Source of the DNA: Maribacter arenosus
GTDB lineage: Bacteria; Bacteroidota; Bacteroidia; Flavobacteriales; Flavobacteriaceae
Reading direction: 5' to 3'
Assembly (NCBI RefSeq): GCF_014610845.1
Contig: NZ_JABTCG010000005.1
Coordinates: 124,001-188,000, forward strand
DNA length: 64,000 bases
The notes under the pieces are model-generated. The model was not told the DNA's origin and searched no databases. It worked only from the letters and a program-made list of their open reading frames with translations. Shown piece by piece: positions 1-64,000 of the stretch (positions are counted from its first letter, which is position 1; each line of letters begins with the position of its first letter). The position numbers were made by a program, and so were the translations under genes.

Positions 1-525
1 GGATGTGTTGCTCTGCTCCAACCCCATAAACTTCGAAGAACGATACTCGGTCGCGCCGAACGTATGACTTTTATGGTATCTGACCTTGGTAGTGTCGTTG
101 GGAACTGCGGTCATGATGCGCTCGAATACTAATTTCCGAAAGGCCTCCAAATTCAACGCATCGATAATAAAACCTTCCTGCTCCTTAATGTCCAATGGCA
201 AGATTCGCTCTTTCTCCGCAAAACTTTCGTCGGATACAAACGCAATGGGCAAGAAATAATGTTGGTAAAAAGCTTCCTCAAAATTTACTTCCAGTAGCAG
301 GCCATAATATACTTCCTCATTTTGTTGGATCCTGAAATATTCTTGAAGTTCAATATATTTCAGTTTGCTCGATTTACCACCATACCAGCGCTGTTGCAAA
401 ATGTAATTTTCCAAAACATCAGAAAGAAAGACTTTTACAAAGGTCTTATCCTCCATTAATCGTTCCCAAGGGGTATCGAATGTATAATGAGGCTGTAAAA
501 CGGATTCTTTTTTCTTCTTTGCCAT
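1..525 (-). CDS. Maltokinase-like protein (N-terminal 175 codons, cut by window edge)
   Basis: The reading frame starts at an ATG complementary to 523-525 and runs open off the left edge. The visible part begins MAKKKKESVL and has QQRWYGGKSS at about residues 44-53, like the cap region of maltokinases (Pep2/Mak1), which phosphorylate maltose to maltose-1-phosphate with ATP. The kinase core is outside the window, so the call rests on the N-terminus and on position: the start lies 2 nt after the glgE stop, and GlgE uses maltose-1-phosphate. In many bacteria this kinase is fused to or next to trehalose synthase; that cannot be seen here. Confidence 0.7.
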   Translation of the reverse strand, partial: MAKKKKESVLQPHYTFDTPWERLMEDKTFVKVFLSDVLENYILQQRWYGGKSSKLKYIELQEYFRIQQNEEVYYGLLLEVNFEEAFYQHYFLPIAFVSDESFAEKERILPLDIKEQEGFIIDALNLEAFRKLVFERIMTAVPNDTTKVRYHKSHTFGATEYRSSKFMGLEQSNTS

Positions 526-527
526 GC

Positions 528-2465
528 TTATTTATTTATTTGGAACAAATGAAACGGCAATGTCGGACCTAGCTCGATAAAGTTCCATTCCGAATTCCAA
601 TGATAGGTACTATCCGTAATCACATCGCGCATTTTGAACTCGTGCCCTTCATTTACCCCAAGCTGATGCAAAGGCATTTGAATCAATGCCTGTTGCGTTT
701 GATGCGCATCTAAACTGATAACGGTAAGGGTCTCATCCGTTCGGTCGTCGTTCCATTTATAGAAGGCGATAAGTGCATCGTTTTCAATAGTGCAAAAATG
801 AATATTATTGGTCTGCTGCAGCGATGCATGAGTTCTACGTGCGGTGTTGAACTTTTTAATCAAATAGGTAATCTTATTTTCGACCGTCCAATCCCAATGG
901 CCTATTTCGTACTTTTCACAGTTCAAATATTCCTCCTTGCCCGGTAAGGCTGAAGAAACTCTGTATTCGAATACAGGCCCATAGATTCCCAGATTCCCGC
1001 AAAGTGTCGCTGCAAGGGCGTAGCGGATAAGGTGCATGGCCTCGTTGGCCCCTTGTAAATGGTACGGATTGATGTCGGGTGTGTTCGGCCAGAAATTTGG
1101 ACGGTAATACTCCTTCATTTCAGTCTGGGTAAGCTCCTTCATATATTCGACGAGTTCGTGTTTGTCCACGCGCCAGGTAAAATACGTGTAGGACTGCGAA
1201 AAGCCCTGTTTGGCCAATTGCTGCATTACTTTCGGGCGGGAAAAGGCTTCTGCCAGAAACAGTACGTCCGGTTGTTTTTTCTTGACTTCGGCAATCAACC
1301 AGTTCCAAAAGAAATAAGGTTTCGTATGCGGATTATCAACTCGAAAGATGTTCACCCCACATTCTACCCAATGCAGGGCCACACTCAACAATTCTTCCCA
1401 TAAGGCCTTATACTCTTTATTTTCAAAATAAAAGTTGACGATATCCTGATATTTCTTAGGAGGATTTTCCGCGTATTGGATGGTGCCGTCGGGCCGCTTC
1501 CTGAACCACTCAGGGTGTTCGGTGATGTAAGGATGGTCTGGTGCTGCCTGAAAAGCAAGGTCCATCGCCATTTCAATACCTAGGGCCTTAGCTTTTTTAA
1601 TCAAGGCCTTAAAATCTTTCTCCGTTCCCAATTCGGGATGAATCGATTTGTGTCCGCCCAATTTAGAGCCAATGGCCCATGGAACCCCTGAATCCCCTTC
1701 TCGGGCCTCGGTGGAATTGTTCCTTCCTTTTCGGTTTTTCTCGCCAATAGGATGAATTGGAGGAAAGTAAATGACATCAAACCCCATATCGGCGATTCTG
1801 GGCAAAAGGGCTTCACAGTCCTTAAACGTACCGTGCCTCCCTTTTTCAGGAGATGAAGACCGAGGGAAAAATTCGTACCAAGTACTAAAATTGGCCTTTT
1901 TACGATCCACATATACCTGTAACGGCTTGCTGATATTGGCCAAAAAGCGTTGTGGATGTTTCAAAAACAGCTCGTGCAGATTTTCAGAAGTCGCTAGGGC
2001 AATAGCATCATCATATCGTTTGTCATCTTCAAATGTTTGAATCCAATTTTTTAATGCGGCCTTATCTTTCGCGGGAACTTTCTTCAGTAAGAATTTTAAA
2101 TATTGTACGCCATCGAGAAGCTCACTCTTCACGTGCCGGCCATCTTTTAGTTTGGCCTCGATACCATGTTTCCAGTTCAGGGCATGATCTACCCAAGCTT
2201 GGATTTTATAATCATAAAAACCTTGCTTTTTGACCGTAAACGAGGCTATATGAACATCATCCCCCAAATGTTGCATACGTACTGGGGAGAATGTTTTTTC
2301 GTTTTCATGCCTGTAGAGTACCTCGGCCTGCATGATGTCATGGCCGTCGGGAAGTACATCGGCATACACTATTATTTTCTCGCCGACCACCCTTTTGATA
2401 AAATGAGCCCCACACTGCAATTGCGGGTTGATATTTTCAATAATAACACGTTCCTGTTTCAACAT
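528..2465 (-). CDS. glgE: Alpha-1,4-glucan:maltose-1-phosphate maltosyltransferase GlgE
   Basis: A 645-residue cytosolic GH13_3 enzyme that transfers maltosyl units from maltose-1-phosphate to growing alpha-1,4-glucan. The N-terminal domain has the family pattern RVIIENINPQLQCG followed by KRVVGE. The barrel starts near residue 195 (WYEFFPRS). The nucleophile is D377 in FRVDNPH, the acid/base E406 in FLAEAF, and D464 in NTPDIN is the likely third acidic residue. Length matches the family. No signal peptide is seen. It is followed after 2 nt by a maltokinase-like gene, which would make its substrate, and preceded by two amylases, so it probably converts imported maltose into storage glucan. 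Confidence 0.93.
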   Translation of the reverse strand: MLKQERVIIENINPQLQCGAHFIKRVVGEKIIVYADVLPDGHDIMQAEVLYRHENEKTFSPVRMQHLGDDVHIASFTVKKQGFYDYKIQAWVDHALNWKHGIEAKLKDGRHVKSELLDGVQYLKFLLKKVPAKDKAALKNWIQTFEDDKRYDDAIALATSENLHELFLKHPQRFLANISKPLQVYVDRKKANFSTWYEFFPRSSSPEKGRHGTFKDCEALLPRIADMGFDVIYFPPIHPIGEKNRKGRNNSTEAREGDSGVPWAIGSKLGGHKSIHPELGTEKDFKALIKKAKALGIEMAMDLAFQAAPDHPYITEHPEWFRKRPDGTIQYAENPPKKYQDIVNFYFENKEYKALWEELLSVALHWVECGVNIFRVDNPHTKPYFFWNWLIAEVKKKQPDVLFLAEAFSRPKVMQQLAKQGFSQSYTYFTWRVDKHELVEYMKELTQTEMKEYYRPNFWPNTPDINPYHLQGANEAMHLIRYALAATLCGNLGIYGPVFEYRVSSALPGKEEYLNCEKYEIGHWDWTVENKITYLIKKFNTARRTHASLQQTNNIHFCTIENDALIAFYKWNDDRTDETLTVISLDAHQTQQALIQMPLHQLGVNEGHEFKMRDVITDSTYHWNSEWNFIELGPTLPFHLFQINK

Positions 2466-2542
2466 AATTCTCTTTTGATCGTTTGTTCCAATTTTAAGGG
2501 TTTCAAGGTTATTTTTGTCTTTTTCCTTGCCGATTTATAAGC

Positions 2543-3931
2543 TTATTCCTTTACCAAGACGAGATATTCCCAAGGTTTTAGTTGCACTGACTCATTCTGT
2601 TTGATTTGGTAATTTTTCCCTGAAAAAAGTTCGGTATAGGTACCTGTATGGTACTTACTTTCTAGGGTTGTGTTTACTGATTCTTTACTGAGGTTGGTAA
2701 TAGAAATCACCATGTCTCCTTCTTTTTCCCTGGAAAAAGCGATGACTTGGCCCATTTTGTCATTTTTGATACGTATCATTTCACCTCCCCATTTACCGTT
2801 CCATAGGGCTTGGTTTTTGTGTTTTAGGTCAAAAAGCTTTTTGAAAATGATGGCGTTTTCATGGTCCTTCCATTCAATGGGGTCTTTTCCGAAGAAATCG
2901 AGTGATCGGTCCAAGCCTGCCTCTTGACCACTATAGACCATGGGCATTCCATCAATTGTGGTCATCAGGACCATGGCGGCATGAAGACCTTCACCAAAGT
3001 TTGAATACTGGGTGCCTTCCCAAGAATTTTTGTCATGATTGTCGGTAAAATTCATGCGATAGGCATTCGGTGGCCAAATGCTTACGTGTTCCGCAAGATA
3101 ACCTTCCGTGAGTCCGTGAACACCTTGGCCTTTAGTGGTTATAGCGTGCAAATGATCCCAAAGGCTCCAGGAATAGGTCATATCAAAGGCGTATTTGTGT
3201 AAATCACGGTCTGCGGCCTCCGCAAGCATAAAAACGGGTTTGATTGCGTCAAGTTCCTTTCTCGCGTTTTCCCAAAATTCAATGGGAACAAAACTGGCGA
3301 CATCACAGCGGTACCCATCGATATCAGCTTCCTCGACCCAATATTTTAAGGCTTCCGTCATGTATTTTCGAAGGCCTGGTTTGCTATAGTCAAAATCGAT
3401 GATGTCGTCGTAATCCCGCCAAGGTGTTGACATGAAATTCCCTTCTTTGGTCTTGATGTACCAATCGGGATGCTCGGCTACAACAGGATTGTCCCAAGCG
3501 GAGTGGTTCGCTACCCAGTCCAAAATCACATACATGCCCATGTCATGAATTTTATTGACCAGATTTTTGAATTCGGCCATGTTTCCGAATTCGGGGTTCA
3601 CCCCGTAATAGTCCTGTACGGAATAGTAGCTTCCCAACGTTCCTTTCCGATTTTTTTTTCCGATGGGATGAATTGGCATCAACCAAATAATATCGATACC
3701 CATATCCTTAAGACGGGGCAAATGACCCTCAAAAGCTTTGAATGTGCCTTCGGGCGTAAATTGGCGGAGGTTCACTTCGTAAATAGTAGCATTTTTGCTC
3801 CATTCAGGATGTTCCAGTTTTACATATTCCTGGGGTTGATAGTTCTCTTCCATGGTCTGTCCATTTAAAAAACAACAAAGGGCGAGACAAATCAATGAAG
3901 AAAAAATACGGATATTGTTTTTCCTTTGCAT
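2543..3931 (-). CDS. Secreted GH13 alpha-amylase family hydrolase
   Basis: A 462-residue glycoside hydrolase with an N-terminal signal peptide (hydrophobic residues 9-24). The (beta/alpha)8 barrel starts near residue 48 (TIYEVNLRQFTP). Catalytic residues are visible: nucleophile D210 (YRCDVA), acid/base E238 (MLAEA) and D300 (FTDNHD). It should cleave alpha-glucosidic bonds in maltodextrin in the periplasm or outside the cell. It is closely related in sequence and order of motifs to the adjacent 3938-5419 product, from which it is separated by 6 nt, so the pair looks like a tandem duplication within one operon. Exact specificity (amylase, cyclomaltodextrinase, glucosidase) is not readable. 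Confidence 0.88.
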   Translation of the reverse strand: MQRKNNIRIFSSLICLALCCFLNGQTMEENYQPQEYVKLEHPEWSKNATIYEVNLRQFTPEGTFKAFEGHLPRLKDMGIDIIWLMPIHPIGKKNRKGTLGSYYSVQDYYGVNPEFGNMAEFKNLVNKIHDMGMYVILDWVANHSAWDNPVVAEHPDWYIKTKEGNFMSTPWRDYDDIIDFDYSKPGLRKYMTEALKYWVEEADIDGYRCDVASFVPIEFWENARKELDAIKPVFMLAEAADRDLHKYAFDMTYSWSLWDHLHAITTKGQGVHGLTEGYLAEHVSIWPPNAYRMNFTDNHDKNSWEGTQYSNFGEGLHAAMVLMTTIDGMPMVYSGQEAGLDRSLDFFGKDPIEWKDHENAIIFKKLFDLKHKNQALWNGKWGGEMIRIKNDKMGQVIAFSREKEGDMVISITNLSKESVNTTLESKYHTGTYTELFSGKNYQIKQNESVQLKPWEYLVLVKE

Positions 3932-3937
3932 TACTTT

Positions 3938-5419
3938 CTATTTATTGGAGAAAATCAAATACTCCCAAGGGTTCAATTGTTTGGTCATTTCTAGGGCCAA
4001 ATCAGTTTTCTCGCCGGAGAAGACATCCGTAAAACTCCCAACATAAGCATCGCCCTCCAATGTAATTTTTTGCTTTGCGTTCGAAAGATTGATTATCGCA
4101 ACAACCTTGTCCCCATCCTTCTTACGGAGGAAGGCATACACATTTTCGTCGTTACCGGTCGGGATTTTCACCAGATCACCACCATGTTCCCCGTTCCAAA
4201 GGGCTTTGTTGCGATGCTTGAGGTCGAAAAGTGTTTTATAAAAACCGGCATATTTAAAATCGTCCCATTCGATTTCATCCTTTTTAAAGAATTCATATTG
4301 CTTATCCACGGCAGATTCCATTCCCGTGTATAGTAACGGCATGCCATCGAAGGTCGCGGCGAGAACGGCAAAGGCCAAATGGCCCTCTCCAAAACGCTGA
4401 AACTCGGTTCCGGCCCAAGCGTTTTCGTCATGATTGGAGGTAAACTGCATTTGGTAACCTCTATTGTACAGCGAATCACGATGCGCCAGGGAACGGTCAA
4501 TATCCAAGGCGGTCTTTTTCTCGGGCTCGGCTTCTTTTCCCTCTACCACGTTTCCCTTTTCCAAGGCCGCTTCTACCTGATTTACCCCTTGGGTCGCTGC
4601 AATCTTATTGAACAAGGAATGCATAGACCATGCATAATCCATAACAAATGCACCGTTGTTGACTATGGCGGGAACTTCCCCCTCCGACAACATAAAAACG
4701 GGTTCAATGGCGTACAGTGCATCCGAGCATTGTTCCCAGAAATCGACAGGAACGCCATGGGCCACGTCTACCCGGAAACCATCTATCCCGACCTCCTTTA
4801 TCCAAAATGACATCGCATCAATCATTCCCTTGCGCATTTCGGGATTGTCGTAATCCAGGTCGGCTACATCGGTCCAGCCCCAAGGTTCGCCCGTTTCAGG
4901 ATTTATGGGATCCGTAATGTTTCCATCTTTATCCTTCGTATACCAATCGGGGTGTTCGGTTATCCATTTGTTGTCCCACCCCGTATGGTTGGGCACCCAG
5001 TCGATAATGACGTACATGCCGGCATCCTGAACGGCTTTCATCATATGCTTGAAATCATCCAAAGTCCCAAAATCGGGATTCGTATCATAATAATCGGCTA
5101 CGGCATACGGACTGCCCAATTCGCCTTTACGATTCTTTACGCTTACCGGATGTATGGGCATAAACCAAAGAATATCAAGGCCCATTTCCTTTAAACGCGG
5201 AATATGCGCCTCAAAAGCCTTAAACGTACCCTCGGGGGTAAAATGTCTAAGGTTGACCTCATAGATAGTGGCATTTTTGTGCCAATCGGGTACATTTGGC
5301 TTTTCGTTGGATATCGTTTGGCTTACCGATTGATCGGCAGCAACTTCTTTTGCCCTTTCTTTGCAGGAGACAAATACTATCGGGAGTGAAAAAAGTAATG
5401 ATATTGTTAGGCTCTTCAT
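3938..5419 (-). CDS. GH13 alpha-amylase family lipoprotein
   Basis: A 493-residue GH13 enzyme with a lipoprotein signal peptide; the lipobox ends at C19 (VFVSC), so it is probably anchored in a membrane as SusG-like amylases are. The barrel begins at TIYEVNLRHFTP. Catalytic residues are D218 (FRVDVA), E246 (MLSEGE) and D331 (FTSNHDENAW). Compared with its neighbour it has an insert around residues 280-325, rich in Glu and Lys. It probably degrades maltodextrin outside the cytoplasm, supplying the transporter encoded just upstream (36-nt gap). Confidence 0.88.
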   Translation of the reverse strand: MKSLTISLLFSLPIVFVSCKERAKEVAADQSVSQTISNEKPNVPDWHKNATIYEVNLRHFTPEGTFKAFEAHIPRLKEMGLDILWFMPIHPVSVKNRKGELGSPYAVADYYDTNPDFGTLDDFKHMMKAVQDAGMYVIIDWVPNHTGWDNKWITEHPDWYTKDKDGNITDPINPETGEPWGWTDVADLDYDNPEMRKGMIDAMSFWIKEVGIDGFRVDVAHGVPVDFWEQCSDALYAIEPVFMLSEGEVPAIVNNGAFVMDYAWSMHSLFNKIAATQGVNQVEAALEKGNVVEGKEAEPEKKTALDIDRSLAHRDSLYNRGYQMQFTSNHDENAWAGTEFQRFGEGHLAFAVLAATFDGMPLLYTGMESAVDKQYEFFKKDEIEWDDFKYAGFYKTLFDLKHRNKALWNGEHGGDLVKIPTGNDENVYAFLRKKDGDKVVAIINLSNAKQKITLEGDAYVGSFTDVFSGEKTDLALEMTKQLNPWEYLIFSNK

Positions 5420-5455
5420 TTTGTAGTTTTTTAATTGTTCGTTATCAAAGTTGTA

Positions 5456-6973
5456 TTAACCGACCTCTTTCACTTCAATGGTAGCTTTATCATCCACCAA
5501 TAAGGTCAGCAGCCCGGAAATGATCATGGCAAGGCCCCCGACTATCAGCGCGTAAATAGTTTTCCCGTCGAAAAGCCCACTGACCATAAAACCTAATATA
5601 GTGGCAGCAACCATCTGTGGGATTACAATGAAAAAATTGAAAACCCCCATGTAGTAGCCCATTTTCTTGGCAGGCAAGGCACCGGCCAACATCGCATAGG
5701 GAATCGACAAGATACTCGCCCAGGCAATTCCTACCCCGATCATAGAAACAGTAAGGAGTTCCGGCGATTTGATAAAATAGATGGAAATCAGACCTAGGCC
5801 ACCCAAAATCAGGGCAATCAGGTGTGTAATTTTCCGACTGGTCTTTTTGGCCAAAACGGGAAGCAAAAAAGCAACGAGAGCTGCCACCCCATTGTATACC
5901 GCAAAAAGCACGGTAACCCAATCGGCCGCATCATTATACATTTGGGAGGTAGTTTCCGTGGTGCCATACACATGACTTGTGACTGCCTGGGTGGAATAGA
6001 TCCACATTGAAAACAAGGCGAACCATGAAAAGAACTGAACATAGGCCAATTGTTTCATGGTTTTGGGCATATAGAGCAAGTCGGTCATGATGACAACAAA
6101 ACCGGTTCTCCCTTTTGCGCGTCTTACCCAAGATGCGATAATGAATAAAAGGCCAACTATAAAAATACCTACGGAGAGCACATACAGTTCTTTGTGAAGC
6201 TGTGCATGGTATAATCCTAAAGTACCCAACGCACCTACTATTGCCATAGGAATTCCGAAGGCATTTAGTTTTTTGATCCGTTTTAGATTTTCTTCTTCCG
6301 TTATCGGAGGTGCGGCCACGGCCTTGTTTTCCTCAAAAGCCTCCAGTTCTTCCGGGCTATATTCCTTGGATTTAATTACCGTCCAAAGCACGGCCATCAG
6401 AAAAACAAAGGCGCCTACATAGAAGGACCACTTTACAGAGTCGGGAATGACCCCTTCGGGAGCCGTGTTGCTGATGCCCATCCAATTTGTAAACATATAG
6501 GGAAGCATGGATCCGACAACCGCTCCGATGCCTATAAAGAAACTTTGCATGGCGAACCCTAAGGTGCGCTGATCTGAGGGCAGATTATCGCCTACAAAAG
6601 CGCGAAAGGGTTCCATAGAAATATTGATAGAGGCATCCATTATCCAAAGCATGCCTGCGGCCACCCAAAGAGCAGGGGAATTGGGCATGATACAAAGGGC
6701 GAGGGAGGCTAAAATAGCCCCGGCCAAAAAATAAGGCCTTCGTCGACCGAGCCTCGTCCAAGTGCGATCACTAAAGTATCCAATCAAAGGTTGCATGACC
6801 AAACCCGTAACGGGAGCTGCAATCCATAAAATGGGAATGTCGTCGACATTGGCTCCAAGGGTTTCGAAAATCCGTGATGTATTTGCATTTTGGAGGGCGA
6901 AACCGAATTGAATACCTAAGAAACCGAAACTCATGTTCCAGATTTCCCAAAAACTTAATTTGCGCTTTTTCAT
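5456..6973 (-). CDS. MFS sugar transporter (GPH/SLC45-like), probably maltose or maltodextrin
   Basis: A multi-pass membrane protein of about 505 residues with roughly twelve hydrophobic segments. The N-terminus ([19 protein letters not shown]) and the loop motif [16 protein letters not shown] between TM2 and TM3 are typical of the glycoside-pentoside-hexuronide/SLC45-like branch used by Bacteroidetes for maltose import. I place the start at MKKRKLS (6973); an in-frame ATG at 7009 would add 12 residues lying in an inverted repeat that looks regulatory. Encoded between the LacI regulator and the two amylases, all in one direction, it likely carries their products into the cytoplasm. Confidence 0.85.
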
Positions 6974-6996
6974 AATAGTATGGCTGATGTATACTA

Positions 6997-7021
6997 TTTT
7001 GACAAGCAAAACTTGTCAAAA
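6997..7021. promoter_or_regulatory. Perfect inverted repeat upstream of the sugar transporter gene
   Basis: Arms TTTTGACAAG (6997-7006) and CTTGTCAAAA (7012-7021) are exact reverse complements around a 5-nt spacer. It sits 24 nt upstream of the chosen transporter start. It could be an operator (LacI family or another dimeric regulator) or a leader hairpin. It lacks the central CG of a classical LacI-family site, so the binding protein is not clear. Confidence 0.5.
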
Positions 7022-7024
7022 CTT

Positions 7025-7053
7025 AAGAGGAGAAGTAAAAATATAAGTTTTGA
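7025..7053. repeat. Leader repeat, copy 1 (upstream of transporter)
   Basis: The core GGAGAAGTAAAAATATAAG occurs here and again at 8254-8272, with similar flanking bases (AAGAG/AAGGG before, TTTTG after). Both copies lie upstream of minus-strand genes (transporter and lacI), so on the coding strand they read as a shared pyrimidine-rich leader or promoter element. Confidence 0.5.
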
Positions 7054-7091
7054 CAGATTCTAAATATAACAAATTTTTTGGAATCTCCTAT

Positions 7092-8117
7092 CTAGGATAA
7101 CCTTTTGGTAGATTCACGCTCAACCAAGGTAGTTTTTATGATTTGAGTAAGGTGGGTAAATTCATCTTCCTTTTCTTCCAGTCGATCAATGAGCATTTTT
7201 GCCGAGATTTCCCCCATTTCCGTACCGTGCTGCGCGATCGATGAAAGCGAGGGGGTCGCACACTTGGAAAGGATTCCGTCGGTGAAGCCTATGAAAGAAA
7301 TATCATCAGGGATTTTAAACCCTCTTTTTTGTGCTATTTTCATAGCCACCACAGCAAAATATTCGTTTACGGCAAAAACGCCATCAAAATGCTGTGAATC
7401 AAAAAGTTGGTTAATTAGTATTTCGCAATTCTCGATGTCTTCAATTTTGATCGTCAAATTGGGCTCTATTGGAATACCTTGTTTTTGCAAGGCTTTTTCA
7501 TAGCCTTCGGTACGAAGCTTTCCAACGCTTACATAATCGACCGTGGTAATCAACGCGATTTTTCGGCATCCGGTTTCCAGTAAAAAACTAACCGCTTCGA
7601 AAGCAGCTTGTGTATCATCTACAATGGTCTTGTCACAATCAATGTCGTCCACCACCCTGTCGAACATGACCAGGGGCATACCTTGATCCATGACTTCGTT
7701 GAGATGGTGATAGTCTTTCTTTGCCTGAGTTCCTTTGGAAAGTGATACAAGAAAACCATCAATGCTACCGTTGACCAAGGTTTGCATGTTGACGACCTCT
7801 TTTTCAAATGATTCGCTCGATAAACAAACAATGACGTTATAACCTCTGGAATTCGCGACTTTTTCAATTCCCTCAATGACTGTCGTAAAAAAATGATGTA
7901 CGATTTCAGGAATGATTACGCCGATGTTTTTGGTGCGCTGATTTTTAAGGCTTACTGCGATACTATTGGGCCGGTAGTTATGCAGTTTTGCAAAAGCCTG
8001 AACTTTTTTGCGGGTATCCAAGCTTATTTCCTTATGATTCCTAATGGCCTTGGAAACCGTAGATATCGAAATATCCAATTCCTTGGAAATTTGTTTTAAG
8101 GTAACGAGCTTTTTCAT
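7092..8117 (-). CDS. LacI-family transcriptional regulator of the maltodextrin locus
   Basis: A 341-residue LacI/GalR repressor or activator. The N-terminal helix-turn-helix is TLKQISKELDISISTVSKAI (about residues 6-25), followed by the hinge region (NYRPNSIAVSLK) and a periplasmic-binding-protein-like sugar-binding domain beginning at NIGVIIPEI. It is first in the minus-strand alpha-glucan gene series and probably senses a maltose-type sugar. A LacI-type operator half-palindrome lies upstream at 8184-8195, suggesting autoregulation. This order resembles flavobacterial maltose utilisation loci, though the usual susCD pair is not present on either side here. Confidence 0.9.
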   Translation of the reverse strand: MKKLVTLKQISKELDISISTVSKAIRNHKEISLDTRKKVQAFAKLHNYRPNSIAVSLKNQRTKNIGVIIPEIVHHFFTTVIEGIEKVANSRGYNVIVCLSSESFEKEVVNMQTLVNGSIDGFLVSLSKGTQAKKDYHHLNEVMDQGMPLVMFDRVVDDIDCDKTIVDDTQAAFEAVSFLLETGCRKIALITTVDYVSVGKLRTEGYEKALQKQGIPIEPNLTIKIEDIENCEILINQLFDSQHFDGVFAVNEYFAVVAMKIAQKRGFKIPDDISFIGFTDGILSKCATPSLSSIAQHGTEMGEISAKMLIDRLEEKEDEFTHLTQIIKTTLVERESTKRLS

Positions 8118-8183
8118 TAGTTTATGCCTACTTCAAGCGAACTTAATCATTACAGGAACACATTTCGAATTACTTATCAACAC

Positions 8184-8195
8184 GAAAACGTTTGC
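8184..8195. promoter_or_regulatory. Candidate LacI-family operator
   Basis: GAAAACGTTTGC contains the central AAACGTTT palindrome typical of LacI/GalR operators. It is 67 nt upstream of the lacI-type start codon. Confidence 0.5.
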
Positions 8196-8249
8196 AATTC
8201 AGAATTTAAGAATTCTGTATTTTTTACAACAATATATTTATATATTTTT

Positions 8250-8279
8250 AAGGGGAGAAGTAAAAATATAAGGTTTTGG
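8250..8279. repeat. Leader repeat, copy 2 (upstream of the LacI-type gene)
   Basis: Second copy of the 7025-7053 block, with 19 consecutive identical bases. It lies about 133 nt upstream of the regulator start, on the same relative strand as copy 1. Confidence 0.5.
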
Positions 8280-8786
8280 CAACAACTAAGTTAACTGTTC
8301 AAAATCGATAGCGTTTGTTTAGTTTAAGTTTTTTGAGTAAAAATAGCCCACTTTACCTTTAGGCGGAGTGCGCAATTTATTGTATGATTTGTGGACTTCT
8401 AATAAATTCTAATATTCCATCTTCACTAATTGATTTCCTACTTCTTTTTCTGGTTCTTCTACATAAAATGATTTCTCAAAAGCGGTTATTTTGGATATTG
8501 AAAATTTCAAACATTTCATAGCGGATTTTTTAGATATAGTACTGTCTTGTAAAGGGTCAATTAAACTAAACTATTGGAAAGAGATTGGAAATGGGGCAAA
8601 TTTAAAATATGACATTGTACCTTGAGTAAACTGTCCCTTAAAATGGCAGTTTAAAAGCACACCCTTCTCTGTTTAAAAACAAGGAAAGAACTAAATATCT
8701 TTCGATTAGGGTCCGTTAACACTAAACGAAAAACCCTATTTTAGGCTTAGTTTTAAAAGGTCCTAGTCCTTATCCCAAAAAATAAA
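8280..8786. other. Intergenic region with one possible 36-residue ORF
   Basis: About 500 bp of AT-rich DNA without a convincing gene. On the minus strand 8409-8519 reads as a complete 36-residue ORF (starts MKCLKFSISKIT, ends GNQLVKMEY) with normal-looking codons; I do not recognise it, and it may be a gene remnant. An inverted repeat with AAACTG and CAGTTT arms lies near 8629-8653. In related loci susCD would be expected next to the LacI gene; no trace of them is readable. Confidence 0.4.
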
Positions 8787-9371
8787 GTGATATCCAAACC
8801 CCTCATAGCCCACTTTGAATCCTACCTCCCTTTTGAAGAGGCCGAAAAAGCATTGATCGAAAGTAGGGTTTCGCGTCGTAAGGTAAGGCACAGGGAGCTG
8901 ACTCTTACATCCGGCGAGATTTGCAGGTATTACACATTTGTCGTTTCGGGTTGTTTTCGAATGTACATCACCGATGCCGAAGGCAAGGAGCACAACATCC
9001 TGTTTGCCGCCGAGGGCGATTGGATTTCCGATATCGACAGCTTTCACGCCACCACTCCAAGCCACTCCAATATTCAGGCCTTGGAAGTTTCCGAAATTAT
9101 CCAAATCGCCCAGGAAGACCTATACCATCTGTACCTCAATATATTAAAGCTCGACCGTATTTTTAAGGTTATTACCGAGGAAAAATATGTGGAGCTCCAA
9201 AACCGAGTGTTTCAGAACATCAGCTCCACCGCACAACAGCGGTATCTGTCCTTTTTAAAACAATATCCCAACTTGGCAAACCGACTTCCGAACACCCAAA
9301 TCGCTTCTTATCTGGGCATTACGCCCGAATTTTTGAGTATGATCCGCAAGGAAATAACCCTAGGGCACTAA
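8787..9371 (+). CDS. Crp/Fnr-family transcriptional regulator
   Basis: A 194-residue cyclic-nucleotide-binding-like regulator. The beta-roll domain covers about residues 20-115 (SGEICRYYTFVVSGCFRMYI is typical), and a short C-terminal winged helix includes LPNTQIASYLGITPEFLSMI. The start is a GTG at 8787; no in-frame ATG is nearby. Bacteroidetes have many such short Crp-like proteins of unknown ligand. It is followed after 97 nt by genes for an exported protein and a dehydrogenase that it may regulate. Confidence 0.85.
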   Translation: MISKPLIAHFESYLPFEEAEKALIESRVSRRKVRHRELTLTSGEICRYYTFVVSGCFRMYITDAEGKEHNILFAAEGDWISDIDSFHATTPSHSNIQALEVSEIIQIAQEDLYHLYLNILKLDRIFKVITEEKYVELQNRVFQNISSTAQQRYLSFLKQYPNLANRLPNTQIASYLGITPEFLSMIRKEITLGH

Positions 9372-9468
9372 CCACGAGTTCCGCTAGCCGAATTTCTTAA
9401 ACTAGTTTAAGGGTTGCACTTCACAATTCTTCCAAACTTTGTACTGCAAATAAATAAAACACTTAAAC

Positions 9469-10164
9469 ATGAAAAAATATCTTTTACTCATAGCGGTCTT
9501 GGGCCAATTTGTAAAGTCTTACGGTCAAACTTTGACCTATAACGATCGTACTTTCGAAATCGTAGCCGTGCACGCCTCTGTGGTCGAATTTGAAGGAGAG
9601 GAGGTCATAAAGGTAGAGCGCGATCTGGAAGCCCTTCCTTTCGATATTAAAAAATTGGGAAGCACTGTGGATGAGCCGACCTATGTAAAGCTTAAAGGTT
9701 TGAATTTGGAAAATGGCGTGGTCGAGGTCAAAGTCCTCAGTAGGTTACAAACACCATCTCCTTTTCAAGGTTCGCAAGGATTTATCGGACTGGCTTTCCG
9801 CATCAATGATGATGACACAGCCTTTGAATCGATTTATCTTAGACCCAGGGTCGGTAGGTCAGGGGATCAGTTCGCACGGAATCATGTGGTTCAATATTAT
9901 GCCTACCCGGATTTTAAGTTCGACAAACTTCGCGAACCCGAATACAGGGGGCAATATGAAACGTATGCGGATATCGCCTTGGATGAATGGATTACCGTGC
10001 GTATCGAGTTTCAGGATAAGAAAGCAAAACTCTATTTGAACGATCAGGAAGCCCCGGCATTTATTGTAGATGAATTGTTGGGAAGTACGACTTCAGGAAG
10101 CATAGCACTTTGGGTGGATATTGGAACTGTTGGTTACTTCAAGGATTTAAAAATCAAACAATGA
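9469..10164 (+). CDS. Exported concanavalin/LamG-like (DUF1080-type) protein
   Basis: A 231-residue protein with a signal peptide (MKKYLLLIAVLGQFVKSYGQ). The rest is beta-rich, with motifs such as GFIGLAFRI and DEWITVRIEFQDKKAKLYLN that resemble the jelly-roll fold of 3-keto-disaccharide hydrolase/LamG-like domains. Substrate is unknown. Its stop overlaps the start of the downstream dehydrogenase (ATGA), so the two are probably co-translated. Confidence 0.6.
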   Translation: MKKYLLLIAVLGQFVKSYGQTLTYNDRTFEIVAVHASVVEFEGEEVIKVERDLEALPFDIKKLGSTVDEPTYVKLKGLNLENGVVEVKVLSRLQTPSPFQGSQGFIGLAFRINDDDTAFESIYLRPRVGRSGDQFARNHVVQYYAYPDFKFDKLREPEYRGQYETYADIALDEWITVRIEFQDKKAKLYLNDQEAPAFIVDELLGSTTSGSIALWVDIGTVGYFKDLKIKQ

Positions 10165-11129
10165 GAGCCGTAGTCCTACACCAGCCCGGCCAAGCCGAAA
10201 ACCTTAAAATCGAGGAACGGCCGATTCCCCAACCTTCGGAAAACGAGGTGTTGATACGGGTGCGTGCCTTTGGCCTAAACCGCTCGGAGTTGATGACCCG
10301 AAAGGGACTTTCGCCATCTGTCAAATTCCCAAGGGTTTTGGGTATCGAATGTGTGGGCGAGGTGGAAGAGGATCCTTCGGGCCACTATCCAAAAGGCCAA
10401 AAAGTAATGGCCTTGATGGGCGAAATGGGCCGGGCCTATGACGGCAGCTATGCGGAATATACGGCCGTACCGAAACACATCGTCCATCCCTTTGAAAGTA
10501 CCTTGACATGGAAAACCTTGGGGGCCATCCCCGAAATGTTCCAGACTGTTCACGGGTCCTTGCATTTGGCGTTAGGCATACAGCCCGGGGAGACGTTGTT
10601 GATACGGGGCTGTACTTCCTCGATAGGGATGCTCGCCACCCAAATGGCCAAAAACCTTGGTTTGACTGTAATCGCTACCACACGAAATCCGAAAAAGGAA
10701 CGATTGCTGCTGGAAAACGGGGTCTCACAGGTCGTTATCGATAATGGGGTTATCGCTCCCAAAGTCAGAAAGTTATTTCCAAATGGAGTGGACAAAGTAT
10801 TGGAATTGGTTGGAGCCTCAGTATTAAAAGACTCCCTGCAATGCGTCGGGCAAGGCGGTACTGCCTGTATGACCGGCATGCTTTCCGAAAGTTGGAGCCT
10901 AAAGGATTTTTCTCCGATGGAGTTCATTCCCGCTACCGTCAAGCTGACCGTCTATGACAGTGGACAAGTCCGCAGCCCGGCTACCGCCTTTCAGGAATTT
11001 ATCCACGATGTGGAAACAGGCAAGGTCAAACTGGGCATCGGAAAGGTCTTTCGGCTTGAAGAAATCGTTCAGGCTCATCAACTTATGGAAAGCAATAGCG
11101 CTAATGGCAAGATTGTGGTGTTGACTTGA
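10161..11129 (+). CDS. Zinc-free medium-chain dehydrogenase (quinone oxidoreductase-like)
   Basis: A 322-residue MDR-superfamily oxidoreductase. The N-terminal GroES-like domain has the pattern FGLNRSELMTRKG, and the NAD(P)-binding Rossmann domain has TLLIRGCTSSIGMLATQMAK in place of the usual AxxGGVG. Typical zinc ligands are not apparent, which fits the quinone oxidoreductase/enoyl reductase branch. The start at 10161 overlaps the previous stop by ATGA; a longer frame from 10110 would overlap the upstream gene and is less likely. Confidence 0.8.
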   Translation: MRAVVLHQPGQAENLKIEERPIPQPSENEVLIRVRAFGLNRSELMTRKGLSPSVKFPRVLGIECVGEVEEDPSGHYPKGQKVMALMGEMGRAYDGSYAEYTAVPKHIVHPFESTLTWKTLGAIPEMFQTVHGSLHLALGIQPGETLLIRGCTSSIGMLATQMAKNLGLTVIATTRNPKKERLLLENGVSQVVIDNGVIAPKVRKLFPNGVDKVLELVGASVLKDSLQCVGQGGTACMTGMLSESWSLKDFSPMEFIPATVKLTVYDSGQVRSPATAFQEFIHDVETGKVKLGIGKVFRLEEIVQAHQLMESNSANGKIVVLT

Positions 11130-11149
11130 GATTTCTTAGAAAAAGTGAA

Positions 11150-11506
11150 TCATATCCCCATATTTTCCGCCACCCGAAACTTTACCATCTCGGCAATTAG
11201 GTCAATGGGAAGGGGTTTATCGAAAGGAAACTGCACCGAGCCTTTGCCCTGTTTGTACGAGGAAAGTTCTTTTTTAAATTTTGTGTGTCCCGATGGGGTG
11301 GCATAAAACCCGATATGGCTTTGATAGCCACCAAAATAAACCAAGGGCTTTTTGTTCAGTTTGTAGGCGGGCATGCCATACGAGATACTTTCCACGGCCT
11401 CGGGGGCATTTTCCTTTATGATTCTCCGCGTCAGTTTCAACCGTTCGCGGATGTCTTCTGAAAATTCGGAGATGTATTCGTCAACCGTGGCGGATGCTTT
11501 TTTCAT
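11150..11506 (-). CDS. DUF1801 family protein
   Basis: A 118-residue cytosolic protein of the DUF1801/YdhG type: MKKASATVDEYISEFSEDIR at the start, ISYGMPAYKLNKKPLVYFGG in the middle and the conserved SVQFPFDKPLP. The family is small and of uncertain role; an iron-chaperone-like function has been proposed for frataxin-like members. It sits 4 nt downstream of the AraC-type gene and is probably co-transcribed with it. Confidence 0.8.
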   Translation of the reverse strand: MKKASATVDEYISEFSEDIRERLKLTRRIIKENAPEAVESISYGMPAYKLNKKPLVYFGGYQSHIGFYATPSGHTKFKKELSSYKQGKGSVQFPFDKPLPIDLIAEMVKFRVAENMGI

Positions 11507-11510
11507 AAAA

Positions 11511-12422
11511 TCAATTTAACGACCTGAATTCCTGAGGCGAATGCCCCACTTTCTGCTTGAACAACCTGCTAAAATGCTGTGGATATTTAAAACCCAGCTC
11601 GTAGGCGATCTCACTGACCGATTTGTTGGGATCAAAAACCTTTTCCTTGGCCACTTCGATAAGCTTGGTTTGAATATATTCTTGGGCGGACTTTTCAGTT
11701 TCCTTTTTCACCAAGTCACCAAAGTAATTGGGAGACAAGTGTAGTTTGTCGGCAAAATAGCCTACGGAAGGCAGTCCGTGGGTTTTAGGTTTCTCCGAAG
11801 AAAGATATTCGTTCAGCAGAACATCGAATCTTTCCAAAGAACCCTGATGCGCAACTTCGCGCGTCAAAAACTGCCGATCATAGAACCGAAGGCAATAATC
11901 CAAGAACAGTTCTATGTTGGCCACGATCAGTTTTTTGCTATGCTTGTCCAGGTTCTGTTCCAGTTCGAACTGGATCTTGTCCAAAACGCTCAAAATTACC
12001 TTACGTTCCTTAGTGGATAGGTGCAAGGCCTCATGAGTGGAATACGAAAAGAAATTGTACTGGTGCATTTTCTTGGCCAGTTCGGTGCCCAATAATAAAT
12101 CGGGATGAAAGAGCAGCGCATATCCCATAGGGACATAATCGGGATCGTATTCGCCCAGTTCCACCAGTTGCCCAGGTCCCATGAAGACGAGTGTGCCCTC
12201 ATCATAATCATAGTCCTTGCCACCATAATGTAGCTTACAGCCCTTGGCATCCTTTAGGAAAACGGCATAACAATGATAGCGAAAGGCATCATAGGGTTCG
12301 TTGGTATATTTGGTAAGGTCGACTTTATCAAAATCCACAATACTGACCAAAGGATGTAACACTTCATAATGCCGCAGCTTGCAATAGTCCGATACCGCCT
12401 TGATTTCCAAAATGTTCTTCAT
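11511..12422 (-). CDS. AraC-family transcriptional regulator
   Basis: A 303-residue regulator with an N-terminal cupin-like sensing domain and a C-terminal double helix-turn-helix: LHLSPNYFGDLVKKET and SVSEIAYELGFKYPQHFSRL, ending with the signature KQKVGHSPQEFR. It is divergent from the ten-gene oxidative cluster that starts at 12597, separated by about 170 bp, and is the natural candidate to regulate it. Confidence 0.88.
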   Translation of the reverse strand: MKNILEIKAVSDYCKLRHYEVLHPLVSIVDFDKVDLTKYTNEPYDAFRYHCYAVFLKDAKGCKLHYGGKDYDYDEGTLVFMGPGQLVELGEYDPDYVPMGYALLFHPDLLLGTELAKKMHQYNFFSYSTHEALHLSTKERKVILSVLDKIQFELEQNLDKHSKKLIVANIELFLDYCLRFYDRQFLTREVAHQGSLERFDVLLNEYLSSEKPKTHGLPSVGYFADKLHLSPNYFGDLVKKETEKSAQEYIQTKLIEVAKEKVFDPNKSVSEIAYELGFKYPQHFSRLFKQKVGHSPQEFRSLN

Positions 12423-12596
12423 TTCACTTTCGATTTTAAACTAAAGATAAGCGATTGATTTACAGTAAATCAAGAGGCTTGGCGAAAATCCGTAATAATG
12501 GTATGATTATCCGTAATCTAGGTACTTCTATTGGACTTCTTCGGTCTTACTTTCGTGTCATGGAATTCAAAACCTGTAGAGTATAACAAAGAAAGT

Positions 12597-13523
12597 ATGA
12601 AAACACTATTGATTAAAGCATCGAAATATGATAGGTCAACCGTATTGTTGACTTTCCTTGCCTTGCTACTGGTAATGGAACGTTTGCAGAGCCAAGTAAC
12701 CACTGACAGCACGGAAAATAAAAAATACCAAGCAAAGGCACCCCCGACCCAAGCTTTTGGAGCGGAGGCCTTTGATCCGTCTGACAAGACCACCTTGCGA
12801 TGGCTTGGCATGGGGGGCTTTTTCATCAACAGTAGGGGCACTACCATGATGATCGACCCACTTCTCAAAGGTTTTGATATGCCTGTAATGATAGAATATC
12901 CAATAAAAACCGAAGAGGTTCCCAGTTTAGATGCCGTATTGGTCACCCATGCGGACAATGATCATTATAGTGTACCAACAACTAACGATTTGTCAGAAGT
13001 TACCAAGGCTTACCACAGTACCCAATTTGTCGGCTCGTTGTTAAGAAATGAAGGTTTGCCGGGCATGGGCCATGATATTGGCGATGTTTTTAAGTTTGGG
13101 CCCGTAAAGATAACGGTAACCCCTGTAGACCACGCATGGCAAAATGCCTATCCGGGTACAAGCCCAAGAAAGTTTAAGGATGAGGATTCCTGTGGATTTT
13201 GGATAGAAACCCCTGACGGCACCATTTGGGCAACGGGAGATTCCAAATTGATGCCCGAACACCTTACCATGCCCACACCCGATGCTATTCTGTTCGATTG
13301 GTCGGATAGCGAATGGCATTTTACCTTTGAAGGTGCCGTAAAATTGGCAAATGCCTACCCGAATACCATCTTGCTACTCAATCATTGGGGGTCGGTCGAC
13401 GCTCCCGATTTTCCTCCTTTTAATGCCGATCCGAAAGACTTGAATGATGTTGTGGTCAATCCGGAAAGGATTGTGGTATTGGCACCCGGCGAACCATTTA
13501 CCCTCGAACGCTTAAAAAAGTAA
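12597..13523 (+). CDS. Exported metallo-beta-lactamase-fold hydrolase (UlaG-like)
   Basis: A 308-residue MBL-fold protein. I start it at MKTLLIKASK (12597), which gives a hydrophobic N-terminal segment; the longer frame from 12531 adds 22 poorly convincing residues. Metal-site motifs are VTHADNDHYS, PVDHAWQN, TGDSKL and LNHWGS, matching the UlaG/lactonase-like branch of MBL proteins. Activity could be lactonase or phosphodiesterase; substrate is not readable. First gene of the plus-strand cluster, with 2 nt to the next gene. Confidence 0.78.
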   Translation: MKTLLIKASKYDRSTVLLTFLALLLVMERLQSQVTTDSTENKKYQAKAPPTQAFGAEAFDPSDKTTLRWLGMGGFFINSRGTTMMIDPLLKGFDMPVMIEYPIKTEEVPSLDAVLVTHADNDHYSVPTTNDLSEVTKAYHSTQFVGSLLRNEGLPGMGHDIGDVFKFGPVKITVTPVDHAWQNAYPGTSPRKFKDEDSCGFWIETPDGTIWATGDSKLMPEHLTMPTPDAILFDWSDSEWHFTFEGAVKLANAYPNTILLLNHWGSVDAPDFPPFNADPKDLNDVVVNPERIVVLAPGEPFTLERLKK

Positions 13524-13525
13524 TT

Positions 13526-13939
13526 ATGATGAAGTATTTTCTTTTGCCTGCACTTGCTATTTTACTTGGTGCCTGCGGGGGTTCGAACTCCGTTCAACAG
13601 ATTAATGGGGAGGCTGACACGGTATTGATGGACGTTTTTAAATCCGGGGATGTTGATAAGCTCGATAAAATCGTTGCCGATGATTTTGTAAATCATTCAA
13701 GAGAAGGGCAAGTTGGCCTGGATAGCCTAAAGCTTTCAATAAAAGGCTTTCATCTGAACATGAAGAATCTGAAGATGGAGGTAATAACGAAAATGGCCAA
13801 TGATGACTATGTTTCGAATTGGGTGCGTTTTACCGGTGGCAACCCTACTGTTTTAATCGAAGGTATAGAGGTTACACGTTATTACGATGGTTTGGCGAAG
13901 GAACATTGGTTTTTTCCAGGCTTGCAGGATAATCGGTAA
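13526..13939 (+). CDS. SnoaL-like lipoprotein
   Basis: A 137-residue lipoprotein (lipobox LLGAC near residue 16) with a SnoaL/NTF2-like fold: VADDFVNHSREGQVGLDSL and a final ITKMANDDYVSNWVRFTG strand. SnoaL-like polyketide-cyclase relatives act on varied small molecules; here no substrate is known. Two nt separate it from both neighbours, so it is firmly within the operon. Confidence 0.7.
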   Translation: MMKYFLLPALAILLGACGGSNSVQQINGEADTVLMDVFKSGDVDKLDKIVADDFVNHSREGQVGLDSLKLSIKGFHLNMKNLKMEVITKMANDDYVSNWVRFTGGNPTVLIEGIEVTRYYDGLAKEHWFFPGLQDNR

Positions 13940-13941
13940 AA

Positions 13942-14718
13942 ATGAAAAACACTTTACACATACTACTATTCTTATTTTTGGGTATAGCCATCGGAAAAGC
14001 TCAAAAAGAGGACGGGAAATTCCTTGATGATTTTCGGGGAACGGCCAGCGTTACCCATAACGGTATTTCGTTGGTTCCCTCCTTTTCTTTAGGTGATCCA
14101 GCTTTGCTTTTCGATTTAAAGTTTACCAAAGGAAGATTGAGTTTTGAACCCGATATGCGTTTTGCTCTGGAAGGAAAACCTTGGTCATTTCTGTTTTGGT
14201 TTCGGTACAAGGCCATTGAAAAGGAACGGTTCTCATTACGCGTGGGGGCGCACCCGGCATTGAACTTTAGAACAGTGAGCATCATTCGCGATGGCCAGAC
14301 CGAGGAACTTTTGGAATCACGAAGGTATGTGGCCGCAGAGGTGGTGCCCAATTATAAGGTTTCAGATAAAGTAAGTGTCGGAATGTATTATTTGCACGGC
14401 CGTGGTTTTGACGAAGGGGTCAAGGAAACCAATTTTTTGGTTTTGAACGCCAATTTTAGCAACATCCCCATTTCAAAAAACTACTATTTCAATTTTACGC
14501 CACAAGTCTACTACCTTACCACCGATGACCTCACAGGATATTACACCGCAGGTTTCCTGACCTTGGCTAAAAAGGATTTTCCGCTTTCGATTACGGCCAT
14601 GGTCAACAAGGGTATCGACACACAGATTTTACCTGATGACGATTTTACGTGGAGTATCCTTTTGAACTATAGTTTCCCCTCGGGAAGAAGAAATGTGAAT
14701 GGTAAACGAAAAATATAA
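13942..14718 (+). CDS. Exported, probably outer-membrane beta-barrel protein of unknown function
   Basis: A 258-residue protein with a signal peptide ending near IGKAQ. The rest alternates polar and hydrophobic residues with many aromatic residues (SFLFWFRYKAI, YYFNFTPQVYYLT), and the penultimate segment is a typical barrel strand (FTWSILLNYSF). I do not recognise a named family. It may be a channel or a membrane-anchored partner of the enzymes encoded around it. Confidence 0.6.
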   Translation: MKNTLHILLFLFLGIAIGKAQKEDGKFLDDFRGTASVTHNGISLVPSFSLGDPALLFDLKFTKGRLSFEPDMRFALEGKPWSFLFWFRYKAIEKERFSLRVGAHPALNFRTVSIIRDGQTEELLESRRYVAAEVVPNYKVSDKVSVGMYYLHGRGFDEGVKETNFLVLNANFSNIPISKNYYFNFTPQVYYLTTDDLTGYYTAGFLTLAKKDFPLSITAMVNKGIDTQILPDDDFTWSILLNYSFPSGRRNVNGKRKI

Positions 14719-14749
14719 AAAGTTTATTAAATCTTTAAAAATCAAAACC

Positions 14750-15604
14750 ATGAATCCTTCAAAATTTCGAATTGCCTTCCTACTGGCCTTTTTATGGGCT
14801 ATGGCCTTCCTCAACTATACAAATGCCCAGGATGCCATTTTTCCAATTGGCGAAAAAGCCCCGAACATTCACCATACAGGGGATATCTGGCTGCGGCATG
14901 TCATCGATGCCGATGAAACGTTTGATTGGAGCGTGGCCCAGGCCGTATCCGCTCCCGGAGCGAAACTGAACTGGCACCTTCATCCCAAAGGGCAGCAGTT
15001 GTTGATTACCCATGGCGTGGGACTTTATCAAGAAAAAGGCAAGGAAGTGCAAGTGCTTCGGGCCGGTGATGTGGTAAAGTGCCTACCGAATGTGGAGCAT
15101 TGGCACGGTGCGGCTCCCAATAGCCCGGTAACCTATCTGGCCATAAGCGGCGACGCACCTACGGAGTGGACGGATGAACTGACCGATGAGGCCTATAATG
15201 CCATTCCGTCACCCGAGTTGAAAGATGCCGACATCGAAACCGAAATCAAGGAACTTTCCCAACAAAAATGGCAATGGATGGCCGACAAAAATGCAGATAA
15301 GCTTGCCGAACTTTTTCATGATAAGGCAAAATTTGTTCATATGGGTGGTACTTGGGGAAAAGACAGAGAGGTAGACATAATCAGAAGTGGATTTATCCAT
15401 TACAAAAATGCGGATGTCCATGAAGTAATGTTGGAAGTACTAAACGAAAATACTGTAATACTTTGGAACCAAATTACACTATTGGCGGTGGTTGGCGAGA
15501 ATGAGGTAACCACTCCCTTCATGGTCACGGAAGTCTATGTTAAAGAAAACGACAAATGGAAACTGGCCGATTTGACTTTTAGCAAATTGCTGGTCAGGAA
15601 ATAA
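14750..15604 (+). CDS. Exported cupin plus SnoaL/NTF2-like fusion protein
   Basis: A 284-residue protein with signal peptide (start MNPSKFRIAF at 14750; an ATG at 14699 would overlap the previous gene). The first half is a cupin with metal-ligand histidines in NWHLHPKGQQLL and the second cupin motif NVEHWHGAAP. The second half (from about residue 165) is an NTF2/DUF4440-like domain ending KWKLADLTFSKLL. Fusion of a cupin of the carboxymuconolactone-decarboxylase-associated type with an NTF2 domain suggests a periplasmic small-molecule enzyme. Confidence 0.72.
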   Translation: MNPSKFRIAFLLAFLWAMAFLNYTNAQDAIFPIGEKAPNIHHTGDIWLRHVIDADETFDWSVAQAVSAPGAKLNWHLHPKGQQLLITHGVGLYQEKGKEVQVLRAGDVVKCLPNVEHWHGAAPNSPVTYLAISGDAPTEWTDELTDEAYNAIPSPELKDADIETEIKELSQQKWQWMADKNADKLAELFHDKAKFVHMGGTWGKDREVDIIRSGFIHYKNADVHEVMLEVLNENTVILWNQITLLAVVGENEVTTPFMVTEVYVKENDKWKLADLTFSKLLVRK

Positions 15605-15643
15605 ATTATATAGTAGTTTTAAGCAAAGAATTACGAATCTTAG

Positions 15644-17821
15644 ATGGCTATAAAGAAAATAATGAAAAAGCAACTCAAATTAATTTATTGCAGATGTATC
15701 CATATTGTGATAGCCTTTGTATTTCTTTTTGCCAGCTGTAAAAAGGATAATCAGCTAAATACCAATACTTGGACAGCCTATAAAGCGGATCCAAGCGCAT
15801 CAAGCTATTCCCCTTTGGACCAGATCAATGCTTCCAACGTGGCACAATTAGAAAATGTTTGGACGTTCCATGCTGATGATGTTCCCGACGGGGAGGAACC
15901 TGCCGCATCGAGCCAGGCAAATCCGATTATTATTGATGGAATCTTATATGCCAACTCAAGGAACCAAACCGTTTACGCCATTAACGCAAAGACTGGCGAG
16001 CAGATTTGGGAATTTAAGGCTCTAGAGGAGGGAGAACCGACGGCGGCCAGTAGAGGCGTTACCTATTGGGCCGAAGGGAACGACAAACGCATCTTGTATT
16101 CGGCCGGAACCTCCCTGATGGCGATCAATGCCGAAACGGGCGAATTGATTCCCTCATTTGGAAAAAATGGGAAAGTCAATCTCAATGTAGGTGTTCGCGA
16201 TGACCCGGAAAAAATTTCGGTAACATTGACCACTCCTGGAAGTATTTTTAAAGATCTGGTCATAATTGGTTCCAGATTGCCCGATTTTTATGGTGCGCCA
16301 CCGGGTTATGTCCGTGCCTATAATGTAAAGACCGGCGAACTGGCCTGGACCTTCCATACCATTCCGCACCCAGGGGAACCGGGTTATGAAACTTGGCCTC
16401 CGGATGCCTACAAATATGCAGGGGGTGTCAATTGTTGGGCAGGTATGAGTATCGATACGGAAAGGGGTACGGTGTATCTGGCCTTGGGTTCCCCATCCTA
16501 TGACTTTTATGGAGCGGACAGGATCGGTGCCAACCTCTATGGAAACTGTGTTTTGGCCCTCGACGCCGCAACTGGAAATTATAAGTGGCACTTTCAAACC
16601 GTACACCATGATATCTGGGATTATGACCTGCCTGCACCCCCAACTTTGGTGACCCTTCAAAAAGACGGAAAAAAAGTGGATGCGGTCGCCCAAACGACCA
16701 AACAAGGCTTTGTCTTTATTTTGGATCGCGCCACGGGCGATCCTATTTATCCTGTTGAAGAACGTAAAGTTCCGGCTTCCAACCTTCCAGGGGAGGTGGC
16801 CTACGAGACGCAACCTTTTCCCTTAAAACCAGAGCCTTTTGTAAGACAGTTTATGACCGAAGATGACCTTAACCATTATTCCGAGGCCGACCATGATTCC
16901 ATTTTAAAGACATTTCGGTCAGTGCGCTATGAAGGTCTCTTCACACCGCCCGATTTAAAAGGAACGATATCCTTACCGGCTACAAGAGGGGGAGCCAATT
17001 GGGGAGGGTCTGCCTACGACCCGGATACCGATTATCTATATATCAGGGGAAATAACCTACCTGAAATCCAGACCATCGTAGATGCCGACGAACATTTCAA
17101 GGCCCAAAACAATACACGTTTTGAATTGGGCCGGGTAACCTATGAAAAACATTGCGTGGCCTGTCACGGTCTCGATAAGCAAGGAATGATGGACGATGTA
17201 CCTTCTTTGGTCGATTTAAAAGATCGATTTTCCGAGAATGAGACCCTTCAAAAAATACGGCAAGGCGGGGGGAAAATGCCAGGCTATAAAGGGGTGATTA
17301 CCGAACAGGAAGAGCGCGGCCTGATTGCCTTTTTATACGATATGAAAGATGCCACGATCGATGCCCCTCAGATAACCGAGGGCGAAGAAAAGCCCACGAG
17401 GTATATGAACATCACGCCTTACAGGACATGGAGCGACCCCAGTGGCAACCCGGCCTTAAAAACACCTTGGAATACCCTGAACGCTTTAAATCTGTCCACC
17501 GGGGAATACGAATGGCAAATACCTGTGGGCAATGATGCGAAATTACAGAAAGAAGGTGGCCCGGATACAGGTTTACTGGCACGTTCAGGACCTATGGTAA
17601 CCGCAGGTGGATTGGTTTTCATCAGTGGCGCAGCCGATAAAAAACTTTGGGCCTTTGACAAGAAAACCGGTGAAATGTTGTGGGAGCAGGAATTACCTGC
17701 TGCCAACAACGCGAATGTATGTTCCTATTTTTTGGAAGGGAAACAGTACATCGCCCTCTCCGTAGGTGGGACAGAGGAAAATCCTTCGGGTTCCATTATG
17801 GCGTTTGCATTACCGCAATGA
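15644..17821 (+). CDS. PQQ-dependent dehydrogenase with cytochrome c domain (lipoprotein)
   Basis: A 725-residue quinoprotein of the glucose/alcohol dehydrogenase type. A lipobox (LFASC, C32) predicts membrane anchoring facing the periplasm. The eight-bladed propeller has repeated WEFKAL/WTFHT/WHFQTV-type strands, and GGANWGGSAYDP is the PQQ-family signature. A heme c motif CVACH sits at residues 504-508, within an inserted cytochrome c domain, so electrons can pass directly from PQQ to heme. It would oxidise a sugar or alcohol. The start may instead be MKKQLKL at 15662. The stop overlaps the next start by ATGA. Confidence 0.88.
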   Translation: MAIKKIMKKQLKLIYCRCIHIVIAFVFLFASCKKDNQLNTNTWTAYKADPSASSYSPLDQINASNVAQLENVWTFHADDVPDGEEPAASSQANPIIIDGILYANSRNQTVYAINAKTGEQIWEFKALEEGEPTAASRGVTYWAEGNDKRILYSAGTSLMAINAETGELIPSFGKNGKVNLNVGVRDDPEKISVTLTTPGSIFKDLVIIGSRLPDFYGAPPGYVRAYNVKTGELAWTFHTIPHPGEPGYETWPPDAYKYAGGVNCWAGMSIDTERGTVYLALGSPSYDFYGADRIGANLYGNCVLALDAATGNYKWHFQTVHHDIWDYDLPAPPTLVTLQKDGKKVDAVAQTTKQGFVFILDRATGDPIYPVEERKVPASNLPGEVAYETQPFPLKPEPFVRQFMTEDDLNHYSEADHDSILKTFRSVRYEGLFTPPDLKGTISLPATRGGANWGGSAYDPDTDYLYIRGNNLPEIQTIVDADEHFKAQNNTRFELGRVTYEKHCVACHGLDKQGMMDDVPSLVDLKDRFSENETLQKIRQGGGKMPGYKGVITEQEERGLIAFLYDMKDATIDAPQITEGEEKPTRYMNITPYRTWSDPSGNPALKTPWNTLNALNLSTGEYEWQIPVGNDAKLQKEGGPDTGLLARSGPMVTAGGLVFISGAADKKLWAFDKKTGEMLWEQELPAANNANVCSYFLEGKQYIALSVGGTEENPSGSIMAFALPQ

Positions 17822-18759
17822 TGTTAAGTTACATTAATATGCGAAAACAAAAGTTCGGTATTTTGAAAACAAATAAACTGCTATTCCTTTTATTATTTGG
17901 ATGTATTGCACATCTGGGGTTTTCCCAGGCCAATCCGGTTATCGATATTTTTCCCGAAGGAACCGTCTTGCACGGAAATATCAATTACAACAATGATACC
18001 CTCCAAAAACATCTGTTGGATATTTATCTGCCCTCGAATACCAAGAAAAAAGTGCCCTTAGTGGTTTTTGTGCATGGCGGCGGATGGCTTGTCAATGACA
18101 AATATGCCGATATCGGTTACATGAAAAAGACCGTGGCCGAAATCTTGGGCAAGGGCTATGCCTTGGCATCCATAGATTACCGCTTTGCGACCCAGGCCAT
18201 TTTTCCGGCACAGATTCAAGATTGTAACAGGGCCGTGTCCTATTTGGTGGATCATGCCGAAAAATACGGACTCGATACGAATCGCATGGCCGTCATGGGT
18301 TTTTCAGCGGGTGGGCATTTGGCCTCGATGATGGGATTGTCGAAGAATAATGATGTACCAGACTTTTTTATGCCCGATACCAGTGCCTCTTTTCAATTTA
18401 AGGCGGTAGTCAATTTTTACGGTCCCACCGAATTAATTCTGTTTCCCGGTGCCAATGACCCGAAATCACCCGAGGGACTTTTGATCGGTGCCGCTCCATT
18501 GGACCGTCCTGATTTGGCAAAAGTGGCGAGTCCGGTTACCTATGTCGATGAAAACGACCCCCCTTTCCTGGTTATACATGGCGAAAAAGATGATTTGGTT
18601 TCCCCAAGGCACTCACAGCTCCTAAGTTCTTGGTTAACAGCTAAAGGGGTGGAAAACGAATTGATTATCCTCAAGGATGCGCCCCATTTTGGGGTTATGT
18701 TCGATGTGGAAGATATACGGACCAAGGTATTGTCATTTTTGGAAAAACACTTACAATGA
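17818..18759 (+). CDS. Exported alpha/beta-hydrolase (BD-FAE-like esterase)
   Basis: A 313-residue secreted hydrolase with signal peptide (LLFLLLFGCIAHLGFSQ). The oxyanion motif is HGGGW (residues 86-90), the nucleophile is S163 in GFSAGG, and H290 in APHFG completes the triad. This is the hormone-sensitive-lipase/BD-FAE esterase pattern. The start at 17818 overlaps the preceding stop; MRKQKF at 17839 is an alternative. The end overlaps the flavodoxin start by ATGA, giving three translationally coupled genes. Confidence 0.82.
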   Translation: MMLSYINMRKQKFGILKTNKLLFLLLFGCIAHLGFSQANPVIDIFPEGTVLHGNINYNNDTLQKHLLDIYLPSNTKKKVPLVVFVHGGGWLVNDKYADIGYMKKTVAEILGKGYALASIDYRFATQAIFPAQIQDCNRAVSYLVDHAEKYGLDTNRMAVMGFSAGGHLASMMGLSKNNDVPDFFMPDTSASFQFKAVVNFYGPTELILFPGANDPKSPEGLLIGAAPLDRPDLAKVASPVTYVDENDPPFLVIHGEKDDLVSPRHSQLLSSWLTAKGVENELIILKDAPHFGVMFDVEDIRTKVLSFLEKHLQ

Positions 18760-19370
18760 AAGTGGTTTGGGTATTCTTTTTATGGTGTTCGACCTGTTCG
18801 GCATTTCAAAACGGCCCGGAAGATGCGCCAAATCATTCTACTTCCGATTCCAATAAGACCTTGGTTCTCTACCTCTCCCGCACCAATAACACCAAGGCCG
18901 TTGCCAAGATGATCCAAAAAGAAATCAGGGGCGATTTGGTGGCCGTGGAATTGGAAAACCCCTATCCGGAGGATTATGATGCCATCGTAAAACAAGTGGC
19001 CGAGGAAAATGCAAGCGGATTTTTACCTCCCTTAAAAACGAATGTGGACATGGCGCAATACGATACCATTTTCTTCGGGTTCCCGACCTGGGGCATGCAA
19101 CTGCCGCCGCCCATGAAAAGCTTTTTGAACGAGCACGATTTGGAAGGAAAGACGCTAATTCCCTTTAATACCAATGCCGGGTACGGACTTGGCAGCAGTT
19201 TAAAAACCATACGGAAACTATGTCCTAATAGTACCATTCTTGATGAATTTTCGGTAAAGGGGGGCGTGGAAAGGAACGGTATTCTATTCGTGATGGAAGG
19301 AAAACGCGAAATAGAGGTCGGGCAAGCGGTGCAGAAATGGCTGGAGCAGATAATGGCCTTAAAGGATTAA
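18756..19370 (+). CDS. Flavodoxin-like protein
   Basis: A 204-residue flavodoxin-fold protein. The phosphate-binding loop is VLYLSRTNNTKAVAK near residue 36, and the FMN-binding second loop is GFPTWGMQLPPPM. The first 20 residues are hydrophobic and could be a signal peptide, which would make it an exported flavodoxin, as seen in several Bacteroidetes. It probably transfers electrons for a neighbouring oxidoreductase. Confidence 0.82.
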   Translation: MKVVWVFFLWCSTCSAFQNGPEDAPNHSTSDSNKTLVLYLSRTNNTKAVAKMIQKEIRGDLVAVELENPYPEDYDAIVKQVAEENASGFLPPLKTNVDMAQYDTIFFGFPTWGMQLPPPMKSFLNEHDLEGKTLIPFNTNAGYGLGSSLKTIRKLCPNSTILDEFSVKGGVERNGILFVMEGKREIEVGQAVQKWLEQIMALKD

Positions 19371-19411
19371 AATGCTACCTTAAAGCGATAAAAATCCATA
19401 ACAACGAAAAA

Positions 19412-19855
19412 ATGGAAGGTTCAGGGGTACGTAGATTTTGGTTGACAGCAGTATGTAGTATTATGTTCGTTATCACTTTTGGGCAGGAAAAAGGGCCTGA
19501 TGGTAATACAAACCTCTTGGAAAATATGATGGTCCGAATCGCCGAAATTGAAGTGGAACCGGATTATCTCGAGGAATATATCTCCATTTTAAAAGAGGAA
19601 GCGGAAGCATCCGTTCGACTGGAGGCCGGTGTCATCTGTATCTATCCCATGTTTCAGAAGGAAAATCCGAACCAAATACGCTTATTGGAAATCTATGCGG
19701 ACAATACCTCTTATGAATCGCATTTGCAAACCCCGCATTTCAAACATTACAAAGAGTCCACGCTCCCTATGGTAAAATCCTTGCAATTGGTGGATATGGA
19801 GTCTATCGACCAAAAAACTATGGCAAACATCTTCAAAAAGATAAATACACAATGA
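19412..19855 (+). CDS. Exported ABM-domain (quinol) monooxygenase
   Basis: A 147-residue protein. The start MEGSGVRRFW at 19412 gives a signal-like N-terminus; the longer frame from 19337 overlaps the flavodoxin gene. The antibiotic-biosynthesis-monooxygenase ferredoxin-like fold is seen in VRIAEIEVEPDYLEEY, EAGVICIYPMFQKENP and SYESHLQTPHFKHYKE. Such small cofactor-free proteins oxidise quinols or aid detoxification of quinones, which would fit a cluster of redox enzymes. Confidence 0.78.
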   Translation: MEGSGVRRFWLTAVCSIMFVITFGQEKGPDGNTNLLENMMVRIAEIEVEPDYLEEYISILKEEAEASVRLEAGVICIYPMFQKENPNQIRLLEIYADNTSYESHLQTPHFKHYKESTLPMVKSLQLVDMESIDQKTMANIFKKINTQ

Positions 19856-19972
19856 GATTTCTAAAAATGATGACTTAGTATCAAAAAATTAACAGAATGA
19901 AAGAGGGTTTTGAAATTCCAAATCCCATAAAATCAGTAACTTTAGAACAATCGCTTTAAAAACAAGAATATC

Positions 19973-20437
19973 ATGGCAAACTTTACGCTAAACATCAACG
20001 GAACGAAACAAGAGATGGATGTTGACCCAGCAACTCCCATGCTCTGGGTATTGCGGGACCACCTGAAATTGGTAGGCACCAAATATGGCTGCGGTATTGC
20101 GCAATGCGGTGCCTGTACCATCCATTTGGGCGACAACGCGGTTCGCTCGTGCCAGTTGCCGGTATCCGCGGTGGCCGAACAGAAGATTACGACTATCGAG
20201 GGACTTTCCGAAAACGGCGACCATCCCGTACAAAAGGCTTGGCTAGAAGTAGACGTTCCCCAATGTGGCTATTGCCAAGCCGGACAGATCATGACCGCTT
20301 CGGCCCTATTGGAAAAAAATCCGAATCCCTCGGACACTGAAATCGAAACGGCCATGAACGGAAATATCTGTCGTTGCGGAACGTACACAAGAATCAAAAA
20401 GGCCGTCAAACTCGCAGCCAGTTCTAAAAACGTTTAA
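19973..20437 (+). CDS. Isoquinoline 1-oxidoreductase-like alpha subunit (two 2Fe-2S clusters)
   Basis: A 154-residue iron-sulfur subunit of a molybdenum hydroxylase. The plant-type 2Fe-2S cluster is bound by C40, C45, C48 and C60; the second cluster by C98, C101, C133 and C135 ([15 protein letters not shown]). It passes electrons from the molybdenum subunit encoded 30 nt downstream. No FAD subunit gene is present, which is the usual state of Ior-type enzymes. Confidence 0.93.
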
Positions 20438-20467
20438 AATCATCCGGCACATCTTAAAACAAAAATC

Positions 20468-22666
20468 ATGACACAGATAAAAACACAATATAATCGTCGT
20501 TCGTTCATAAAGGTATCTGCCGCCGCTGGAGGAGGTATGCTTATCGGTTTTAGTTGGCTGAACGGATGTAAACCCAATACCCCCGAACCAGAACCTGGTG
20601 TTGCAGTGCCGAATGAGTGGTTCGAGATCAACGGCTATATCAAAATAGGCGATACCGGCAAGGTTACCATATATTCCCCTAATCCTGAAATCGGGCAAAA
20701 CGTAAGAACTTCAATGCCCATGATCGTTGCCGAAGAACTCGATGTGCCATGGGAAAACGTGATCGTAGAGCAGGCACCGCTAAATACGGGGTGGTATCAA
20801 AATCAATTTGCAGGAGGAAGTCTTTCCATTCGATTGAGTTGGAACGCGCTACGAATGGCGGGGGCTACAGGAAAAAGAATGCTGATGGAAGCGGCTGCGA
20901 AAGAATGGGGCCTACAAGTTTCGGACCTGGCCGCTAGTGAAGGAATCATAAAAGAATCCAATGGTGAACGTACCATCTCTTATGGGGAAATTGCCTCAAA
21001 AGCCGTGGGCTTGGAAGTTCCGGAAGAAGTTGAATTGAAGGCTGTCAAGGATTTCAAATTGATAGGGACAAGCCAAAAAAATGTCGACGGTAAAAAAATT
21101 GTAACCGGGGAGCCGCTATTCGGACTGGATTTCCATAGGGAGAGCATGCAACTCGCGGTTATTCAACATCCACCTGCTTTTGGAATGAAAGTGAAGGATT
21201 TCAATGAAGACGAGATAAAAGGTATGCCGGGGGTACATGATGCATTTATTGTGGATACCTCCTTTGAGGACAGTGATAGATTTGATGAAAAAGGTTTTCT
21301 ACAGCTAATAACTATTGTTGGAAATTCCATTTGGGAGTTATTACAGGCAAAAAAGGCGCTCAAAGCCAATTATGAGACCGTTGGTGAACTCGAAAGTTCG
21401 GGGATGCATTCAAAACGCCTAGAAAAGGCCTTAGTGTCCGGTGAGGTGCAGGAAAGCAGGAAAGATGGTAATCCTGATGCGGCCTTCAAAAAAGCGGCTA
21501 AAGTGATAGAACGAACCTATACCGCACCGTTCATAGCCCACAATACCTTGGAACCTATGAATTTCTTTGCAAACGTAACGGAAGATTCAGCGGAACTTAT
21601 CGGGCCGACCCAGACACCGGAAGCCTTGGAAGGGTCCGTTTCTAAACTCCTGGGCCTACCCCTAGAAAATGTAACGGTGAACATGACCCGGATCGGAGGG
21701 GGATTTGGAAGAAGGCTCTATGTGCATTTTGGTGTTGAGGCGGCCGCCATTTCCAAAAAGATCGGTGGTCCGGTCAAACTTATGTATACAAGAGAGGACG
21801 ATATGACCCAGGGTACCTATCGCCCAACCTATCGCTCGGTATACAAAGCAGGTCTTGACCAGAATAATAACCTGATCGCCTTTACCGTAAAAGGGGCAGG
21901 GTTGCCGGAAGGACCGGTGTTTCCCAATCGTTTCCCGGCAGGAACCGTCGAGAACTATTCCGCAGAAAAGATAAAATCGGAAACCAATGTGACAACAGGG
22001 GCATGGCGGGCACCACGATCCAATTTTACGGCCGGTGCCGAGCAGGCCTTTTTAGATGAAGTCGCCGAAGCAGCGGGCAAAGACCCCATTGATTTCCGGT
22101 TGGAACTTTTTGACCGGGCAATTAACGATCCTGTAGGGGAGGAACATGAATATGAAGCGGAACGCTATGCGGGTGTCTTGAAATTGGTCAAGGAAAAGGC
22201 TAATTGGGGCAAAACGGAGCCCGGTGTTCATCGAGGGGTAGCGGCCTACTTCTGCCATTCGACCTATGTCGCCGAAGTATTCGATATCGTTTTGGAAAAT
22301 GATAATCCGGTAGTCCAAAAGGTCTGGTGCGCTGTGGATTGCGGTATCGTTGTAAATAAAGATGCGGCCAAGAACATGATTGAAGGCGGGGTAATCGATG
22401 GTATCGGTCATTCCATGTACAGTCAGTTGACGTTTGAAAATGGGGCCCCGGAACAAATGAACTTCGACAGCTACCAGTTGATCCGGCATTCACAGGCACC
22501 AAAGGAAATTGAGGTCTTCTTTGTTGAAAATGAAATCGATCCGACCGGTTTGGGAGAGCCAGGGTTGCCGCCAGCTATTGGGGCACTGGCCAACGCACTA
22601 TATAAAGCTAAAGGAATGGGGCATTACCATCAACCCTTTATTTCCGAAAAACAAATTGTAGGGTAA
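20468..22666 (+). CDS. Isoquinoline 1-oxidoreductase-like beta subunit (molybdopterin-binding)
   Basis: A 732-residue molybdopterin-cytosine-dinucleotide-type subunit of the xanthine oxidase family. A twin-arginine signal (NRRSFIK, R10-R11) predicts folded export together with the small subunit. Characteristic motifs are EVDVPWENV-like LDVPWENV, MTRIGGGFGRRLY and GLGEPGLPP, where the Glu is the catalytic base near the C-terminus. It hydroxylates N-heterocycles or oxidises aldehydes; substrate unknown. Last gene of the plus-strand operon. Confidence 0.92.
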   Translation: MTQIKTQYNRRSFIKVSAAAGGGMLIGFSWLNGCKPNTPEPEPGVAVPNEWFEINGYIKIGDTGKVTIYSPNPEIGQNVRTSMPMIVAEELDVPWENVIVEQAPLNTGWYQNQFAGGSLSIRLSWNALRMAGATGKRMLMEAAAKEWGLQVSDLAASEGIIKESNGERTISYGEIASKAVGLEVPEEVELKAVKDFKLIGTSQKNVDGKKIVTGEPLFGLDFHRESMQLAVIQHPPAFGMKVKDFNEDEIKGMPGVHDAFIVDTSFEDSDRFDEKGFLQLITIVGNSIWELLQAKKALKANYETVGELESSGMHSKRLEKALVSGEVQESRKDGNPDAAFKKAAKVIERTYTAPFIAHNTLEPMNFFANVTEDSAELIGPTQTPEALEGSVSKLLGLPLENVTVNMTRIGGGFGRRLYVHFGVEAAAISKKIGGPVKLMYTREDDMTQGTYRPTYRSVYKAGLDQNNNLIAFTVKGAGLPEGPVFPNRFPAGTVENYSAEKIKSETNVTTGAWRAPRSNFTAGAEQAFLDEVAEAAGKDPIDFRLELFDRAINDPVGEEHEYEAERYAGVLKLVKEKANWGKTEPGVHRGVAAYFCHSTYVAEVFDIVLENDNPVVQKVWCAVDCGIVVNKDAAKNMIEGGVIDGIGHSMYSQLTFENGAPEQMNFDSYQLIRHSQAPKEIEVFFVENEIDPTGLGEPGLPPAIGALANALYKAKGMGHYHQPFISEKQIVG

Positions 22667-22698
22667 GTTGATTAGCGGAGGATGATTATGTTGATACG

Positions 22699-22975
22699 CT
22701 AAAGCAGCTTTTCCACATTGTTACGAAACGTCACCCAACCGGAAAGATACCTATCTCTAGTAAAAACATTGTTTTTGCGTAGTACTTTAATCGCATCGAT
22801 GGCCATCGAATAGCTTTTATGGATAGGAATATTTTTTTCGTAGGCAGTTCCCTTACCAATTCTTTAAACTGTTGCGTACTACAAACGAATGCTCGGCGTT
22901 TTTTAAATGAAATTTGATATAGTCGCCGTAGCCCTTTATCCAGATAAGGTAATCGAGTTTTATATTTACTTTACG
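22699..22975 (-). pseudogene. Decayed LytTR DNA-binding domain (response regulator remnant)
   Basis: On the minus strand the DNA reads LDYLIWIKGYGDYIKFHL, then VVRNSLKNW and a stop; after frame changes it continues ELPTK, IPIHKSYSMAIDAIKVL and VTFRNNVEKLL. These pieces are in the order of a LytTR domain (KVxLxxIxYIEGxxDYIK ... FLRIHRSYIVxLxKI). At least two frameshifts are needed, so it is a relic. No receiver domain or sensor kinase is left beside it. Confidence 0.7.
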
Positions 22976-23121
22976 GCTTTTACCTTCAGGACAAAATTTC
23001 AGACTAGTTCATAACTTCAGTATCAAGTCTCCTAATAGGAATTATGTAATTACATTTCGTACCGCTTCCTGTTGGGTCTGTACTTTTCCAAATCGGTTTT
23101 GGACATACTCCCGTACCGCCA

Positions 23122-23268
23122 CCGTTACCCTTTTTTTTGATAGCAAAATAACAACATCCGTTCTTGCACGGCGGCATAAACCAGGCTCGCTATGCTCCCT
23201 CTTATTTATACGCCTTACCAAGCTCGGATATTGTAGTCCGTACAGCATCAAAAAAAGGGTAACAGCGG
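23122..23268. repeat. MITE-like element, copy 1
   Basis: About 147 bp bounded by inverted repeats: left CCGTTACCC plus a T-run and GAT (23122-23141), right ATC plus an A-run and GGGTAAC (23247-23263) then CGG. An internal near-palindrome joins GGCGGCATAAA and TTTATACGCC. A diverged copy in the same orientation is at 26014-26150. The minus-strand ORF across it (23042-23251) is explained by the repeat. Confidence 0.65.
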
Positions 23269-23370
23269 ACGGCCTTTAGTTTTGTTCTATAGATGAGATC
23301 TATTATGATGATGGTTTTGAAAAGAGGGGGTCCGGGGGAGACTCATAACTCATGATTTTGTTGATAAGTC

Positions 23371-23550
23371 AAAAAAAGGTGGGGCGAACCAAGGCGACGG
23401 CTAGGCATCAGGCTTTCATAGAGTAATGGGCCCTACCTTTTTATAAGGGATTACGGATATTTATATGGAATAGATTGAAAAAAGGACGGGGTGAACTTTA
23501 GCGACGGCCAGGTTCAAGGCCTTTATAGTGTACCAGTCCCTGTCCTTTAT
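23371..23550 (+). ncRNA. Candidate IS110 bridge RNA (two-loop guide RNA)
   Basis: Two related modules. Module 1 stem: AAAGGTGGGG (23375-23384) with CCCTACCTTT (23431-23440). Module 2 stem: AAAGGACGGGG (23481-23491) with CCCTGTCCTTT (23538-23548). The stems differ in sequence but keep pairing, including one G-U pair at the same place. Each encloses a smaller hairpin (GGCT/GGCT at 23399 and 23411; GGCC/GGCC at 23506 and 23518) with shared bases GAAC, GCGAC and ATAG around it. The bases between outer and inner stem vary, as guide segments would. Position upstream of the transposase and the two-loop form match known bridge RNAs. Ends are approximate. Confidence 0.65.
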
Positions 23551-23636
23551 AACCGGGTTGCCAGAACCAAATAGGATTTTAGCCCTTGCTAGTAAAGGTC
23601 TTAGTTTAAACAACCCTATTAAAGCAAAGTAAAAAT

Positions 23637-24626
23637 ATGGAAATCAAGGAAGTCATCGGTATCGATGTAAGTAAGTTGACAGTGGATTGTTGTATCCACC
23701 AAAGCCAAGAACTTAAAACGTTCAAGAACGATTCAGAAGGAATCTCGAAAATGATAGGTTGGTCCTTAAGGAAAAGTAAGGTCGATAAGGAGAATATTCT
23801 CTTTGTACTGGAGCATACCGGTCTCTACTCGGATTACTTGGTTCGGTCGCTGGATCGCGGCGATTACCAAATGAAAATAGTCAGCGGTCTCGAAATTAAA
23901 CGGTCCCTTGGAATCATCAGGGGCAAGAATGACAGGGCCGATTCAAAACGGATAGCCCTTTACGGTTATCGCACAAGGGAAGAGACCCTTCCAAGCAGGA
24001 TTCCCGGTTCTACCCTGACAAGGTTGAAACGGTTAATGTCCATGCGAAGGAAATTGGTAGGTCAACGGGCGGGTCATATGGCGACCCTCCGAGAGCAAAA
24101 AAGCGTACTGGAAGAGGATTCGCTCCTGTTCTGGGTTCAGGAGGATATCATCAACTTATTGAGTTGGCGGATAAACGACCTTGAACGGGAAATGGACAAA
24201 TTGATACAAGGGGATATTGAGCTGAAACGGATGCTCGCCCTTTTAACGGGTATCAAGGGAATCGGTAAAGTGACCGCCCGCTTTATGATCGTGTATACAG
24301 TAGGGTTTACTTCGTTCTCTACCTGGCGCAAGTTTGCCTCCTACTGTGGAATAGCGCCCTTTTCCCATACTTCCGGCACAAGTGTCAGGGGAAGGACCAA
24401 GGTCAGCCAATTGGCCAATAGGGAAGGTAAGGCCTTGTTGCACCAATGTTCCTTATCGGCCGTAAAATGCAATCCGGAGATGAAAGCATATTATGAACGA
24501 AGGCTTGAAATCGGAAAGAGCAAGATGAGCACGTTGAACATTATCAGGAACAAACTGGTGTCACGGGCCTTTGCCGTGGTGGCCAGGGGAACGCCTTATG
24601 TGAACACGATGGGATACGCCTCATAG
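23637..24626 (+). CDS. IS110-family transposase (DEDD recombinase)
   Basis: A 329-residue transposase. The RuvC-like N-terminal domain shows the acidic residues in IGIDVSKLTVD, LEHTGLYSD and KNDRADSKR. The C-terminal Tnp_20 domain includes LTGIKGIGKVTA and SGTSVRGRTKVSQLANREG, which carries the serine region thought to be the nucleophile. The frame is intact, so the element may be active. GC content and codons are similar to its neighbours. Confidence 0.93.
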   Translation: MEIKEVIGIDVSKLTVDCCIHQSQELKTFKNDSEGISKMIGWSLRKSKVDKENILFVLEHTGLYSDYLVRSLDRGDYQMKIVSGLEIKRSLGIIRGKNDRADSKRIALYGYRTREETLPSRIPGSTLTRLKRLMSMRRKLVGQRAGHMATLREQKSVLEEDSLLFWVQEDIINLLSWRINDLEREMDKLIQGDIELKRMLALLTGIKGIGKVTARFMIVYTVGFTSFSTWRKFASYCGIAPFSHTSGTSVRGRTKVSQLANREGKALLHQCSLSAVKCNPEMKAYYERRLEIGKSKMSTLNIIRNKLVSRAFAVVARGTPYVNTMGYAS

Positions 24627-24705
24627 CCAAATGTACAAGGGAAAAATTGGCTTCACTTCCGTTTTACGGGAGCATACTTTCTTTTGCCATGAAGGAAACG
24701 GTATT

Positions 24706-24903
24706 TCAGCAACAGCCCGAGCCTTTTTGAACGGGTGGACAGGGTTTGGTTCCAAAGGAACAGTATACACAGCAATCCCCTTCATTTGGTCTCAGTACAT
24801 CCCCACAGCTTTGGCAATCATAAAAAAACTGGCAAGAATCAGTGGGCATTTCCTCTTCCTTTTGATGTCCACAGTTTGGACAGGTAATTGTCGATTTTAG
24901 CAT
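24706..24903 (-). CDS. GDCCVxC-type cysteine-rich protein
   Basis: A 65-residue protein (start MLKSTITCPNCG; an ATG 12 nt earlier adds four residues). It has a CPNCG knuckle, CQSCGD and the family motif GDCCVYCSFGTKPCPP, ten cysteines in all. Relatives sit next to mercury transport genes and some are selenoproteins. It is the third gene of an ArsR-MerTP series and probably binds or passes on a soft metal such as mercury. Confidence 0.8.
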   Translation of the reverse strand: MLKSTITCPNCGHQKEEEMPTDSCQFFYDCQSCGDVLRPNEGDCCVYCSFGTKPCPPVQKGSGCC

Positions 24904-24911
24904 TACTTCTG

Positions 24912-25511
24912 TCATTTGTTAATTGTATATCCTGTCCTTAAAATGGCTTCTTTTATTTCTTGGGCAGTTGTCCTGCTTCCATCGTACTTAACTACAGTGT
25001 TTGCCTTTTGATAATCGGACTTGACCATAAGGATTCCATCCAGTTTGTTTACTTCGCTCTCAATATGGGCCTCGCATCCCGAACAGGTCATTCCCTTGAT
25101 GGAGAGGCTCACTTCATCAACATCGTTCTCCGATACGTAGACCACTTCCTTGCTCGTTTCTGTCGTTGGGTAGAAAATATGGGAATAATAGGGGAAAGCT
25201 AGCATGATTACGGCAAATATAGTGACCACGGCAAGGAACTTTTTGGATTGCCAAAAAGAAGGTTTTTCTTCTGCTTCACAGGCACAATCGATTTCCTCCT
25301 GTGTCCTAGGTCTCATCTTTTGGTACCATGCAAATACGAGTGCCAAAATCGTAATCCCTACTAAATAAGGCCGGAAAGGCTCAATAAAGGAAAAGGTCGA
25401 GGCGACACCCGTTGTTCCTGCCAGGAAGGCAAGTACCGGTGTTATGCAACATAGGGAAGCCGCTAGAGCGGTAATGACCGTAGTCCCGATTAGACTTTTG
25501 TTGTTATCCAT
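24912..25511 (-). CDS. merTP: Mercuric transport fusion protein MerTP
   Basis: A 199-residue fusion: an N-terminal MerT-like membrane part with a Cys pair in the first transmembrane helix (ASLCCITPV), further helices near residues 50 and 90-108, and a C-terminal heavy-metal-associated domain with GMTCSGCE. It should bring Hg(II) across the inner membrane. The start overlaps the end of the ArsR-type gene by 8 nt. No mercuric reductase (MerA) is visible nearby, so detoxification would depend on a gene elsewhere. Confidence 0.88.
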   Translation of the reverse strand: MDNNKSLIGTTVITALAASLCCITPVLAFLAGTTGVASTFSFIEPFRPYLVGITILALVFAWYQKMRPRTQEEIDCACEAEEKPSFWQSKKFLAVVTIFAVIMLAFPYYSHIFYPTTETSKEVVYVSENDVDEVSLSIKGMTCSGCEAHIESEVNKLDGILMVKSDYQKANTVVKYDGSRTTAQEIKEAILRTGYTINK

Positions 25512-25887
25512 TGTCCGTCGTTTTCAATAATTCTCTTTTGTCTATTGTTTCAAAAAACGGGGCAAGGATAGGTGCTTTGTCAGCTACTATCGAATAAAAG
25601 ATTACCTGCGCCTCCTTACTCGACTCAGTGAGGCCCCTATCCCTTAATTTTCTAAGATGTTGTGATATCGCCGACACGTTCATTTCCAGAATATCGCTCA
25701 GGTCGCATACACACAACCGGTCTTCTTGGTTCAATAAGTAAAGGATTTTTAGCCGTACCGAGTTCCCTGCTAAACTTAATATGCCGGATAGGGAATCGAA
25801 GGAACTATCCAATTTCCGGACGGTATCCCTGCAATCCATTATTTGCTTGGCATCGGCTTCCAGCCGGATACAGATATTATTTTTCAT
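25504..25887 (-). CDS. ArsR/SmtB-family metal-sensing repressor
   Basis: A 127-residue winged-helix repressor. It has the conserved SVRLKILYLL helix and the metal-site motif DRLCVCDLSD, followed by the recognition helix NVSAISQHLRKLRDRGL. Additional cysteines near the start (IMDCRD) may complete a thiol site. It overlaps merTP and takes the place normally held by MerR. A palindrome 26 nt upstream of the start may be its operator. Confidence 0.88.
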   Translation of the reverse strand: MKNNICIRLEADAKQIMDCRDTVRKLDSSFDSLSGILSLAGNSVRLKILYLLNQEDRLCVCDLSDILEMNVSAISQHLRKLRDRGLTESSKEAQVIFYSIVADKAPILAPFFETIDKRELLKTTDNG

Positions 25888-25912
25888 GGTACGAATATAA
25901 GCCTATTATCGT

Positions 25913-25932
25913 ATTTAAGCAAATGCTAAAAT
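25913..25932. promoter_or_regulatory. Candidate ArsR-type operator
   Basis: ATTTAAGCA (25913-25921) and TGCTAAAAT (25924-25932) form an imperfect palindrome (8 of 9 pairs) around 2 nt, close to the 12-2-12 form of ArsR/SmtB operators. It lies just upstream of the repressor gene. Confidence 0.45.
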
Positions 25933-26013
25933 ACATCAAATGATGCATTTGGTGCCGCTTCGTAGTCATTCGGTTTCTTTCAAGAGAAGGCTTTGACTTA
26001 CCAACGCACCATA

Positions 26014-26150
26014 CCGTTTCCTCTTTTTTGACAGCAAAACAACAACATCCATTCTTGGACGGCGGCATAAACCGTTGCGCTTCGCTCCACTATTTATACG
26101 CCTTACCAAGCCTGGATATTGTGACCCATCAAGCATCAAAAAAAGGTAAC
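26014..26150. repeat. MITE-like element, copy 2
   Basis: A diverged copy of 23122-23268 in the same orientation, with identical stretches such as AACAACATCC, ACGGCGGCATAAACC and ATTTATACGCCTTACCAAGC. Its end pairs (CCGTTTCC with the right-hand GGTAAC) are weaker. The two copies bracket the IS110 element and the mercury module. Confidence 0.65.
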
Positions 26151-26161
26151 GTGAAGGCTCT

Positions 26162-26530
26162 ATGGGAAGTAAATCAAATCCGAATATCATGAAAGCGAAT
26201 CCAAAACTTAAAAACGAAACGGTACGAAAAAAATCAAAAAAGGAAAACGCTCAGGATATAATAAGTAAATCGATTGAAAGCCTACACGCAAAAAACTCGG
26301 TTGTTATAGAAAAAGTTTATGATGGAAAATTTGGATTTACCATAGGATACACTATGGGAAGTAAATCAAAAACAAAAAAGATGAAATCGTACGGAATCAA
26401 CAAAAAGGAAGCGGAACAAAAGTTAAAGATCAAAAAAAGGGAAAACGCTCCGGATATAATAAGTAAATCATTCAAAAACCGCTCGAAGGGTTCGGGCGGT
26501 TCAATTATAAATCCTTTAAATATTTCAGTT
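26162..26530 (+). repeat. In-frame duplicated segment upstream of ssb
   Basis: Two diverged copies of about 64 codons share MGSKS (ATG at 26162 and 26354, 192 nt apart) and ENAxDIISKS (198 nt apart). Both spacings are multiples of three and the frame is open into ssb without a stop. This suggests translated DNA: either a lysine-rich 123-residue extension of SSB or a former separate gene. An 11-bp hairpin (arms 26477-26487 and 26491-26501, loop GGG) precedes the ssb start. Confidence 0.5.
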
Positions 26531-26884
26531 ATGAGTAATCTAAGAAACAAAGTCCAACTAATTGGCAACGTGGGGAACGACCCCGAAATGACCGTTTTGG
26601 AAAGTGGTAAAAAAGTAATCCGTTTTTCATTGGCGACCAATGAAAACTACAAGAACGCCAAAGGCGAGAAAGTACAAAGTACGGACTGGCATAATATGGT
26701 GGCTTGGGGCAAGACGGCCGAGATCGTTGAAAAGTATGCCGTCAAAGGCAAGCAAATCGCCATCGAGGGCAAATTGACTTCTCGAAGCTATGAAACCAAG
26801 GAAGGCGAAAAACGTTACATCACCGAAGTAATCGTTAGCGAGGTTTTGTTATTAGGTGCAAAGAACGAAAACAGGGCAGCCTAA
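26531..26884 (+). CDS. ssb: Single-stranded DNA-binding protein
   Basis: A 117-residue OB-fold SSB starting at MSNLRNKVQLIGNVG. Typical motifs are VIRFSLATNENY, STDWHNMVAWGKTAE and GKQIAIEGKLTSRSYE. The acidic C-terminal tip of chromosomal SSBs is missing (it ends KNENRAA), as is common for plasmid and ICE versions. It protects single-stranded transfer DNA. The frame stays open upstream to 26162, so a longer product is possible. Confidence 0.9.
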   Translation: MSNLRNKVQLIGNVGNDPEMTVLESGKKVIRFSLATNENYKNAKGEKVQSTDWHNMVAWGKTAEIVEKYAVKGKQIAIEGKLTSRSYETKEGEKRYITEVIVSEVLLLGAKNENRAA

Positions 26885-26904
26885 TGTATTGATTGATTAA
26901 AATT

Positions 26905-26940
26905 AAAGAGGGCATCTCTCGCAAAAGTTCTGCCCTCTTT
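26905..26940 (+). terminator. Terminator after ssb
   Basis: AAAGAGGGCA (26905-26914) pairs perfectly with TGCCCTCTTT (26931-26940) and is followed by further T residues. Confidence 0.7.
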
Positions 26941-26971
26941 TTCATTACTAATAACGTTTAAATCAAAAGCA

Positions 26972-27421
26972 ATGAAAGACAAAGTTAACGAAATACGAAT
27001 AAGCTATAAAGAACGTATCCCCTCCTCTTTTTGGAGAAAAATAAATTCCTCAAAAGACGCTGCGAATCTGCTGTTCGAAAATTGGGACAAACAGACCATT
27101 CAAGTACATGAATCCTTTAAGGTCGTACTCTTGAACAACAACAATAAAGTGAAGGGTATCTATCAACTTTCCAAAGGTGGAATTACCGCAACAATAATTG
27201 ATATACGAATCTTGTTCGCAGTGGTTTTAAAATCATTATCCGTTGCGATTATTTTGACCCATAATCATCCCAGTGGAACATTGAAAGCTAGTCAGGCCGA
27301 TAAGGACATCACGGAGAAAATTAAAAAGGCCGGCGAACTTCTGGACATTAAAGTATTGGATCATTTGATTATGGTACCCAATGGCGACTATTACAGTTTT
27401 GCGGATAACGGCCTGATGTAA
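26972..27421 (+). CDS. RadC-like JAB-domain protein
   Basis: A 149-residue protein with the JAB/MPN metalloprotease motif LTHNHPSGTLKASQAD (HxHPSG...D) and the ending LDHLIMVPNGDYYSFADNG that is standard for RadC-family proteins. It lacks the HhH region of full RadC (about 220 residues), as do the short versions on mobile elements. Function is unknown; location between ssb and mobilisation genes is typical for Bacteroidetes ICEs. Confidence 0.87.
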   Translation: MKDKVNEIRISYKERIPSSFWRKINSSKDAANLLFENWDKQTIQVHESFKVVLLNNNNKVKGIYQLSKGGITATIIDIRILFAVVLKSLSVAIILTHNHPSGTLKASQADKDITEKIKKAGELLDIKVLDHLIMVPNGDYYSFADNGLM

Positions 27422-27432
27422 AATCAAACGCT

Positions 27433-27651
27433 ATGTACATCAATATAGATATACCGTTTCGTCTGAATTTCAATAATCTGGACGGAGATACACAGAAAAA
27501 ACTTATGGAACAATCCAAGAAAGAAGTAGAACTAAAATTCGGTCCTGAAATGAAAACATATGCTAAACAAAATCATTTGGACTATCAAGAAATTTTGGAA
27601 GAGGAGGCCATCAAGAACCTTTACAATTACAAATTCATGTTCACTATTTAA
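27433..27651 (+). CDS. Small hypothetical protein
   Basis: A 72-residue protein with no recognised family: it starts MYINIDIPFRLNFNNLD and is rich in Lys and Glu. It begins 11 nt after the radC-like stop and ends just before a terminator, so it belongs to the same transcript. Confidence 0.6.
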   Translation: MYINIDIPFRLNFNNLDGDTQKKLMEQSKKEVELKFGPEMKTYAKQNHLDYQEILEEEAIKNLYNYKFMFTI

Positions 27652-27674
27652 AGAAGGAGGTTTTAGAAAAATTG

Positions 27675-27704
27675 GGGCGACTTGTCAAAGTTGCCCTTTT
27701 CCTT
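27675..27704 (+). terminator. Terminator after the radC-like operon
   Basis: GGGCGACTT (27675-27683) pairs with AAGTTGCCC (27688-27696) with one G-U pair and a 4-nt loop, followed by TTTTCCTTTT. Confidence 0.7.
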
Positions 27705-28031
27705 TTAAGGAAATGTAACACTTTCCAATATTCAATATGAATTCCTTAAAAATGAATCTTTCTCATTCTTAAAAAACCATGTTTCAAGCCTAGTAGCTAT
27801 AAGAGCCTTTACCTTGAGGGAAAGGTATTTTTTTGACCCCTGCGGGGGAAAAAGGAATAGCAAGAGGATAACACGCTAAGGCGGTGTTATGATGTTTGAT
27901 TTCTTTTTCAATGCCTTGAAAATGAATTGATTATAGCTGTCATAGGCTTGAATTCGGCCTAGGAATAGGTCAAAAGTTTGTTGCAAAACATTCGGTAGAC
28001 CCCTGAAACATTGAAAAAGTTTGTTGCAAAA
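27705..28031. other. Noncoding region before bfmA with oriT-like repeats
   Basis: No gene is visible in this 325-bp stretch. It holds a CCCCTGCGGGG hairpin (27836-27846), an inverted repeat with arms ATAACAC (27868-27874) and GTGTTAT (27884-27890), and two direct copies of AAAGTTTGTTGCAAAA (27973-27988 and 28016-28031), the second touching the bfmA start. Inverted repeats just upstream of relaxase genes are typical of oriT; the direct repeats may be an autoregulation site. The nick site is not identifiable by eye. Confidence 0.5.
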
Positions 28032-28600
28032 TGAAGGTAAAAAACAAATACAAGTACGACTATCTAGCCTTGAACTTACGGGCGAATGTCGTTGTTCGCT
28101 TTCGTGCCTTCTCCAAAAAAGTGACCCGTTCCCATGCGGAAACCTTGACCGTTATGATGGACTTTTTTGAATGGCACAACTACTCGCCGCACCAACGTTT
28201 CGGTAAAGATGTAATCGCCGGACAGAAGAAAAACCGCAAGCGAATAGACGCCGTAATCGCCATCATTAAGTCTGTCGAGAAGTCTCAGAATATTCCAATT
28301 ATGAATATCGAGGCCATGCTGAAATCGCTCTTTAAAGAGGAAATAAAAAAGTACGCGCCCAAATTATTGGAGCCGAAAAAGATTGCTAAATCAGAACAAA
28401 AGCCCAAAGCCGAAAAGACTACCGTTTCAAGAATCGACTATGACCGAATCCAGGAAAAACTATCCGAAACTCGGGACCGATTGAAATACGTTTTGGAACG
28501 GACAGAACTGGTCAGTAACCGTTTTGGTAAGGACTTTTTAAAATTGGAAATCACTCGAGAAGAACTCGCCCGATTCAAAAGGGGCTTAAAAGATTCATGA
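28031..28600 (+). CDS. bfmA: BfmA/BtgA-family mobilisation accessory protein
   Basis: A 189-residue basic protein. The first 60 residues (LRANVVVRFRAFSKKVTRSHAETLTVMMDFF) resemble a ribbon-helix-helix DNA-binding region, followed by a coiled, lysine-rich tail (about 115-185). Proteins of this type act with the MobB relaxase at oriT. The gene ends 1 nt before mobB starts. Confidence 0.78.
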   Translation: MKVKNKYKYDYLALNLRANVVVRFRAFSKKVTRSHAETLTVMMDFFEWHNYSPHQRFGKDVIAGQKKNRKRIDAVIAIIKSVEKSQNIPIMNIEAMLKSLFKEEIKKYAPKLLEPKKIAKSEQKPKAEKTTVSRIDYDRIQEKLSETRDRLKYVLERTELVSNRFGKDFLKLEITREELARFKRGLKDS

Positions 28601-28601
28601 A

Positions 28602-29621
28602 ATGTATATAGCGATCACACCACAAAAAATGGGTCAAACTTATTCGAACAGCGCTGCGGATTATGTCGCCTATCTCGAAAAGGAAAACGAGGGTTTGGAA
28701 CAAGAAAATCAGGAACACTTTTTCAACCAGACGGAGGACCGAATTACTCCTGATAAAGTCATTTCGGAAATCGATGCCAATACCGCAAAACTCAAAAAAA
28801 CCGAACCCAAATTTTATTCGATCGTGGTCAGTCCAAGTCAACGTGAACTCAAAAAAATAGCGGACAATCCAGAGGCTTTAAAAACCTATACAAGGGAGTT
28901 AATGAAAGATTACGCCAAGTCCTTTTACCGGGAGAAACCGGTAACGGTAGATCAGATAAAATACTTCGCCAAAATAGAGCATGAACGTACCTATCGCGGA
29001 TTTGAAAAAGAGGTCTTGGAGAATGCGCCATATCGAAAACGCATCGCCAAGTTGGAGAACGATATCCGAAAAGTAGCGCGAGGTGAACTGAAGGGAACTA
29101 TCAAAAAATTGGAGCAAGAAATCGCAGCTTTAAAAGAAGCCGCACCACATCAAATCAACGGCCAGATGATTGTGGCCGGAATGAAAAAAGAGGGCAATCA
29201 ATCCCACATACATATCATCGTTAGCCGCAAGGATGTGACCAATACCTTTAGCCTTTCCCCTGGATCGAAGTACAAGGCTTCGGAAGTTGAAATGCATGGT
29301 AAAAAGGTACAACGGGGTTTCCATCGGGATCAGTTTTTTGAAAAAGCCGAACAGACCTTTGATAGAGTTTTTGGCTATGACCGCAACTTTGTGGAAACCT
29401 ATACCGCCAAGAAAACCTTGGTCAAGAATCCCGCTATGTTTCGGATGCTCTTGGGAAACCTACCAACCAACGAAAAAGCCCTTGCCTTGAAACTACTTTC
29501 AAAATCGGGAATGCGCATTCCATCCATACCCACCAACAAAGTGCAATTGGCCTTAAAAGTGTTTCACAGATTGAGACGGGGAATGCAACGGGCAATCGAA
29601 TCGGGATCAATAGGAATTTAA
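28602..29621 (+). CDS. mobB: MobB-type relaxase (DUF5712)
   Basis: A 339-residue relaxase that would nick oriT and lead the strand during conjugation. The N-terminus (MYIAITPQKMGQTYSNSAADY) and the metal-binding HIH (H202, H204 in GNQSHIHIIVSRKD) are typical of Bacteroidetes MobB/BtgB proteins. The nucleophile is probably a tyrosine in the N-terminal half, not assignable by eye. It sits between bfmA and mobC in the standard order. Confidence 0.85.
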   Translation: MYIAITPQKMGQTYSNSAADYVAYLEKENEGLEQENQEHFFNQTEDRITPDKVISEIDANTAKLKKTEPKFYSIVVSPSQRELKKIADNPEALKTYTRELMKDYAKSFYREKPVTVDQIKYFAKIEHERTYRGFEKEVLENAPYRKRIAKLENDIRKVARGELKGTIKKLEQEIAALKEAAPHQINGQMIVAGMKKEGNQSHIHIIVSRKDVTNTFSLSPGSKYKASEVEMHGKKVQRGFHRDQFFEKAEQTFDRVFGYDRNFVETYTAKKTLVKNPAMFRMLLGNLPTNEKALALKLLSKSGMRIPSIPTNKVQLALKVFHRLRRGMQRAIESGSIGI

Positions 29622-29630
29622 ATCAAAGCC

Positions 29631-31223
29631 ATGGAAGAACTGAATTTTAGTAGTGTGATGTTTACCCTTCTCTTTGGAAGCAGCCTTTGCTTTCTTTTGG
29701 TGCGTTTTGTCAAAGAAGGGTTCTTTATCAATATCCTTTGGATTGGACTCGGCCTTTTTTGGGCTTGGTCAAATGCTCCTCATACAAATCGATTTCTGTT
29801 GATTTTGTTGTTGATTGGATTGCCCCTATTGTTTGTCAATATCCTTTTCTATGTTTTCTTTCCCAAGGAGAGCGAATCGAATACCAATAGTAGGTATAAA
29901 GTGAAATTGCAAGTCTCAAAAGGGAATCTGCTTTTGGAAAACATCCGTAGGGGAATCGCCATTATCGGTGCCGCTGGAAGTGGTAAAACGGAAAGTGTGG
30001 TCTATCCCCTTTTAAATCATTTTAGCCAGTGGAACTTTAGTGGGGTCATCTATGATTACAAAGACTTTGAAATTACCGAAATGGCCTACCCCTTATTCAG
30101 TCAATGCGACATTCCCTTCTTTATAATCTCGTTCGACACCATTCATTCTAGGGTCAATCCCATTGCACCAAGATACCTGCCCGATGAGGAAAGTGTCAAC
30201 GAACTTTCACGGGTACTGGTGGAAAATCTATTGGAACAAAAGGACAACAATATGAACGCCACTACGCGGTTCTTTAACGATGTGGTAGAAGGTCTAGTGG
30301 GTGGCATGATATGGCGTTTGAAGACCGATTTTGAAAAATTCTGTACCCTGCCCCATTTGATCGCCCTCTATCAACATCTGGATACTGCCCAACTTATTGG
30401 GTTCCTATCGGACAATGTTACTTCAAAAGCAATGGCGGATGCCTTTATCAGTGGGGTGGATTCCGAACGGCAGACGGCCGGGGTCAAGAGTACCTTGGCC
30501 AATGCCTTTAAAAAGATAAGTACTCAACGGATCTTTATGGCGCTCTCTGCCGATGAAGTCGATTTGAACATCAATCGCAAGGATAATTTGGCGGTAGTCT
30601 CCGTGGTCAATAACCCAAAAATCGAAACGTCCCTCTCCCCTGTTATCGCGACCATCATTCATACCATGACCAAACAGATGAGCGTACGCAATCAAAACCC
30701 CTCTTTTTTGTTGATGGAGGAAGCGGCTACCTTGCGATTGCTGAATATGCACCGTATTCCTGCTACCTTACGTAGCTATGATATTGCCACGGTCTATGTA
30801 TTGCAGGACAAGATTCAAAATGACATGATTTATGGGCCCATGGCCAGCAAGGCGATTTTGGCCAATCTGTCCTATCAGTTTTTTGGGAAGGCCAATGACC
30901 CCGATACCGCCAAGTACTATGAACGCTTTTTTGAAATCGTCAAGAAAGAGACCAAAAGTGTGAACAAGGGCTATAACCTCAACTTTGATACCCGTGTCAC
31001 CAAAGGGGAAAGGGAAGTGGCGAAGACCCGTGCCGATGTTTTCTATGGCTTGAAACAAGGGACTTTTATTGTGTTGGCAGATGGAAAGGATAAGAAAGTG
31101 CAATTTAAAACACCTAAAATCATTAGGAAATTGCCTTTGCCGGAGCGGAATTTAAAAGAAAAACTTCAGGAGAACTTTGAGAAGATTCATCGGGAGGTAA
31201 AAGGATTGACTGACGAAAAATAA
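29631..31223 (+). CDS. mobC: MobC/TraG-like type IV coupling protein
   Basis: A 530-residue VirD4-type ATPase that delivers the relaxase-DNA complex to the transfer channel. Two or more N-terminal transmembrane helices (residues 8-85) precede Walker A (GAAGSGKTES, about 113) and Walker B (SFLLMEEAATL). The C-terminal part includes the TraM-recognition region (TVYVLQDKIQNDMIYG). Nine nt follow mobB. Complete by length. Confidence 0.9.
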   Translation: MEELNFSSVMFTLLFGSSLCFLLVRFVKEGFFINILWIGLGLFWAWSNAPHTNRFLLILLLIGLPLLFVNILFYVFFPKESESNTNSRYKVKLQVSKGNLLLENIRRGIAIIGAAGSGKTESVVYPLLNHFSQWNFSGVIYDYKDFEITEMAYPLFSQCDIPFFIISFDTIHSRVNPIAPRYLPDEESVNELSRVLVENLLEQKDNNMNATTRFFNDVVEGLVGGMIWRLKTDFEKFCTLPHLIALYQHLDTAQLIGFLSDNVTSKAMADAFISGVDSERQTAGVKSTLANAFKKISTQRIFMALSADEVDLNINRKDNLAVVSVVNNPKIETSLSPVIATIIHTMTKQMSVRNQNPSFLLMEEAATLRLLNMHRIPATLRSYDIATVYVLQDKIQNDMIYGPMASKAILANLSYQFFGKANDPDTAKYYERFFEIVKKETKSVNKGYNLNFDTRVTKGEREVAKTRADVFYGLKQGTFIVLADGKDKKVQFKTPKIIRKLPLPERNLKEKLQENFEKIHREVKGLTDEK

Positions 31224-31332
31224 ATGCGGAAAAATATCTTTTGATTAGAATTGTAGTATTACTTACTTTATAATCTTCAAGATAAGAGCAGAATCAGCTA
31301 ACAACTTAAGTTAGATAATATAACTTTTAACC

Positions 31333-31799
31333 ATGGATGGAATTTTTTATAATTTGAATGGTATAACTTCAAAAAAACCGATTACATCTAAGTTTTGGGT
31401 TCTCGAGTGGAATGATCAATTTTCTTTAAAAGAAAATGATATTACATTCGATTTAGACATGGATTTTGTTAAGCTAACTTATTTGGTTGCTAAAAAGATT
31501 TTTGGGAGCACCGAAAAATATCATCAATTGTTATTGACAACATCTACCCTTTATCCATATGCAGGAATTGATGCAGAAATTAAGATTTCGAAGGTGGAAT
31601 TTGAAAAAATTTCGCAAAAAGAGAAATCGATTGATAATAACAAGCTACTCTACTATTATGACTTTTTGAATATTATTAGTTCTTTGCAAAATTTAATACA
31701 AGAATCGAAATATATCTTTTGTGAGTTTTATAAAACATTAAATGTGAACACCTTTATGACCACTCAAAACCCTCTTAGTCCAAACGGACTAATGTTTGC
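31333..31799 (+). pseudogene. HEPN-like gene, 5' part (split by IS21)
   Basis: The first 156 codons of a gene that continues at 34415 once the IS21 copy and one TTTGC duplicate are removed. The rejoined frame is 951 nt (316 residues) with no frameshift, reading GLMFASGSIVTNIFSK across the junction. I do not recognise the N-terminal domain (starts MDGIFYNLNG). Its base composition is more AT-rich than the mob genes. Confidence 0.85.
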
Positions 31800-31883
31800 T
31801 GGCTATTTCGGAGTGATGGTGCCACCCGTTTCGGTCGAATGGTGCCACTTTGAGAGATACTGCAATTATAGTTAAAATTTGTT

Positions 31884-32624
31884 TTATTCCTTTTTTAAAA
31901 TTCCTTTTCTTAGCGACTCCCCTTTCAGGCCTATCCTGTGGGACGAGTTTACTATCCGGTCCAAAATGGCATCGGCGATGGTTCCTTCCCCGATAATATC
32001 GTACCATGCCGATACGGGTATCTGTGATGCTATGATGGTAGAGGTCTTGTTATGGCGGTCGTCGATAATGTCCATCAATGCTTCCCGTGCATGGTTGTCG
32101 AAGCTTTGCAGGCCGAAGTCGTCCAATATCAAGAGCTCCGCCTTTAGGAGCCTGTTCAGTTCCTTGAGATAGGTGCCGTCCACTTTGCTGAGCTTTAGTT
32201 TTTTGAGGAGCCTGGCGGTATTGGAGTATATGGTCCTGTATTGCATCATACACGCCTGGTGCCCCAGGGCCTGCCCCAAGTAACTTTTCCCTGTCCCGGA
32301 AGCCCCTGTGATGATGATGTTCTCCTTTCGGGACATAAAATCGAGCGTTGCCAGACGATCGAACATGTTCTTGTCCAGGTTCCTGTTCTGGTTATGGTCG
32401 ATGTCGGCAAGGTCGGCCCGTTGTTTGAACCCCGCCTGTTTCAGGAGCCTTTGGATCTTGCGGTTCTGGCGATCCTCCCATTGATGGTCGGTCAACAGGG
32501 CCAGGTACTCGTCGGGGGTGCTTTTTTCGATACGGTTGTCCTTTAGCTGTTGTAGGTGCAGCTCCGCCATTGCCCCCAGGCGCATCTGTTTCAGTTTTTC
32601 GACGGTCTGATTGTTGTTCATCAT
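31884..32624 (-). CDS. istB: IS21-family helper ATPase IstB
   Basis: A 246-residue DnaC-like AAA+ ATPase. Walker A is GASGTGKSYLGQALG, Walker B LLILDDFGLQ, and the sensor region is ASQIPVSAWYDIIGE. It helps the IstA transposase choose and engage target DNA. It lies 21 nt after istA. The frame is intact. Confidence 0.95.
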   Translation of the reverse strand: MMNNNQTVEKLKQMRLGAMAELHLQQLKDNRIEKSTPDEYLALLTDHQWEDRQNRKIQRLLKQAGFKQRADLADIDHNQNRNLDKNMFDRLATLDFMSRKENIIITGASGTGKSYLGQALGHQACMMQYRTIYSNTARLLKKLKLSKVDGTYLKELNRLLKAELLILDDFGLQSFDNHAREALMDIIDDRHNKTSTIIASQIPVSAWYDIIGEGTIADAILDRIVNSSHRIGLKGESLRKGILKKE

Positions 32625-32645
32625 ATCGGTTTTAAGTTATACGTT

Positions 32646-34199
32646 TTACTTGTAGTTGGAAGCTCCCCTTATATTTTGATGTTCCGGTATATGGGGCCTG
32701 TCCTCTTCCAGATCTTGGAAGAACAGTGAGCTTTCGTCAAGGTTGTTCTTCAGGATATTCCGGATGCGCCTATAGCTGACGGCATCGGCCTGCAAGGCCC
32801 GTTTGCAGGCATTGTCCAATCGCCGTGAACCGTAAGACCTATGTAACTGTATGACGCCCATGGCCCTTTTGTACCCTATCTCCGGATAATCGACACGGGC
32901 GATGATCTGCTCCACACAGGCGGCTACGTTGTTGCCGTGGGGGATCGCCCTGTTCCTGAAGAATTCCGGGCTCCAGTCGCTATAATGTCTATGGGTACTG
33001 CCCAGATGTTCCTTGTTGGTGGTATAGAACCCTTTGGAACCGTTGCGTTGGTGCAGCGCGATGCGCTGGCGGTTATAAAATACCTCTACCGCGCTCTTGG
33101 TATAATGGATAACGGTCTCCCTGCCGATATAACGATAGGGAACGCTATAGTAGGATTTGTCGGGGGAAAAATAGACATATCCTATTTTCTGCACTTTTGC
33201 CCTACAGTAGTCCTTGAGCTCGTAACGCGCGGCGGGCAGGGGCTTCAGGTATCCGCGTTCCGCGGACTGGAAGAGTTCCAGGCGGCTGGCCTCCTTGCGT
33301 TTGAACAACAGGTCGTTATAGCGTTCCAATAGGCTCTTTATCTCCCGGTTCAGGTCTTGCAGGGAGAAGAAGGTCATCTCCCGTAAGGGGTAATAGATAC
33401 GTTGGTAGGCGAGATGGACGGCATTCTCCACCAAGGCCTTGTCTTGCGGCGAATAGCCCCGTGCAGGATTGATCACGCAGTTGTAATGGCGCGCAAAGTC
33501 CTTGAAACTGCGGTTGATCTGCGCTTCGTACCTGCTGGATCTCGTGACGGCGGACTTCTGGTTGTCCGACACGATGGCCTTGGGTACGCCCCCATAAAAA
33601 CGTAGGGCGTTGTCGCAGCAGCCGATCAGGTCTTCCCGCTTTTGGCTCTTGCAGGCCTCTACATAGGTATACTGGCTATTGGGGAGTATCGCCACGAATA
33701 CCTCGACCGGAACGACTTCACCGGTGCGTTTGTCCACGACATGCAATTTCTTGCCCGCGAAGTCGATGAACATCTCCTTACCGGCCTCGTGTTCGAGTTT
33801 CATCGAACCCTTGATCTTTGCGTATTTGCGACGGTAGTGTTCCATGAACTGCGTATACCCGTACGGCTCCTTTGCCCTTTGCGCATATTCGTTATAATGG
33901 AACAGAAAGGTAAAGCCGGGATGGTTCCGGGCCTTGTTCATCCCCTCGAAATAGAGCATTAGCGCATCGTACCTTTCATTGTCGATGGTGGTACGGGAAG
34001 TGAAAAGTACCTCTAGGCGGGCATTCTCGAAGGTCAGCAGTTCCTTGAAGGTATAGTCGCTCCCCTTGAACAGGCGCATATACGTATTTACCGTATTGCG
34101 GGAGATGCCCAGGGAAACCCCTATGTTGCGGTTGCTGTAACCGTCAAGGTGTAAAGTGATAATCTGTTTTAGGTCCATTGGATCAAGTGTGTTGGCCAT
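32646..34199 (-). CDS. istA: IS21-family transposase IstA
   Basis: A 517-residue DDE transposase. The N-terminal helix-turn-helix is NIGVSLGISRNTVNTYMRLF; the rve integrase core starts near residue 135 (KEMFIDFAGKKLHVVD, first Asp) and includes AIVSDNQKSAV and YSPQDKALVENAVHL (Asp and Glu). The C-terminal Mu-like region follows. MDLKQII at 34178 is an alternative start. Intact, so the element may be mobile. Confidence 0.95.
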   Translation of the reverse strand: MANTLDPMDLKQIITLHLDGYSNRNIGVSLGISRNTVNTYMRLFKGSDYTFKELLTFENARLEVLFTSRTTIDNERYDALMLYFEGMNKARNHPGFTFLFHYNEYAQRAKEPYGYTQFMEHYRRKYAKIKGSMKLEHEAGKEMFIDFAGKKLHVVDKRTGEVVPVEVFVAILPNSQYTYVEACKSQKREDLIGCCDNALRFYGGVPKAIVSDNQKSAVTRSSRYEAQINRSFKDFARHYNCVINPARGYSPQDKALVENAVHLAYQRIYYPLREMTFFSLQDLNREIKSLLERYNDLLFKRKEASRLELFQSAERGYLKPLPAARYELKDYCRAKVQKIGYVYFSPDKSYYSVPYRYIGRETVIHYTKSAVEVFYNRQRIALHQRNGSKGFYTTNKEHLGSTHRHYSDWSPEFFRNRAIPHGNNVAACVEQIIARVDYPEIGYKRAMGVIQLHRSYGSRRLDNACKRALQADAVSYRRIRNILKNNLDESSLFFQDLEEDRPHIPEHQNIRGASNYK

Positions 34200-34239
34200 A
34201 TCGTGCTTTTATGTTAGCGCGATAAGGTATTACTTGATC

Positions 34240-34409
34240 TCCCGAAGTGGCACAAAACGAAACGTTACGACTGGCACAGATCGAAACCTTTTTAAGCTTG
34301 CCCAAAATCAACTGGCACAAATCGAACCGAGAACATTGGCACGGTTTGAACCGAAATCACTGGCACAAAGACTCCGAAATCGGTGGCACAATCCGAACCG
34401 AATTAGCCA
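34240..34409. repeat. Transposase-binding repeats at the istA-proximal end of IS21
   Basis: Six copies of a TGGCAC(A/G) core, most followed by CGAAAC/CGAACC or CCGAA-type bases, lie within about 150 bp; two more in inverse orientation (GGTGCCA) are at 31818 and 31841. Multiple terminal repeats are characteristic IstA sites. Confidence 0.75.
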
Positions 34410-34414
34410 TTTGC

Positions 34415-34898
34415 GTCGGGATCAATTGTAACGAATATCTTTTCCAAGGTAAACCACCTATTTATAAATTTAGCCAGTCAATTGGATTTCATTACCAAAA
34501 TTGTATACCAATTCGAGAACTTACCACATGATTTTAGTGACTATCCAAAACTCAAGTGTTCTAATATTTTGTATGGCGATTCGAAGAAAATTAAAAAAAA
34601 CAAAGGAGTCAACACCCTTTTCCATAAAACTAATAATATCCGTTTAATACTAAATTTAAGAAATGAAATTATACACAATTCTTCATTTGAAAACATTCCT
34701 AAGGTATATCAACTTTTTGAAGAGAATAAAATAGTTGAAAAGTTCATATTAATACCGGATACTACTGATGGTAATTTTGATAGTTATAAGAATCGAAATA
34801 GGTTTTTTAACAACGATACAAAGCTGAACGAAATTTTACCGGATTTAGTAACAGAATTTTGGACGAGTATGAGAAACACAGTTAAAACAATTTCATAA
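34415..34898 (+). pseudogene. HEPN-like gene, 3' part (split by IS21)
   Basis: The C-terminal 160 codons of the gene that starts at 31333. It includes LILNLRNEIIHNSSF, where RNEIIH fits the RX4-6H motif of HEPN domains, common in RNases of toxin-antitoxin and defence systems and in antiviral proteins. The tail is LVTEFWTSMRNTVKTIS. Without the N-terminal part and a promoter it is probably not expressed. Confidence 0.75.
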
Positions 34899-34917
34899 TT
34901 ATTTTGAAGAATACTCC

Positions 34918-35673
34918 TTAAACATAGACCAGTTGGGCTTTTGAGTCCTCAATATTTTTAATGAGTTTGTCTTCTGGAATTACATTGTCTATTAAGGGAG
35001 TTACCAAATCAATATATATTAATTTAAAATGCAAAAATATTAATTCCCCTATTTCATGCACGTCCGCATAGAAATTGTCGCTCCATTCCTCATGTGTTAT
35101 TCCGTTTTTAAGATAATAATTTAGCTTGTCAGTGTTCTCTTTCTGAATGTAGAACCAAGGATTGTTTTTTTTGCCTGTTAAGGCAAACACTCTTGCTGCA
35201 TCAAATTTATCTAAGAAAATTTCATCTTTGGTTGTTAAATCAGCTGCAAAAGTTTCAAGACCTATTTTTAGCAAAGTTCGTAAAAGCATATCTCTTTTCT
35301 CAGACATCGTTGGTATTATGGTTATTTTTTTTTGTCCACTTAGTGTTGATTCCTTAAAATAACTATTTGGTTCATATATTAATTTCCCTAAACCACCACC
35401 AGAGGTTAATTTACCCTCCCAATAGGAAAACCAGGGAGCTTTCCCTTTTTTAGTTGGTATGCCTAAAAGTGTTCTGAAATTTGAAAGCGGATGTGTTCCA
35501 AGTGCTTGTTGCTCTATTGTTGAGCCGAATTTATTTTGGCAGCTGTCGCAAAATAAGCCATCAGGCAATAGTGCCCAATCGCCCCCGCCCAACGATTCTG
35601 GAATAATATGTTCTTTTGTATTGAAAACTGAGGAATCAGTGGTTCTACAAAATATACATTTGGGTCGGGTCAC
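34918..35673 (-). CDS. HNH endonuclease-like protein
   Basis: A 251-residue protein with the compact HNH_5-like signature CIFCRTTDSS ... KEHIIPESLGG ... GLFCDSCQNKFGS in the first 55 residues: two zinc knuckles and the catalytic His. The remaining 195 residues resemble nothing I know. It probably cuts DNA or RNA. It is the last gene of a five-gene operon (10-nt gap to the preceding gene). Confidence 0.75.
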   Translation of the reverse strand: MTRPKCIFCRTTDSSVFNTKEHIIPESLGGGDWALLPDGLFCDSCQNKFGSTIEQQALGTHPLSNFRTLLGIPTKKGKAPWFSYWEGKLTSGGGLGKLIYEPNSYFKESTLSGQKKITIIPTMSEKRDMLLRTLLKIGLETFAADLTTKDEIFLDKFDAARVFALTGKKNNPWFYIQKENTDKLNYYLKNGITHEEWSDNFYADVHEIGELIFLHFKLIYIDLVTPLIDNVIPEDKLIKNIEDSKAQLVYV

Positions 35674-35683
35674 AAATAAATAA

Positions 35684-36136
35684 TTAGGTTCCTATATCAG
35701 GACTTTGAAATAAAGCTTTGATTAAAATATCAATAGCTATTTCTGCATCCTTTTGTTGTCTCCTCTCCAAATCATCTTCGTTTAAGATACTTAGTACCTG
35801 TTTATCCGTATGGCAATGGACGTAACTATTCCTCAATTGCCTAAGAACTGTAATATCCTCATTCCCTTTGCAATATTTTTCTAATAATCTGGCCGTTCCT
35901 ATCTTATCACATTGCGCTTCCGTTTCTCTAAGATGGGCATCAATTATTGATATCGATAGAATAACGACAGTTATCCAAGCTCCAAGGCAATAACAAGCTT
36001 TTGCTTCAAAAAATAAGGCTACCGCATGCTCACTAATGAGGTAGTTAGATTTATCAGTAAATTTTTCAACTTTATTCTCTATCCATTTCTGTCTTTTATC
36101 CCATAAAAGTTTGTTTGGATACTCTGACATTTTCAT
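35684..36136 (-). CDS. Small HEPN-like protein
   Basis: A 150-residue, mostly helical protein. RQLRNSYVHCH contains RNSYVH, an RX4H motif as in HEPN ribonucleases, preceded by ALFFEAKACYCLGAWITVVI as in HEPN helices that mediate dimers. Function is inferred from the motif only. Gaps are 12 nt to the preceding gene and 10 nt to the following one. Confidence 0.5.
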   Translation of the reverse strand: MKMSEYPNKLLWDKRQKWIENKVEKFTDKSNYLISEHAVALFFEAKACYCLGAWITVVILSISIIDAHLRETEAQCDKIGTARLLEKYCKGNEDITVLRQLRNSYVHCHTDKQVLSILNEDDLERRQQKDAEIAIDILIKALFQSPDIGT

Positions 36137-36148
36137 GTTTCAATAAAT

Positions 36149-36889
36149 CTAATCTTCTTTATAAAAGTCCAATGTTAACTGATTATCATCCGAGCTTTCG
36201 TTGTAAAGTGAAATAACTCTTCTATAAGCCTCTTTTTGGATTTGGGTAAATCGCAGTGCTAAACTGACGGCCTTTTTCATTTTGTCCTCTTTCCATTGAC
36301 TCTTTTTGAGTGTTTTAAGATTTAAGAAAACTATGAACAAAGCGCCCTGAGCTGAGGACAGTAGATTACTAATTGCCACACCAGAATCTCCTCTAGTGGC
36401 TTTATAACCATTATCAAAAATGAAAAATGCATTTTTCATTAGTTGCAAAGAGGTTTCGCAAATTTCTATTGGGATGTCAGTTGCTTCCTTCAACTTATCT
36501 ACGGCTGTTTGCCCATATTTTTCTTTCTCAGTACTTCCTTCAGCAGCTTTGTCTCTTAACCTTCGGTAGTAAGAGACATCATGAAAAATCTTGATGTCAG
36601 AATTAAATAAGTTTTTATATGTGTCTATGAACTGTTCTTCAATCGTTTTAAGGATAAACTCAAATTCCTTCTTTTTATCTTCGTAGCCTTCGCGGCCTAT
36701 CGACAATTTAAGAACAGTTTTCATAAGTTCTACGCCAATCAATCCCGATAACGCTGAGGCACTACCAGAGCCTGGAATATGGTTTCCCTCTCCGAAAGCC
36801 TCGATTAATTCTAATGCCGGAACTGATAAATAATCTTTATCTCCTGCTTCCTCCTTTTCAATTAATTCAAGTTTTCCTTGTTTTGACAT
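36149..36889 (-). CDS. Cyclodeaminase/cyclohydrolase (FTCD_C)-like protein
   Basis: A 246-residue helical protein. ALELIEAFGEGNHIPGSGSA followed by SALSGLIGVELMKTVLKL matches the start of FTCD_C/FchA proteins (F-L-E-x-L-A-S-x-x-P-x-P-G-G-GS-A-A-A). FTCD_C enzymes act on formimino- or methenyl-tetrahydrofolate; whether the folate site persists here is not clear. Being inside a cargo operon with PIN, ASCH, HEPN and HNH genes rather than with folate genes argues for a changed role, perhaps nucleotide or modified-base sensing. Confidence 0.6.
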   Translation of the reverse strand: MSKQGKLELIEKEEAGDKDYLSVPALELIEAFGEGNHIPGSGSASALSGLIGVELMKTVLKLSIGREGYEDKKKEFEFILKTIEEQFIDTYKNLFNSDIKIFHDVSYYRRLRDKAAEGSTEKEKYGQTAVDKLKEATDIPIEICETSLQLMKNAFFIFDNGYKATRGDSGVAISNLLSSAQGALFIVFLNLKTLKKSQWKEDKMKKAVSLALRFTQIQKEAYRRVISLYNESSDDNQLTLDFYKED

Positions 36890-36910
36890 AATAGAATTAG
36901 CTAATTGGAA

Positions 36911-37330
36911 CTACGCTTTCATAGATTCGAGAATAAAGCTTCTGTTAAAATATTTAAATGTTTGAGGAGGTGTAAATGATGGAAAAACCTCTTTTACTTT
37001 TTTCAAAGGCATTTTAGTTTTAAAACGACGGACATTATCCAAAACTATCGCAACGGCGTTCTCGGTTTCGGAATAATATTCATCAAACCTAACTTTATCA
37101 ATTCCTAGTATCTCGGAATGATTAATCCAAATTTCATCAGGTGTGGACTTAAGAACCTCTTTGATTTTGCAAATTCCAAGAACAGCCATTTCTGGAGAAG
37201 TACTATATACAATCATCAGATCTCCCGGGTTGGCCTTCGGTCTAGATTTTCTCAACTCTATTTTTTTTGAACCATCAAAAATTAGATTCGCAAACTCTGG
37301 TTTAACTGATATTACAATTATTTTACTCAT
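36911..37330 (-). CDS. ASCH-domain protein
   Basis: A 139-residue protein of the ASCH/PUA-like fold: IISVKPEFANLIFDGSKKIELRKSRP-type start (key residues KPEFA, FDGSKKIELRK), then GDLMIVYSTSPEMAVLGICK. ASCH domains bind RNA or modified nucleotides. Its start overlaps the end of the GNAT-PIN fusion gene by 8 nt, so both are made together, and that fusion seems to carry an ASCH-like region of its own. Confidence 0.75.
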   Translation of the reverse strand: MSKIIVISVKPEFANLIFDGSKKIELRKSRPKANPGDLMIVYSTSPEMAVLGICKIKEVLKSTPDEIWINHSEILGIDKVRFDEYYSETENAVAIVLDNVRRFKTKMPLKKVKEVFPSFTPPQTFKYFNRSFILESMKA

Positions 37331-39368
37331 AATTCTCGGATACTCCTCTTTTGTAAATTTCTAAAAAAATATTATTATCAATTGTCAACGGAGAAGGAAA
37401 AGTATTTTTCTTTCTATTGTTATCCACTAATATTTTATTGACTTCATTTAAAGGTACAGCATTCTTAAAAACTTCTGTATCGCTAAACTTTAGGGCTTTA
37501 ATCACTTTTTCTATATCGTTTTTGGCTAGTCGAAAGACATCCTTCCATTCGTATATGCCAAAATTCTTGAACTTTTGAAAAAGGATTTTTGAAGGCCCTA
37601 TATAGACTTCGTCCAAATAGGAACAACCTACTATCGATTGAGATCGGCTGGAATTATTTCGATTAGTACTAGAACTTGCATACCACAAAATTCTTGCTGG
37701 AGATTTCTCAGAAACAGGATTGACACTTCTATAATATATGTTTTCTCGATTCCACGCCAACTCTGGTGGTGCTCCAAATAGGTTCGATCTAGATCTATAA
37801 AAGTCAAAAAGCTGACCTGACCATAACGGCTTAATTGGTATTATGTAGGTCGGGATATCCAAATCTGTAAATTTTATGGGCCAAAACATTCTTTCTAGGC
37901 TATAGGCAAATGTTTTTGGTTCTTTACTTAATCTTTCGCGAAAGCTGTCGCTGCGTAAGAACTTACTAGGTATCCTGCTATCCGAAAGAACGGCTGTAGA
38001 ATTCGTTATTCCTGTCAAAGCAATTTTTGTCCAAATTCCTTTTTTCAAGGAAAAACTAAGTGATTCCAATGTTTCCTTATCGGAATCGCCGAGGAATTGG
38101 TCTTTTATTTTTATTATTGATTTATGATTCTCAATTGCGTAATTGATTAAATCGAACACCAATTGTTTAAAAAGTATCAAGGAAACTTTTGTGTCGCCAG
38201 TTCGGATGGCCGTTATAATTAAAGTGTTTTTCTTGAATTCGGCGCACCAAAAACCTAGTTTAACGCCTTCTTTGTCATGAATGATTTTTACCTTCGCCCC
38301 GTTTACATTACCCGTAATAGATGTAAGTATTCCTCGAAGTTCATGCTTTTTTTCTCCTTGTTTCTTTCTTAAAAAACAATCAATTAAAGGATTGATTTCT
38401 TTTGATTCTAATTGTCTGTATTGCACATTTACTCCAGCAATCCTAGTAGCTATATAATTTGAACGGTTGTTTATTTGGTCCAGCATCAGAATGAAATCTG
38501 TTGGAGTCAAAATTTGAACACCAAATTTTTCAAATATTTTTTCCTCTGCTTCTAGTAAATTGATATCGGTTGTAATGAAGTATTCTATGTCACAAGCTAT
38601 ACATTCAGATAGTTGTTTTTTATCTGATATATCATTCTCAGTACGTCCAACTATGATTGTCTCAACAGTCTCAAAAATATCATCTCTTCGGACTGGATTA
38701 AATTTTGCCTCGCAAAATTTGGTAACAAAACTTCTTGATTCTGCTGCGCGATCAGTATCCTTATCTCGTAGAATTTCGTTGAAGAACTCAGGGGCATAAT
38801 AGTAATCGATTTCGTCAACTAACCAATCTGCCATGAGATATTTCGCACCGGTCTGCTCATCCGAATTTTTATCTCTAAGCTTAATAATGATGTTTGCATC
38901 TAATAGCGCCTTTACCTTATCAGAATTGGTATTTGACAGAGAGAATAAATCGTGATTTCCAAAATCGTACCACCATATAACGAGAAAATGCTTTTTCTTA
39001 GACCTGCTTCTAATCCGATTTAGGGCCTTAAAACCGTATGTCCTCCAGAATTTGGTCGCCTCAACATAATCTTCACGACAACTGAGTACAATTCCTTTTA
39101 ATCTAGTTGAAAATTTATCTCTTAGTTCATTAACAAGGAGTTTGGCAACGCCCTTATTTCTATGATTTTGGCTTATGCATAAATGAACTACCCTAATGGT
39201 TCTTTTGCTAACAGTAACAGAAAATAGAAGGTATCCTAATAAATCGTTTGCATTTGAAAATGCTCCTATTATGTTACCTTTCTTCGCATGTTCTTGAAAA
39301 GCTCCTTTCGGAAAATGCCCAAGTGTTTTCGAGTTTTTTGTTCCTAATGAGATTACTTCATCTAACAA
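37323..39368 (-). CDS. GNAT-PIN-ASCH-like multidomain protein (start uncertain)
   Basis: At least 681 residues. Residues 1-135: GNAT acetyltransferase (acetyl-CoA loop QNHRNKGVAKLL). Residues 152-292: PIN nuclease (LLDANIIIKL with D157; CDIEYFITTDINLL with D268). Residues 293-490 are undefined. Residues 505-630 look ASCH-like (YIIPIKPLWSGQLFDF, SYLDEVYIGPSKILF). The only start in this frame is a TTG at 39368, which would cut the GNAT domain short; the frame is open further up to about 39480. An ATG at 39469 begins MNQT and then stops; one extra T would join it to the long frame. First gene of the five-gene operon. Confidence 0.72.
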   Translation of the reverse strand: MLDEVISLGTKNSKTLGHFPKGAFQEHAKKGNIIGAFSNANDLLGYLLFSVTVSKRTIRVVHLCISQNHRNKGVAKLLVNELRDKFSTRLKGIVLSCREDYVEATKFWRTYGFKALNRIRSRSKKKHFLVIWWYDFGNHDLFSLSNTNSDKVKALLDANIIIKLRDKNSDEQTGAKYLMADWLVDEIDYYYAPEFFNEILRDKDTDRAAESRSFVTKFCEAKFNPVRRDDIFETVETIIVGRTENDISDKKQLSECIACDIEYFITTDINLLEAEEKIFEKFGVQILTPTDFILMLDQINNRSNYIATRIAGVNVQYRQLESKEINPLIDCFLRKKQGEKKHELRGILTSITGNVNGAKVKIIHDKEGVKLGFWCAEFKKNTLIITAIRTGDTKVSLILFKQLVFDLINYAIENHKSIIKIKDQFLGDSDKETLESLSFSLKKGIWTKIALTGITNSTAVLSDSRIPSKFLRSDSFRERLSKEPKTFAYSLERMFWPIKFTDLDIPTYIIPIKPLWSGQLFDFYRSRSNLFGAPPELAWNRENIYYRSVNPVSEKSPARILWYASSSTNRNNSSRSQSIVGCSYLDEVYIGPSKILFQKFKNFGIYEWKDVFRLAKNDIEKVIKALKFSDTEVFKNAVPLNEVNKILVDNNRKKNTFPSPLTIDNNIFLEIYKRGVSENYE

Positions 39369-39496
39369 GTCATGGTTACGACCAATTATCTCAATTCTAG
39401 TGATTGGGCTTGATGTAGCTCGAGCTTCTATTTTGTTAATGGTAGTGATTTCAACTAAGTTTGGTTCATCGCAATGTAGGAAATATTATACGATTT

Positions 39497-39504
39497 CAAA
39501 ATTA
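39497..39504 (-). promoter_or_regulatory. Flavobacterial -7 promoter element for the GNAT-PIN operon
   Basis: On the minus strand TAATTTTG is an exact match to TAnnTTTG. It lies 28 nt upstream of the ATG at 39469, supporting translation starting there. A clear TTG at -33 is not seen. Confidence 0.45.
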
Positions 39505-39537
39505 TAGTAGTCTGTACATTTCTGCCCATTAACTTAT

Positions 39538-39570
39538 AAACCTCCCAAAAGCATTTTATTATGGAGGTTT
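39538..39570 (-). terminator. Hairpin terminator of the 39.6-40.2 kb gene pair
   Basis: AAACCTCC (39538-39545) pairs with GGAGGTTT (39563-39570). It overlaps the last codon of the 39559-39897 gene and separates it from the GNAT-PIN promoter. Confidence 0.55.
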
Positions 39571-39897
39571 CTTAGTATACTCCTCAATATGAAATTGCTT
39601 CAATGGAAACGAAAACCGATAATCATTTTGGGGTTCATCGATAAAACAAAAAAGCAACAAGCCCTTAAAGTATAGCGCGTCGTATTTGTACATGACCGAA
39701 ATATGCACTTTATTAGAAATAACCATAGTGCAGTCTTCGATTATTTCATCCCTCCATTCCATTCCCTGATCATCCATGGCCATATGGACCCTCTTTAGTA
39801 TTCCTTCAGGTAGATACTTTTTAATCGTAAGCCCTTCAATCAAGTCTAGTTTTCGCATTCCAATATAAATGGTCCTAACATCTGTTTTCTTTTTCAT
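39559..39897 (-). CDS. Hypothetical protein
   Basis: A 112-residue protein from MKKKTDVRTI; an ATG at 39924 would overlap the preceding gene more. No family recognised: alternating strands (CTMVISNKVHISVMYKYDAL) suggest a beta-rich fold. Its start overlaps the upstream stop by ATGA, so the pair is co-translated. Confidence 0.6.
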   Translation of the reverse strand: MKKKTDVRTIYIGMRKLDLIEGLTIKKYLPEGILKRVHMAMDDQGMEWRDEIIEDCTMVISNKVHISVMYKYDALYFKGLLLFCFIDEPQNDYRFSFPLKQFHIEEYTKKPP

Positions 39898-40160
39898 TTG
39901 ACTTTTACCCTGATCCATCCACATTCAGGAAGTTCATATTTATCGACTTCCATTATGGTATGAACTCCTTTTTGGGGGTATCTATATTTTAGCCTTGTTC
40001 CGTGCTCGTTTGCCTCCAAAAAGAATTGATTGAGGCGTCTGGGCTTATTGAGCTTCCTGTTCCAGCAATGATGGTTCAAGGTATTTTCGCCTATCTCCCG
40101 TAAAAGGGTAGTAATGGCGAACCGATCATTATTTCTAAAAACAATATTGTAAACAAACAT
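39894..40160 (-). CDS. Hypothetical protein
   Basis: An 88-residue basic protein starting MFVYNIVFRNNDRF and ending CGWIRVKVK. No family recognised. It is divergent from the SRAP gene, with an extended palindrome between them, and coupled to the 112-residue gene downstream. Confidence 0.55.
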   Translation of the reverse strand: MFVYNIVFRNNDRFAITTLLREIGENTLNHHCWNRKLNKPRRLNQFFLEANEHGTRLKYRYPQKGVHTIMEVDKYELPECGWIRVKVK

Positions 40161-40161
40161 A

Positions 40162-40199
40162 ATTTGGATATATTCCTTATTTATGGATTTATTCCAAAT
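40162..40199. promoter_or_regulatory. Extended palindrome between divergent genes
   Basis: ATTTGGATATATTCC (40162-40176) and GGATTTATTCCAAAT (40185-40199) pair at most positions around a short centre. Placed between the 40160 and 40275 starts, it could be an operator controlling both genes. Confidence 0.45.
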
Positions 40200-40274
40200 G
40201 TATCAATCGTTTTTTATACTTTTAAAACTTTAACAATTTTCAGTAAATTGAAATTTAAATAAACACGATTTGTT

Positions 40275-41048
40275 ATGTGCTACAGTACGAGAGCTACAAG
40301 AAAGGTCGGAGAGTTAGAGGATTATTATGAAATTGAAAGACTGCTAGGGGAACAGGAAGAAAAAGAATACGAATTAATATACAATCATGCCAACGGCTGG
40401 GCACACCCCAATATGTGGATTTTTCCTCAACAGCGAAAGGGTCATATGATTCCGGCAAAATGGGGTATTATGCCCTCTACCGCAGAAGGTACTGAATTGA
40501 AAGAGTATTTTAAGAAAAACCGTGGGGCCTACGGTGGACTAAATCTCAGGTCTGAAGATGTATTCCATCATTACATGTACGGCGACAATGTTTTTACCAA
40601 GCGATGCATAATTCCCGTTGATGGTTTTTTCGAGCCACATACCACTCCGGTAAAGGTCAAAGGAAAACCTTTTAAGGTTCCGTTCTACTTTAGAAGAATA
40701 AAAGACAAACCTATGAACCTTGCAGGTATTTATAATGTTACCAAAGATAAAATGGTCACTTTCTCTATTTTTACCAAAAAGGCTACCCCTTTGTTCGAAG
40801 ACATACATAATCAACCCAGTAACAAATATGGAGATTATAGAAGGCCTGTAGTACTTGAAGACGGCGAAGCTGAATACTGGCTAGAGGATGACCTGGACAA
40901 AGATGACCTAATCGATATTCTGGACAACGACCTGCCCGACTTTGAATTTAAGACATGGCCCATAAGCAAGGACCTACATAAGGCCGAAAGTGATAGACCT
41001 GACATTATCGAGAAGGTTGTGTACGAAGAGTTGGCAATCGATTTTTGA
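40275..41048 (+). CDS. SOS response-associated peptidase (SRAP, YedK/HMCES-like)
   Basis: A 257-residue SRAP-domain protein that forms a covalent link with abasic sites in single-stranded DNA. C2 directly after the start Met is the crosslinking residue; N90 (GGLNLRSE), E120 (IPVDGFFEP) and H178 (DIHNQPS) form the rest of the active site. On a conjugative element it probably protects the transferred strand. Divergent from two hypothetical genes and convergent with traN. Confidence 0.92.
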   Translation: MCYSTRATRKVGELEDYYEIERLLGEQEEKEYELIYNHANGWAHPNMWIFPQQRKGHMIPAKWGIMPSTAEGTELKEYFKKNRGAYGGLNLRSEDVFHHYMYGDNVFTKRCIIPVDGFFEPHTTPVKVKGKPFKVPFYFRRIKDKPMNLAGIYNVTKDKMVTFSIFTKKATPLFEDIHNQPSNKYGDYRRPVVLEDGEAEYWLEDDLDKDDLIDILDNDLPDFEFKTWPISKDLHKAESDRPDIIEKVVYEELAIDF

Positions 41049-41063
41049 TTCCGTTCTATTTAC

Positions 41064-41888
41064 TTACAATCTTCTTCTTAGTATCAATTCCCGATTCCCT
41101 TTCAACTCTTTGAGACTTAGTTGTAACTTTTCATTGTCCCCCAAAGTAAATTTCGGTAGTACATAAACAAACCTTGAAGTCTCCGCATGCCTAGTTTTGT
41201 CAGGCATTTTATAAACATATTGAGGCTTAAGCGGTACGGATTGATATGAAGCTCTGCGTTTTTCATTACCGATGACCATCCCTACTTTCAGATAATCAAT
41301 ATCAAAATCAATACCCGATTCGTTCTTGATTTCAAACTGCATAAAGACCAAGTCCTCGAAATAAACCAAATTCTTGATGGCCAATGACATACCTTCTTTT
41401 CGCTTTATAATTTTCTTACGCTCTGGTTGTTTGAGCATTGCTTTTGATGATTTTTCCAAAAACGCTTTTGGATACTGTTTGTGTACAATCAAATTGGAAT
41501 CCTGTTTTAGCGTATCACGAATTACAAGAGACTCCCTTTGATGTTCATGTCCGATACTTTCTGAAAAGGATACAAAACGGTTCAGTTCCTTCAATGAATC
41601 GGCATACTTGATGATGTATGAATATACCTTACCATCTGTGGTAACCACAAGAAGATTACTTTGTTTTCCCTTGGTTGCCTTTAAAAGGCCCAAAGGTTGT
41701 GCGCGTTCCCGATTGTAACTGAAGACATAGTTATTTGCCCCGACGATTCCCTGACGTATGTTCGCAGGGAAGAAAAGTGCTAGGTTCATTTTTTCATTGG
41801 CATAAATGGTATCCAATTGTTGAGGCTCTTGGGCAAACGTGATATTACCCAAAATAGATAAAAGAAAAATCAAGAATGTATGTCTCAT
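41064..41888 (-). CDS. traN: Conjugative transposon protein TraN (DUF4138)
   Basis: A 274-residue secreted protein (signal peptide ending NITFAQ) with the DUF4138 pattern DTIYANEKMNLALFFPANIR. TraN is the VirB9-like outer part of the Bacteroidetes transfer channel. It overlaps traM by 4 nt and is the last tra gene seen; traO, traP and traQ are absent here. Confidence 0.88.
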   Translation of the reverse strand: MRHTFLIFLLSILGNITFAQEPQQLDTIYANEKMNLALFFPANIRQGIVGANNYVFSYNRERAQPLGLLKATKGKQSNLLVVTTDGKVYSYIIKYADSLKELNRFVSFSESIGHEHQRESLVIRDTLKQDSNLIVHKQYPKAFLEKSSKAMLKQPERKKIIKRKEGMSLAIKNLVYFEDLVFMQFEIKNESGIDFDIDYLKVGMVIGNEKRRASYQSVPLKPQYVYKMPDKTRHAETSRFVYVLPKFTLGDNEKLQLSLKELKGNRELILRRRL

Positions 41889-42823
41889 AACTTCGGTTTT
41901 AAAATGAGTTTGTAATTATTGTTGACCGTCACCCTAACGTTACGGTTATTGCGTTGGAATACTTTTTTTACTCCACTTACCCCAGTATTGACCGCCCCTG
42001 AAACATCAGGGACGCCAGGAATATTGAATTCAGAAATCGCATCGCCCAAGACCTCGTTGAAGACATCGCCCCGAAAACTGTTTCGTATATAAATGCCTTC
42101 CAATCCATCGGCATTATCATAAGCCTTGAGCTTCAGAGGTATTCCCTCGATGTTTTCCACAGTCAAGATGACCCGATTGGGCCGGAACTTTACGATTCCG
42201 TAGAGCAATGTATTTTTTTCGATTTCCAAACCTTGGATAGTAGTGTTTTCGGTTACCCGCATTTGCAATCGGTCATTTACCCTTATGGTCTGCTCTCCAT
42301 CGATCTCGACTACCAAAGACTCACCGGTGCCGTCCGCCAAAACTTGTGGACTGACCGCAAAGAACAATTGATGCTCCAGACCCATTGCCTTCAATGGCGA
42401 AATAGTGTCTTTTGTATCGATTACCTCACTTTTCTTTCTTCGCTTTTTACGTAATGGTTTTCGGGTTCCCGAAGCTGTAGAATCTTGGGAGTAATCTATA
42501 CGACCGATTCGGTATATACTATCCACGATACGCTGTTTCTTTTTTTCCAAAAGGTCTTCATCGTATATTCCCGATTCATCCAAGAAACGTTCGTCATAAA
42601 TGCTGGGGGCAATCCGTTCCCTTTCCTCCTTAATGGCATCGACGGCCACTTTTTTTGAAGCGTACATTTCTACTCCCTCTTCAAGTTCCGGAACCAAAGT
42701 CTGTTGCAGGATATCGGTATCTTCATTATCCCCGCCCAAAACAACAATTGAATATCCAACTATGAATAGGATGACTACTCCTAATACGGACAGGAACACT
42801 ATTTTCTTTTTATCGAATTTCAT
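41885..42823 (-). CDS. traM: Conjugative transposon protein TraM (VirB10-like)
   Basis: A 312-residue protein with an N-terminal transmembrane helix (residues 8-28), a charged linker including a KPLRKKRRKKSE stretch, and a C-terminal beta domain (from about 145). This is the Bacteroidetes TraM architecture, spanning the periplasm to the TraN complex. It is followed with overlap by traN. Confidence 0.88.
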   Translation of the reverse strand: MKFDKKKIVFLSVLGVVILFIVGYSIVVLGGDNEDTDILQQTLVPELEEGVEMYASKKVAVDAIKEERERIAPSIYDERFLDESGIYDEDLLEKKKQRIVDSIYRIGRIDYSQDSTASGTRKPLRKKRRKKSEVIDTKDTISPLKAMGLEHQLFFAVSPQVLADGTGESLVVEIDGEQTIRVNDRLQMRVTENTTIQGLEIEKNTLLYGIVKFRPNRVILTVENIEGIPLKLKAYDNADGLEGIYIRNSFRGDVFNEVLGDAISEFNIPGVPDVSGAVNTGVSGVKKVFQRNNRNVRVTVNNNYKLILKPKL

Positions 42824-42846
42824 AATTCATATTTCTTAAGTTCATC

Positions 42847-43461
42847 CTAATCTTCGTCCTTCACTTTCTTCAAGGAACTCTCGAAGTAGTCCGTAATGAG
42901 TAGCCCGTGGGTGTTCTTGGGATAGTTTCGGTCTACCGTAATAAGTTCTCCTGTTGAGACCATTTCATAGCGGTCGATAACAGACCCCCTGTTTATCTCG
43001 AAAACTGTAATTGTTTTAAAACGATAGGGTTCAGCCCTCAAATCCACTTGTGATTCAACGTTCAGCACTTTTTGCACAAGGGAGTATTGCAGAATTCTAT
43101 TATAAACACCATCGGCCTTTTTCTGCCGATAGACATTGTCCACCGTGCTGTTTCCCAGCCAAAGGGCTTTCTCCAAATTGCTTTCATAGTTACTGTCATC
43201 GATACCGTAGAAGTATTCATGGAACAGTTGCAAATGGGACAATGCCTCTACTTGAAGGTTTTCCTTTTGGGATACCAGCTTCAGGGGAATAACGGAACCA
43301 TCCGTATTCACGGCAAAGGCACTATCCATGGCTTTTTGGTACATATTGAATACCATCACCCCTGAAAATACGCTTGATAAAAGTGCTGTAACAGTTACTA
43401 TAATCGTCACATATCGGTTCAATTTAAGTACATCATAAATGTTCTTATACGGTAGTTTCAT
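42847..43461 (-). CDS. traK: Conjugative transposon protein TraK (VirB8-like)
   Basis: A 204-residue inner-membrane protein: KNIYDVLKLNRYVTIIVTVT then a single helix (18-40) and a periplasmic domain containing LSHLQLFHEYFYGIDDSNYE, the TraK hallmark. It nucleates the transfer channel. Order traJ-traK-traM is standard. Confidence 0.9.
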   Translation of the reverse strand: MKLPYKNIYDVLKLNRYVTIIVTVTALLSSVFSGVMVFNMYQKAMDSAFAVNTDGSVIPLKLVSQKENLQVEALSHLQLFHEYFYGIDDSNYESNLEKALWLGNSTVDNVYRQKKADGVYNRILQYSLVQKVLNVESQVDLRAEPYRFKTITVFEINRGSVIDRYEMVSTGELITVDRNYPKNTHGLLITDYFESSLKKVKDED

Positions 43462-43483
43462 ATCATCTTATTTATCGCCCTTA

Positions 43484-44326
43484 TCAGGCTGTGAACAATC
43501 TTAGGGTGAAAGTGGTCGCCCTTTTATATAGTTTGAATTTTAGGAAGACGATAAACCCAATGGTCGCGGCTTCTACTAAAATTTTGATGGTATTGTTGTC
43601 CGTTGGCCCTCCCCAAAGGTTCGTCCAGAAATTGGCGTTTATTTCCGAATACAATTGGTTCACGAAAATGTTTACCAGGAAAAAAGCAGGTACGAGCATG
43701 TAGACCGCAGCATACAATTTGAAAAAGGTATAGGCCATAGTTCTGAATTTCTCAAAAACCGCCAAACTGATGACCAAGGGAAAAAAGGCCTGCATGATTC
43801 CTAATAGGAAATATCGCTCTGCCAAGAACAAGGGGTAAATGAACAAATCGATCATCCATAGGATCAATCCGATGAAAAAGCTGAACATCTTTATCCCGAA
43901 TACCGGAGTGATCAAAGCTTCGTATAATAAGGCCCAAGCTTTCTTGGCCGCATCGAAAGCACCAACATCCTCTTCGATAGGTATTTCCTGCAATTGCAAA
44001 GGAATAAGGGCCGGAGCCGTATCGCGATACTGTCCTTCGATAGCCACTAAAATACCATCGAAAAAGCCCAGGATCTGCGTTGAGAATATGACCAGTAGGA
44101 CGATTACAAAATTCTTGGCGAGATCCCTTGGGGATAGTCCCCATGAATATCCTTCCTTATCGGCAACTCCTTCATTGTATTTTTTGAGGATGTTGACCAA
44201 AAAGAACAGCACGGCCAAGACCTTGATACCACGAATGGTATAGGTAGAAAAGTCGGTGCCCTTGATCGTCTCAAAGACAGCGTCCACGTATTCAAGTCCT
44301 ATGCTCAAGGAAATCATGAGTTCCAT
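43484..44326 (-). CDS. traJ: Conjugative transposon protein TraJ (VirB6-like)
   Basis: A 280-residue polytopic inner-membrane protein with about six to seven hydrophobic segments and the motif LILWMIDLFIYPLFLAERYF typical of TraJ. It forms part of the inner-membrane channel. Two nt separate it from the upstream traI-like gene. Confidence 0.88.
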   Translation of the reverse strand: MELMISLSIGLEYVDAVFETIKGTDFSTYTIRGIKVLAVLFFLVNILKKYNEGVADKEGYSWGLSPRDLAKNFVIVLLVIFSTQILGFFDGILVAIEGQYRDTAPALIPLQLQEIPIEEDVGAFDAAKKAWALLYEALITPVFGIKMFSFFIGLILWMIDLFIYPLFLAERYFLLGIMQAFFPLVISLAVFEKFRTMAYTFFKLYAAVYMLVPAFFLVNIFVNQLYSEINANFWTNLWGGPTDNNTIKILVEAATIGFIVFLKFKLYKRATTFTLRLFTA

Positions 44327-44328
44327 CT

Positions 44329-44916
44329 TTAGTAATTGGTTTTCCTATTATTGATCTTGTCCTGCATTTCACGAAAGGCGATGATGTCACGATACCGCTC
44401 AGTCTTACGCTCGATTTCGGTCACCATTCCCTTGGACTCCTGTTGATGTGCACGGATGGCCCGCATGCGTTCCCCATCCGTCAACTTCAAATGGTCGCTG
44501 GACAGGATTTCGTTTATGAACTCCAAATCCTCCGTAGCTTGATCTAAGATGGCATTGAACGATGTCGATATCCGCTCCACTTCATCCGCCCTTATATGCG
44601 GTGAATTAAGAATATCCCTTAAATCTCCCTGCACCGTATCATAAAGTCGTTTGTTATTGCGGATGAGTTCTTGCACTGCCTTTAGTTTTTCAATTGCCGC
44701 GCTGACCTTTTCGATGTTCTCTTTCTGCTTTTTCAGGAATTTGACCGTCTTGATGATATTGGCGGTCTGTTTTCCAGCTTCCAACAGTTGTTTGACAAAT
44801 GAGATGAAGTTCACATTGTCATAAACAGGTATTCCCTGAGCCGTGGCACAGCTGGGCATTGATAAAGCCAAGATTAGGGATGTCGTTAAAAGTATTTTCT
44901 TGATTTCTATTTTCAT
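44329..44916 (-). CDS. traI: Conjugative transfer protein TraI-like (DUF4141, VirB5-like)
   Basis: A 195-residue exported protein (start MKIEIKKILL; signal peptide ends near ATAQG). The mature part is one long helical region (VYDNVNFISFVKQLLEAGKQ; later AIEKLKAVQELIRNN) as in VirB5-like minor pilins and DUF4141 proteins. Eight extra N-terminal residues are possible from 44940. Confidence 0.75.
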   Translation of the reverse strand: MKIEIKKILLTTSLILALSMPSCATAQGIPVYDNVNFISFVKQLLEAGKQTANIIKTVKFLKKQKENIEKVSAAIEKLKAVQELIRNNKRLYDTVQGDLRDILNSPHIRADEVERISTSFNAILDQATEDLEFINEILSSDHLKLTDGERMRAIRAHQQESKGMVTEIERKTERYRDIIAFREMQDKINNRKTNY

Positions 44917-44983
44917 GATTTCTGGGTATTGTGATGACAAAGCTTATGGCTTTGGTCATCTGATTCAACATTCATTATTTATG

Positions 44984-47392
44984 CTATGCGGCTTTGCGTT
45001 CCAAGAACCGCCTGATAGCTATTTCCATATTGTCTTCCTCCTTATAAAGCGCCATTATGGCCTCGTTGTCGGAGCCGTCGGTCAGGTAGGCCGCGAATAC
45101 TTCTGGCGGTACTTCCAATCGGAAGATGTTACTCTCCTTTCCGATCTTGATGAACATTTCGGTGTATTTGCGTTCACCAGTAAGGTCGTTCTTAATGGAT
45201 TTTAATTGGTTCAGGTCGTGGCTCGAAAGGTTGAGCCGCTTTATCAATTCATCATAACCCTTCTCATTGTTAAGGCTGTAAATGACCTGTGTGTTCTCTA
45301 GTATACTTGCGGATGTGGAATTATCAGGAAGTTGGTTGATCGACTGTAAAATAATGCCAATTGCACCTTCCTGCTTTCGGATGGCTTGATAGTAGAACTC
45401 TACACTTTCCAATACGTTCGGAAATTTCAGTTGCTTAGCGAACTCATCGAAAAGGATGATTCCCTTTTCTTCCTTATTGCGCCAAATGGTTCTTTGGATT
45501 GCCGTTTTGATAAGTTTTAGCATAACGGACAGGATTTCCTTGTTGTCCTTGACCTCGTCCAGTTCGAAGACGATCAATCGCTTGTCCTCTATCTTATAGG
45601 ATTGGTCTTCGCTCATCTCAAAGAGGAAACTATACAATCCGCCTTCCACATATTCCGAGAGGATGTGCAAGAAATTGGTAATGTTGAAATACGCCTTGTC
45701 GATACCAAGGGTCTCCAAAAGTTGCTCTCTATTATTCCTTATAAATCCATAAAAACTCTCCAAGGAATGGGCTTCGGAAACAGTTTTGTAATAATGTTGA
45801 AGAATCTTTTTTAGCGATACCGATTGTGCTTTGGTCACTTTCAAGTCCGATGCAAGTAGTTCGAACAGAAAGACGGAAAGATCTTCCAAACGCTCTGGAC
45901 TTATATCGTTTACATCCGAGATATAAAAGGGGTTGATACCTAAGTTCTTTCCGCTCTCATAACGCAGAACAGTATACTGCTCGGGGTATAACTGTGCGAA
46001 CTTGGTATACGAACCCCCTAAATCGATGATGACCAGACGGACATCCATTTCAAAATATTGACGGAGGATGTTATTCGCCAAAAAGGACTTTCCCTCCCCA
46101 GTAGGTGCGAAAATGGCAAAGTTCCGAGCCTTGATACGCTTCTTCTTTTCATCCCAAACATCTTTCAAAACGGGAATATTATGTTCACGATCGTTGAATA
46201 TGATTCCTGTTTTATCTGATTGATAATTCGTATTGTTTATTAGCAAACACAAGGCATGCTTCAAATCGGTCACGTAGAGGTCTTCGTTCGAAAAGTTGGA
46301 AGCGAAACAGCAATAACTATTCAGGAAATAGTTTTTTCGTTCTTCGCTACTAGGATAATAAGGAACGATATCAAGTTCCTTAAACTCCGTCTTAATTTGT
46401 GAAGCAATTTTTTCTAGGTTCCGCGCCTCGCGGTGCCAGTAGATGACATTTAGGTGTCCGCGAATGATTCGGGAGTTATCATCGGTATTGATCTGCTCTT
46501 GAATGTGTTGGATTTTCTTAAGGATGACCTTGTTCTGTGAACCAAAATTGGAACTCTTATTGAGTTCCTCGATTTTCTTATCCAATAGCTTTCGCCATTT
46601 TTGTTTGTCATCGAGATAGATAATCTGGTTGACTACATGGTTTTCGTTTAGGGAAAGCCCAAGTCCATCTATAAAACCTTGATGGAAACTGAAATCATCC
46701 GAGGTAAAACGTTCGTTTATCTTACTGGTCTGTACTTTCTCGCCAAAACAGCTTTCACTGTTCACGGTAAGCACATCGAAATGGTTCTCCCCTATTTGGA
46801 TGTCTTTTCTACCCAATTCGATGGCCGTATCGAAACCGTAGTTATAGCCATTGAAATAATCCGAACTCATTGATACGATTTCTTGGCTCCTCATCGGTAT
46901 CAGCGACACCTTTCGTCCATTATTGATAAAGGAAACCGAATCGTTCACAGCCGCTTTGAAACGCTGCAGATTTTCTTGCAGCACTTCGGGAATCTTCGCA
47001 TCCGCTTTACGAAAGGGGTTGACATATTTTGAGTTGTTGAGCTGTTTGTTCTTGGTAAGGGTAAAGAAGAGATACCCTTGGTGTTCCATATGCTCCCTTC
47101 CTTTAAAGTAATCGTGCGTGGCCCTCGATAGAAACGTGTTATTGGGTAGGTTTTCCGAAGTGAAGGATTTTTTGAAATAAATGTCCTGTTTATGAACAAC
47201 AGTTCCAACGGGTAAGGATTTCATTGCCTGGAACCAATTGCTATGAAGGTCCTCAAAATCCTTTTCCGAAAGGGAATAGATCTCAGGTAGCTCTACCTTA
47301 TAGCAAGCCACCACATTCCCGTTGTTACAGAACAACAGATGATCTTTGATGTCCGCTATGGGATGATATTTAGAGATATTGATCTTCGACAT
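44984..47392 (-). CDS. traG: Conjugation system ATPase TraG (VirB4-like)
   Basis: An 802-residue ATPase powering channel assembly. Walker A is APTGEGKSFLANNI at about residue 428; Walker B is EKGIILFDEFAKQL. The N-terminus (ADIKDHLLFCNNGNVVACYK) is typical of Bacteroidetes TraG. Full length. Its start overlaps traF by 23 nt. Confidence 0.95.
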   Translation of the reverse strand: MSKINISKYHPIADIKDHLLFCNNGNVVACYKVELPEIYSLSEKDFEDLHSNWFQAMKSLPVGTVVHKQDIYFKKSFTSENLPNNTFLSRATHDYFKGREHMEHQGYLFFTLTKNKQLNNSKYVNPFRKADAKIPEVLQENLQRFKAAVNDSVSFINNGRKVSLIPMRSQEIVSMSSDYFNGYNYGFDTAIELGRKDIQIGENHFDVLTVNSESCFGEKVQTSKINERFTSDDFSFHQGFIDGLGLSLNENHVVNQIIYLDDKQKWRKLLDKKIEELNKSSNFGSQNKVILKKIQHIQEQINTDDNSRIIRGHLNVIYWHREARNLEKIASQIKTEFKELDIVPYYPSSEERKNYFLNSYCCFASNFSNEDLYVTDLKHALCLLINNTNYQSDKTGIIFNDREHNIPVLKDVWDEKKKRIKARNFAIFAPTGEGKSFLANNILRQYFEMDVRLVIIDLGGSYTKFAQLYPEQYTVLRYESGKNLGINPFYISDVNDISPERLEDLSVFLFELLASDLKVTKAQSVSLKKILQHYYKTVSEAHSLESFYGFIRNNREQLLETLGIDKAYFNITNFLHILSEYVEGGLYSFLFEMSEDQSYKIEDKRLIVFELDEVKDNKEILSVMLKLIKTAIQRTIWRNKEEKGIILFDEFAKQLKFPNVLESVEFYYQAIRKQEGAIGIILQSINQLPDNSTSASILENTQVIYSLNNEKGYDELIKRLNLSSHDLNQLKSIKNDLTGERKYTEMFIKIGKESNIFRLEVPPEVFAAYLTDGSDNEAIMALYKEEDNMEIAIRRFLERKAA

Positions 47393-47663
47393 GGTTCAGG
47401 ATATTGTCTTTTTTATTACTGATACTTTTAGGGAATACTTTTCTGATATTGAAAAGCTGAGTGCTGCTGTTCATTTTATTTAGAGCTATAAAGAGGCCAG
47501 CGTTCCAAATGAAAAGCGAGAGCACCATGATCAAGCTGAAAGAGAAAATAATGACCAACAGCGAGGCTACGACGGACACCATCAAAAGGGCAAAGAGCGA
47601 TATGGGCAGACCCCATATCAATGCCCCTTTGCGGATGTTCCGGTAAACCTCATAGCTTCTCAT
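47370..47663 (-). CDS. traF: Conjugative transposon protein TraF (DUF4133, VirB3-like)
   Basis: A 97-residue membrane protein: YEVYRNIRKGALIWGLPISL is the DUF4133 signature, with two hydrophobic segments (17-35 and 37-60). It overlaps both traE (1 nt) and traG (23 nt). Confidence 0.88.
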   Translation of the reverse strand: MRSYEVYRNIRKGALIWGLPISLFALLMVSVVASLLVIIFSFSLIMVLSLFIWNAGLFIALNKMNSSTQLFNIRKVFPKSISNKKDNILNHVEDQYL

Positions 47664-47950
47664 TACACGACTATTGAAATGAGATAGGTAAAGATGCCGA
47701 CTACGGCACCAGCTATAAGCACGAATACCAGTACCCTTGTAATGCCCTTTTTGAGGTCGGCGTTTTCACCGAAGAAGTGACCCGCATTAAATAGGAAACC
47801 TATGAGAAAGATGACCCCAAGGATAATGGGAAAGATGGCACGGATGGTATCCGATACATCGTTTACGGAATCTTCGATTCCACCGACCTGAGCGTAACTG
47901 GCAAGGCTCATAAACAGGAATGCCAGCGTTAGACTTTTAGCTTTTTCCAT
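47663..47950 (-). CDS. traE: Conjugative transposon protein TraE (DUF4134, VirB2-like pilin)
   Basis: A 95-residue protein with a signal peptide (LTLAFLFMSLASYAQ) and two transmembrane segments, as in DUF4134 pilin-like proteins. First gene of the visible tra operon, which runs traE-F-G-I-J-K-M-N on the minus strand. Confidence 0.88.
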   Translation of the reverse strand: MEKAKSLTLAFLFMSLASYAQVGGIEDSVNDVSDTIRAIFPIILGVIFLIGFLFNAGHFFGENADLKKGITRVLVFVLIAGAVVGIFTYLISIVV

Positions 47951-48041
47951 AACTGATAATTTTAAGGTCGAAACATTTTCGGCCTGTGATTAATTATTAT
48001 GAAATGTAGAAGTGGAATGAACTTTTTACCGAAGGATTCCT

Positions 48042-48071
48042 AAAAATTAACTAGGAATAGCGTTAATTTTT
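48042..48071. promoter_or_regulatory. Perfect inverted repeat upstream of the tra operon
   Basis: AAAAATTAAC (48042-48051) and GTTAATTTTT (48062-48071) are exact reverse complements around 10 nt. It lies 92 nt upstream of traE and could be the site of RteC or another transfer regulator. Confidence 0.5.
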
Positions 48072-48140
48072 GATGGAAGTTTATGGTTTTGGAAGATTCG
48101 TTGAATATTGCTCAATGAAGAATCTGAAAATCATGAATCG

Positions 48141-48755
48141 ATGAGAGTGCCTATAATCTTCTTTATATGTCTATTGATGTTGAGCAACAACAACACAATC
48201 GGGCAGACATTAACTGCGGGACGAAAGGTGGTTGTTCTCGATGCAGGACATGGAGGTACTGATTCCGGTACAGTTTCGGAAGATGGACTTCAAGAGAAGG
48301 ATGTCGTTCTAGACATTGTCCAGCAGATGAAAGTATGGAACAAAATTTTACTTGAATCCAAATATGATATCTATTTGACAAGGAGAAAGGATACCTTGAT
48401 TTCATTGACCGATAGAACCAAGCTCGTCAAACATCTAAAGCCTGATGTTTTTATTTCTCTGCATTGTAATCATATAAATGATACTAACATACAAGGTATA
48501 GAGATTTATACCTATTATAATAATGAACCATCCGAAATGTACGCCCAAACAATTTTGAATGAGCTAAATCAAAATCTGGGCTTTATGACTAAAAAACCCA
48601 AGAAGGGCAATTTTCAGGTTTTAAGGGAAACAAAAGAGCACTGTCCTGCGCTTCTATTAGAGCTTGGGTATTTGTCCAATTCAAGTGAGTCCTACTATTT
48701 AAAAGACAGCCAAAACAGGAAGGCATTGGCCTTATCCATATTAATGTCCATTTAA
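48141..48755 (+). CDS. N-acetylmuramoyl-L-alanine amidase
   Basis: A 204-residue zinc amidase (Amidase_3). The start MRVPIIFFICLLML gives a signal peptide. Motifs are VLDAGHGGTDSG, FISLHCNHI and PALLLELGYLSN (zinc ligands and catalytic Glu). On conjugative elements such enzymes open peptidoglycan locally for the transfer channel. It is divergent from traE. Confidence 0.9.
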   Translation: MRVPIIFFICLLMLSNNNTIGQTLTAGRKVVVLDAGHGGTDSGTVSEDGLQEKDVVLDIVQQMKVWNKILLESKYDIYLTRRKDTLISLTDRTKLVKHLKPDVFISLHCNHINDTNIQGIEIYTYYNNEPSEMYAQTILNELNQNLGFMTKKPKKGNFQVLRETKEHCPALLLELGYLSNSSESYYLKDSQNRKALALSILMSI

Positions 48756-48764
48756 ATCAAGATT

Positions 48765-48872
48765 ATGAAAGAGCTATTATTTGAGGTTGTAAAAAGTATT
48801 GGGAGTGTTGTTCTAGTTGTATGCAAAGAGGTTTCCATGCTCATTAGAAAATATGTGAAACAAAGTTTGTAA
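48765..48872 (+). CDS. Possible 35-residue membrane peptide
   Basis: A short ORF 9 nt after the amidase: MKELLFEVVKSIGSVVLVVC then KEVSMLIRKYVKQSL. One hydrophobic segment with a basic tail is consistent with a small membrane protein. No homology known to me. Confidence 0.4.
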   Translation: MKELLFEVVKSIGSVVLVVCKEVSMLIRKYVKQSL

Positions 48873-48876
48873 ATTT

Positions 48877-48894
48877 ATAAGTGGCCAAAACTAT
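48877..48894. repeat. 18-bp boundary repeat, left copy
   Basis: ATAAGTGGCCAAAACTAT, identical to 50352-50369. Here it is followed by a partial inverse, TTTGGCCA (48909-48916), so TGGCCAAA and TTTGGCCA can pair. It lies directly upstream of the ATPase gene. Confidence 0.8.
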
Positions 48895-48930
48895 GTTTTT
48901 TTTCAAGATTTGGCCAGATATAGAAATTAT

Positions 48931-50355
48931 ATGGGAAAGCTAATAGGTAGGGAAAGTGAAAAAAAAATACTGGAAGGTGCACTAAAAAGCAGTCGGCCTG
49001 AGCTTATCGTGGTTTATGGTAGAAGAAGAATAGGGAAGACATTTTTGATCGATCAAGTTTATAAGAATCATATTCAATTTAGATTTTCAGGAATTCATGG
49101 AGCTTCGTTAAAGGAGCAGCTTTCAAATTTTCATTTACTTCTATCAGACAAAAGACCAAAGTTAAACGAACCAAAAAGTTGGATTGAAGCATTCCATCAT
49201 TTGGGTAAGTACTTTGATACCTTGAAATCAAAGAAGAAAAAAGTATTGTTCATCGATGAGTTTCCTTGGCTTGATTCAAGACGGTCAAAATTTCTTCCTG
49301 CCTTTGATAATTTCTGGAACAATTATGCATCTAAAAGAGAAGACATCATTGTGGTGGTTTGTGGTTCGGCAGCTTCCTATATGATTCAAAATATTGTAAA
49401 AAGCAAAGGTGGCCTTCACAATAGGTTGACCCAGAGAATACAGTTGTCACCATTCGACCTATATGAGACTGAAAAATTATTGAAAAGTATTGGCATAACT
49501 AAGTTAAATAGATATCAAATAGTACAACTCTATATGACTATGGGTGGAATACCGCATTACTTGGAAAAAATAGTTCCAGGCGAAAGTGTACCTCAAGTCA
49601 TAGATCGGCTATGTTTTCAGAAAAATGGTTTTTTGAGGACTGAATATGATAATGTGTTCGCCTCACTTTTTGAGCAGTACGAGAACCATGAAATGGTAGT
49701 CAGAGCCCTGGCAAGCGTTAGAAAAGGATTGACAAGAAATCAGCTACTAAGTAAGATTAAAAAGAATTCCGGTGGAAGACTTACCAAAACTTTGTTGGAA
49801 CTCGAGCAATCCGGGTTCATAGAAAACTATCTCCCGTATGATGGAATCAAAAATTCCATATATCGGCTCAGTGATGAATATTCTATGTTTTATATAAAGT
49901 ACATTGAAAAAACAAAACCTTCATCAAGGCCATTGTGGTCAAAAATGGCGGGGAAACCTTCCTATAAAATCTGGTGCGGTTACAGTTTTGAAACAATTTG
50001 TATAAAACATATCGAACAGATCAAGGAGGGCCTTAAAATATCTGGAATCCATTCTACCCATGGAAGTTGGATTGAAAAAAATGACGGCAATGGCGCCCAA
50101 ATTGATTTGTTAATTGATAGAGACGACGATGTCATAAACCTATGCGAAATGAAATTTTATGATGCACCGTATACCTTGAACAAAAAATATGCCCATGAGA
50201 TTGCTAAGAAGACCAACGTATTCATTGAAAGTACCAAAACGAGGAAAAGCATATTCGTAACCTTTATAACTGCAAATGGTTTGACACCTAATTCATATGC
50301 AAAACAATATGTACAAAATGATCTCACGATAGAGGACCTATTTAAAAAATTATAA
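48931..50355 (+). CDS. Archaeal-type AAA ATPase with C-terminal DUF234 nuclease-like domain
   Basis: A 474-residue protein (start MGKLIGRE; a TTG at 48910 would add 7). Walker A is VVYGRRRIGKTFLID, Walker B KVLFIDEFPWLD, and MGGIPHYL is typical of the ATPase_2 group. The C-terminal DUF234-like region has GAQIDLLIDRDDD and CEMKFYD, the D...ExK pattern of restriction-like nucleases. This family is widely scattered in Bacteroidetes and archaea, with unknown role. The gene is bracketed by a repeated palindrome arm, as if inserted as a cassette. Confidence 0.85.
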   Translation: MGKLIGRESEKKILEGALKSSRPELIVVYGRRRIGKTFLIDQVYKNHIQFRFSGIHGASLKEQLSNFHLLLSDKRPKLNEPKSWIEAFHHLGKYFDTLKSKKKKVLFIDEFPWLDSRRSKFLPAFDNFWNNYASKREDIIVVVCGSAASYMIQNIVKSKGGLHNRLTQRIQLSPFDLYETEKLLKSIGITKLNRYQIVQLYMTMGGIPHYLEKIVPGESVPQVIDRLCFQKNGFLRTEYDNVFASLFEQYENHEMVVRALASVRKGLTRNQLLSKIKKNSGGRLTKTLLELEQSGFIENYLPYDGIKNSIYRLSDEYSMFYIKYIEKTKPSSRPLWSKMAGKPSYKIWCGYSFETICIKHIEQIKEGLKISGIHSTHGSWIEKNDGNGAQIDLLIDRDDDVINLCEMKFYDAPYTLNKKYAHEIAKKTNVFIESTKTRKSIFVTFITANGLTPNSYAKQYVQNDLTIEDLFKKL

Positions 50356-50396
50356 GTGGCCAAAACTATATTTTTTCAATAGTTTTGGCCACTTAT
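50352..50396. terminator. Perfect 18-bp inverted repeat (terminator; right copy of boundary repeat)
   Basis: ATAAGTGGCCAAAACTAT (50352-50369) and ATAGTTTTGGCCACTTAT (50379-50396) are exact reverse complements around 9 nt. It overlaps the ATPase stop codon and lies between convergent genes, so it can end transcription on both strands. The first arm is a direct repeat of 48877-48894. Confidence 0.8.
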
Positions 50397-50404
50397 AAAT
50401 AATA

Positions 50405-51550
50405 CTATGCGCTTTTTTTATAGAGCCGAATGGAATCTTCTAATTTGAAATCAGCCCATAACAAGGGATGGTCGCTTGCCGCATCTTTTTCTTTCTCTAC
50501 AGTTTCATAAGTTTCCCATTCCGGTTTATTCAACGGCCACATGCCCTTTCTGTTCATGCCAACCGTGTTTATTTTATCATACAAGATAGGAGAAACCAAT
50601 AGGTAGTCTTTTTGCTTAATGTTGACACCCATTCGATAAGCCCCCATTCGATAATAGCCTGCATCTTTTCCTGAATCCACTATTACATCAAAAGATTGAT
50701 GTTTAACAACGTCTGAAACTCCTGATTCCATAATGGGAGAAATACAATCGGCATAGGAAGGAGCATTTAAGGTGCCTGCGATAACAATATTTTCAATTCC
50801 TTTTGAAAGTAGGTCGGTATAGACTTCGGCTACCTTTTTAGCTTGCCTTTTTCGCAAAGTGTCAGATGCGTTTTCACCTGCTAGCTGACAACAGAGCAAA
50901 TACAATGTTTTGCTTTCCGGGGTTTTAATTTTGTATTGCTGAAAATCTGTATTAAAGAGTAAGCTGCCATCTGTATCTCTTTCATTTGAAAAGGATTTCA
51001 AGGATTTTAAATGATAACCTTTCTTTAAAAGGATGCCCATACCTAAACCCTTACCGTCATTTCCCTGAAGGTGCATAATCTCTTCATAATTTGAGCTTTG
51101 ATTCTCTTTAAAGAATGAATTATGAAACTGAATAAGTGATTCCCTGTTTTCAACTTGTTGCACTAAAATAATATCAGGATTTACCTCGTTAATGACTTTT
51201 GCTTTATTGATTATTGAGTTCTTGGATATCGGTACCGATTTAAGCTTTGTCCAACCGTTCCAATCGGTCATGTATGATGCTCGTGTCTCCATAACTTTCA
51301 TTGACGATTTCACGTGCAGGCTTCCGTCAAAATTCAGCATCGATAAATATGGTTCGTACGACGCGCTGTGAAAGCCTAAAAGATTTGCCAATTCTCGCAT
51401 GCGAATATAATTTTCCTCCGTCCGCTCTGCTTTTAGCATTAGAATCTCAAACTCTTCTTTCCAAATTTCGGATTTGATTTCATATTCCAACTCCACCATT
51501 TCGGTATGCCTGTGGAATAGATTTTGAATATTAAAGGTCGCTATTTTCAT
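50405..51550 (-). CDS. EEP-fold (endonuclease/exonuclease/phosphatase-like) protein, probably inactive
   Basis: A 381-residue protein with the EEP start MKIATFNIQNLF and later ASDHPLLWADF. Several catalytic positions differ from active relatives: LQE is VQQVEN (metal-binding Glu to Gln), the central HLK region is CQLAGENAS (His lost), and GDFN is GTLNAP (Asp lost). The fold may serve binding rather than catalysis. It follows a small HTH gene with a 4-nt overlap. Confidence 0.72.
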   Translation of the reverse strand: MKIATFNIQNLFHRHTEMVELEYEIKSEIWKEEFEILMLKAERTEENYIRMRELANLLGFHSASYEPYLSMLNFDGSLHVKSSMKVMETRASYMTDWNGWTKLKSVPISKNSIINKAKVINEVNPDIILVQQVENRESLIQFHNSFFKENQSSNYEEIMHLQGNDGKGLGMGILLKKGYHLKSLKSFSNERDTDGSLLFNTDFQQYKIKTPESKTLYLLCCQLAGENASDTLRKRQAKKVAEVYTDLLSKGIENIVIAGTLNAPSYADCISPIMESGVSDVVKHQSFDVIVDSGKDAGYYRMGAYRMGVNIKQKDYLLVSPILYDKINTVGMNRKGMWPLNKPEWETYETVEKEKDAASDHPLLWADFKLEDSIRLYKKSA

Positions 51551-51834
51551 GCCGCATTTCTTTTAAAGTCAATCTCATTGTTCTCTAGGATCTCATTAAT
51601 CTTTTCCTCATCGTAGTAGATGATACCGCCAAGTTTTGAAAAGGGTATGGTTCCGTTTATCCTGAAATTTTGCAGAGTACCAGGACTTATTTCAAGTTTG
51701 TTCATTACTTGTCCCGACTTGATCCAATGATCGATTCCTATCCTGCCATGTGTTACGAGTAATTCTTTGATTTCGTTGAGCAGTTTAATTCTAAACTCCT
51801 CTAAATCTTCGGTAGTAATTATATTTGCTGCCAT
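51547..51834 (-). CDS. Helix-turn-helix (excisionase-like) protein
   Basis: A 95-residue protein (start MAANIITTEDL; the upstream extension to 51912 is less likely). The C-terminal half reads SGQVMNKLEISPGTLQNFRI then GTIPFSKLGGIIYYDEEKI, the layout of MerR-like/Xis HTH domains used by Bacteroidetes ICEs as excision or transfer regulators. Coupled to the EEP-fold gene. Confidence 0.75.
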   Translation of the reverse strand: MAANIITTEDLEEFRIKLLNEIKELLVTHGRIGIDHWIKSGQVMNKLEISPGTLQNFRINGTIPFSKLGGIIYYDEEKINEILENNEIDFKRNAA

Positions 51835-52007
51835 AACCCATTTGTTTACATTAGAATTAATCTTTAGGGAGCCAATTACTATCGTTGTAATATTTTGTAT
51901 CCCTTTAAACAAATTTGATTATAAACGATGGAGAAAATTCAACAGTACACCTGACCTCCGGTCAAATTTTAACATTTTTAGAGAAAGTATTATCCTCGGA
52001 TAACCTA

Positions 52008-52838
52008 TCACGCGTCAGCACTGTCCATTCTGTCTTCCAACCCTCTTGTAAGGTCTTCCATGAATTTGGCCCGGCTTTTTTTCCTTCGACGAATTTCGGA
52101 ATAGATTTTATAAATATCTCCAGAGTCATGGTTAAAAACCCTACGAAGAGCCCTATCAATTATTGAAATTTCAATCTTACCATCGTTTACCGCACCAACA
52201 CTTACCAGAGCGTATATGAGTTCAACATAAGCGGTATTTGAAAATGTCCATCTCAATTCACTCTCAGAACATTCATCGCATGGTGGACAGTCGGAATCAA
52301 TTTTTGCAAGGCGCTTTTTCAAGTAGTCTATCAACCTCTTATTTGCAAATAACTTGGCCAACAATAAATCGTGAGATGTACTGAAATCCTTATCACGATA
52401 ATAGTGTCTCGAATAAGTAATATTTACATCTCGAAAATATGCCCTAGTAAAGTAATTCTCATCTAGGTGGGTTTTGTCCTGCTCAATGTATTGCGTAAAG
52501 TCAAGATTGTATCTGAAGAATCGATTGATCTTATCCATCTTTTTCTGTATATACTCTTTTTGGACATCTTGGTTACCAACTGGAAATTGAATTTCAAATG
52601 AACGCAGTTCCGAATAGTACACCAAATTGGACAAGGGAACTTGTTTGATGTATTTAAAGAAGTGGATTTCGGCATCGGTATTTTTAAACTTGAAGCTTGA
52701 AATCTGTTTTTTGAATCGATAGATAAGATCTCTGCATTTCGTGATAGATAGATCACATTTTTTAATGACCTCTGAAATTGTATTTTCAAGGACGTTTAAT
52801 TCTTCTAATAGCTTTTCTGAAAGTAATGCTCTTTCCAT
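52008..52838 (-). CDS. rteC: RteC-family regulator
   Basis: A 276-residue protein (MERALLSEK; six more residues are possible). Motifs EIHFFKYIKQVPLSNLVYYS and FFRYNLDFTQYI, and a final helix-turn-helix-like part after SNTAYVELIYALVSVGAVN, match RteC, which in CTnDOT activates excision genes. It probably controls transfer or excision of this element. Confidence 0.85.
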   Translation of the reverse strand: MERALLSEKLLEELNVLENTISEVIKKCDLSITKCRDLIYRFKKQISSFKFKNTDAEIHFFKYIKQVPLSNLVYYSELRSFEIQFPVGNQDVQKEYIQKKMDKINRFFRYNLDFTQYIEQDKTHLDENYFTRAYFRDVNITYSRHYYRDKDFSTSHDLLLAKLFANKRLIDYLKKRLAKIDSDCPPCDECSESELRWTFSNTAYVELIYALVSVGAVNDGKIEISIIDRALRRVFNHDSGDIYKIYSEIRRRKKSRAKFMEDLTRGLEDRMDSADA

Positions 52839-53231
52839 ATCCCCAAATTTTGACAACAGTTAACACCATCGTTCATTGTAGGAATGGGGATTCGTGTAGA
52901 CGAGTATTGAATTTGAAATTTGAATTTCTTTGAGAATATCAAACCCCAAAAATCATGCCTTCATTATCGACAACTCCAAAATATACTTGAACCTGCTTAA
53001 AAATTCAAACTGTAATTAGGGAAACTAAGGGTAGGATTAGCCAAGTGGTATTTGTAATGAATGTAACTCCAATAAAAAAGGCTGAATCAAAAACCTATTT
53101 TGATTTCAGCCTTTTCTCGCAATTTGACCTTCAACGATAAACATATTGGAAACAAAACGCACGGAACCAAAATCGAACGATCTTAACACATTTTGTTTAT
53201 CAAAATTTCGTAATCTTCAAAAAAACACGCT
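52839..53231. other. Intergenic region between rteC and the integrase gene, with terminator
   Basis: No gene visible. At 53076-53115 AAAAGGCTGA plus ATCAAAA pairs with TTTTGAT plus TTCAGCCTTTT (one extra T), a strong two-way terminator that ends integrase transcription. The rest holds no repeat or ORF that I can support. Confidence 0.7.
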
Positions 53232-54476
53232 TTACGCAACTTTTCTTTCCGTTGATTTAAGTTTTACTTTGAGGTCCGAAATATCTTCGCTAATCTTCTT
53301 TTCCAATACTCTGGCATAGATCTGAGTGGTCGAAAGTTTCTTATGACCAAGTAATTTAGATACGGTTTCTATTGGAACACCATTGGCCAAAGTAACGGAT
53401 GTTGCGAAAGTATGTCTTGCACAGTGAAAAGAAAGATTCTTGTCTATTCCACATTTGGAAGCTAAGACCTTCAAATATTTATTACATTTCTGATTAGAAT
53501 AAACAGGTAAAAGCAAGTCTTCATTCTTCCCGTAAAGTTTATCCGCATATTTGTTCAGTATGGCCTTGGCCTTTTCCAATAATGGGATCTTTACGAATGT
53601 CTCACTTTTTTCCCTTCGCGTAAATATCCAATCATCCCCGTCCATTCCAAGAACAACGTGTTCAGGTTTAAGTTGCTTTGCATCTATGTAGGATAAGCCC
53701 GTATAGCAGGAAAAGACGAATACATCCCTAACATATTCAAGTCCAATGTCCTTCAAAGAAAGGCTTTCCATCAATTTCAATTCCTCGATACTCAGGAAAG
53801 GTCGATCATAGCGGTTGAAGTTTGCACGGAAAAACGCAAAAGGGTCTTTCTTGATGCAATCCAATTTAAATGCGATGGTCGTCATCTTTTTCAAGCGTTC
53901 CATATGCTTCATGATTCCATTATTTGTCAATGGTTGAGAGGCCTTTAACGGTTTACAATTCCGAAGGTAGTTCTCAAAACTAAGAACGAAGGAATAATTA
54001 ATGTGGCCCAAGTGCACATTCGAAGACTTATACTTCTTTTTGATAAACAATAACAAGTATTTTTCCGTAGCACCATAATTCTTGGCCGTACCAGCCTCCA
54101 ACTTCTGTACTTCATTATCCTTATGATATTGAAGCAAGTCCTTGAGTGTTCGCAAAGGTACGTCCTGACCGAGATATCTCAATTTTACGGACTGGGCAGT
54201 AAGGATCCTACCTTCTTCTAGGAGCTCTTTTTTGCTCTGGGTAATATCTTGGTAAACTTCCGTCAAGTCATCGTTTATAGACTTGGCTCCATTTACCTTG
54301 GTTTTTACCCTACCTGTATCATAAGACCAATAAGATTGTAATACAGAATGTTTTGTGCTGACATCGGCTCGGATGCCGTCTACCGTAATTCGCGCATAAA
54401 TTGGGATAGTACCATCCTTTTTGGTGGAACGCTTCTTTAACCAAAATACTACGCTAAAAGTGTGTACTGTTTTCAT
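53232..54476 (-). CDS. int: IntDOT-like tyrosine recombinase (ICE integrase)
   Basis: A 414-residue site-specific integrase: arm-binding N-terminus (FWLKKRSTKKDGTIPIYARI), core-binding SAM-like domain, and catalytic domain with H352, R355 (FHCARHTFA), H379 (LGHKKLS) and Y388 (numbered from the Met at 54479). The first catalytic Arg is replaced by S263 (CYTGLSYIDA), as in IntDOT. It integrates and excises the element. It lies 225 bp from the 3' end of tRNA-Pro, the likely attachment side. Confidence 0.92.
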   Translation of the reverse strand: MKTVHTFSVVFWLKKRSTKKDGTIPIYARITVDGIRADVSTKHSVLQSYWSYDTGRVKTKVNGAKSINDDLTEVYQDITQSKKELLEEGRILTAQSVKLRYLGQDVPLRTLKDLLQYHKDNEVQKLEAGTAKNYGATEKYLLLFIKKKYKSSNVHLGHINYSFVLSFENYLRNCKPLKASQPLTNNGIMKHMERLKKMTTIAFKLDCIKKDPFAFFRANFNRYDRPFLSIEELKLMESLSLKDIGLEYVRDVFVFSCYTGLSYIDAKQLKPEHVVLGMDGDDWIFTRREKSETFVKIPLLEKAKAILNKYADKLYGKNEDLLLPVYSNQKCNKYLKVLASKCGIDKNLSFHCARHTFATSVTLANGVPIETVSKLLGHKKLSTTQIYARVLEKKISEDISDLKVKLKSTERKVA

Positions 54477-54479
54477 CAC

Positions 54480-54703
54480 TTTCGTTTTAGAGTTATTAAT
54501 TCCGTTAAACGAAAGTCAAATCGCTGTGAAGATCAATTGCGAAGATTTAGGTGTAAGATACAAAATTGATATTTATCAATAGGACACCTAATAGGACACC
54601 TTCAAATATGATTCTAAAACCAATCAAATGAAATCAAGGAAAATGTAATTCCTTGATTTTCATTTGTTTAGCAAAAAGATGGTATTTAAAAATACCCTAT
54701 TTG
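54480..54703. other. Integrase upstream / attachment region with tandem 12-bp repeat
   Basis: Contains two exact tandem copies of AATAGGACACCT (54578-54589, 54590-54601), possibly integrase or excisionase arm sites, and a hairpin with arms AATCAAGGAA and TTCCTTGATT near 54638-54659. The attachment core is not identified: no copy of the tRNA-Pro 3' end is seen at the far side of the element. Confidence 0.55.
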
Positions 54704-54778
54704 TCGGGGTGGCAGGATTCGAACCTGCGACCTCCTGCTCCCAAAGCAGGCGCGATAACCGGGCTACGCTACACCCCG
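54704..54778 (-). tRNA. tRNA-Pro (TGG anticodon)
   Basis: A 75-nt cloverleaf on the minus strand. Acceptor CGGGGTG pairs with CACCCCG, the anticodon stem is CCTGC/GCAGG with loop TTTGGGA (anticodon TGG), and the T arm is GCAGG TTCGAAT CCTGC. CCA is not encoded. Its 5' end is overlapped by the GIY-YIG reading frame. Confidence 0.95.
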
Positions 54779-55008
54779 AAATGGTCATCAACATATCGTT
54801 TTGCTCCTCTCTTCTTTATTTGACGTTCCAAGACAATCGCTTCGGAACGTGAAGATACCTCAATTTGCAAAACCAATTTCCAGAGGGTCCCACCTTTTGT
54901 AGAGGGAACAAACCCATGGTTGTGTCTTTTCAATCTTTTTTCGATATCAGCAGTCTGGCCTACATAATATCCTGAACGTTTTTCGCTATATAAAATATAA
55001 ACGAACAT
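54769..55008 (-). CDS. GIY-YIG nuclease domain protein
   Basis: A 79-residue single-domain GIY-YIG protein: VYILYSEKRSGYYVGQTADI with the YIL...YVG core, R in EKRLKRHN, and Glu in EAIVLERQIKKR. The stop codon lies inside the tRNA-Pro gene (overlap of 10 nt). A damaged copy of the same tRNA lies directly upstream, so the gene is wedged between two tRNA-Pro sequences, as a homing-type element would be. Confidence 0.88.
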   Translation of the reverse strand: MFVYILYSEKRSGYYVGQTADIEKRLKRHNHGFVPSTKGGTLWKLVLQIEVSSRSEAIVLERQIKKRGAKRYVDDHFGV

Positions 55009-55022
55009 CTTAGCTTCTTTTT

Positions 55023-55119
55023 GGGGTGGTCACGCCTTGGGCGTGACGACCTCCTGCTCCCAAAGCAGGCGCGATAACCGGGCGAGACTGCCACGCTTTT
55101 TCAGCGTGGTACACCCCGG
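55023..55119 (-). pseudogene. Damaged tRNA-Pro copy with two inserted hairpins
   Basis: Bases 55047-55083 are identical over 37 nt to tRNA-Pro (54728-54764), and both outer ends (GGGGTGG and TACACCCCG) are kept. The T arm is replaced by a hairpin TCACGCC-loop-GGCGTGA (55030-55046), and the D arm by a segment with CCACGCT/AGCGTGG arms (55091-55109). It cannot form a normal tRNA. Confidence 0.8.
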
Positions 55120-55382
55120 ACTGAGCGTTAATAAAATGTCTTGTAGACATTTTTAGCGAAAGGGCCAGCCGGCGGGCGGGCTTCCAATCACTAAGCTCAA
55201 ACCTTAATTCCTTTGCCTTAGGTAAGAATTATACCTCTATTATTTCAAAACACAAAAAGCAATCCAAAACGAATGGTTCGGTTTTGGGTCGTTACGGCAC
55301 GACAATGCTCCAACATCAGCTAAGACCCCCTACAACCCAAATAGTTTTTGCTATTCCTTTAAATCGAAACAGCCCGAAAAAG
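55120..55382. other. Intergenic region between tRNA-Pro copy and tRNA-Ser
   Basis: No gene. A short hairpin AAAATGTCT/AGACATTTT lies at about 55135-55155 and a GC-rich CCGGCGGGCGGGC patch at 55169. Neither has a clear function. Confidence 0.5.
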
Positions 55383-55466
55383 CGGAGAGACTGGGACTCG
55401 AACCCAGGCGACACTTACGCGTCGACAGATTAGCAATCTGCTCCGTTACCACTCCGGCACCTCTCC
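55383..55466 (-). tRNA. tRNA-Ser (GCT anticodon)
   Basis: An 84-nt class II tRNA on the minus strand: acceptor GGAGAGG with TCTCTCC (last pair G-U), anticodon stem CAGAT/ATCTG with loop TGCTA centred on GCT, a long variable arm (GTCGACGCGTAAGTGTCGC) and T arm CTGGG TTCGAGT CCCAG. Confidence 0.95.
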
Positions 55467-55588
55467 TATAATTTTTCTAAAGAACGTTCCGATATCGATC
55501 GGATTAAAATGCGGATGCAAATGTAATTTTATATGCCATAGAACGCAACTATTTTCTATGTTTTTTTATAGAAGTTCTAACACCTTTG

Positions 55589-57628
55589 CTATTCGGGGTA
55601 TTCTACCCTTAAATGATAGATATTCGTCAGTTTATGCTTAAAGATTTTCTTGATGGTCTCGATCTCCCTAAAGGTTATGTTCGCATTCAAAAATTGATTG
55701 GCTGCCATTTGTCCCCCAATGATCTTATCCACAAACTCATCCAAAATCAAAAACGTCGGATTCTTTAGACTCTTGGAGGCTGCTTCCACAGAATCTGCCA
55801 TCATAAGGATTGCGGTCTCCTTTGAAAAAGGTATGGGTCCTGGATACCTGAAGTCTTCTATGTTCAACTCCTCATTCAACTCCTTTTGTTTTGTATAAAA
55901 GTAATGGACCAAAGTCGTACCGTGATGGGAGCGTATAAAGTCTATAACCCTATCCGGTAAGTTATTCTTTCTTGCAATCTCAATTCCTTCAATCACGTGG
56001 TTAATAATGATTCTGGCACTATCCCGGGGTTCCAAATCATCATGGGGATTTACATTGGTAATTTGATTTTCGGTAAAATAGTTTGGGTTGCCCAATTTCC
56101 CAATATCATGGTATAAGGCACCCACTCGTACCAACATAGCATTAGCCCCTATTTCATTCGCGGCCGCTTCTGCTAAGTTCGCTACCTGCAAGGAATGATT
56201 AAACGTCCCTGGAGCCTTATTCGAAAGCTCTTTTAATAATTTGGAATTGGTATCCGATAATTCCAAAAGGGAAACATCGGAAACCAATCCGAATATCTTT
56301 TCATAGATATAAATCAAAGGTTGTACGAAAAGCGTGATCATTCCATTCAACAAAAACAAACCCAAAGTCAGCCAAATTATATTATCAAGATTACCCTCAT
56401 GGATAATGTGAAAGGCCAAATAACCAACAATGTATATCAATGTAATCTGCCCAACGGATATAAAGAGATTGGCCCTTTTATATAACTCTGAAACTGTAAG
56501 AATAGTCACAATACCCGCAATGATCTGGATAAAAATATATTCGAAACTATTAGGCACTACAAAGCCCAGGATCAATACCGTTAGTACATGTACAAACAGA
56601 CCCAGTCTTGCATCAAAGAAGGTTTTTAACAACAACGGAAGTATACACAAAGGCACAACAAAAACATAAGCTTCATTATATTTCACCACTAAAGTGGTCA
56701 CAAAAACCATGAGGAGTATATTTATGAAAATAAAAGTGACCTTCGTGCCGTTCTCAAAAATTTCAGGTCTGTATTTTTTAAGAAAAAGAAAAAGCATGAT
56801 AAGCACCAAAGCTACCAATACGGTATACCCTGCAAGTATATAATAGTAATTATAGGATGCCCATAATTCGGATTCGAACTCGTCTTTCAAAGACTCCAGA
56901 ATCATATAATTATCCGATTCAACGACTTCTCCCCTGGCGATGATCAGTTTACCCTCATCTATGGTACCCCTCGTTAATGAAATCTTTGACAATTCATCGT
57001 CCAATGCCTTTTTTGACAGATTATCATCAAAAACTACATTCGGCTTTATCAGGTTAAAAAAGAGTGCTTGAAAGGATCTATTAAATCGTCCTAATTGTTT
57101 TTCGCGTAAAACTTTTCCGATAACGCCCTCTACATCCTGGATGCTATGAATATCGTCATAATCGATAAGTTTTGCCTCGTTCTGTTTTATGAGATACACT
57201 TTCTTCCCTAAGTCACTTGGGTATGATTTTTGTAAAATCCCATTCCCATAAATCCGTTCAAGAACTGCTTGTCCCGCTTTTTTCAATACTGTCAGCTCTG
57301 CTGCGGTATATTCATCGGTTTTGAAGGTATTACCAAAGGCCGTATCGAATTCCTGATACACTTCTTGTGAAATTGTCTCGTCAAAGCGATAATAATTATT
57401 ATGCTTATCTGCTATCTTTTGCTTTTCGGCTGCAATTTCCTCTTCGTTTTTTTTGACGGAAAAATCAAATGGGGCATAGAGATTTTCATATTGCCAGGGT
57501 TTGCCTTTTTGAAATTCATATTTAAACTTGCCCCCCTTAGGGAAAAAAAATACAATGCAAAAAATAGATACCGCGTAAAGGAAGTATTTATAAATGAGGG
57601 ATTGGTTTTTGTAAAGCTTATCCAACAA
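55589..57628 (-). CDS. 7TM-HD family phosphohydrolase (PgpH/YqfF-like)
   Basis: About 679 residues. An extracellular 7TMR-HDED region (about 40-250) follows a first transmembrane helix (FLYAVSIFCIVFFFP), then about seven helices, then a cytosolic HD domain: FNHSLQVANLAEAAANEI, LYHDIGKLGNPNYF and RSHHGTT. Listeria PgpH of this family breaks down cyclic di-AMP. I start it at the TTG at 57628, because the ORF extension up to 57928 overlaps the divergent thiolase gene and its content looks non-coding; the true start may be another rare codon close by. Confidence 0.88.
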   Translation of the reverse strand: MLDKLYKNQSLIYKYFLYAVSIFCIVFFFPKGGKFKYEFQKGKPWQYENLYAPFDFSVKKNEEEIAAEKQKIADKHNNYYRFDETISQEVYQEFDTAFGNTFKTDEYTAAELTVLKKAGQAVLERIYGNGILQKSYPSDLGKKVYLIKQNEAKLIDYDDIHSIQDVEGVIGKVLREKQLGRFNRSFQALFFNLIKPNVVFDDNLSKKALDDELSKISLTRGTIDEGKLIIARGEVVESDNYMILESLKDEFESELWASYNYYYILAGYTVLVALVLIMLFLFLKKYRPEIFENGTKVTFIFINILLMVFVTTLVVKYNEAYVFVVPLCILPLLLKTFFDARLGLFVHVLTVLILGFVVPNSFEYIFIQIIAGIVTILTVSELYKRANLFISVGQITLIYIVGYLAFHIIHEGNLDNIIWLTLGLFLLNGMITLFVQPLIYIYEKIFGLVSDVSLLELSDTNSKLLKELSNKAPGTFNHSLQVANLAEAAANEIGANAMLVRVGALYHDIGKLGNPNYFTENQITNVNPHDDLEPRDSARIIINHVIEGIEIARKNNLPDRVIDFIRSHHGTTLVHYFYTKQKELNEELNIEDFRYPGPIPFSKETAILMMADSVEAASKSLKNPTFLILDEFVDKIIGGQMAANQFLNANITFREIETIKKIFKHKLTNIYHLRVEYPE

Positions 57629-57697
57629 TTTCGTATCTAATTTATATCTAACGTCAAAAATAGAAAATATAATAGACCTTTTGTTACAACATGCATT

Positions 57698-57725
57698 TTG
57701 ATTGCACTTTAATTTATTAATTTCG
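57698..57725 (+). promoter_or_regulatory. Candidate flavobacterial promoter of the thiolase gene
   Basis: TTG (57698-57700), 17 nt, then TAATTTCG (57718-57725), one mismatch to TAnnTTTG. It is 21 nt upstream of the ATG at 57747. Confidence 0.35.
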
Positions 57726-57746
57726 CAACAATTAAAACAAATGGTC

Positions 57747-58922
57747 ATGAACGAAGTTGTCATAGTTTCTGCGGTCAGAACACCTATCGGTAGTTTTATG
57801 GGTGGGTTGTCAACGATACCGGCACCAAAACTGGGTGCCATTGCCATTAAGGGTGCATTGGAAAAAATAAAATTGGATCCCAATCTTATTGATGAGGTTT
57901 TAATGGGCAATGTCGTACAAGCTGGCACCGGTCAGGCACCGGCAAGGCAAGCAGCTATCTTCGCGGGTATACCCGATCGTGTACCCTGTACCACGGTTAA
58001 CAAAGTATGTGCATCAGGAATGAAAGCCATAATGCAGGCAACCCAAGCCATCGCCTTGGGTGATATTTCGATCGCCGTGGCTGGTGGTATGGAGAACATG
58101 AGCCTTATACCCCATTACGCACATCTTAGAAATGGCGTGAAATTTGGACCAACTACTTTTGAGGACGGCATGCAAAAAGATGGTCTGGTCGATGCCTATG
58201 ACCATAATGCAATGGGTGTATGTGCCGATGCATGCGCAGCGGAATACAAGTTTTCCCGTGAAGACCAAGACAAATTTGCCGTTCAGTCGTACCAACGATC
58301 CGCAAATGCATGGAAAGATGGAAAGTTTGCCAATGAAGTCATTCCCGTTGAAGTCCCACAAAGAAGAGGGGAGCCTATCATAATTTCCGAAGATGAGGAA
58401 TTCAAGAATGTGAAGATTGAAAAAATACCCACTTTGCGTCCGGCATTCACGAAAGAGGGTACGGTAACAGCCGCCAATGCCTCTACCATTAATGATGGCG
58501 CTGCTGCGCTGGTGTTAATGAGTTCTCAAAAAGCCAAGGAATTAAAGCTTACCCCCATGGCTACCATACGAAGTTATGCCGATGCGGCGCAAGAACCGGA
58601 ATGGTTTACAACGGCCCCTGCCAAGGCCTTGCCCAAAGCATTGGATAAAGCAGGGTTATCCTTGAACGATGTGGACTATTTTGAATTTAATGAGGCTTTT
58701 TCAGTTGTTGGTTTGGCCAACATGAAATTGCTAGGATTGGAAGATAGCAATGTAAATGTCAATGGCGGGGCGGTATCTTTGGGCCACCCCTTAGGATGTT
58801 CTGGGGCACGTATTATTATAACCCTTTTGAATGTATTGGAACAAAACAATGCCAAAATCGGTGCAGCGGCTATTTGCAATGGTGGTGGTGGTGCTTCTGC
58901 CATGATTGTGGAAAGGAAGTAA
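57747..58922 (+). CDS. Acetyl-CoA C-acyltransferase (thiolase)
   Basis: A 391-residue cytosolic thiolase condensing two acetyl-CoA or cleaving 3-ketoacyl-CoA. Catalytic residues are C88 (NKVCASGMKA), H347 and C351 (GHPLGCSGARI); NEAFSV is also present. Start at MNEVVIVSAVRTPIG; MVMNEV at 57741 is equally possible. Length is normal. It probably serves fatty-acid or ketone-body turnover. Confidence 0.93.
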   Translation: MNEVVIVSAVRTPIGSFMGGLSTIPAPKLGAIAIKGALEKIKLDPNLIDEVLMGNVVQAGTGQAPARQAAIFAGIPDRVPCTTVNKVCASGMKAIMQATQAIALGDISIAVAGGMENMSLIPHYAHLRNGVKFGPTTFEDGMQKDGLVDAYDHNAMGVCADACAAEYKFSREDQDKFAVQSYQRSANAWKDGKFANEVIPVEVPQRRGEPIIISEDEEFKNVKIEKIPTLRPAFTKEGTVTAANASTINDGAAALVLMSSQKAKELKLTPMATIRSYADAAQEPEWFTTAPAKALPKALDKAGLSLNDVDYFEFNEAFSVVGLANMKLLGLEDSNVNVNGGAVSLGHPLGCSGARIIITLLNVLEQNNAKIGAAAICNGGGGASAMIVERK

Positions 58923-58943
58923 ATTATTACTGCAATTGATACT

Positions 58944-59690
58944 ATGCAATACGGTATTTGTCATTTAAGCATTGTTCCTATCAGAGCCAATGCAGAAGAA
59001 TCAGCGGAGATGGTTTCCCAATTGTTGTATGGCGAACACTATAAGGTTCTTGAACAGCGCAGACAATGGAGCAAAATCAGGGTCGGTTATGACAAATGCG
59101 AGGGATGGATTCAGAATTTACAGCTTACTTTTATTGATGAAACCAACTATAAGGTTCTCACGAAAAACAATTCCCCTGAGTATACCATTGATCTTGTTTC
59201 CTATGTTGAATTGGACAAAAACAATCTTTTGCCTATTGTCCTAGGTTCGGTAATCAACAAAAAATCCATGCATGTGCATGAAGGAAATTTATTATCTACC
59301 ACCCAACAAAAATCAAAGCTGATCAATATTGCTTTATTATACCTGAACTCACCTTATTTGTGGGGAGGAAAAACACCTTTTGGGATTGATGCTTCGGGTT
59401 TTACCCAAATGGTGTACAAAATAAACGGTTATAAGCTACTTAGAAGTGCAACGGATCAAGCTACTCAAGGTACACCCTTAAGTTTTATAGAGGAATCAGA
59501 AACCGGAGATCTTGCCTTTTTCGATAATAATGATGGTGTTATCGATCATGTCGGAATCATCATGGAAAATAATTATATCATTCATGTCCATGGAAAAGTA
59601 CGGATTGACCGATTGGATCATACCGGGATTTTTAATACTGACTCAAAAACCTATTCCCACAAACTTCGGGTAATAAAACAGATCATATAA
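58944..59690 (+). CDS. NlpC/P60 (C40)-family protein with SH3 domains, catalytic Cys missing
   Basis: A 248-residue protein. Bacterial SH3-like domains cover about residues 1-110 (ICHLSIVPIRANAEESAEMV, LEQRRQWSKIRV), then the NlpC/P60 domain (YLNSPYLWGGKTPFGIDASG). The usual DCSGF is DASGF: codon GCT at 59391 gives A150. H202 (DHVGII) remains. As read, it should bind peptidoglycan peptides but not cleave them. No signal peptide is evident, as in the related dipeptidyl endopeptidases. Confidence 0.82.
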   Translation: MQYGICHLSIVPIRANAEESAEMVSQLLYGEHYKVLEQRRQWSKIRVGYDKCEGWIQNLQLTFIDETNYKVLTKNNSPEYTIDLVSYVELDKNNLLPIVLGSVINKKSMHVHEGNLLSTTQQKSKLINIALLYLNSPYLWGGKTPFGIDASGFTQMVYKINGYKLLRSATDQATQGTPLSFIEESETGDLAFFDNNDGVIDHVGIIMENNYIIHVHGKVRIDRLDHTGIFNTDSKTYSHKLRVIKQII

Positions 59691-59723
59691 AAAAAAGTCC
59701 TAGCGGGAAACCAGGACTTTTTT
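59691..59723. terminator. Two-way terminator between convergent genes
   Basis: AAAAAAGTCCT pairs with AGGACTTTTTT around an 11-nt loop; A-run and T-run serve both strands. Confidence 0.85.
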
Positions 59724-59742
59724 ATCGTTTGCGAAATTTTAT

Positions 59743-61005
59743 CTATTCACCTAATAGTTTTTTTATTCGCATAAAATTTTCATTGTCGCCCATGGCACCG
59801 TAGATATTCTTTAATTGAGTTAGAATAGCTTGGTTATCCGGGTTGGTTTTCAATGCTTCTTCCAGTACATCGGCTCCTTCTTGAAACAAATCGTCTTTTT
59901 GTTTTTTCAACTCATCGTATCTGGCAATATCCGCTCTGGAGTTCCCCAAGGTATTCATCTCATCGATCAACCCATTACCTTCATTGATATAAGTGGTTGA
60001 AAGATTCAATTGTGCATTGGTATATCCAGGATTTATTTCAAGTGCTCTTCTATAGGCCACTCGTGCTTCTTCAATATTATCTTGCTCCATATTGATTACA
60101 CCGATGTTATAATGTAAATCCGGATTATCAGGAGCTACTGTTGCAGCCTCGGCCATTAGTTCCTTAAATTTATCCTTATCCCCTAATTTATAATGTAAGT
60201 TGGCCTCGTTCAATATCAGGGTTACATCTTTTGGGTTCTCGGCGCGTGCCGACTTATAAGCCTCCAAGGCCTTATCATCTTGCCCTAACTGTGTATATAT
60301 TAGAGCCATGTTCTTAACGATCTCTGCTTTTTTTGATGGGGCCTTGTCATCAACGGGATCTTTGTAAGTACCTGACTTCACCATTAAATCCCTTTGCACC
60401 TTCTCCATGGTCTCAACTTCCCCGGTGGCTACATTGGTGGCCTTATACTCTATTCCGCCACCATCATAACCTACTTCCTTAAGTTCATTATAGTAGGTCA
60501 ATGCCTGCTCATACTCACCCCCATTTACGGCGCTGCTTGCGGCAAAATAAAGATAATTAGTGTCTCTAGGACTGAGTTTGTAGCTCATATAAAGCTTTTC
60601 GCCTGCCTGCTTGTATTTTTCGTTCTTATTGTCTTCAATAGCCGAATTAACGATGTCACCAGCTAAGGTCGACATTTCTTGCGCGATCAGAGGACTGTAC
60701 TTAGCTTTTCCGCTACTCTCTTCAACTTCCTTTGCTTTTTGAAAAGATGAAATTGCAGTTTCGAAGGCACTATCATCACCTTTCCTTGCTAAATCCGCAT
60801 ATATTCTACCGCGTAGATAATGGTATTGTGCCTGAACTTTGGCATCCTCACCTGAAATCGCACCAGCTGCTGCTTCAAGTGCTGTTTTGGCTCCACCCGC
60901 ATCACCTCCTTTAAGGGCTTTCTCTGCGGCTTTAATTTCATTCTTTTGCGAAAACCCAATCATTGTGAAGGACATTGCCGCAAGTATTAAAATTTTAGTT
61001 CTCAT
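59743..61005 (-). CDS. Exported tetratricopeptide repeat protein
   Basis: A 420-residue protein with a signal peptide (ILILAAMSFTMIGFSQ). TPR units are clear in AEIVKNMALIYTQLGQDDKA, PKDVTLILNEANLHYKLGD and PDLHYNIGVINMEQDNIEEA followed by RVAYRRALEINPGYTNAQ. It probably acts as a scaffold in the periplasm. It lies 32 nt downstream of gyrA, a pairing often seen in flavobacteria. Confidence 0.85.
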   Translation of the reverse strand: MRTKILILAAMSFTMIGFSQKNEIKAAEKALKGGDAGGAKTALEAAAGAISGEDAKVQAQYHYLRGRIYADLARKGDDSAFETAISSFQKAKEVEESSGKAKYSPLIAQEMSTLAGDIVNSAIEDNKNEKYKQAGEKLYMSYKLSPRDTNYLYFAASSAVNGGEYEQALTYYNELKEVGYDGGGIEYKATNVATGEVETMEKVQRDLMVKSGTYKDPVDDKAPSKKAEIVKNMALIYTQLGQDDKALEAYKSARAENPKDVTLILNEANLHYKLGDKDKFKELMAEAATVAPDNPDLHYNIGVINMEQDNIEEARVAYRRALEINPGYTNAQLNLSTTYINEGNGLIDEMNTLGNSRADIARYDELKKQKDDLFQEGADVLEEALKTNPDNQAILTQLKNIYGAMGDNENFMRIKKLLGE

Positions 61006-61037
61006 TTTACTTTAATTAAAATATTAGTGTTTATTGA

Positions 61038-63569
61038 TTATTCTTTTGTTTCATCGCTATCATTATCAATAGCCGTGCCATCTTCGGTTTTTACGTCCAT
61101 ATCCATAATATCTACCTCGTCAACAGCATCATCATCCTTCATGACCTTCGCAACAGCGGCAATACTGTCATTCCCCTTAATATTGATCAGCTTGACACCT
61201 TGTGTTGCCCTACCCATGACACGTAAATCTTCTACACTCATTCGTATGGCGATTCCCGATTTGTTGATGATCATTAAATCATCGGAATCGGATACATTCT
61301 TAATGGCTACAAGTCCACCCGTCTTTTCCGTAATGGATATCGTCTTAACTCCCTTACCACCGCGGTTGGTAATCCTATAATCATCAATATTGGAGCGCTT
61401 ACCATACCCATTTTCGGACACTACAAGAATTTCCTCATCAAAGTTATGGACAGAGACCATTCCAATGACCTCATCGTTCTCATCGGCTAGACGAATACCA
61501 CGAACTCCCGAGGCATTACGTCCCATAGGTCTGGTTTTACTCTCTTCGAATCGTATGGCTTTGCCTGATTTTAATCCTAGGAATATCTGACTCGTACCCG
61601 TCGTTAATTTAGCCTCTAATAGTTCATCATCTTCACGAATACCAATGGCATTTATTCCATTCTGCCTTGGTCTTGAATACTGTTCCAAAGAGGTCTTCTT
61701 GACTGTGCCCTTTTTGGTGGCCATGATTACGTAATGGTTGTTTACATAATCCTCATCCTTCAGGTCTTGAGTACAAATAAAGGCTTTGACCTTGTCATCC
61801 TGTTCAATATTGATAAGATTTTGGATGGCCCTACCTTTGGAAGTCTTGCTTCCTTCTGGTATCTCATACACCCTCATCCAGAAACATTTTCCTTTCTGGG
61901 TGAAGAATAACATATATTGGTGATTGGTGCCTACGAACAAATGCTCCAAGAAATCCTCATTTCTGGTTGAAGATGCCTTCTGACCAACCCCACCTCTATT
62001 TTGGGTCTTATATTCGGTAAGAGGTGTTCTTTTTATATAACCGGCATGGGATATGGTTATGACCACCTGTTCATCGGGTATCATATCCTCGATACTTAGA
62101 TCACCACCCGCATAATTGATTTCAGAACGTCTTTCATCACCATACTTTTCCTTAACTTCAAGCAGCTCTTCCTTAATAATCTGCATTCTTCGCTCTTTAC
62201 GCTCTAAAATGTCTTTAAGATCGGCAATGGTATTGATTATATCTTCATATTCAGATCTTAATTTATCCTGTTCAAGACCCGTTAGTTGACGAAGCCTCAT
62301 TTCCACAATGGCCTTGGCTTGAATCTCAGTCAATTTAAATCGCTCCATGAGGTTCTCCCGAGCTTCATCTGCATTGGAAGATGCCCTTATGATTGCAATA
62401 ACCTCATCTATGTTATCAGAGGCTATAATCAATCCTTCAAGGATGTGCGCCCTGTCTTCCGCCTTTTGAAGTTCATACTTTGTGCGCCTAACAACGACCT
62501 CATGCCTATGTTCCACAAAATGGTGGATCATCTCCTTAACGTTCAGCATTTGGGGCCTACCTTTGACCAAAGCAATGTTGTTGACACTGAACGATGATTG
62601 CAAAGGCGTATATTTGTACAAGGTGTTCAGCACAATATTCGGTATTGCATCCCTTTTAAGAATATATACAATACGCATACCCTTTCTGTCCGATTCATCC
62701 CTGATCGAAGAAATTCCTTCGATCTTTTTGTCGTTGACCAAATCGGCAGTCTTTTTTATCATATCGGCCTTATTGACCTGATAAGGAATCTCGGTTACAA
62801 TAATACATTCACGTCCTTGTACCTCCTCAATAATTGCCTTGGCACGCATAACCACTCTACCCCTGCCCGTATGAAAGGCCTCCTTAACCCCTTCATACCC
62901 ATATATTATACCTCCTGTCGGAAAATCAGGTGCCTTGATATGGGTTATGAGCTCATCAATTTCAATGTCGTTATTATCAATATAGGCTACTGTACCATCG
63001 ATTACCTCGGAAAGGTTATGGGGTGCCATATTCGTTGCCATACCCACAGCAATACCCGATGCGCCGTTAACCAACAAATTTGGGATTCGCGTAGGAAGTA
63101 CGGTAGGTTCCTGTAAAGAATCGTCAAAATTCAACTGATGGTCCACAGTATCTTTGTCGATATCTATCAACATATCATCAGCGATCTTTCGCATCCTTGC
63201 CTCTGTATAACGCATGGCTGCCGGACTGTCACCGTCTACAGAACCAAAGTTACCTTGACCGTCTACCAACATATATCGTAAACTCCATTCCTGTGCCATA
63301 CGCACCATAGTGTCATATACAGAAGTGTCGCCATGTGGATGGTACTTACCCAAAACCTCACCGACAATACGAGCCGATTTTTTATGTGCACTATTCGACC
63401 GAACACCTAATTCATGCATACCATAAAGTACCCTTCTGTGAACAGGTTTCAATCCATCCCTGACATCTGGCAAGGCACGTGACACAATGACCGACATTGA
63501 ATAATCAATGTAAGCAGACTTCATTTCGTCTTCAATGTTGATAGGAATCAATTTTTCTCCTTCTGCCAT
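61038..63569 (-). CDS. gyrA: DNA gyrase subunit A
   Basis: An 843-residue type II topoisomerase subunit. Catalytic Y121 in [10 protein letters not shown], the quinolone region [10 protein letters not shown] (T82 and D86 at the positions of E. coli S83 and D87), and six C-terminal beta-pinwheel repeats; [10 protein letters not shown] is the GyrA box. The acidic tail ([19 protein letters not shown]) is typical of the phylum. Complete. Confidence 0.97.
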
Positions 63570-63830
63570 TCTTGAATTTTATCTATTTAATTTAGTTAAA
63601 AAAGCAAGGCAATATACGTATTTTGATACCTTTCAAGGCACATATCAAATACTTTATCTAAAAATTTATCAACACCTTTGCTTCCCTAATTCGTTGATAA
63701 TTTCAATGTTAATTATTTTGTAATTAGGTGCTTTTTTCGTCATTTAGGACATCTTTAACGATTATAGGTACGGTATTTGGTTTAGATTGGTAATGTTTTA
63801 CTAATTTTATAGTTGAAAGGATAATAGTAT

Positions 63831-64000
63831 ATGGATGATAATTTTTCCCCAAGGGTAAAGGATGTGATTGCGTACAGCAAGGAAGAGGCATTGAGACTGG
63901 GCCATGATTTTATTGGCACGGAACATTTGATGCTTGGGCTTTTGCGTGATGGAAATGGAAAGGCAATCAGCATTTTGGATGCTTTGGAAGTAGATTTGGA
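63831..64000 (+). CDS. clpC: ATP-dependent Clp protease ATP-binding subunit ClpC (N-terminus, cut by window edge)
   Basis: The first 56 codons, starting MDDNFSPRVKDVIAYSKEEA and continuing LRLGHDFIGTEHLMLGLLRD, the Clp_N repeat of ClpC/MecB-type AAA+ unfoldases. The ATG at 63831 follows a purine-rich GAAAGGATAA. Divergent from gyrA across 261 bp without other features. The rest is outside the window. Confidence 0.92.
   Translation, partial: MDDNFSPRVKDVIAYSKEEALRLGHDFIGTEHLMLGLLRDGNGKAISILDALEVDL

Follow-up and report, generated by a model that had tools for sequence, protein, structure and literature searches.

A candidate bridge RNA with two target-binding loops in an IS110-group element of Maribacter arenosus

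The mobile element at 23274-26349 of the window (the whole stretch of 64,000 nucleotides of Maribacter arenosus DNA that was analysed; features lie on its plus strand unless stated otherwise) carries upstream of its recombinase gene what is probably (at about 0.62) an IS110-group bridge RNA equipped with an additional target-binding loop, which would provide two addresses for two alleles of one site. Two stem-loop modules, M1 (23371-23442) and M2 (23477-23550), are on sequence comparison both target-binding loops, and the donor-binding loop is a third structure at 23553-23617. The two target loops are new with respect to the literature examined, which, as far as its text was available, describes bridge RNAs with one target loop and one donor loop. 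The complete unit consists, in this order, of the bridge RNA, the IS110 recombinase, a MerT/ArsR cargo, a copy of the pre-target sequence and the right end.

Recombinase and relatives

The gene at 23637-24626 encodes an intact IS110 recombinase of 329 amino acids. The protein matches the Pfam domains DEDD_Tnp_IS110 (PF01548) and Transposase_20 (PF02371) above cut-off as well as the IS621 (8wt6, E 1.5e-19) and ISCro4 proteins in the PDB. The acidic residues and the serine named for IS621 in the available text align to D, E, D, D and S, an assignment made by motif that assumes an offset in the chain numbering. Together with the guide-flank matches described below, which lie far beyond those of shuffles, these domains bear out the earlier note's proposal of an IS110 bridge RNA. 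The features that characterise IS110 elements were found: a DEDD plus serine recombinase, a predicted structured RNA in the noncoding left end (the target-loop model matches upstream of the gene), a loop matching the insertion site, a loop matching the joined ends, and precise insertion. The RNA departs from the pattern of one target and one donor loop through its two target-loop modules, present in seven elements; it is treated here as a variant, as varied bridge RNA structures are reported in the accessible part of PMC11208160. In the IS1111 group the RNA lies in the right end, whereas here the target-loop matches lie upstream of the gene. A known RNA family for the stem-loops was considered and rejected, two tRNAs being the only RNA family matches in the window.

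The recombinase was detected at E 1e-60 or better in 26 of 397 genomes of the family, and at 35 loci in a scan of named genomes. Both modules occur in six distinct relatives at 75-91% identity, so that seven elements are available with that of the window: Eudoraea (L053, the same locus as L004), Allomuricauda (L033), an uncultured Flavobacteriaceae (L034), Leeuwenhoekiella (L035, the same locus as L005), Aequorivita (L036) and Salegentibacter (L037). Strains with a two-loop element include Eudoraea chungangensis KCTC 42048 and Leeuwenhoekiella polynyae LMG 29608. More distant relatives (L038, L039, L041) possess a single module, the counterpart of M2, and every relative outside the seven with a readable loop has one target loop. 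In a tree of 37 rows the two-loop elements form one clade (100/100), corresponding to one change. The region is present once in full in the genome; plasmid matches all stay below 60% identity, and no relative was found on viral contigs. A further search for two-loop elements in overlapping draws of 395 genomes of the order, 396 of the family and 395 of the family at ≥ 98% completeness yielded G820, which occupies the contig position of L034, as well as fragments situated at the edges of contigs. Left-end fragments of such elements stop at the contig edges of G212 (L107, L114), which suggests further copies broken by assembly.

Extent, insertion and cargo

The extent of 3,076 bp follows from homology with the ends of single-loop relatives and from the empty site of L034. 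The right end (26305-26349) includes a TTG (26331-26333) for the joint promoter. The same sequence lies soon 3′ of the gene in L006, L038, L041 and L042, at 29-102 bp past the coding match in single-loop relatives, and far downstream of it in each of the seven two-loop elements. Six of these measure 3,076 (window), 3,805, 1,876, 2,634, 1,877 and 1,897 bp. The border that the earlier note had presumed near 24632 is thus wrong, as judged from the two-loop relatives and the joined flanks of L034, and the echo of loop bases seen there (TGTAC) is probably due to chance.

The element is flanked by the left target half GCGGACGGC (23265-23273), whose last C is common to the right junction and which was delimited by guide-flank matching and joined-flank comparison, and by the right flank CACTATGGGAAGTAAATC (26350-26367), the right target half. 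When the joined flanks of L034 are compared with the empty site in genome G377, 317 of 329 positions match, with one gap far from the junction. Such an ungapped junction match to the joined flanks of a relative was found for 1 of the 87 unoccupied sites read. The ungapped junction means that the whole unit, cargo and internal repeat copy included, was inserted there with one shared C. On this sequence comparison of a relative, insertion is precise and does not duplicate the target.

The cargo comprises a gene for MerT plus a heavy-metal-associated domain (24912-25511, minus strand) and one for an ArsR-type regulator (25504-25887, minus strand). L053 carries similar genes and one that was taken by eye for a cation-efflux gene. 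The internal repeat copy, R1′ (26020-26168), includes a diverged target (GTGAAGG C TCTATGGG). Cargo and R1′ lie between the recombinase gene and the right end; the unit moves together with a duplicate of the pre-target sequence and, in some copies, with cargo. After insertion, R1′ recreates the repeat R1 upstream of ssb and may in this way protect ssb expression.

Structure and conservation of the two modules

The like layout of M1 and M2, described in the earlier note, is confirmed at both places, and both modules fold better than dinucleotide shuffles. M1 has a z-score of -2.44 (3/200 shuffles fold at least as well) and M2 one of -2.13 (5/200); the fold of the whole leader (z 0.54) was dropped as evidence. 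The outer stems indeed use different pairs while remaining paired, GGTGGGG/CCCTACC in M1 and GGACGGGG/CCCTGTCC in M2. The note had tied its idea to conservation of the stems across copies, and the stems are conserved and covary between species. In a hand alignment, 59 of 63 cells of the M1 outer stem are paired (10,000 shuffles: mean 46.3, maximum 56), with C-G, A-U and U-A at one position.

A covariance model of the target loop was built from 29 single-loop elements only (10 of its 16 pairs show two-sided changes) and run on 67 sources, window included. In the window it matches M2 with 66.7 bits (E 2.3e-12) and M1 with 37.1 bits (E 2e-5), and the only other match up to E 1 is on the minus strand (E 0.86). 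Because the model never saw M1, the match counts for M1 as a target loop. M1 is likewise recognised in L033 (E 2.3e-7), L034 (3.2e-6), L037 (4.4e-6) and L053 (3.3e-5); in L036 (0.0082) and L035 (0.22) it is weak and within the range of mirror-image matches on the opposite strand, which reach 31 bits. Full-length sense matches with E < 1e-3 were obtained in 58 of the 67 sources; in two others the match is truncated by a contig end, and the remaining seven lack one. The 58 consist of the seven two-loop loci (eight sources, as L005 equals L035) and 50 others, which are not all distinct loci and of which 29 are in the model. Among these 50, a second sense match below E 0.4 occurs only in L020, at a distance of 2.1 kb.

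In six two-loop elements (L037 left out), invariant columns make up 33 of 72 in M1 (46%), 4 of 34 in the spacer after it (12%), 53 of 74 in M2 (72%) and 51 of 65 in the donor loop. The left guide of M1 retains GCGACGG in 7/7 elements, next to a scrambled spacer. The Salegentibacter element (L037:2745-2960) shows a tandem duplication of ~97 nt that takes in the greater part of M2 and the beginning of the donor loop, which places three target-loop cores in a row.

Target guides

Each module contains a left and a right target guide. These are GGCGACGGC (23393-23401) and TCTAT (23418-23422) in M1, and AGCGACGGC (23500-23508) and ACTAT (23525-23529) in M2. Across 33 elements, 210 of 297 left-flank positions agree with the 9-nt left guide of M2-type loops (10,000 flank shuffles: mean 100.1, maximum 139), a score that keeps rows seemingly shifted by ~1 base (L016, L031, L044, L055) without realignment. 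The five bases of the right guide agree with the right flank in 30, 33, 35, 31 and 28 of 35 cases, and the two positions past them do not match (2/35, 6/35). Rows without a readable flank and 14 loci failing the motif search are omitted from these counts. Single-loop elements alone give 172/243 on the left and 131/196 on the right, and no shuffle scored as high. L033 has a left match of 3/9 in this score. The window reaches 5/5 on the right and, ungapped, 6/9 on the left, because its left flank holds an extra base.

From these matches the M2-type loop is identified as the target loop. Since M1 has the scaffold of this loop and the same left guide as M2, it is taken as a second target loop. The agreement with insertion sites, on which the earlier note had staked its idea, is therefore present for the M2-type guides. 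Two of its details were not confirmed. The bases shared by the modules, GCGACGGC (with CGACGGC in common), were read as scaffold; they are the left target guide, which varies between elements elsewhere and matches the left flank. The echo of CTTTAG at the left end (23274) is probably chance, as CTTT belongs to the near-constant loop scaffold (GTGAACTTT in most relatives) and is followed by the first guide bases.

The left guide is the same in M1 and M2, whereas the first base of the right guide differs between them in 7/7 elements. In M1 it is T in six elements and A in L036; in M2, four elements have A and three have G. In each of the seven, one loop and not the other matches the occupied right flank 5/5: M2 in the window, L053, L033, L034 and L037, and M1 in L035 and L036. 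Calculated from site allele counts and summed by hand, about 1.1 perfect matches are expected by chance for M2 (5 found) and about 2.5 for M1 (2 found). The chance that one of the two right guides fits every occupied site is roughly 0.006, a hand calculation that treats non-independent sites as independent. The bases beside the M1 right guide deviate from the constant GTA in 4/7 elements.

Donor-binding loop

A third stem-loop sits between M2 and the recombinase gene (23553-23617). It carries ATAGGAT or ATAGAAT (ATAGGAT at 23571-23577 in the window), and the variable base agrees with the right end in 36/36 elements (G in 13, A in 23); one clade comprises exactly the 13 rows with G, so that the pattern amounts to about one change and not to 36 events. 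CCTTTA at the left end has its complement in TAAAGG (23593-23598) of the loop. Agreement with the right end and complementarity to the left end assign it as the donor loop. The expectation that loops match the joined ends is thus satisfied by the third stem-loop and not by M1 or M2, and the span 23371-23550 proposed in the note holds both modules and omits this structure. An outer stem GGTTGC/GCAACC is seen by eye and is absent from the RNAalifold consensus of the donor loop; the assignment does not draw on that fold.

Target site and host

The left flank consists of a repeat, R1 (23129-23262), which is common to unoccupied sites and recurs at 26020-26146 (direct repeats D2/D3; 20-nt minimum in the search). 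R1-like DNA was found in 76 of 397 family genomes. Together with the ssb leader (23129-23273), R1 represents a conserved locus of flavobacterial conjugative elements; the locus has no Rfam match in the window. The element is surrounded by ssb, radC, a type IV coupling protein, TraM and a TraG-like ATPase, which identifies the host as a conjugative element. A Mu-type transposase gene (rve and Mu-transpos_C_2 domains) is located at 32646-34199 of the same conjugative region.

The target directly precedes an open frame leading into ssb. In the window, a single open frame of 240 aa (26162-26884) links the internal copy to SSB by way of the right end and the target; insertion thereby adds an in-frame N-terminal stretch to SSB; in L053 and L034 ssb is a separate frame.

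Of 99 listed R1-like places, 90 were read; the other nine are the left flanks of three occupied sites and six short or weak places. Three of the 90 are internal copies with a right end downstream and were dropped, leaving 87 unoccupied sites. No left end adjoins these sites and no right end lies within 260 nt, one of the 90 stretches read being short; they take the form AACAGCGACGGC TCTATGGGAAGTAAATC. The base after the shared C, which is read by the first right-guide base, is T in 51, G in 17, A in 15 and C in 4 of them, and with 1.55 bits it is the most variable of the right half. The most variable target base overall lies in the left half (1.66 bits). There both loops read the commonest letter, C (46/87), and the variation at this base is therefore not covered.

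In a flank tree of 92 rows, the common ancestor of six occupied sites spans all rows. L034, L035, L036 and L033 are nearest to an empty site, and occupied sites are scattered among empty ones, a pattern that suggests repeated insertion. The empty sites nearest to L035 have G, and its own flank has T.

Promoter-like box and proposed mechanism

The left end contains a promoter-like box, TAGTTTTG (23277-23284). When the ends are joined, 20 of 25 elements, window included, gain a TTG from the right end upstream of TAGnTTT, at a distance of 20 nt in 19 cases and of 19 nt in one; the spacing is absent in L009, L010, L036, L037 and L039, two of which are two-loop elements. We take this arrangement to resemble a Bacteroidota promoter. 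A G-rich block, GAAAAGAGGGGGTCCGGGGGAGACTCATAAC (23318-23350), presumably forms the 5′ hairpin of the RNA. With 31 of 33 columns invariant in six two-loop elements it is the most conserved part of the RNA, and it recurs in several single-loop relatives and is absent from others.

The RNA would begin with the G-rich 5′ block, followed by M1 as target loop 1, M2 as target loop 2, the donor loop and then the recombinase gene. Transcription would probably start from the circular form, in which the joined ends complete the promoter. Dimers of the recombinase would bind the donor loop and one or other of the target loops. For IS621, the accessible text of PMC11208158 states that a single complex probably takes its target loop and its donor loop from different RNA molecules, and that recombination proceeds in vitro with the loops supplied as separate molecules. 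By analogy, loading of dimers on each of two target loops is plausible. Both loops would recognise the shared left half GCGACGGC, and the first right-half base would be T for M1 (A in one relative) and A or G for M2. The natural target would be the conserved site before ssb in flavobacterial conjugative elements, which varies at that right-half base, and one RNA would thus supply addresses for two alleles of one site. The bases next to the right guide of IS621 form handshake pairs with the donor according to the same text; where M1 departs from GTA, it may, by analogy, work less well.

Alternative readings

An active M1 is favoured by the retention of its structure and of its left guide and by its consistent difference from M2, in a small sample of seven elements whose kinship makes them non-independent. 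A duplicate target loop undergoing drift after falling out of use, with M2 alone guiding insertion, would also explain several observations: the lower conservation of M1, its lower model score in all seven elements, its flank matches at chance level and its departures from GTA. Such decay is nevertheless rather unlikely, as the M1 stem covaries, GCGACGG persists beside a scrambled spacer, and M1 provides the perfect right-guide match in precisely the two elements that M2 misses. M1 might instead address the internal target copy in R1′, for example by letting another circle insert there and add cargo. By eye, the first right-guide base of M1 agrees with the internal copy in 5/7 elements (not in L033 and L037), and that of M2 in 0/7. 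The internal copy, however, has one or more left-guide mismatches in the seven elements, and T is in any case the most frequent base of such sites (51/87), which leaves this reading with a small probability.

Two tandem modules with internal loops, as in the available description of IS621 (PMC11208160), speak for the assignment in the earlier note of one to the target and the other to the donor. This division is nevertheless very improbable, given that the target-loop scaffold and one left target guide are common to M1 and M2, and that single-module relatives keep both a flank-matching counterpart of M2 and a separate, end-matching third stem-loop. Equally improbable are stem-loops that form a leader controlling recombinase expression and do not guide DNA. 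They do lie directly upstream of the gene, and PMC11208160, in its accessible part, cites small RNAs of ISPpu9 that are thought to modulate recombinase expression; yet the loop bases change together with the insertion sites across elements, which a leader would not need. The reading as a bridge RNA with an extra target-binding loop is therefore retained. Its fuller version, a natural multiplex bridge RNA through which one recombinase uses two target addresses of one transcript for two alleles of a conserved site, on an IS110 transposon that carries cargo and brings its own pre-target copy so that ssb keeps its leader, is tentative, at a little under even odds.

Comparison with known systems

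The element resembles IS621, as far as PMC11208160 and PMC11208158 were accessible, in its DEDD recombinase, in an RNA upstream of the gene with the target loop before the donor loop, in the 9-nt left guide and short right guide, and in the absence of target duplication. The completion of a promoter on joining of the ends is a further likeness (PMC11208160). It differs in that IS621 has one target and one donor loop, while here a second target loop precedes the first; the junction contains one shared C instead of a CT core; and cargo and a copy of the sequence upstream of the target are carried. The single-loop Bacteroidota relatives (L038, L039, L041, L042) have the same target-loop scaffold, donor loop, end sequences and joint promoter-like boxes, but only one target loop, other targets and a right end 29-102 bp after the coding match. 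ISEc21 and the seekRNA of IS110/IS1111 elements are similar in that RNA from a noncoding region guides the choice of site and insertion is precise and without duplication (PMC11187229, available text). The same text does not mention "two seekRNA" or "second seekRNA". In the accessible bridge RNA and seekRNA literature, a scope that leaves aside bioRxiv and most subscription journals, a natural RNA with two target loops was not found.

Significance

The element may recognise two versions of one landing site. A tandem target-loop RNA kept across a clade would show how a target can be widened or shifted without loss of the old address, and multiplexed bridge-RNA designs would gain a natural model. 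Since flavobacterial conjugative elements contain many such sites, both occupied and empty, the guide rules can be tested by comparing them. Additionally, the element shows IS110 machinery moving cargo genes, here for metal resistance, as a defined unit.
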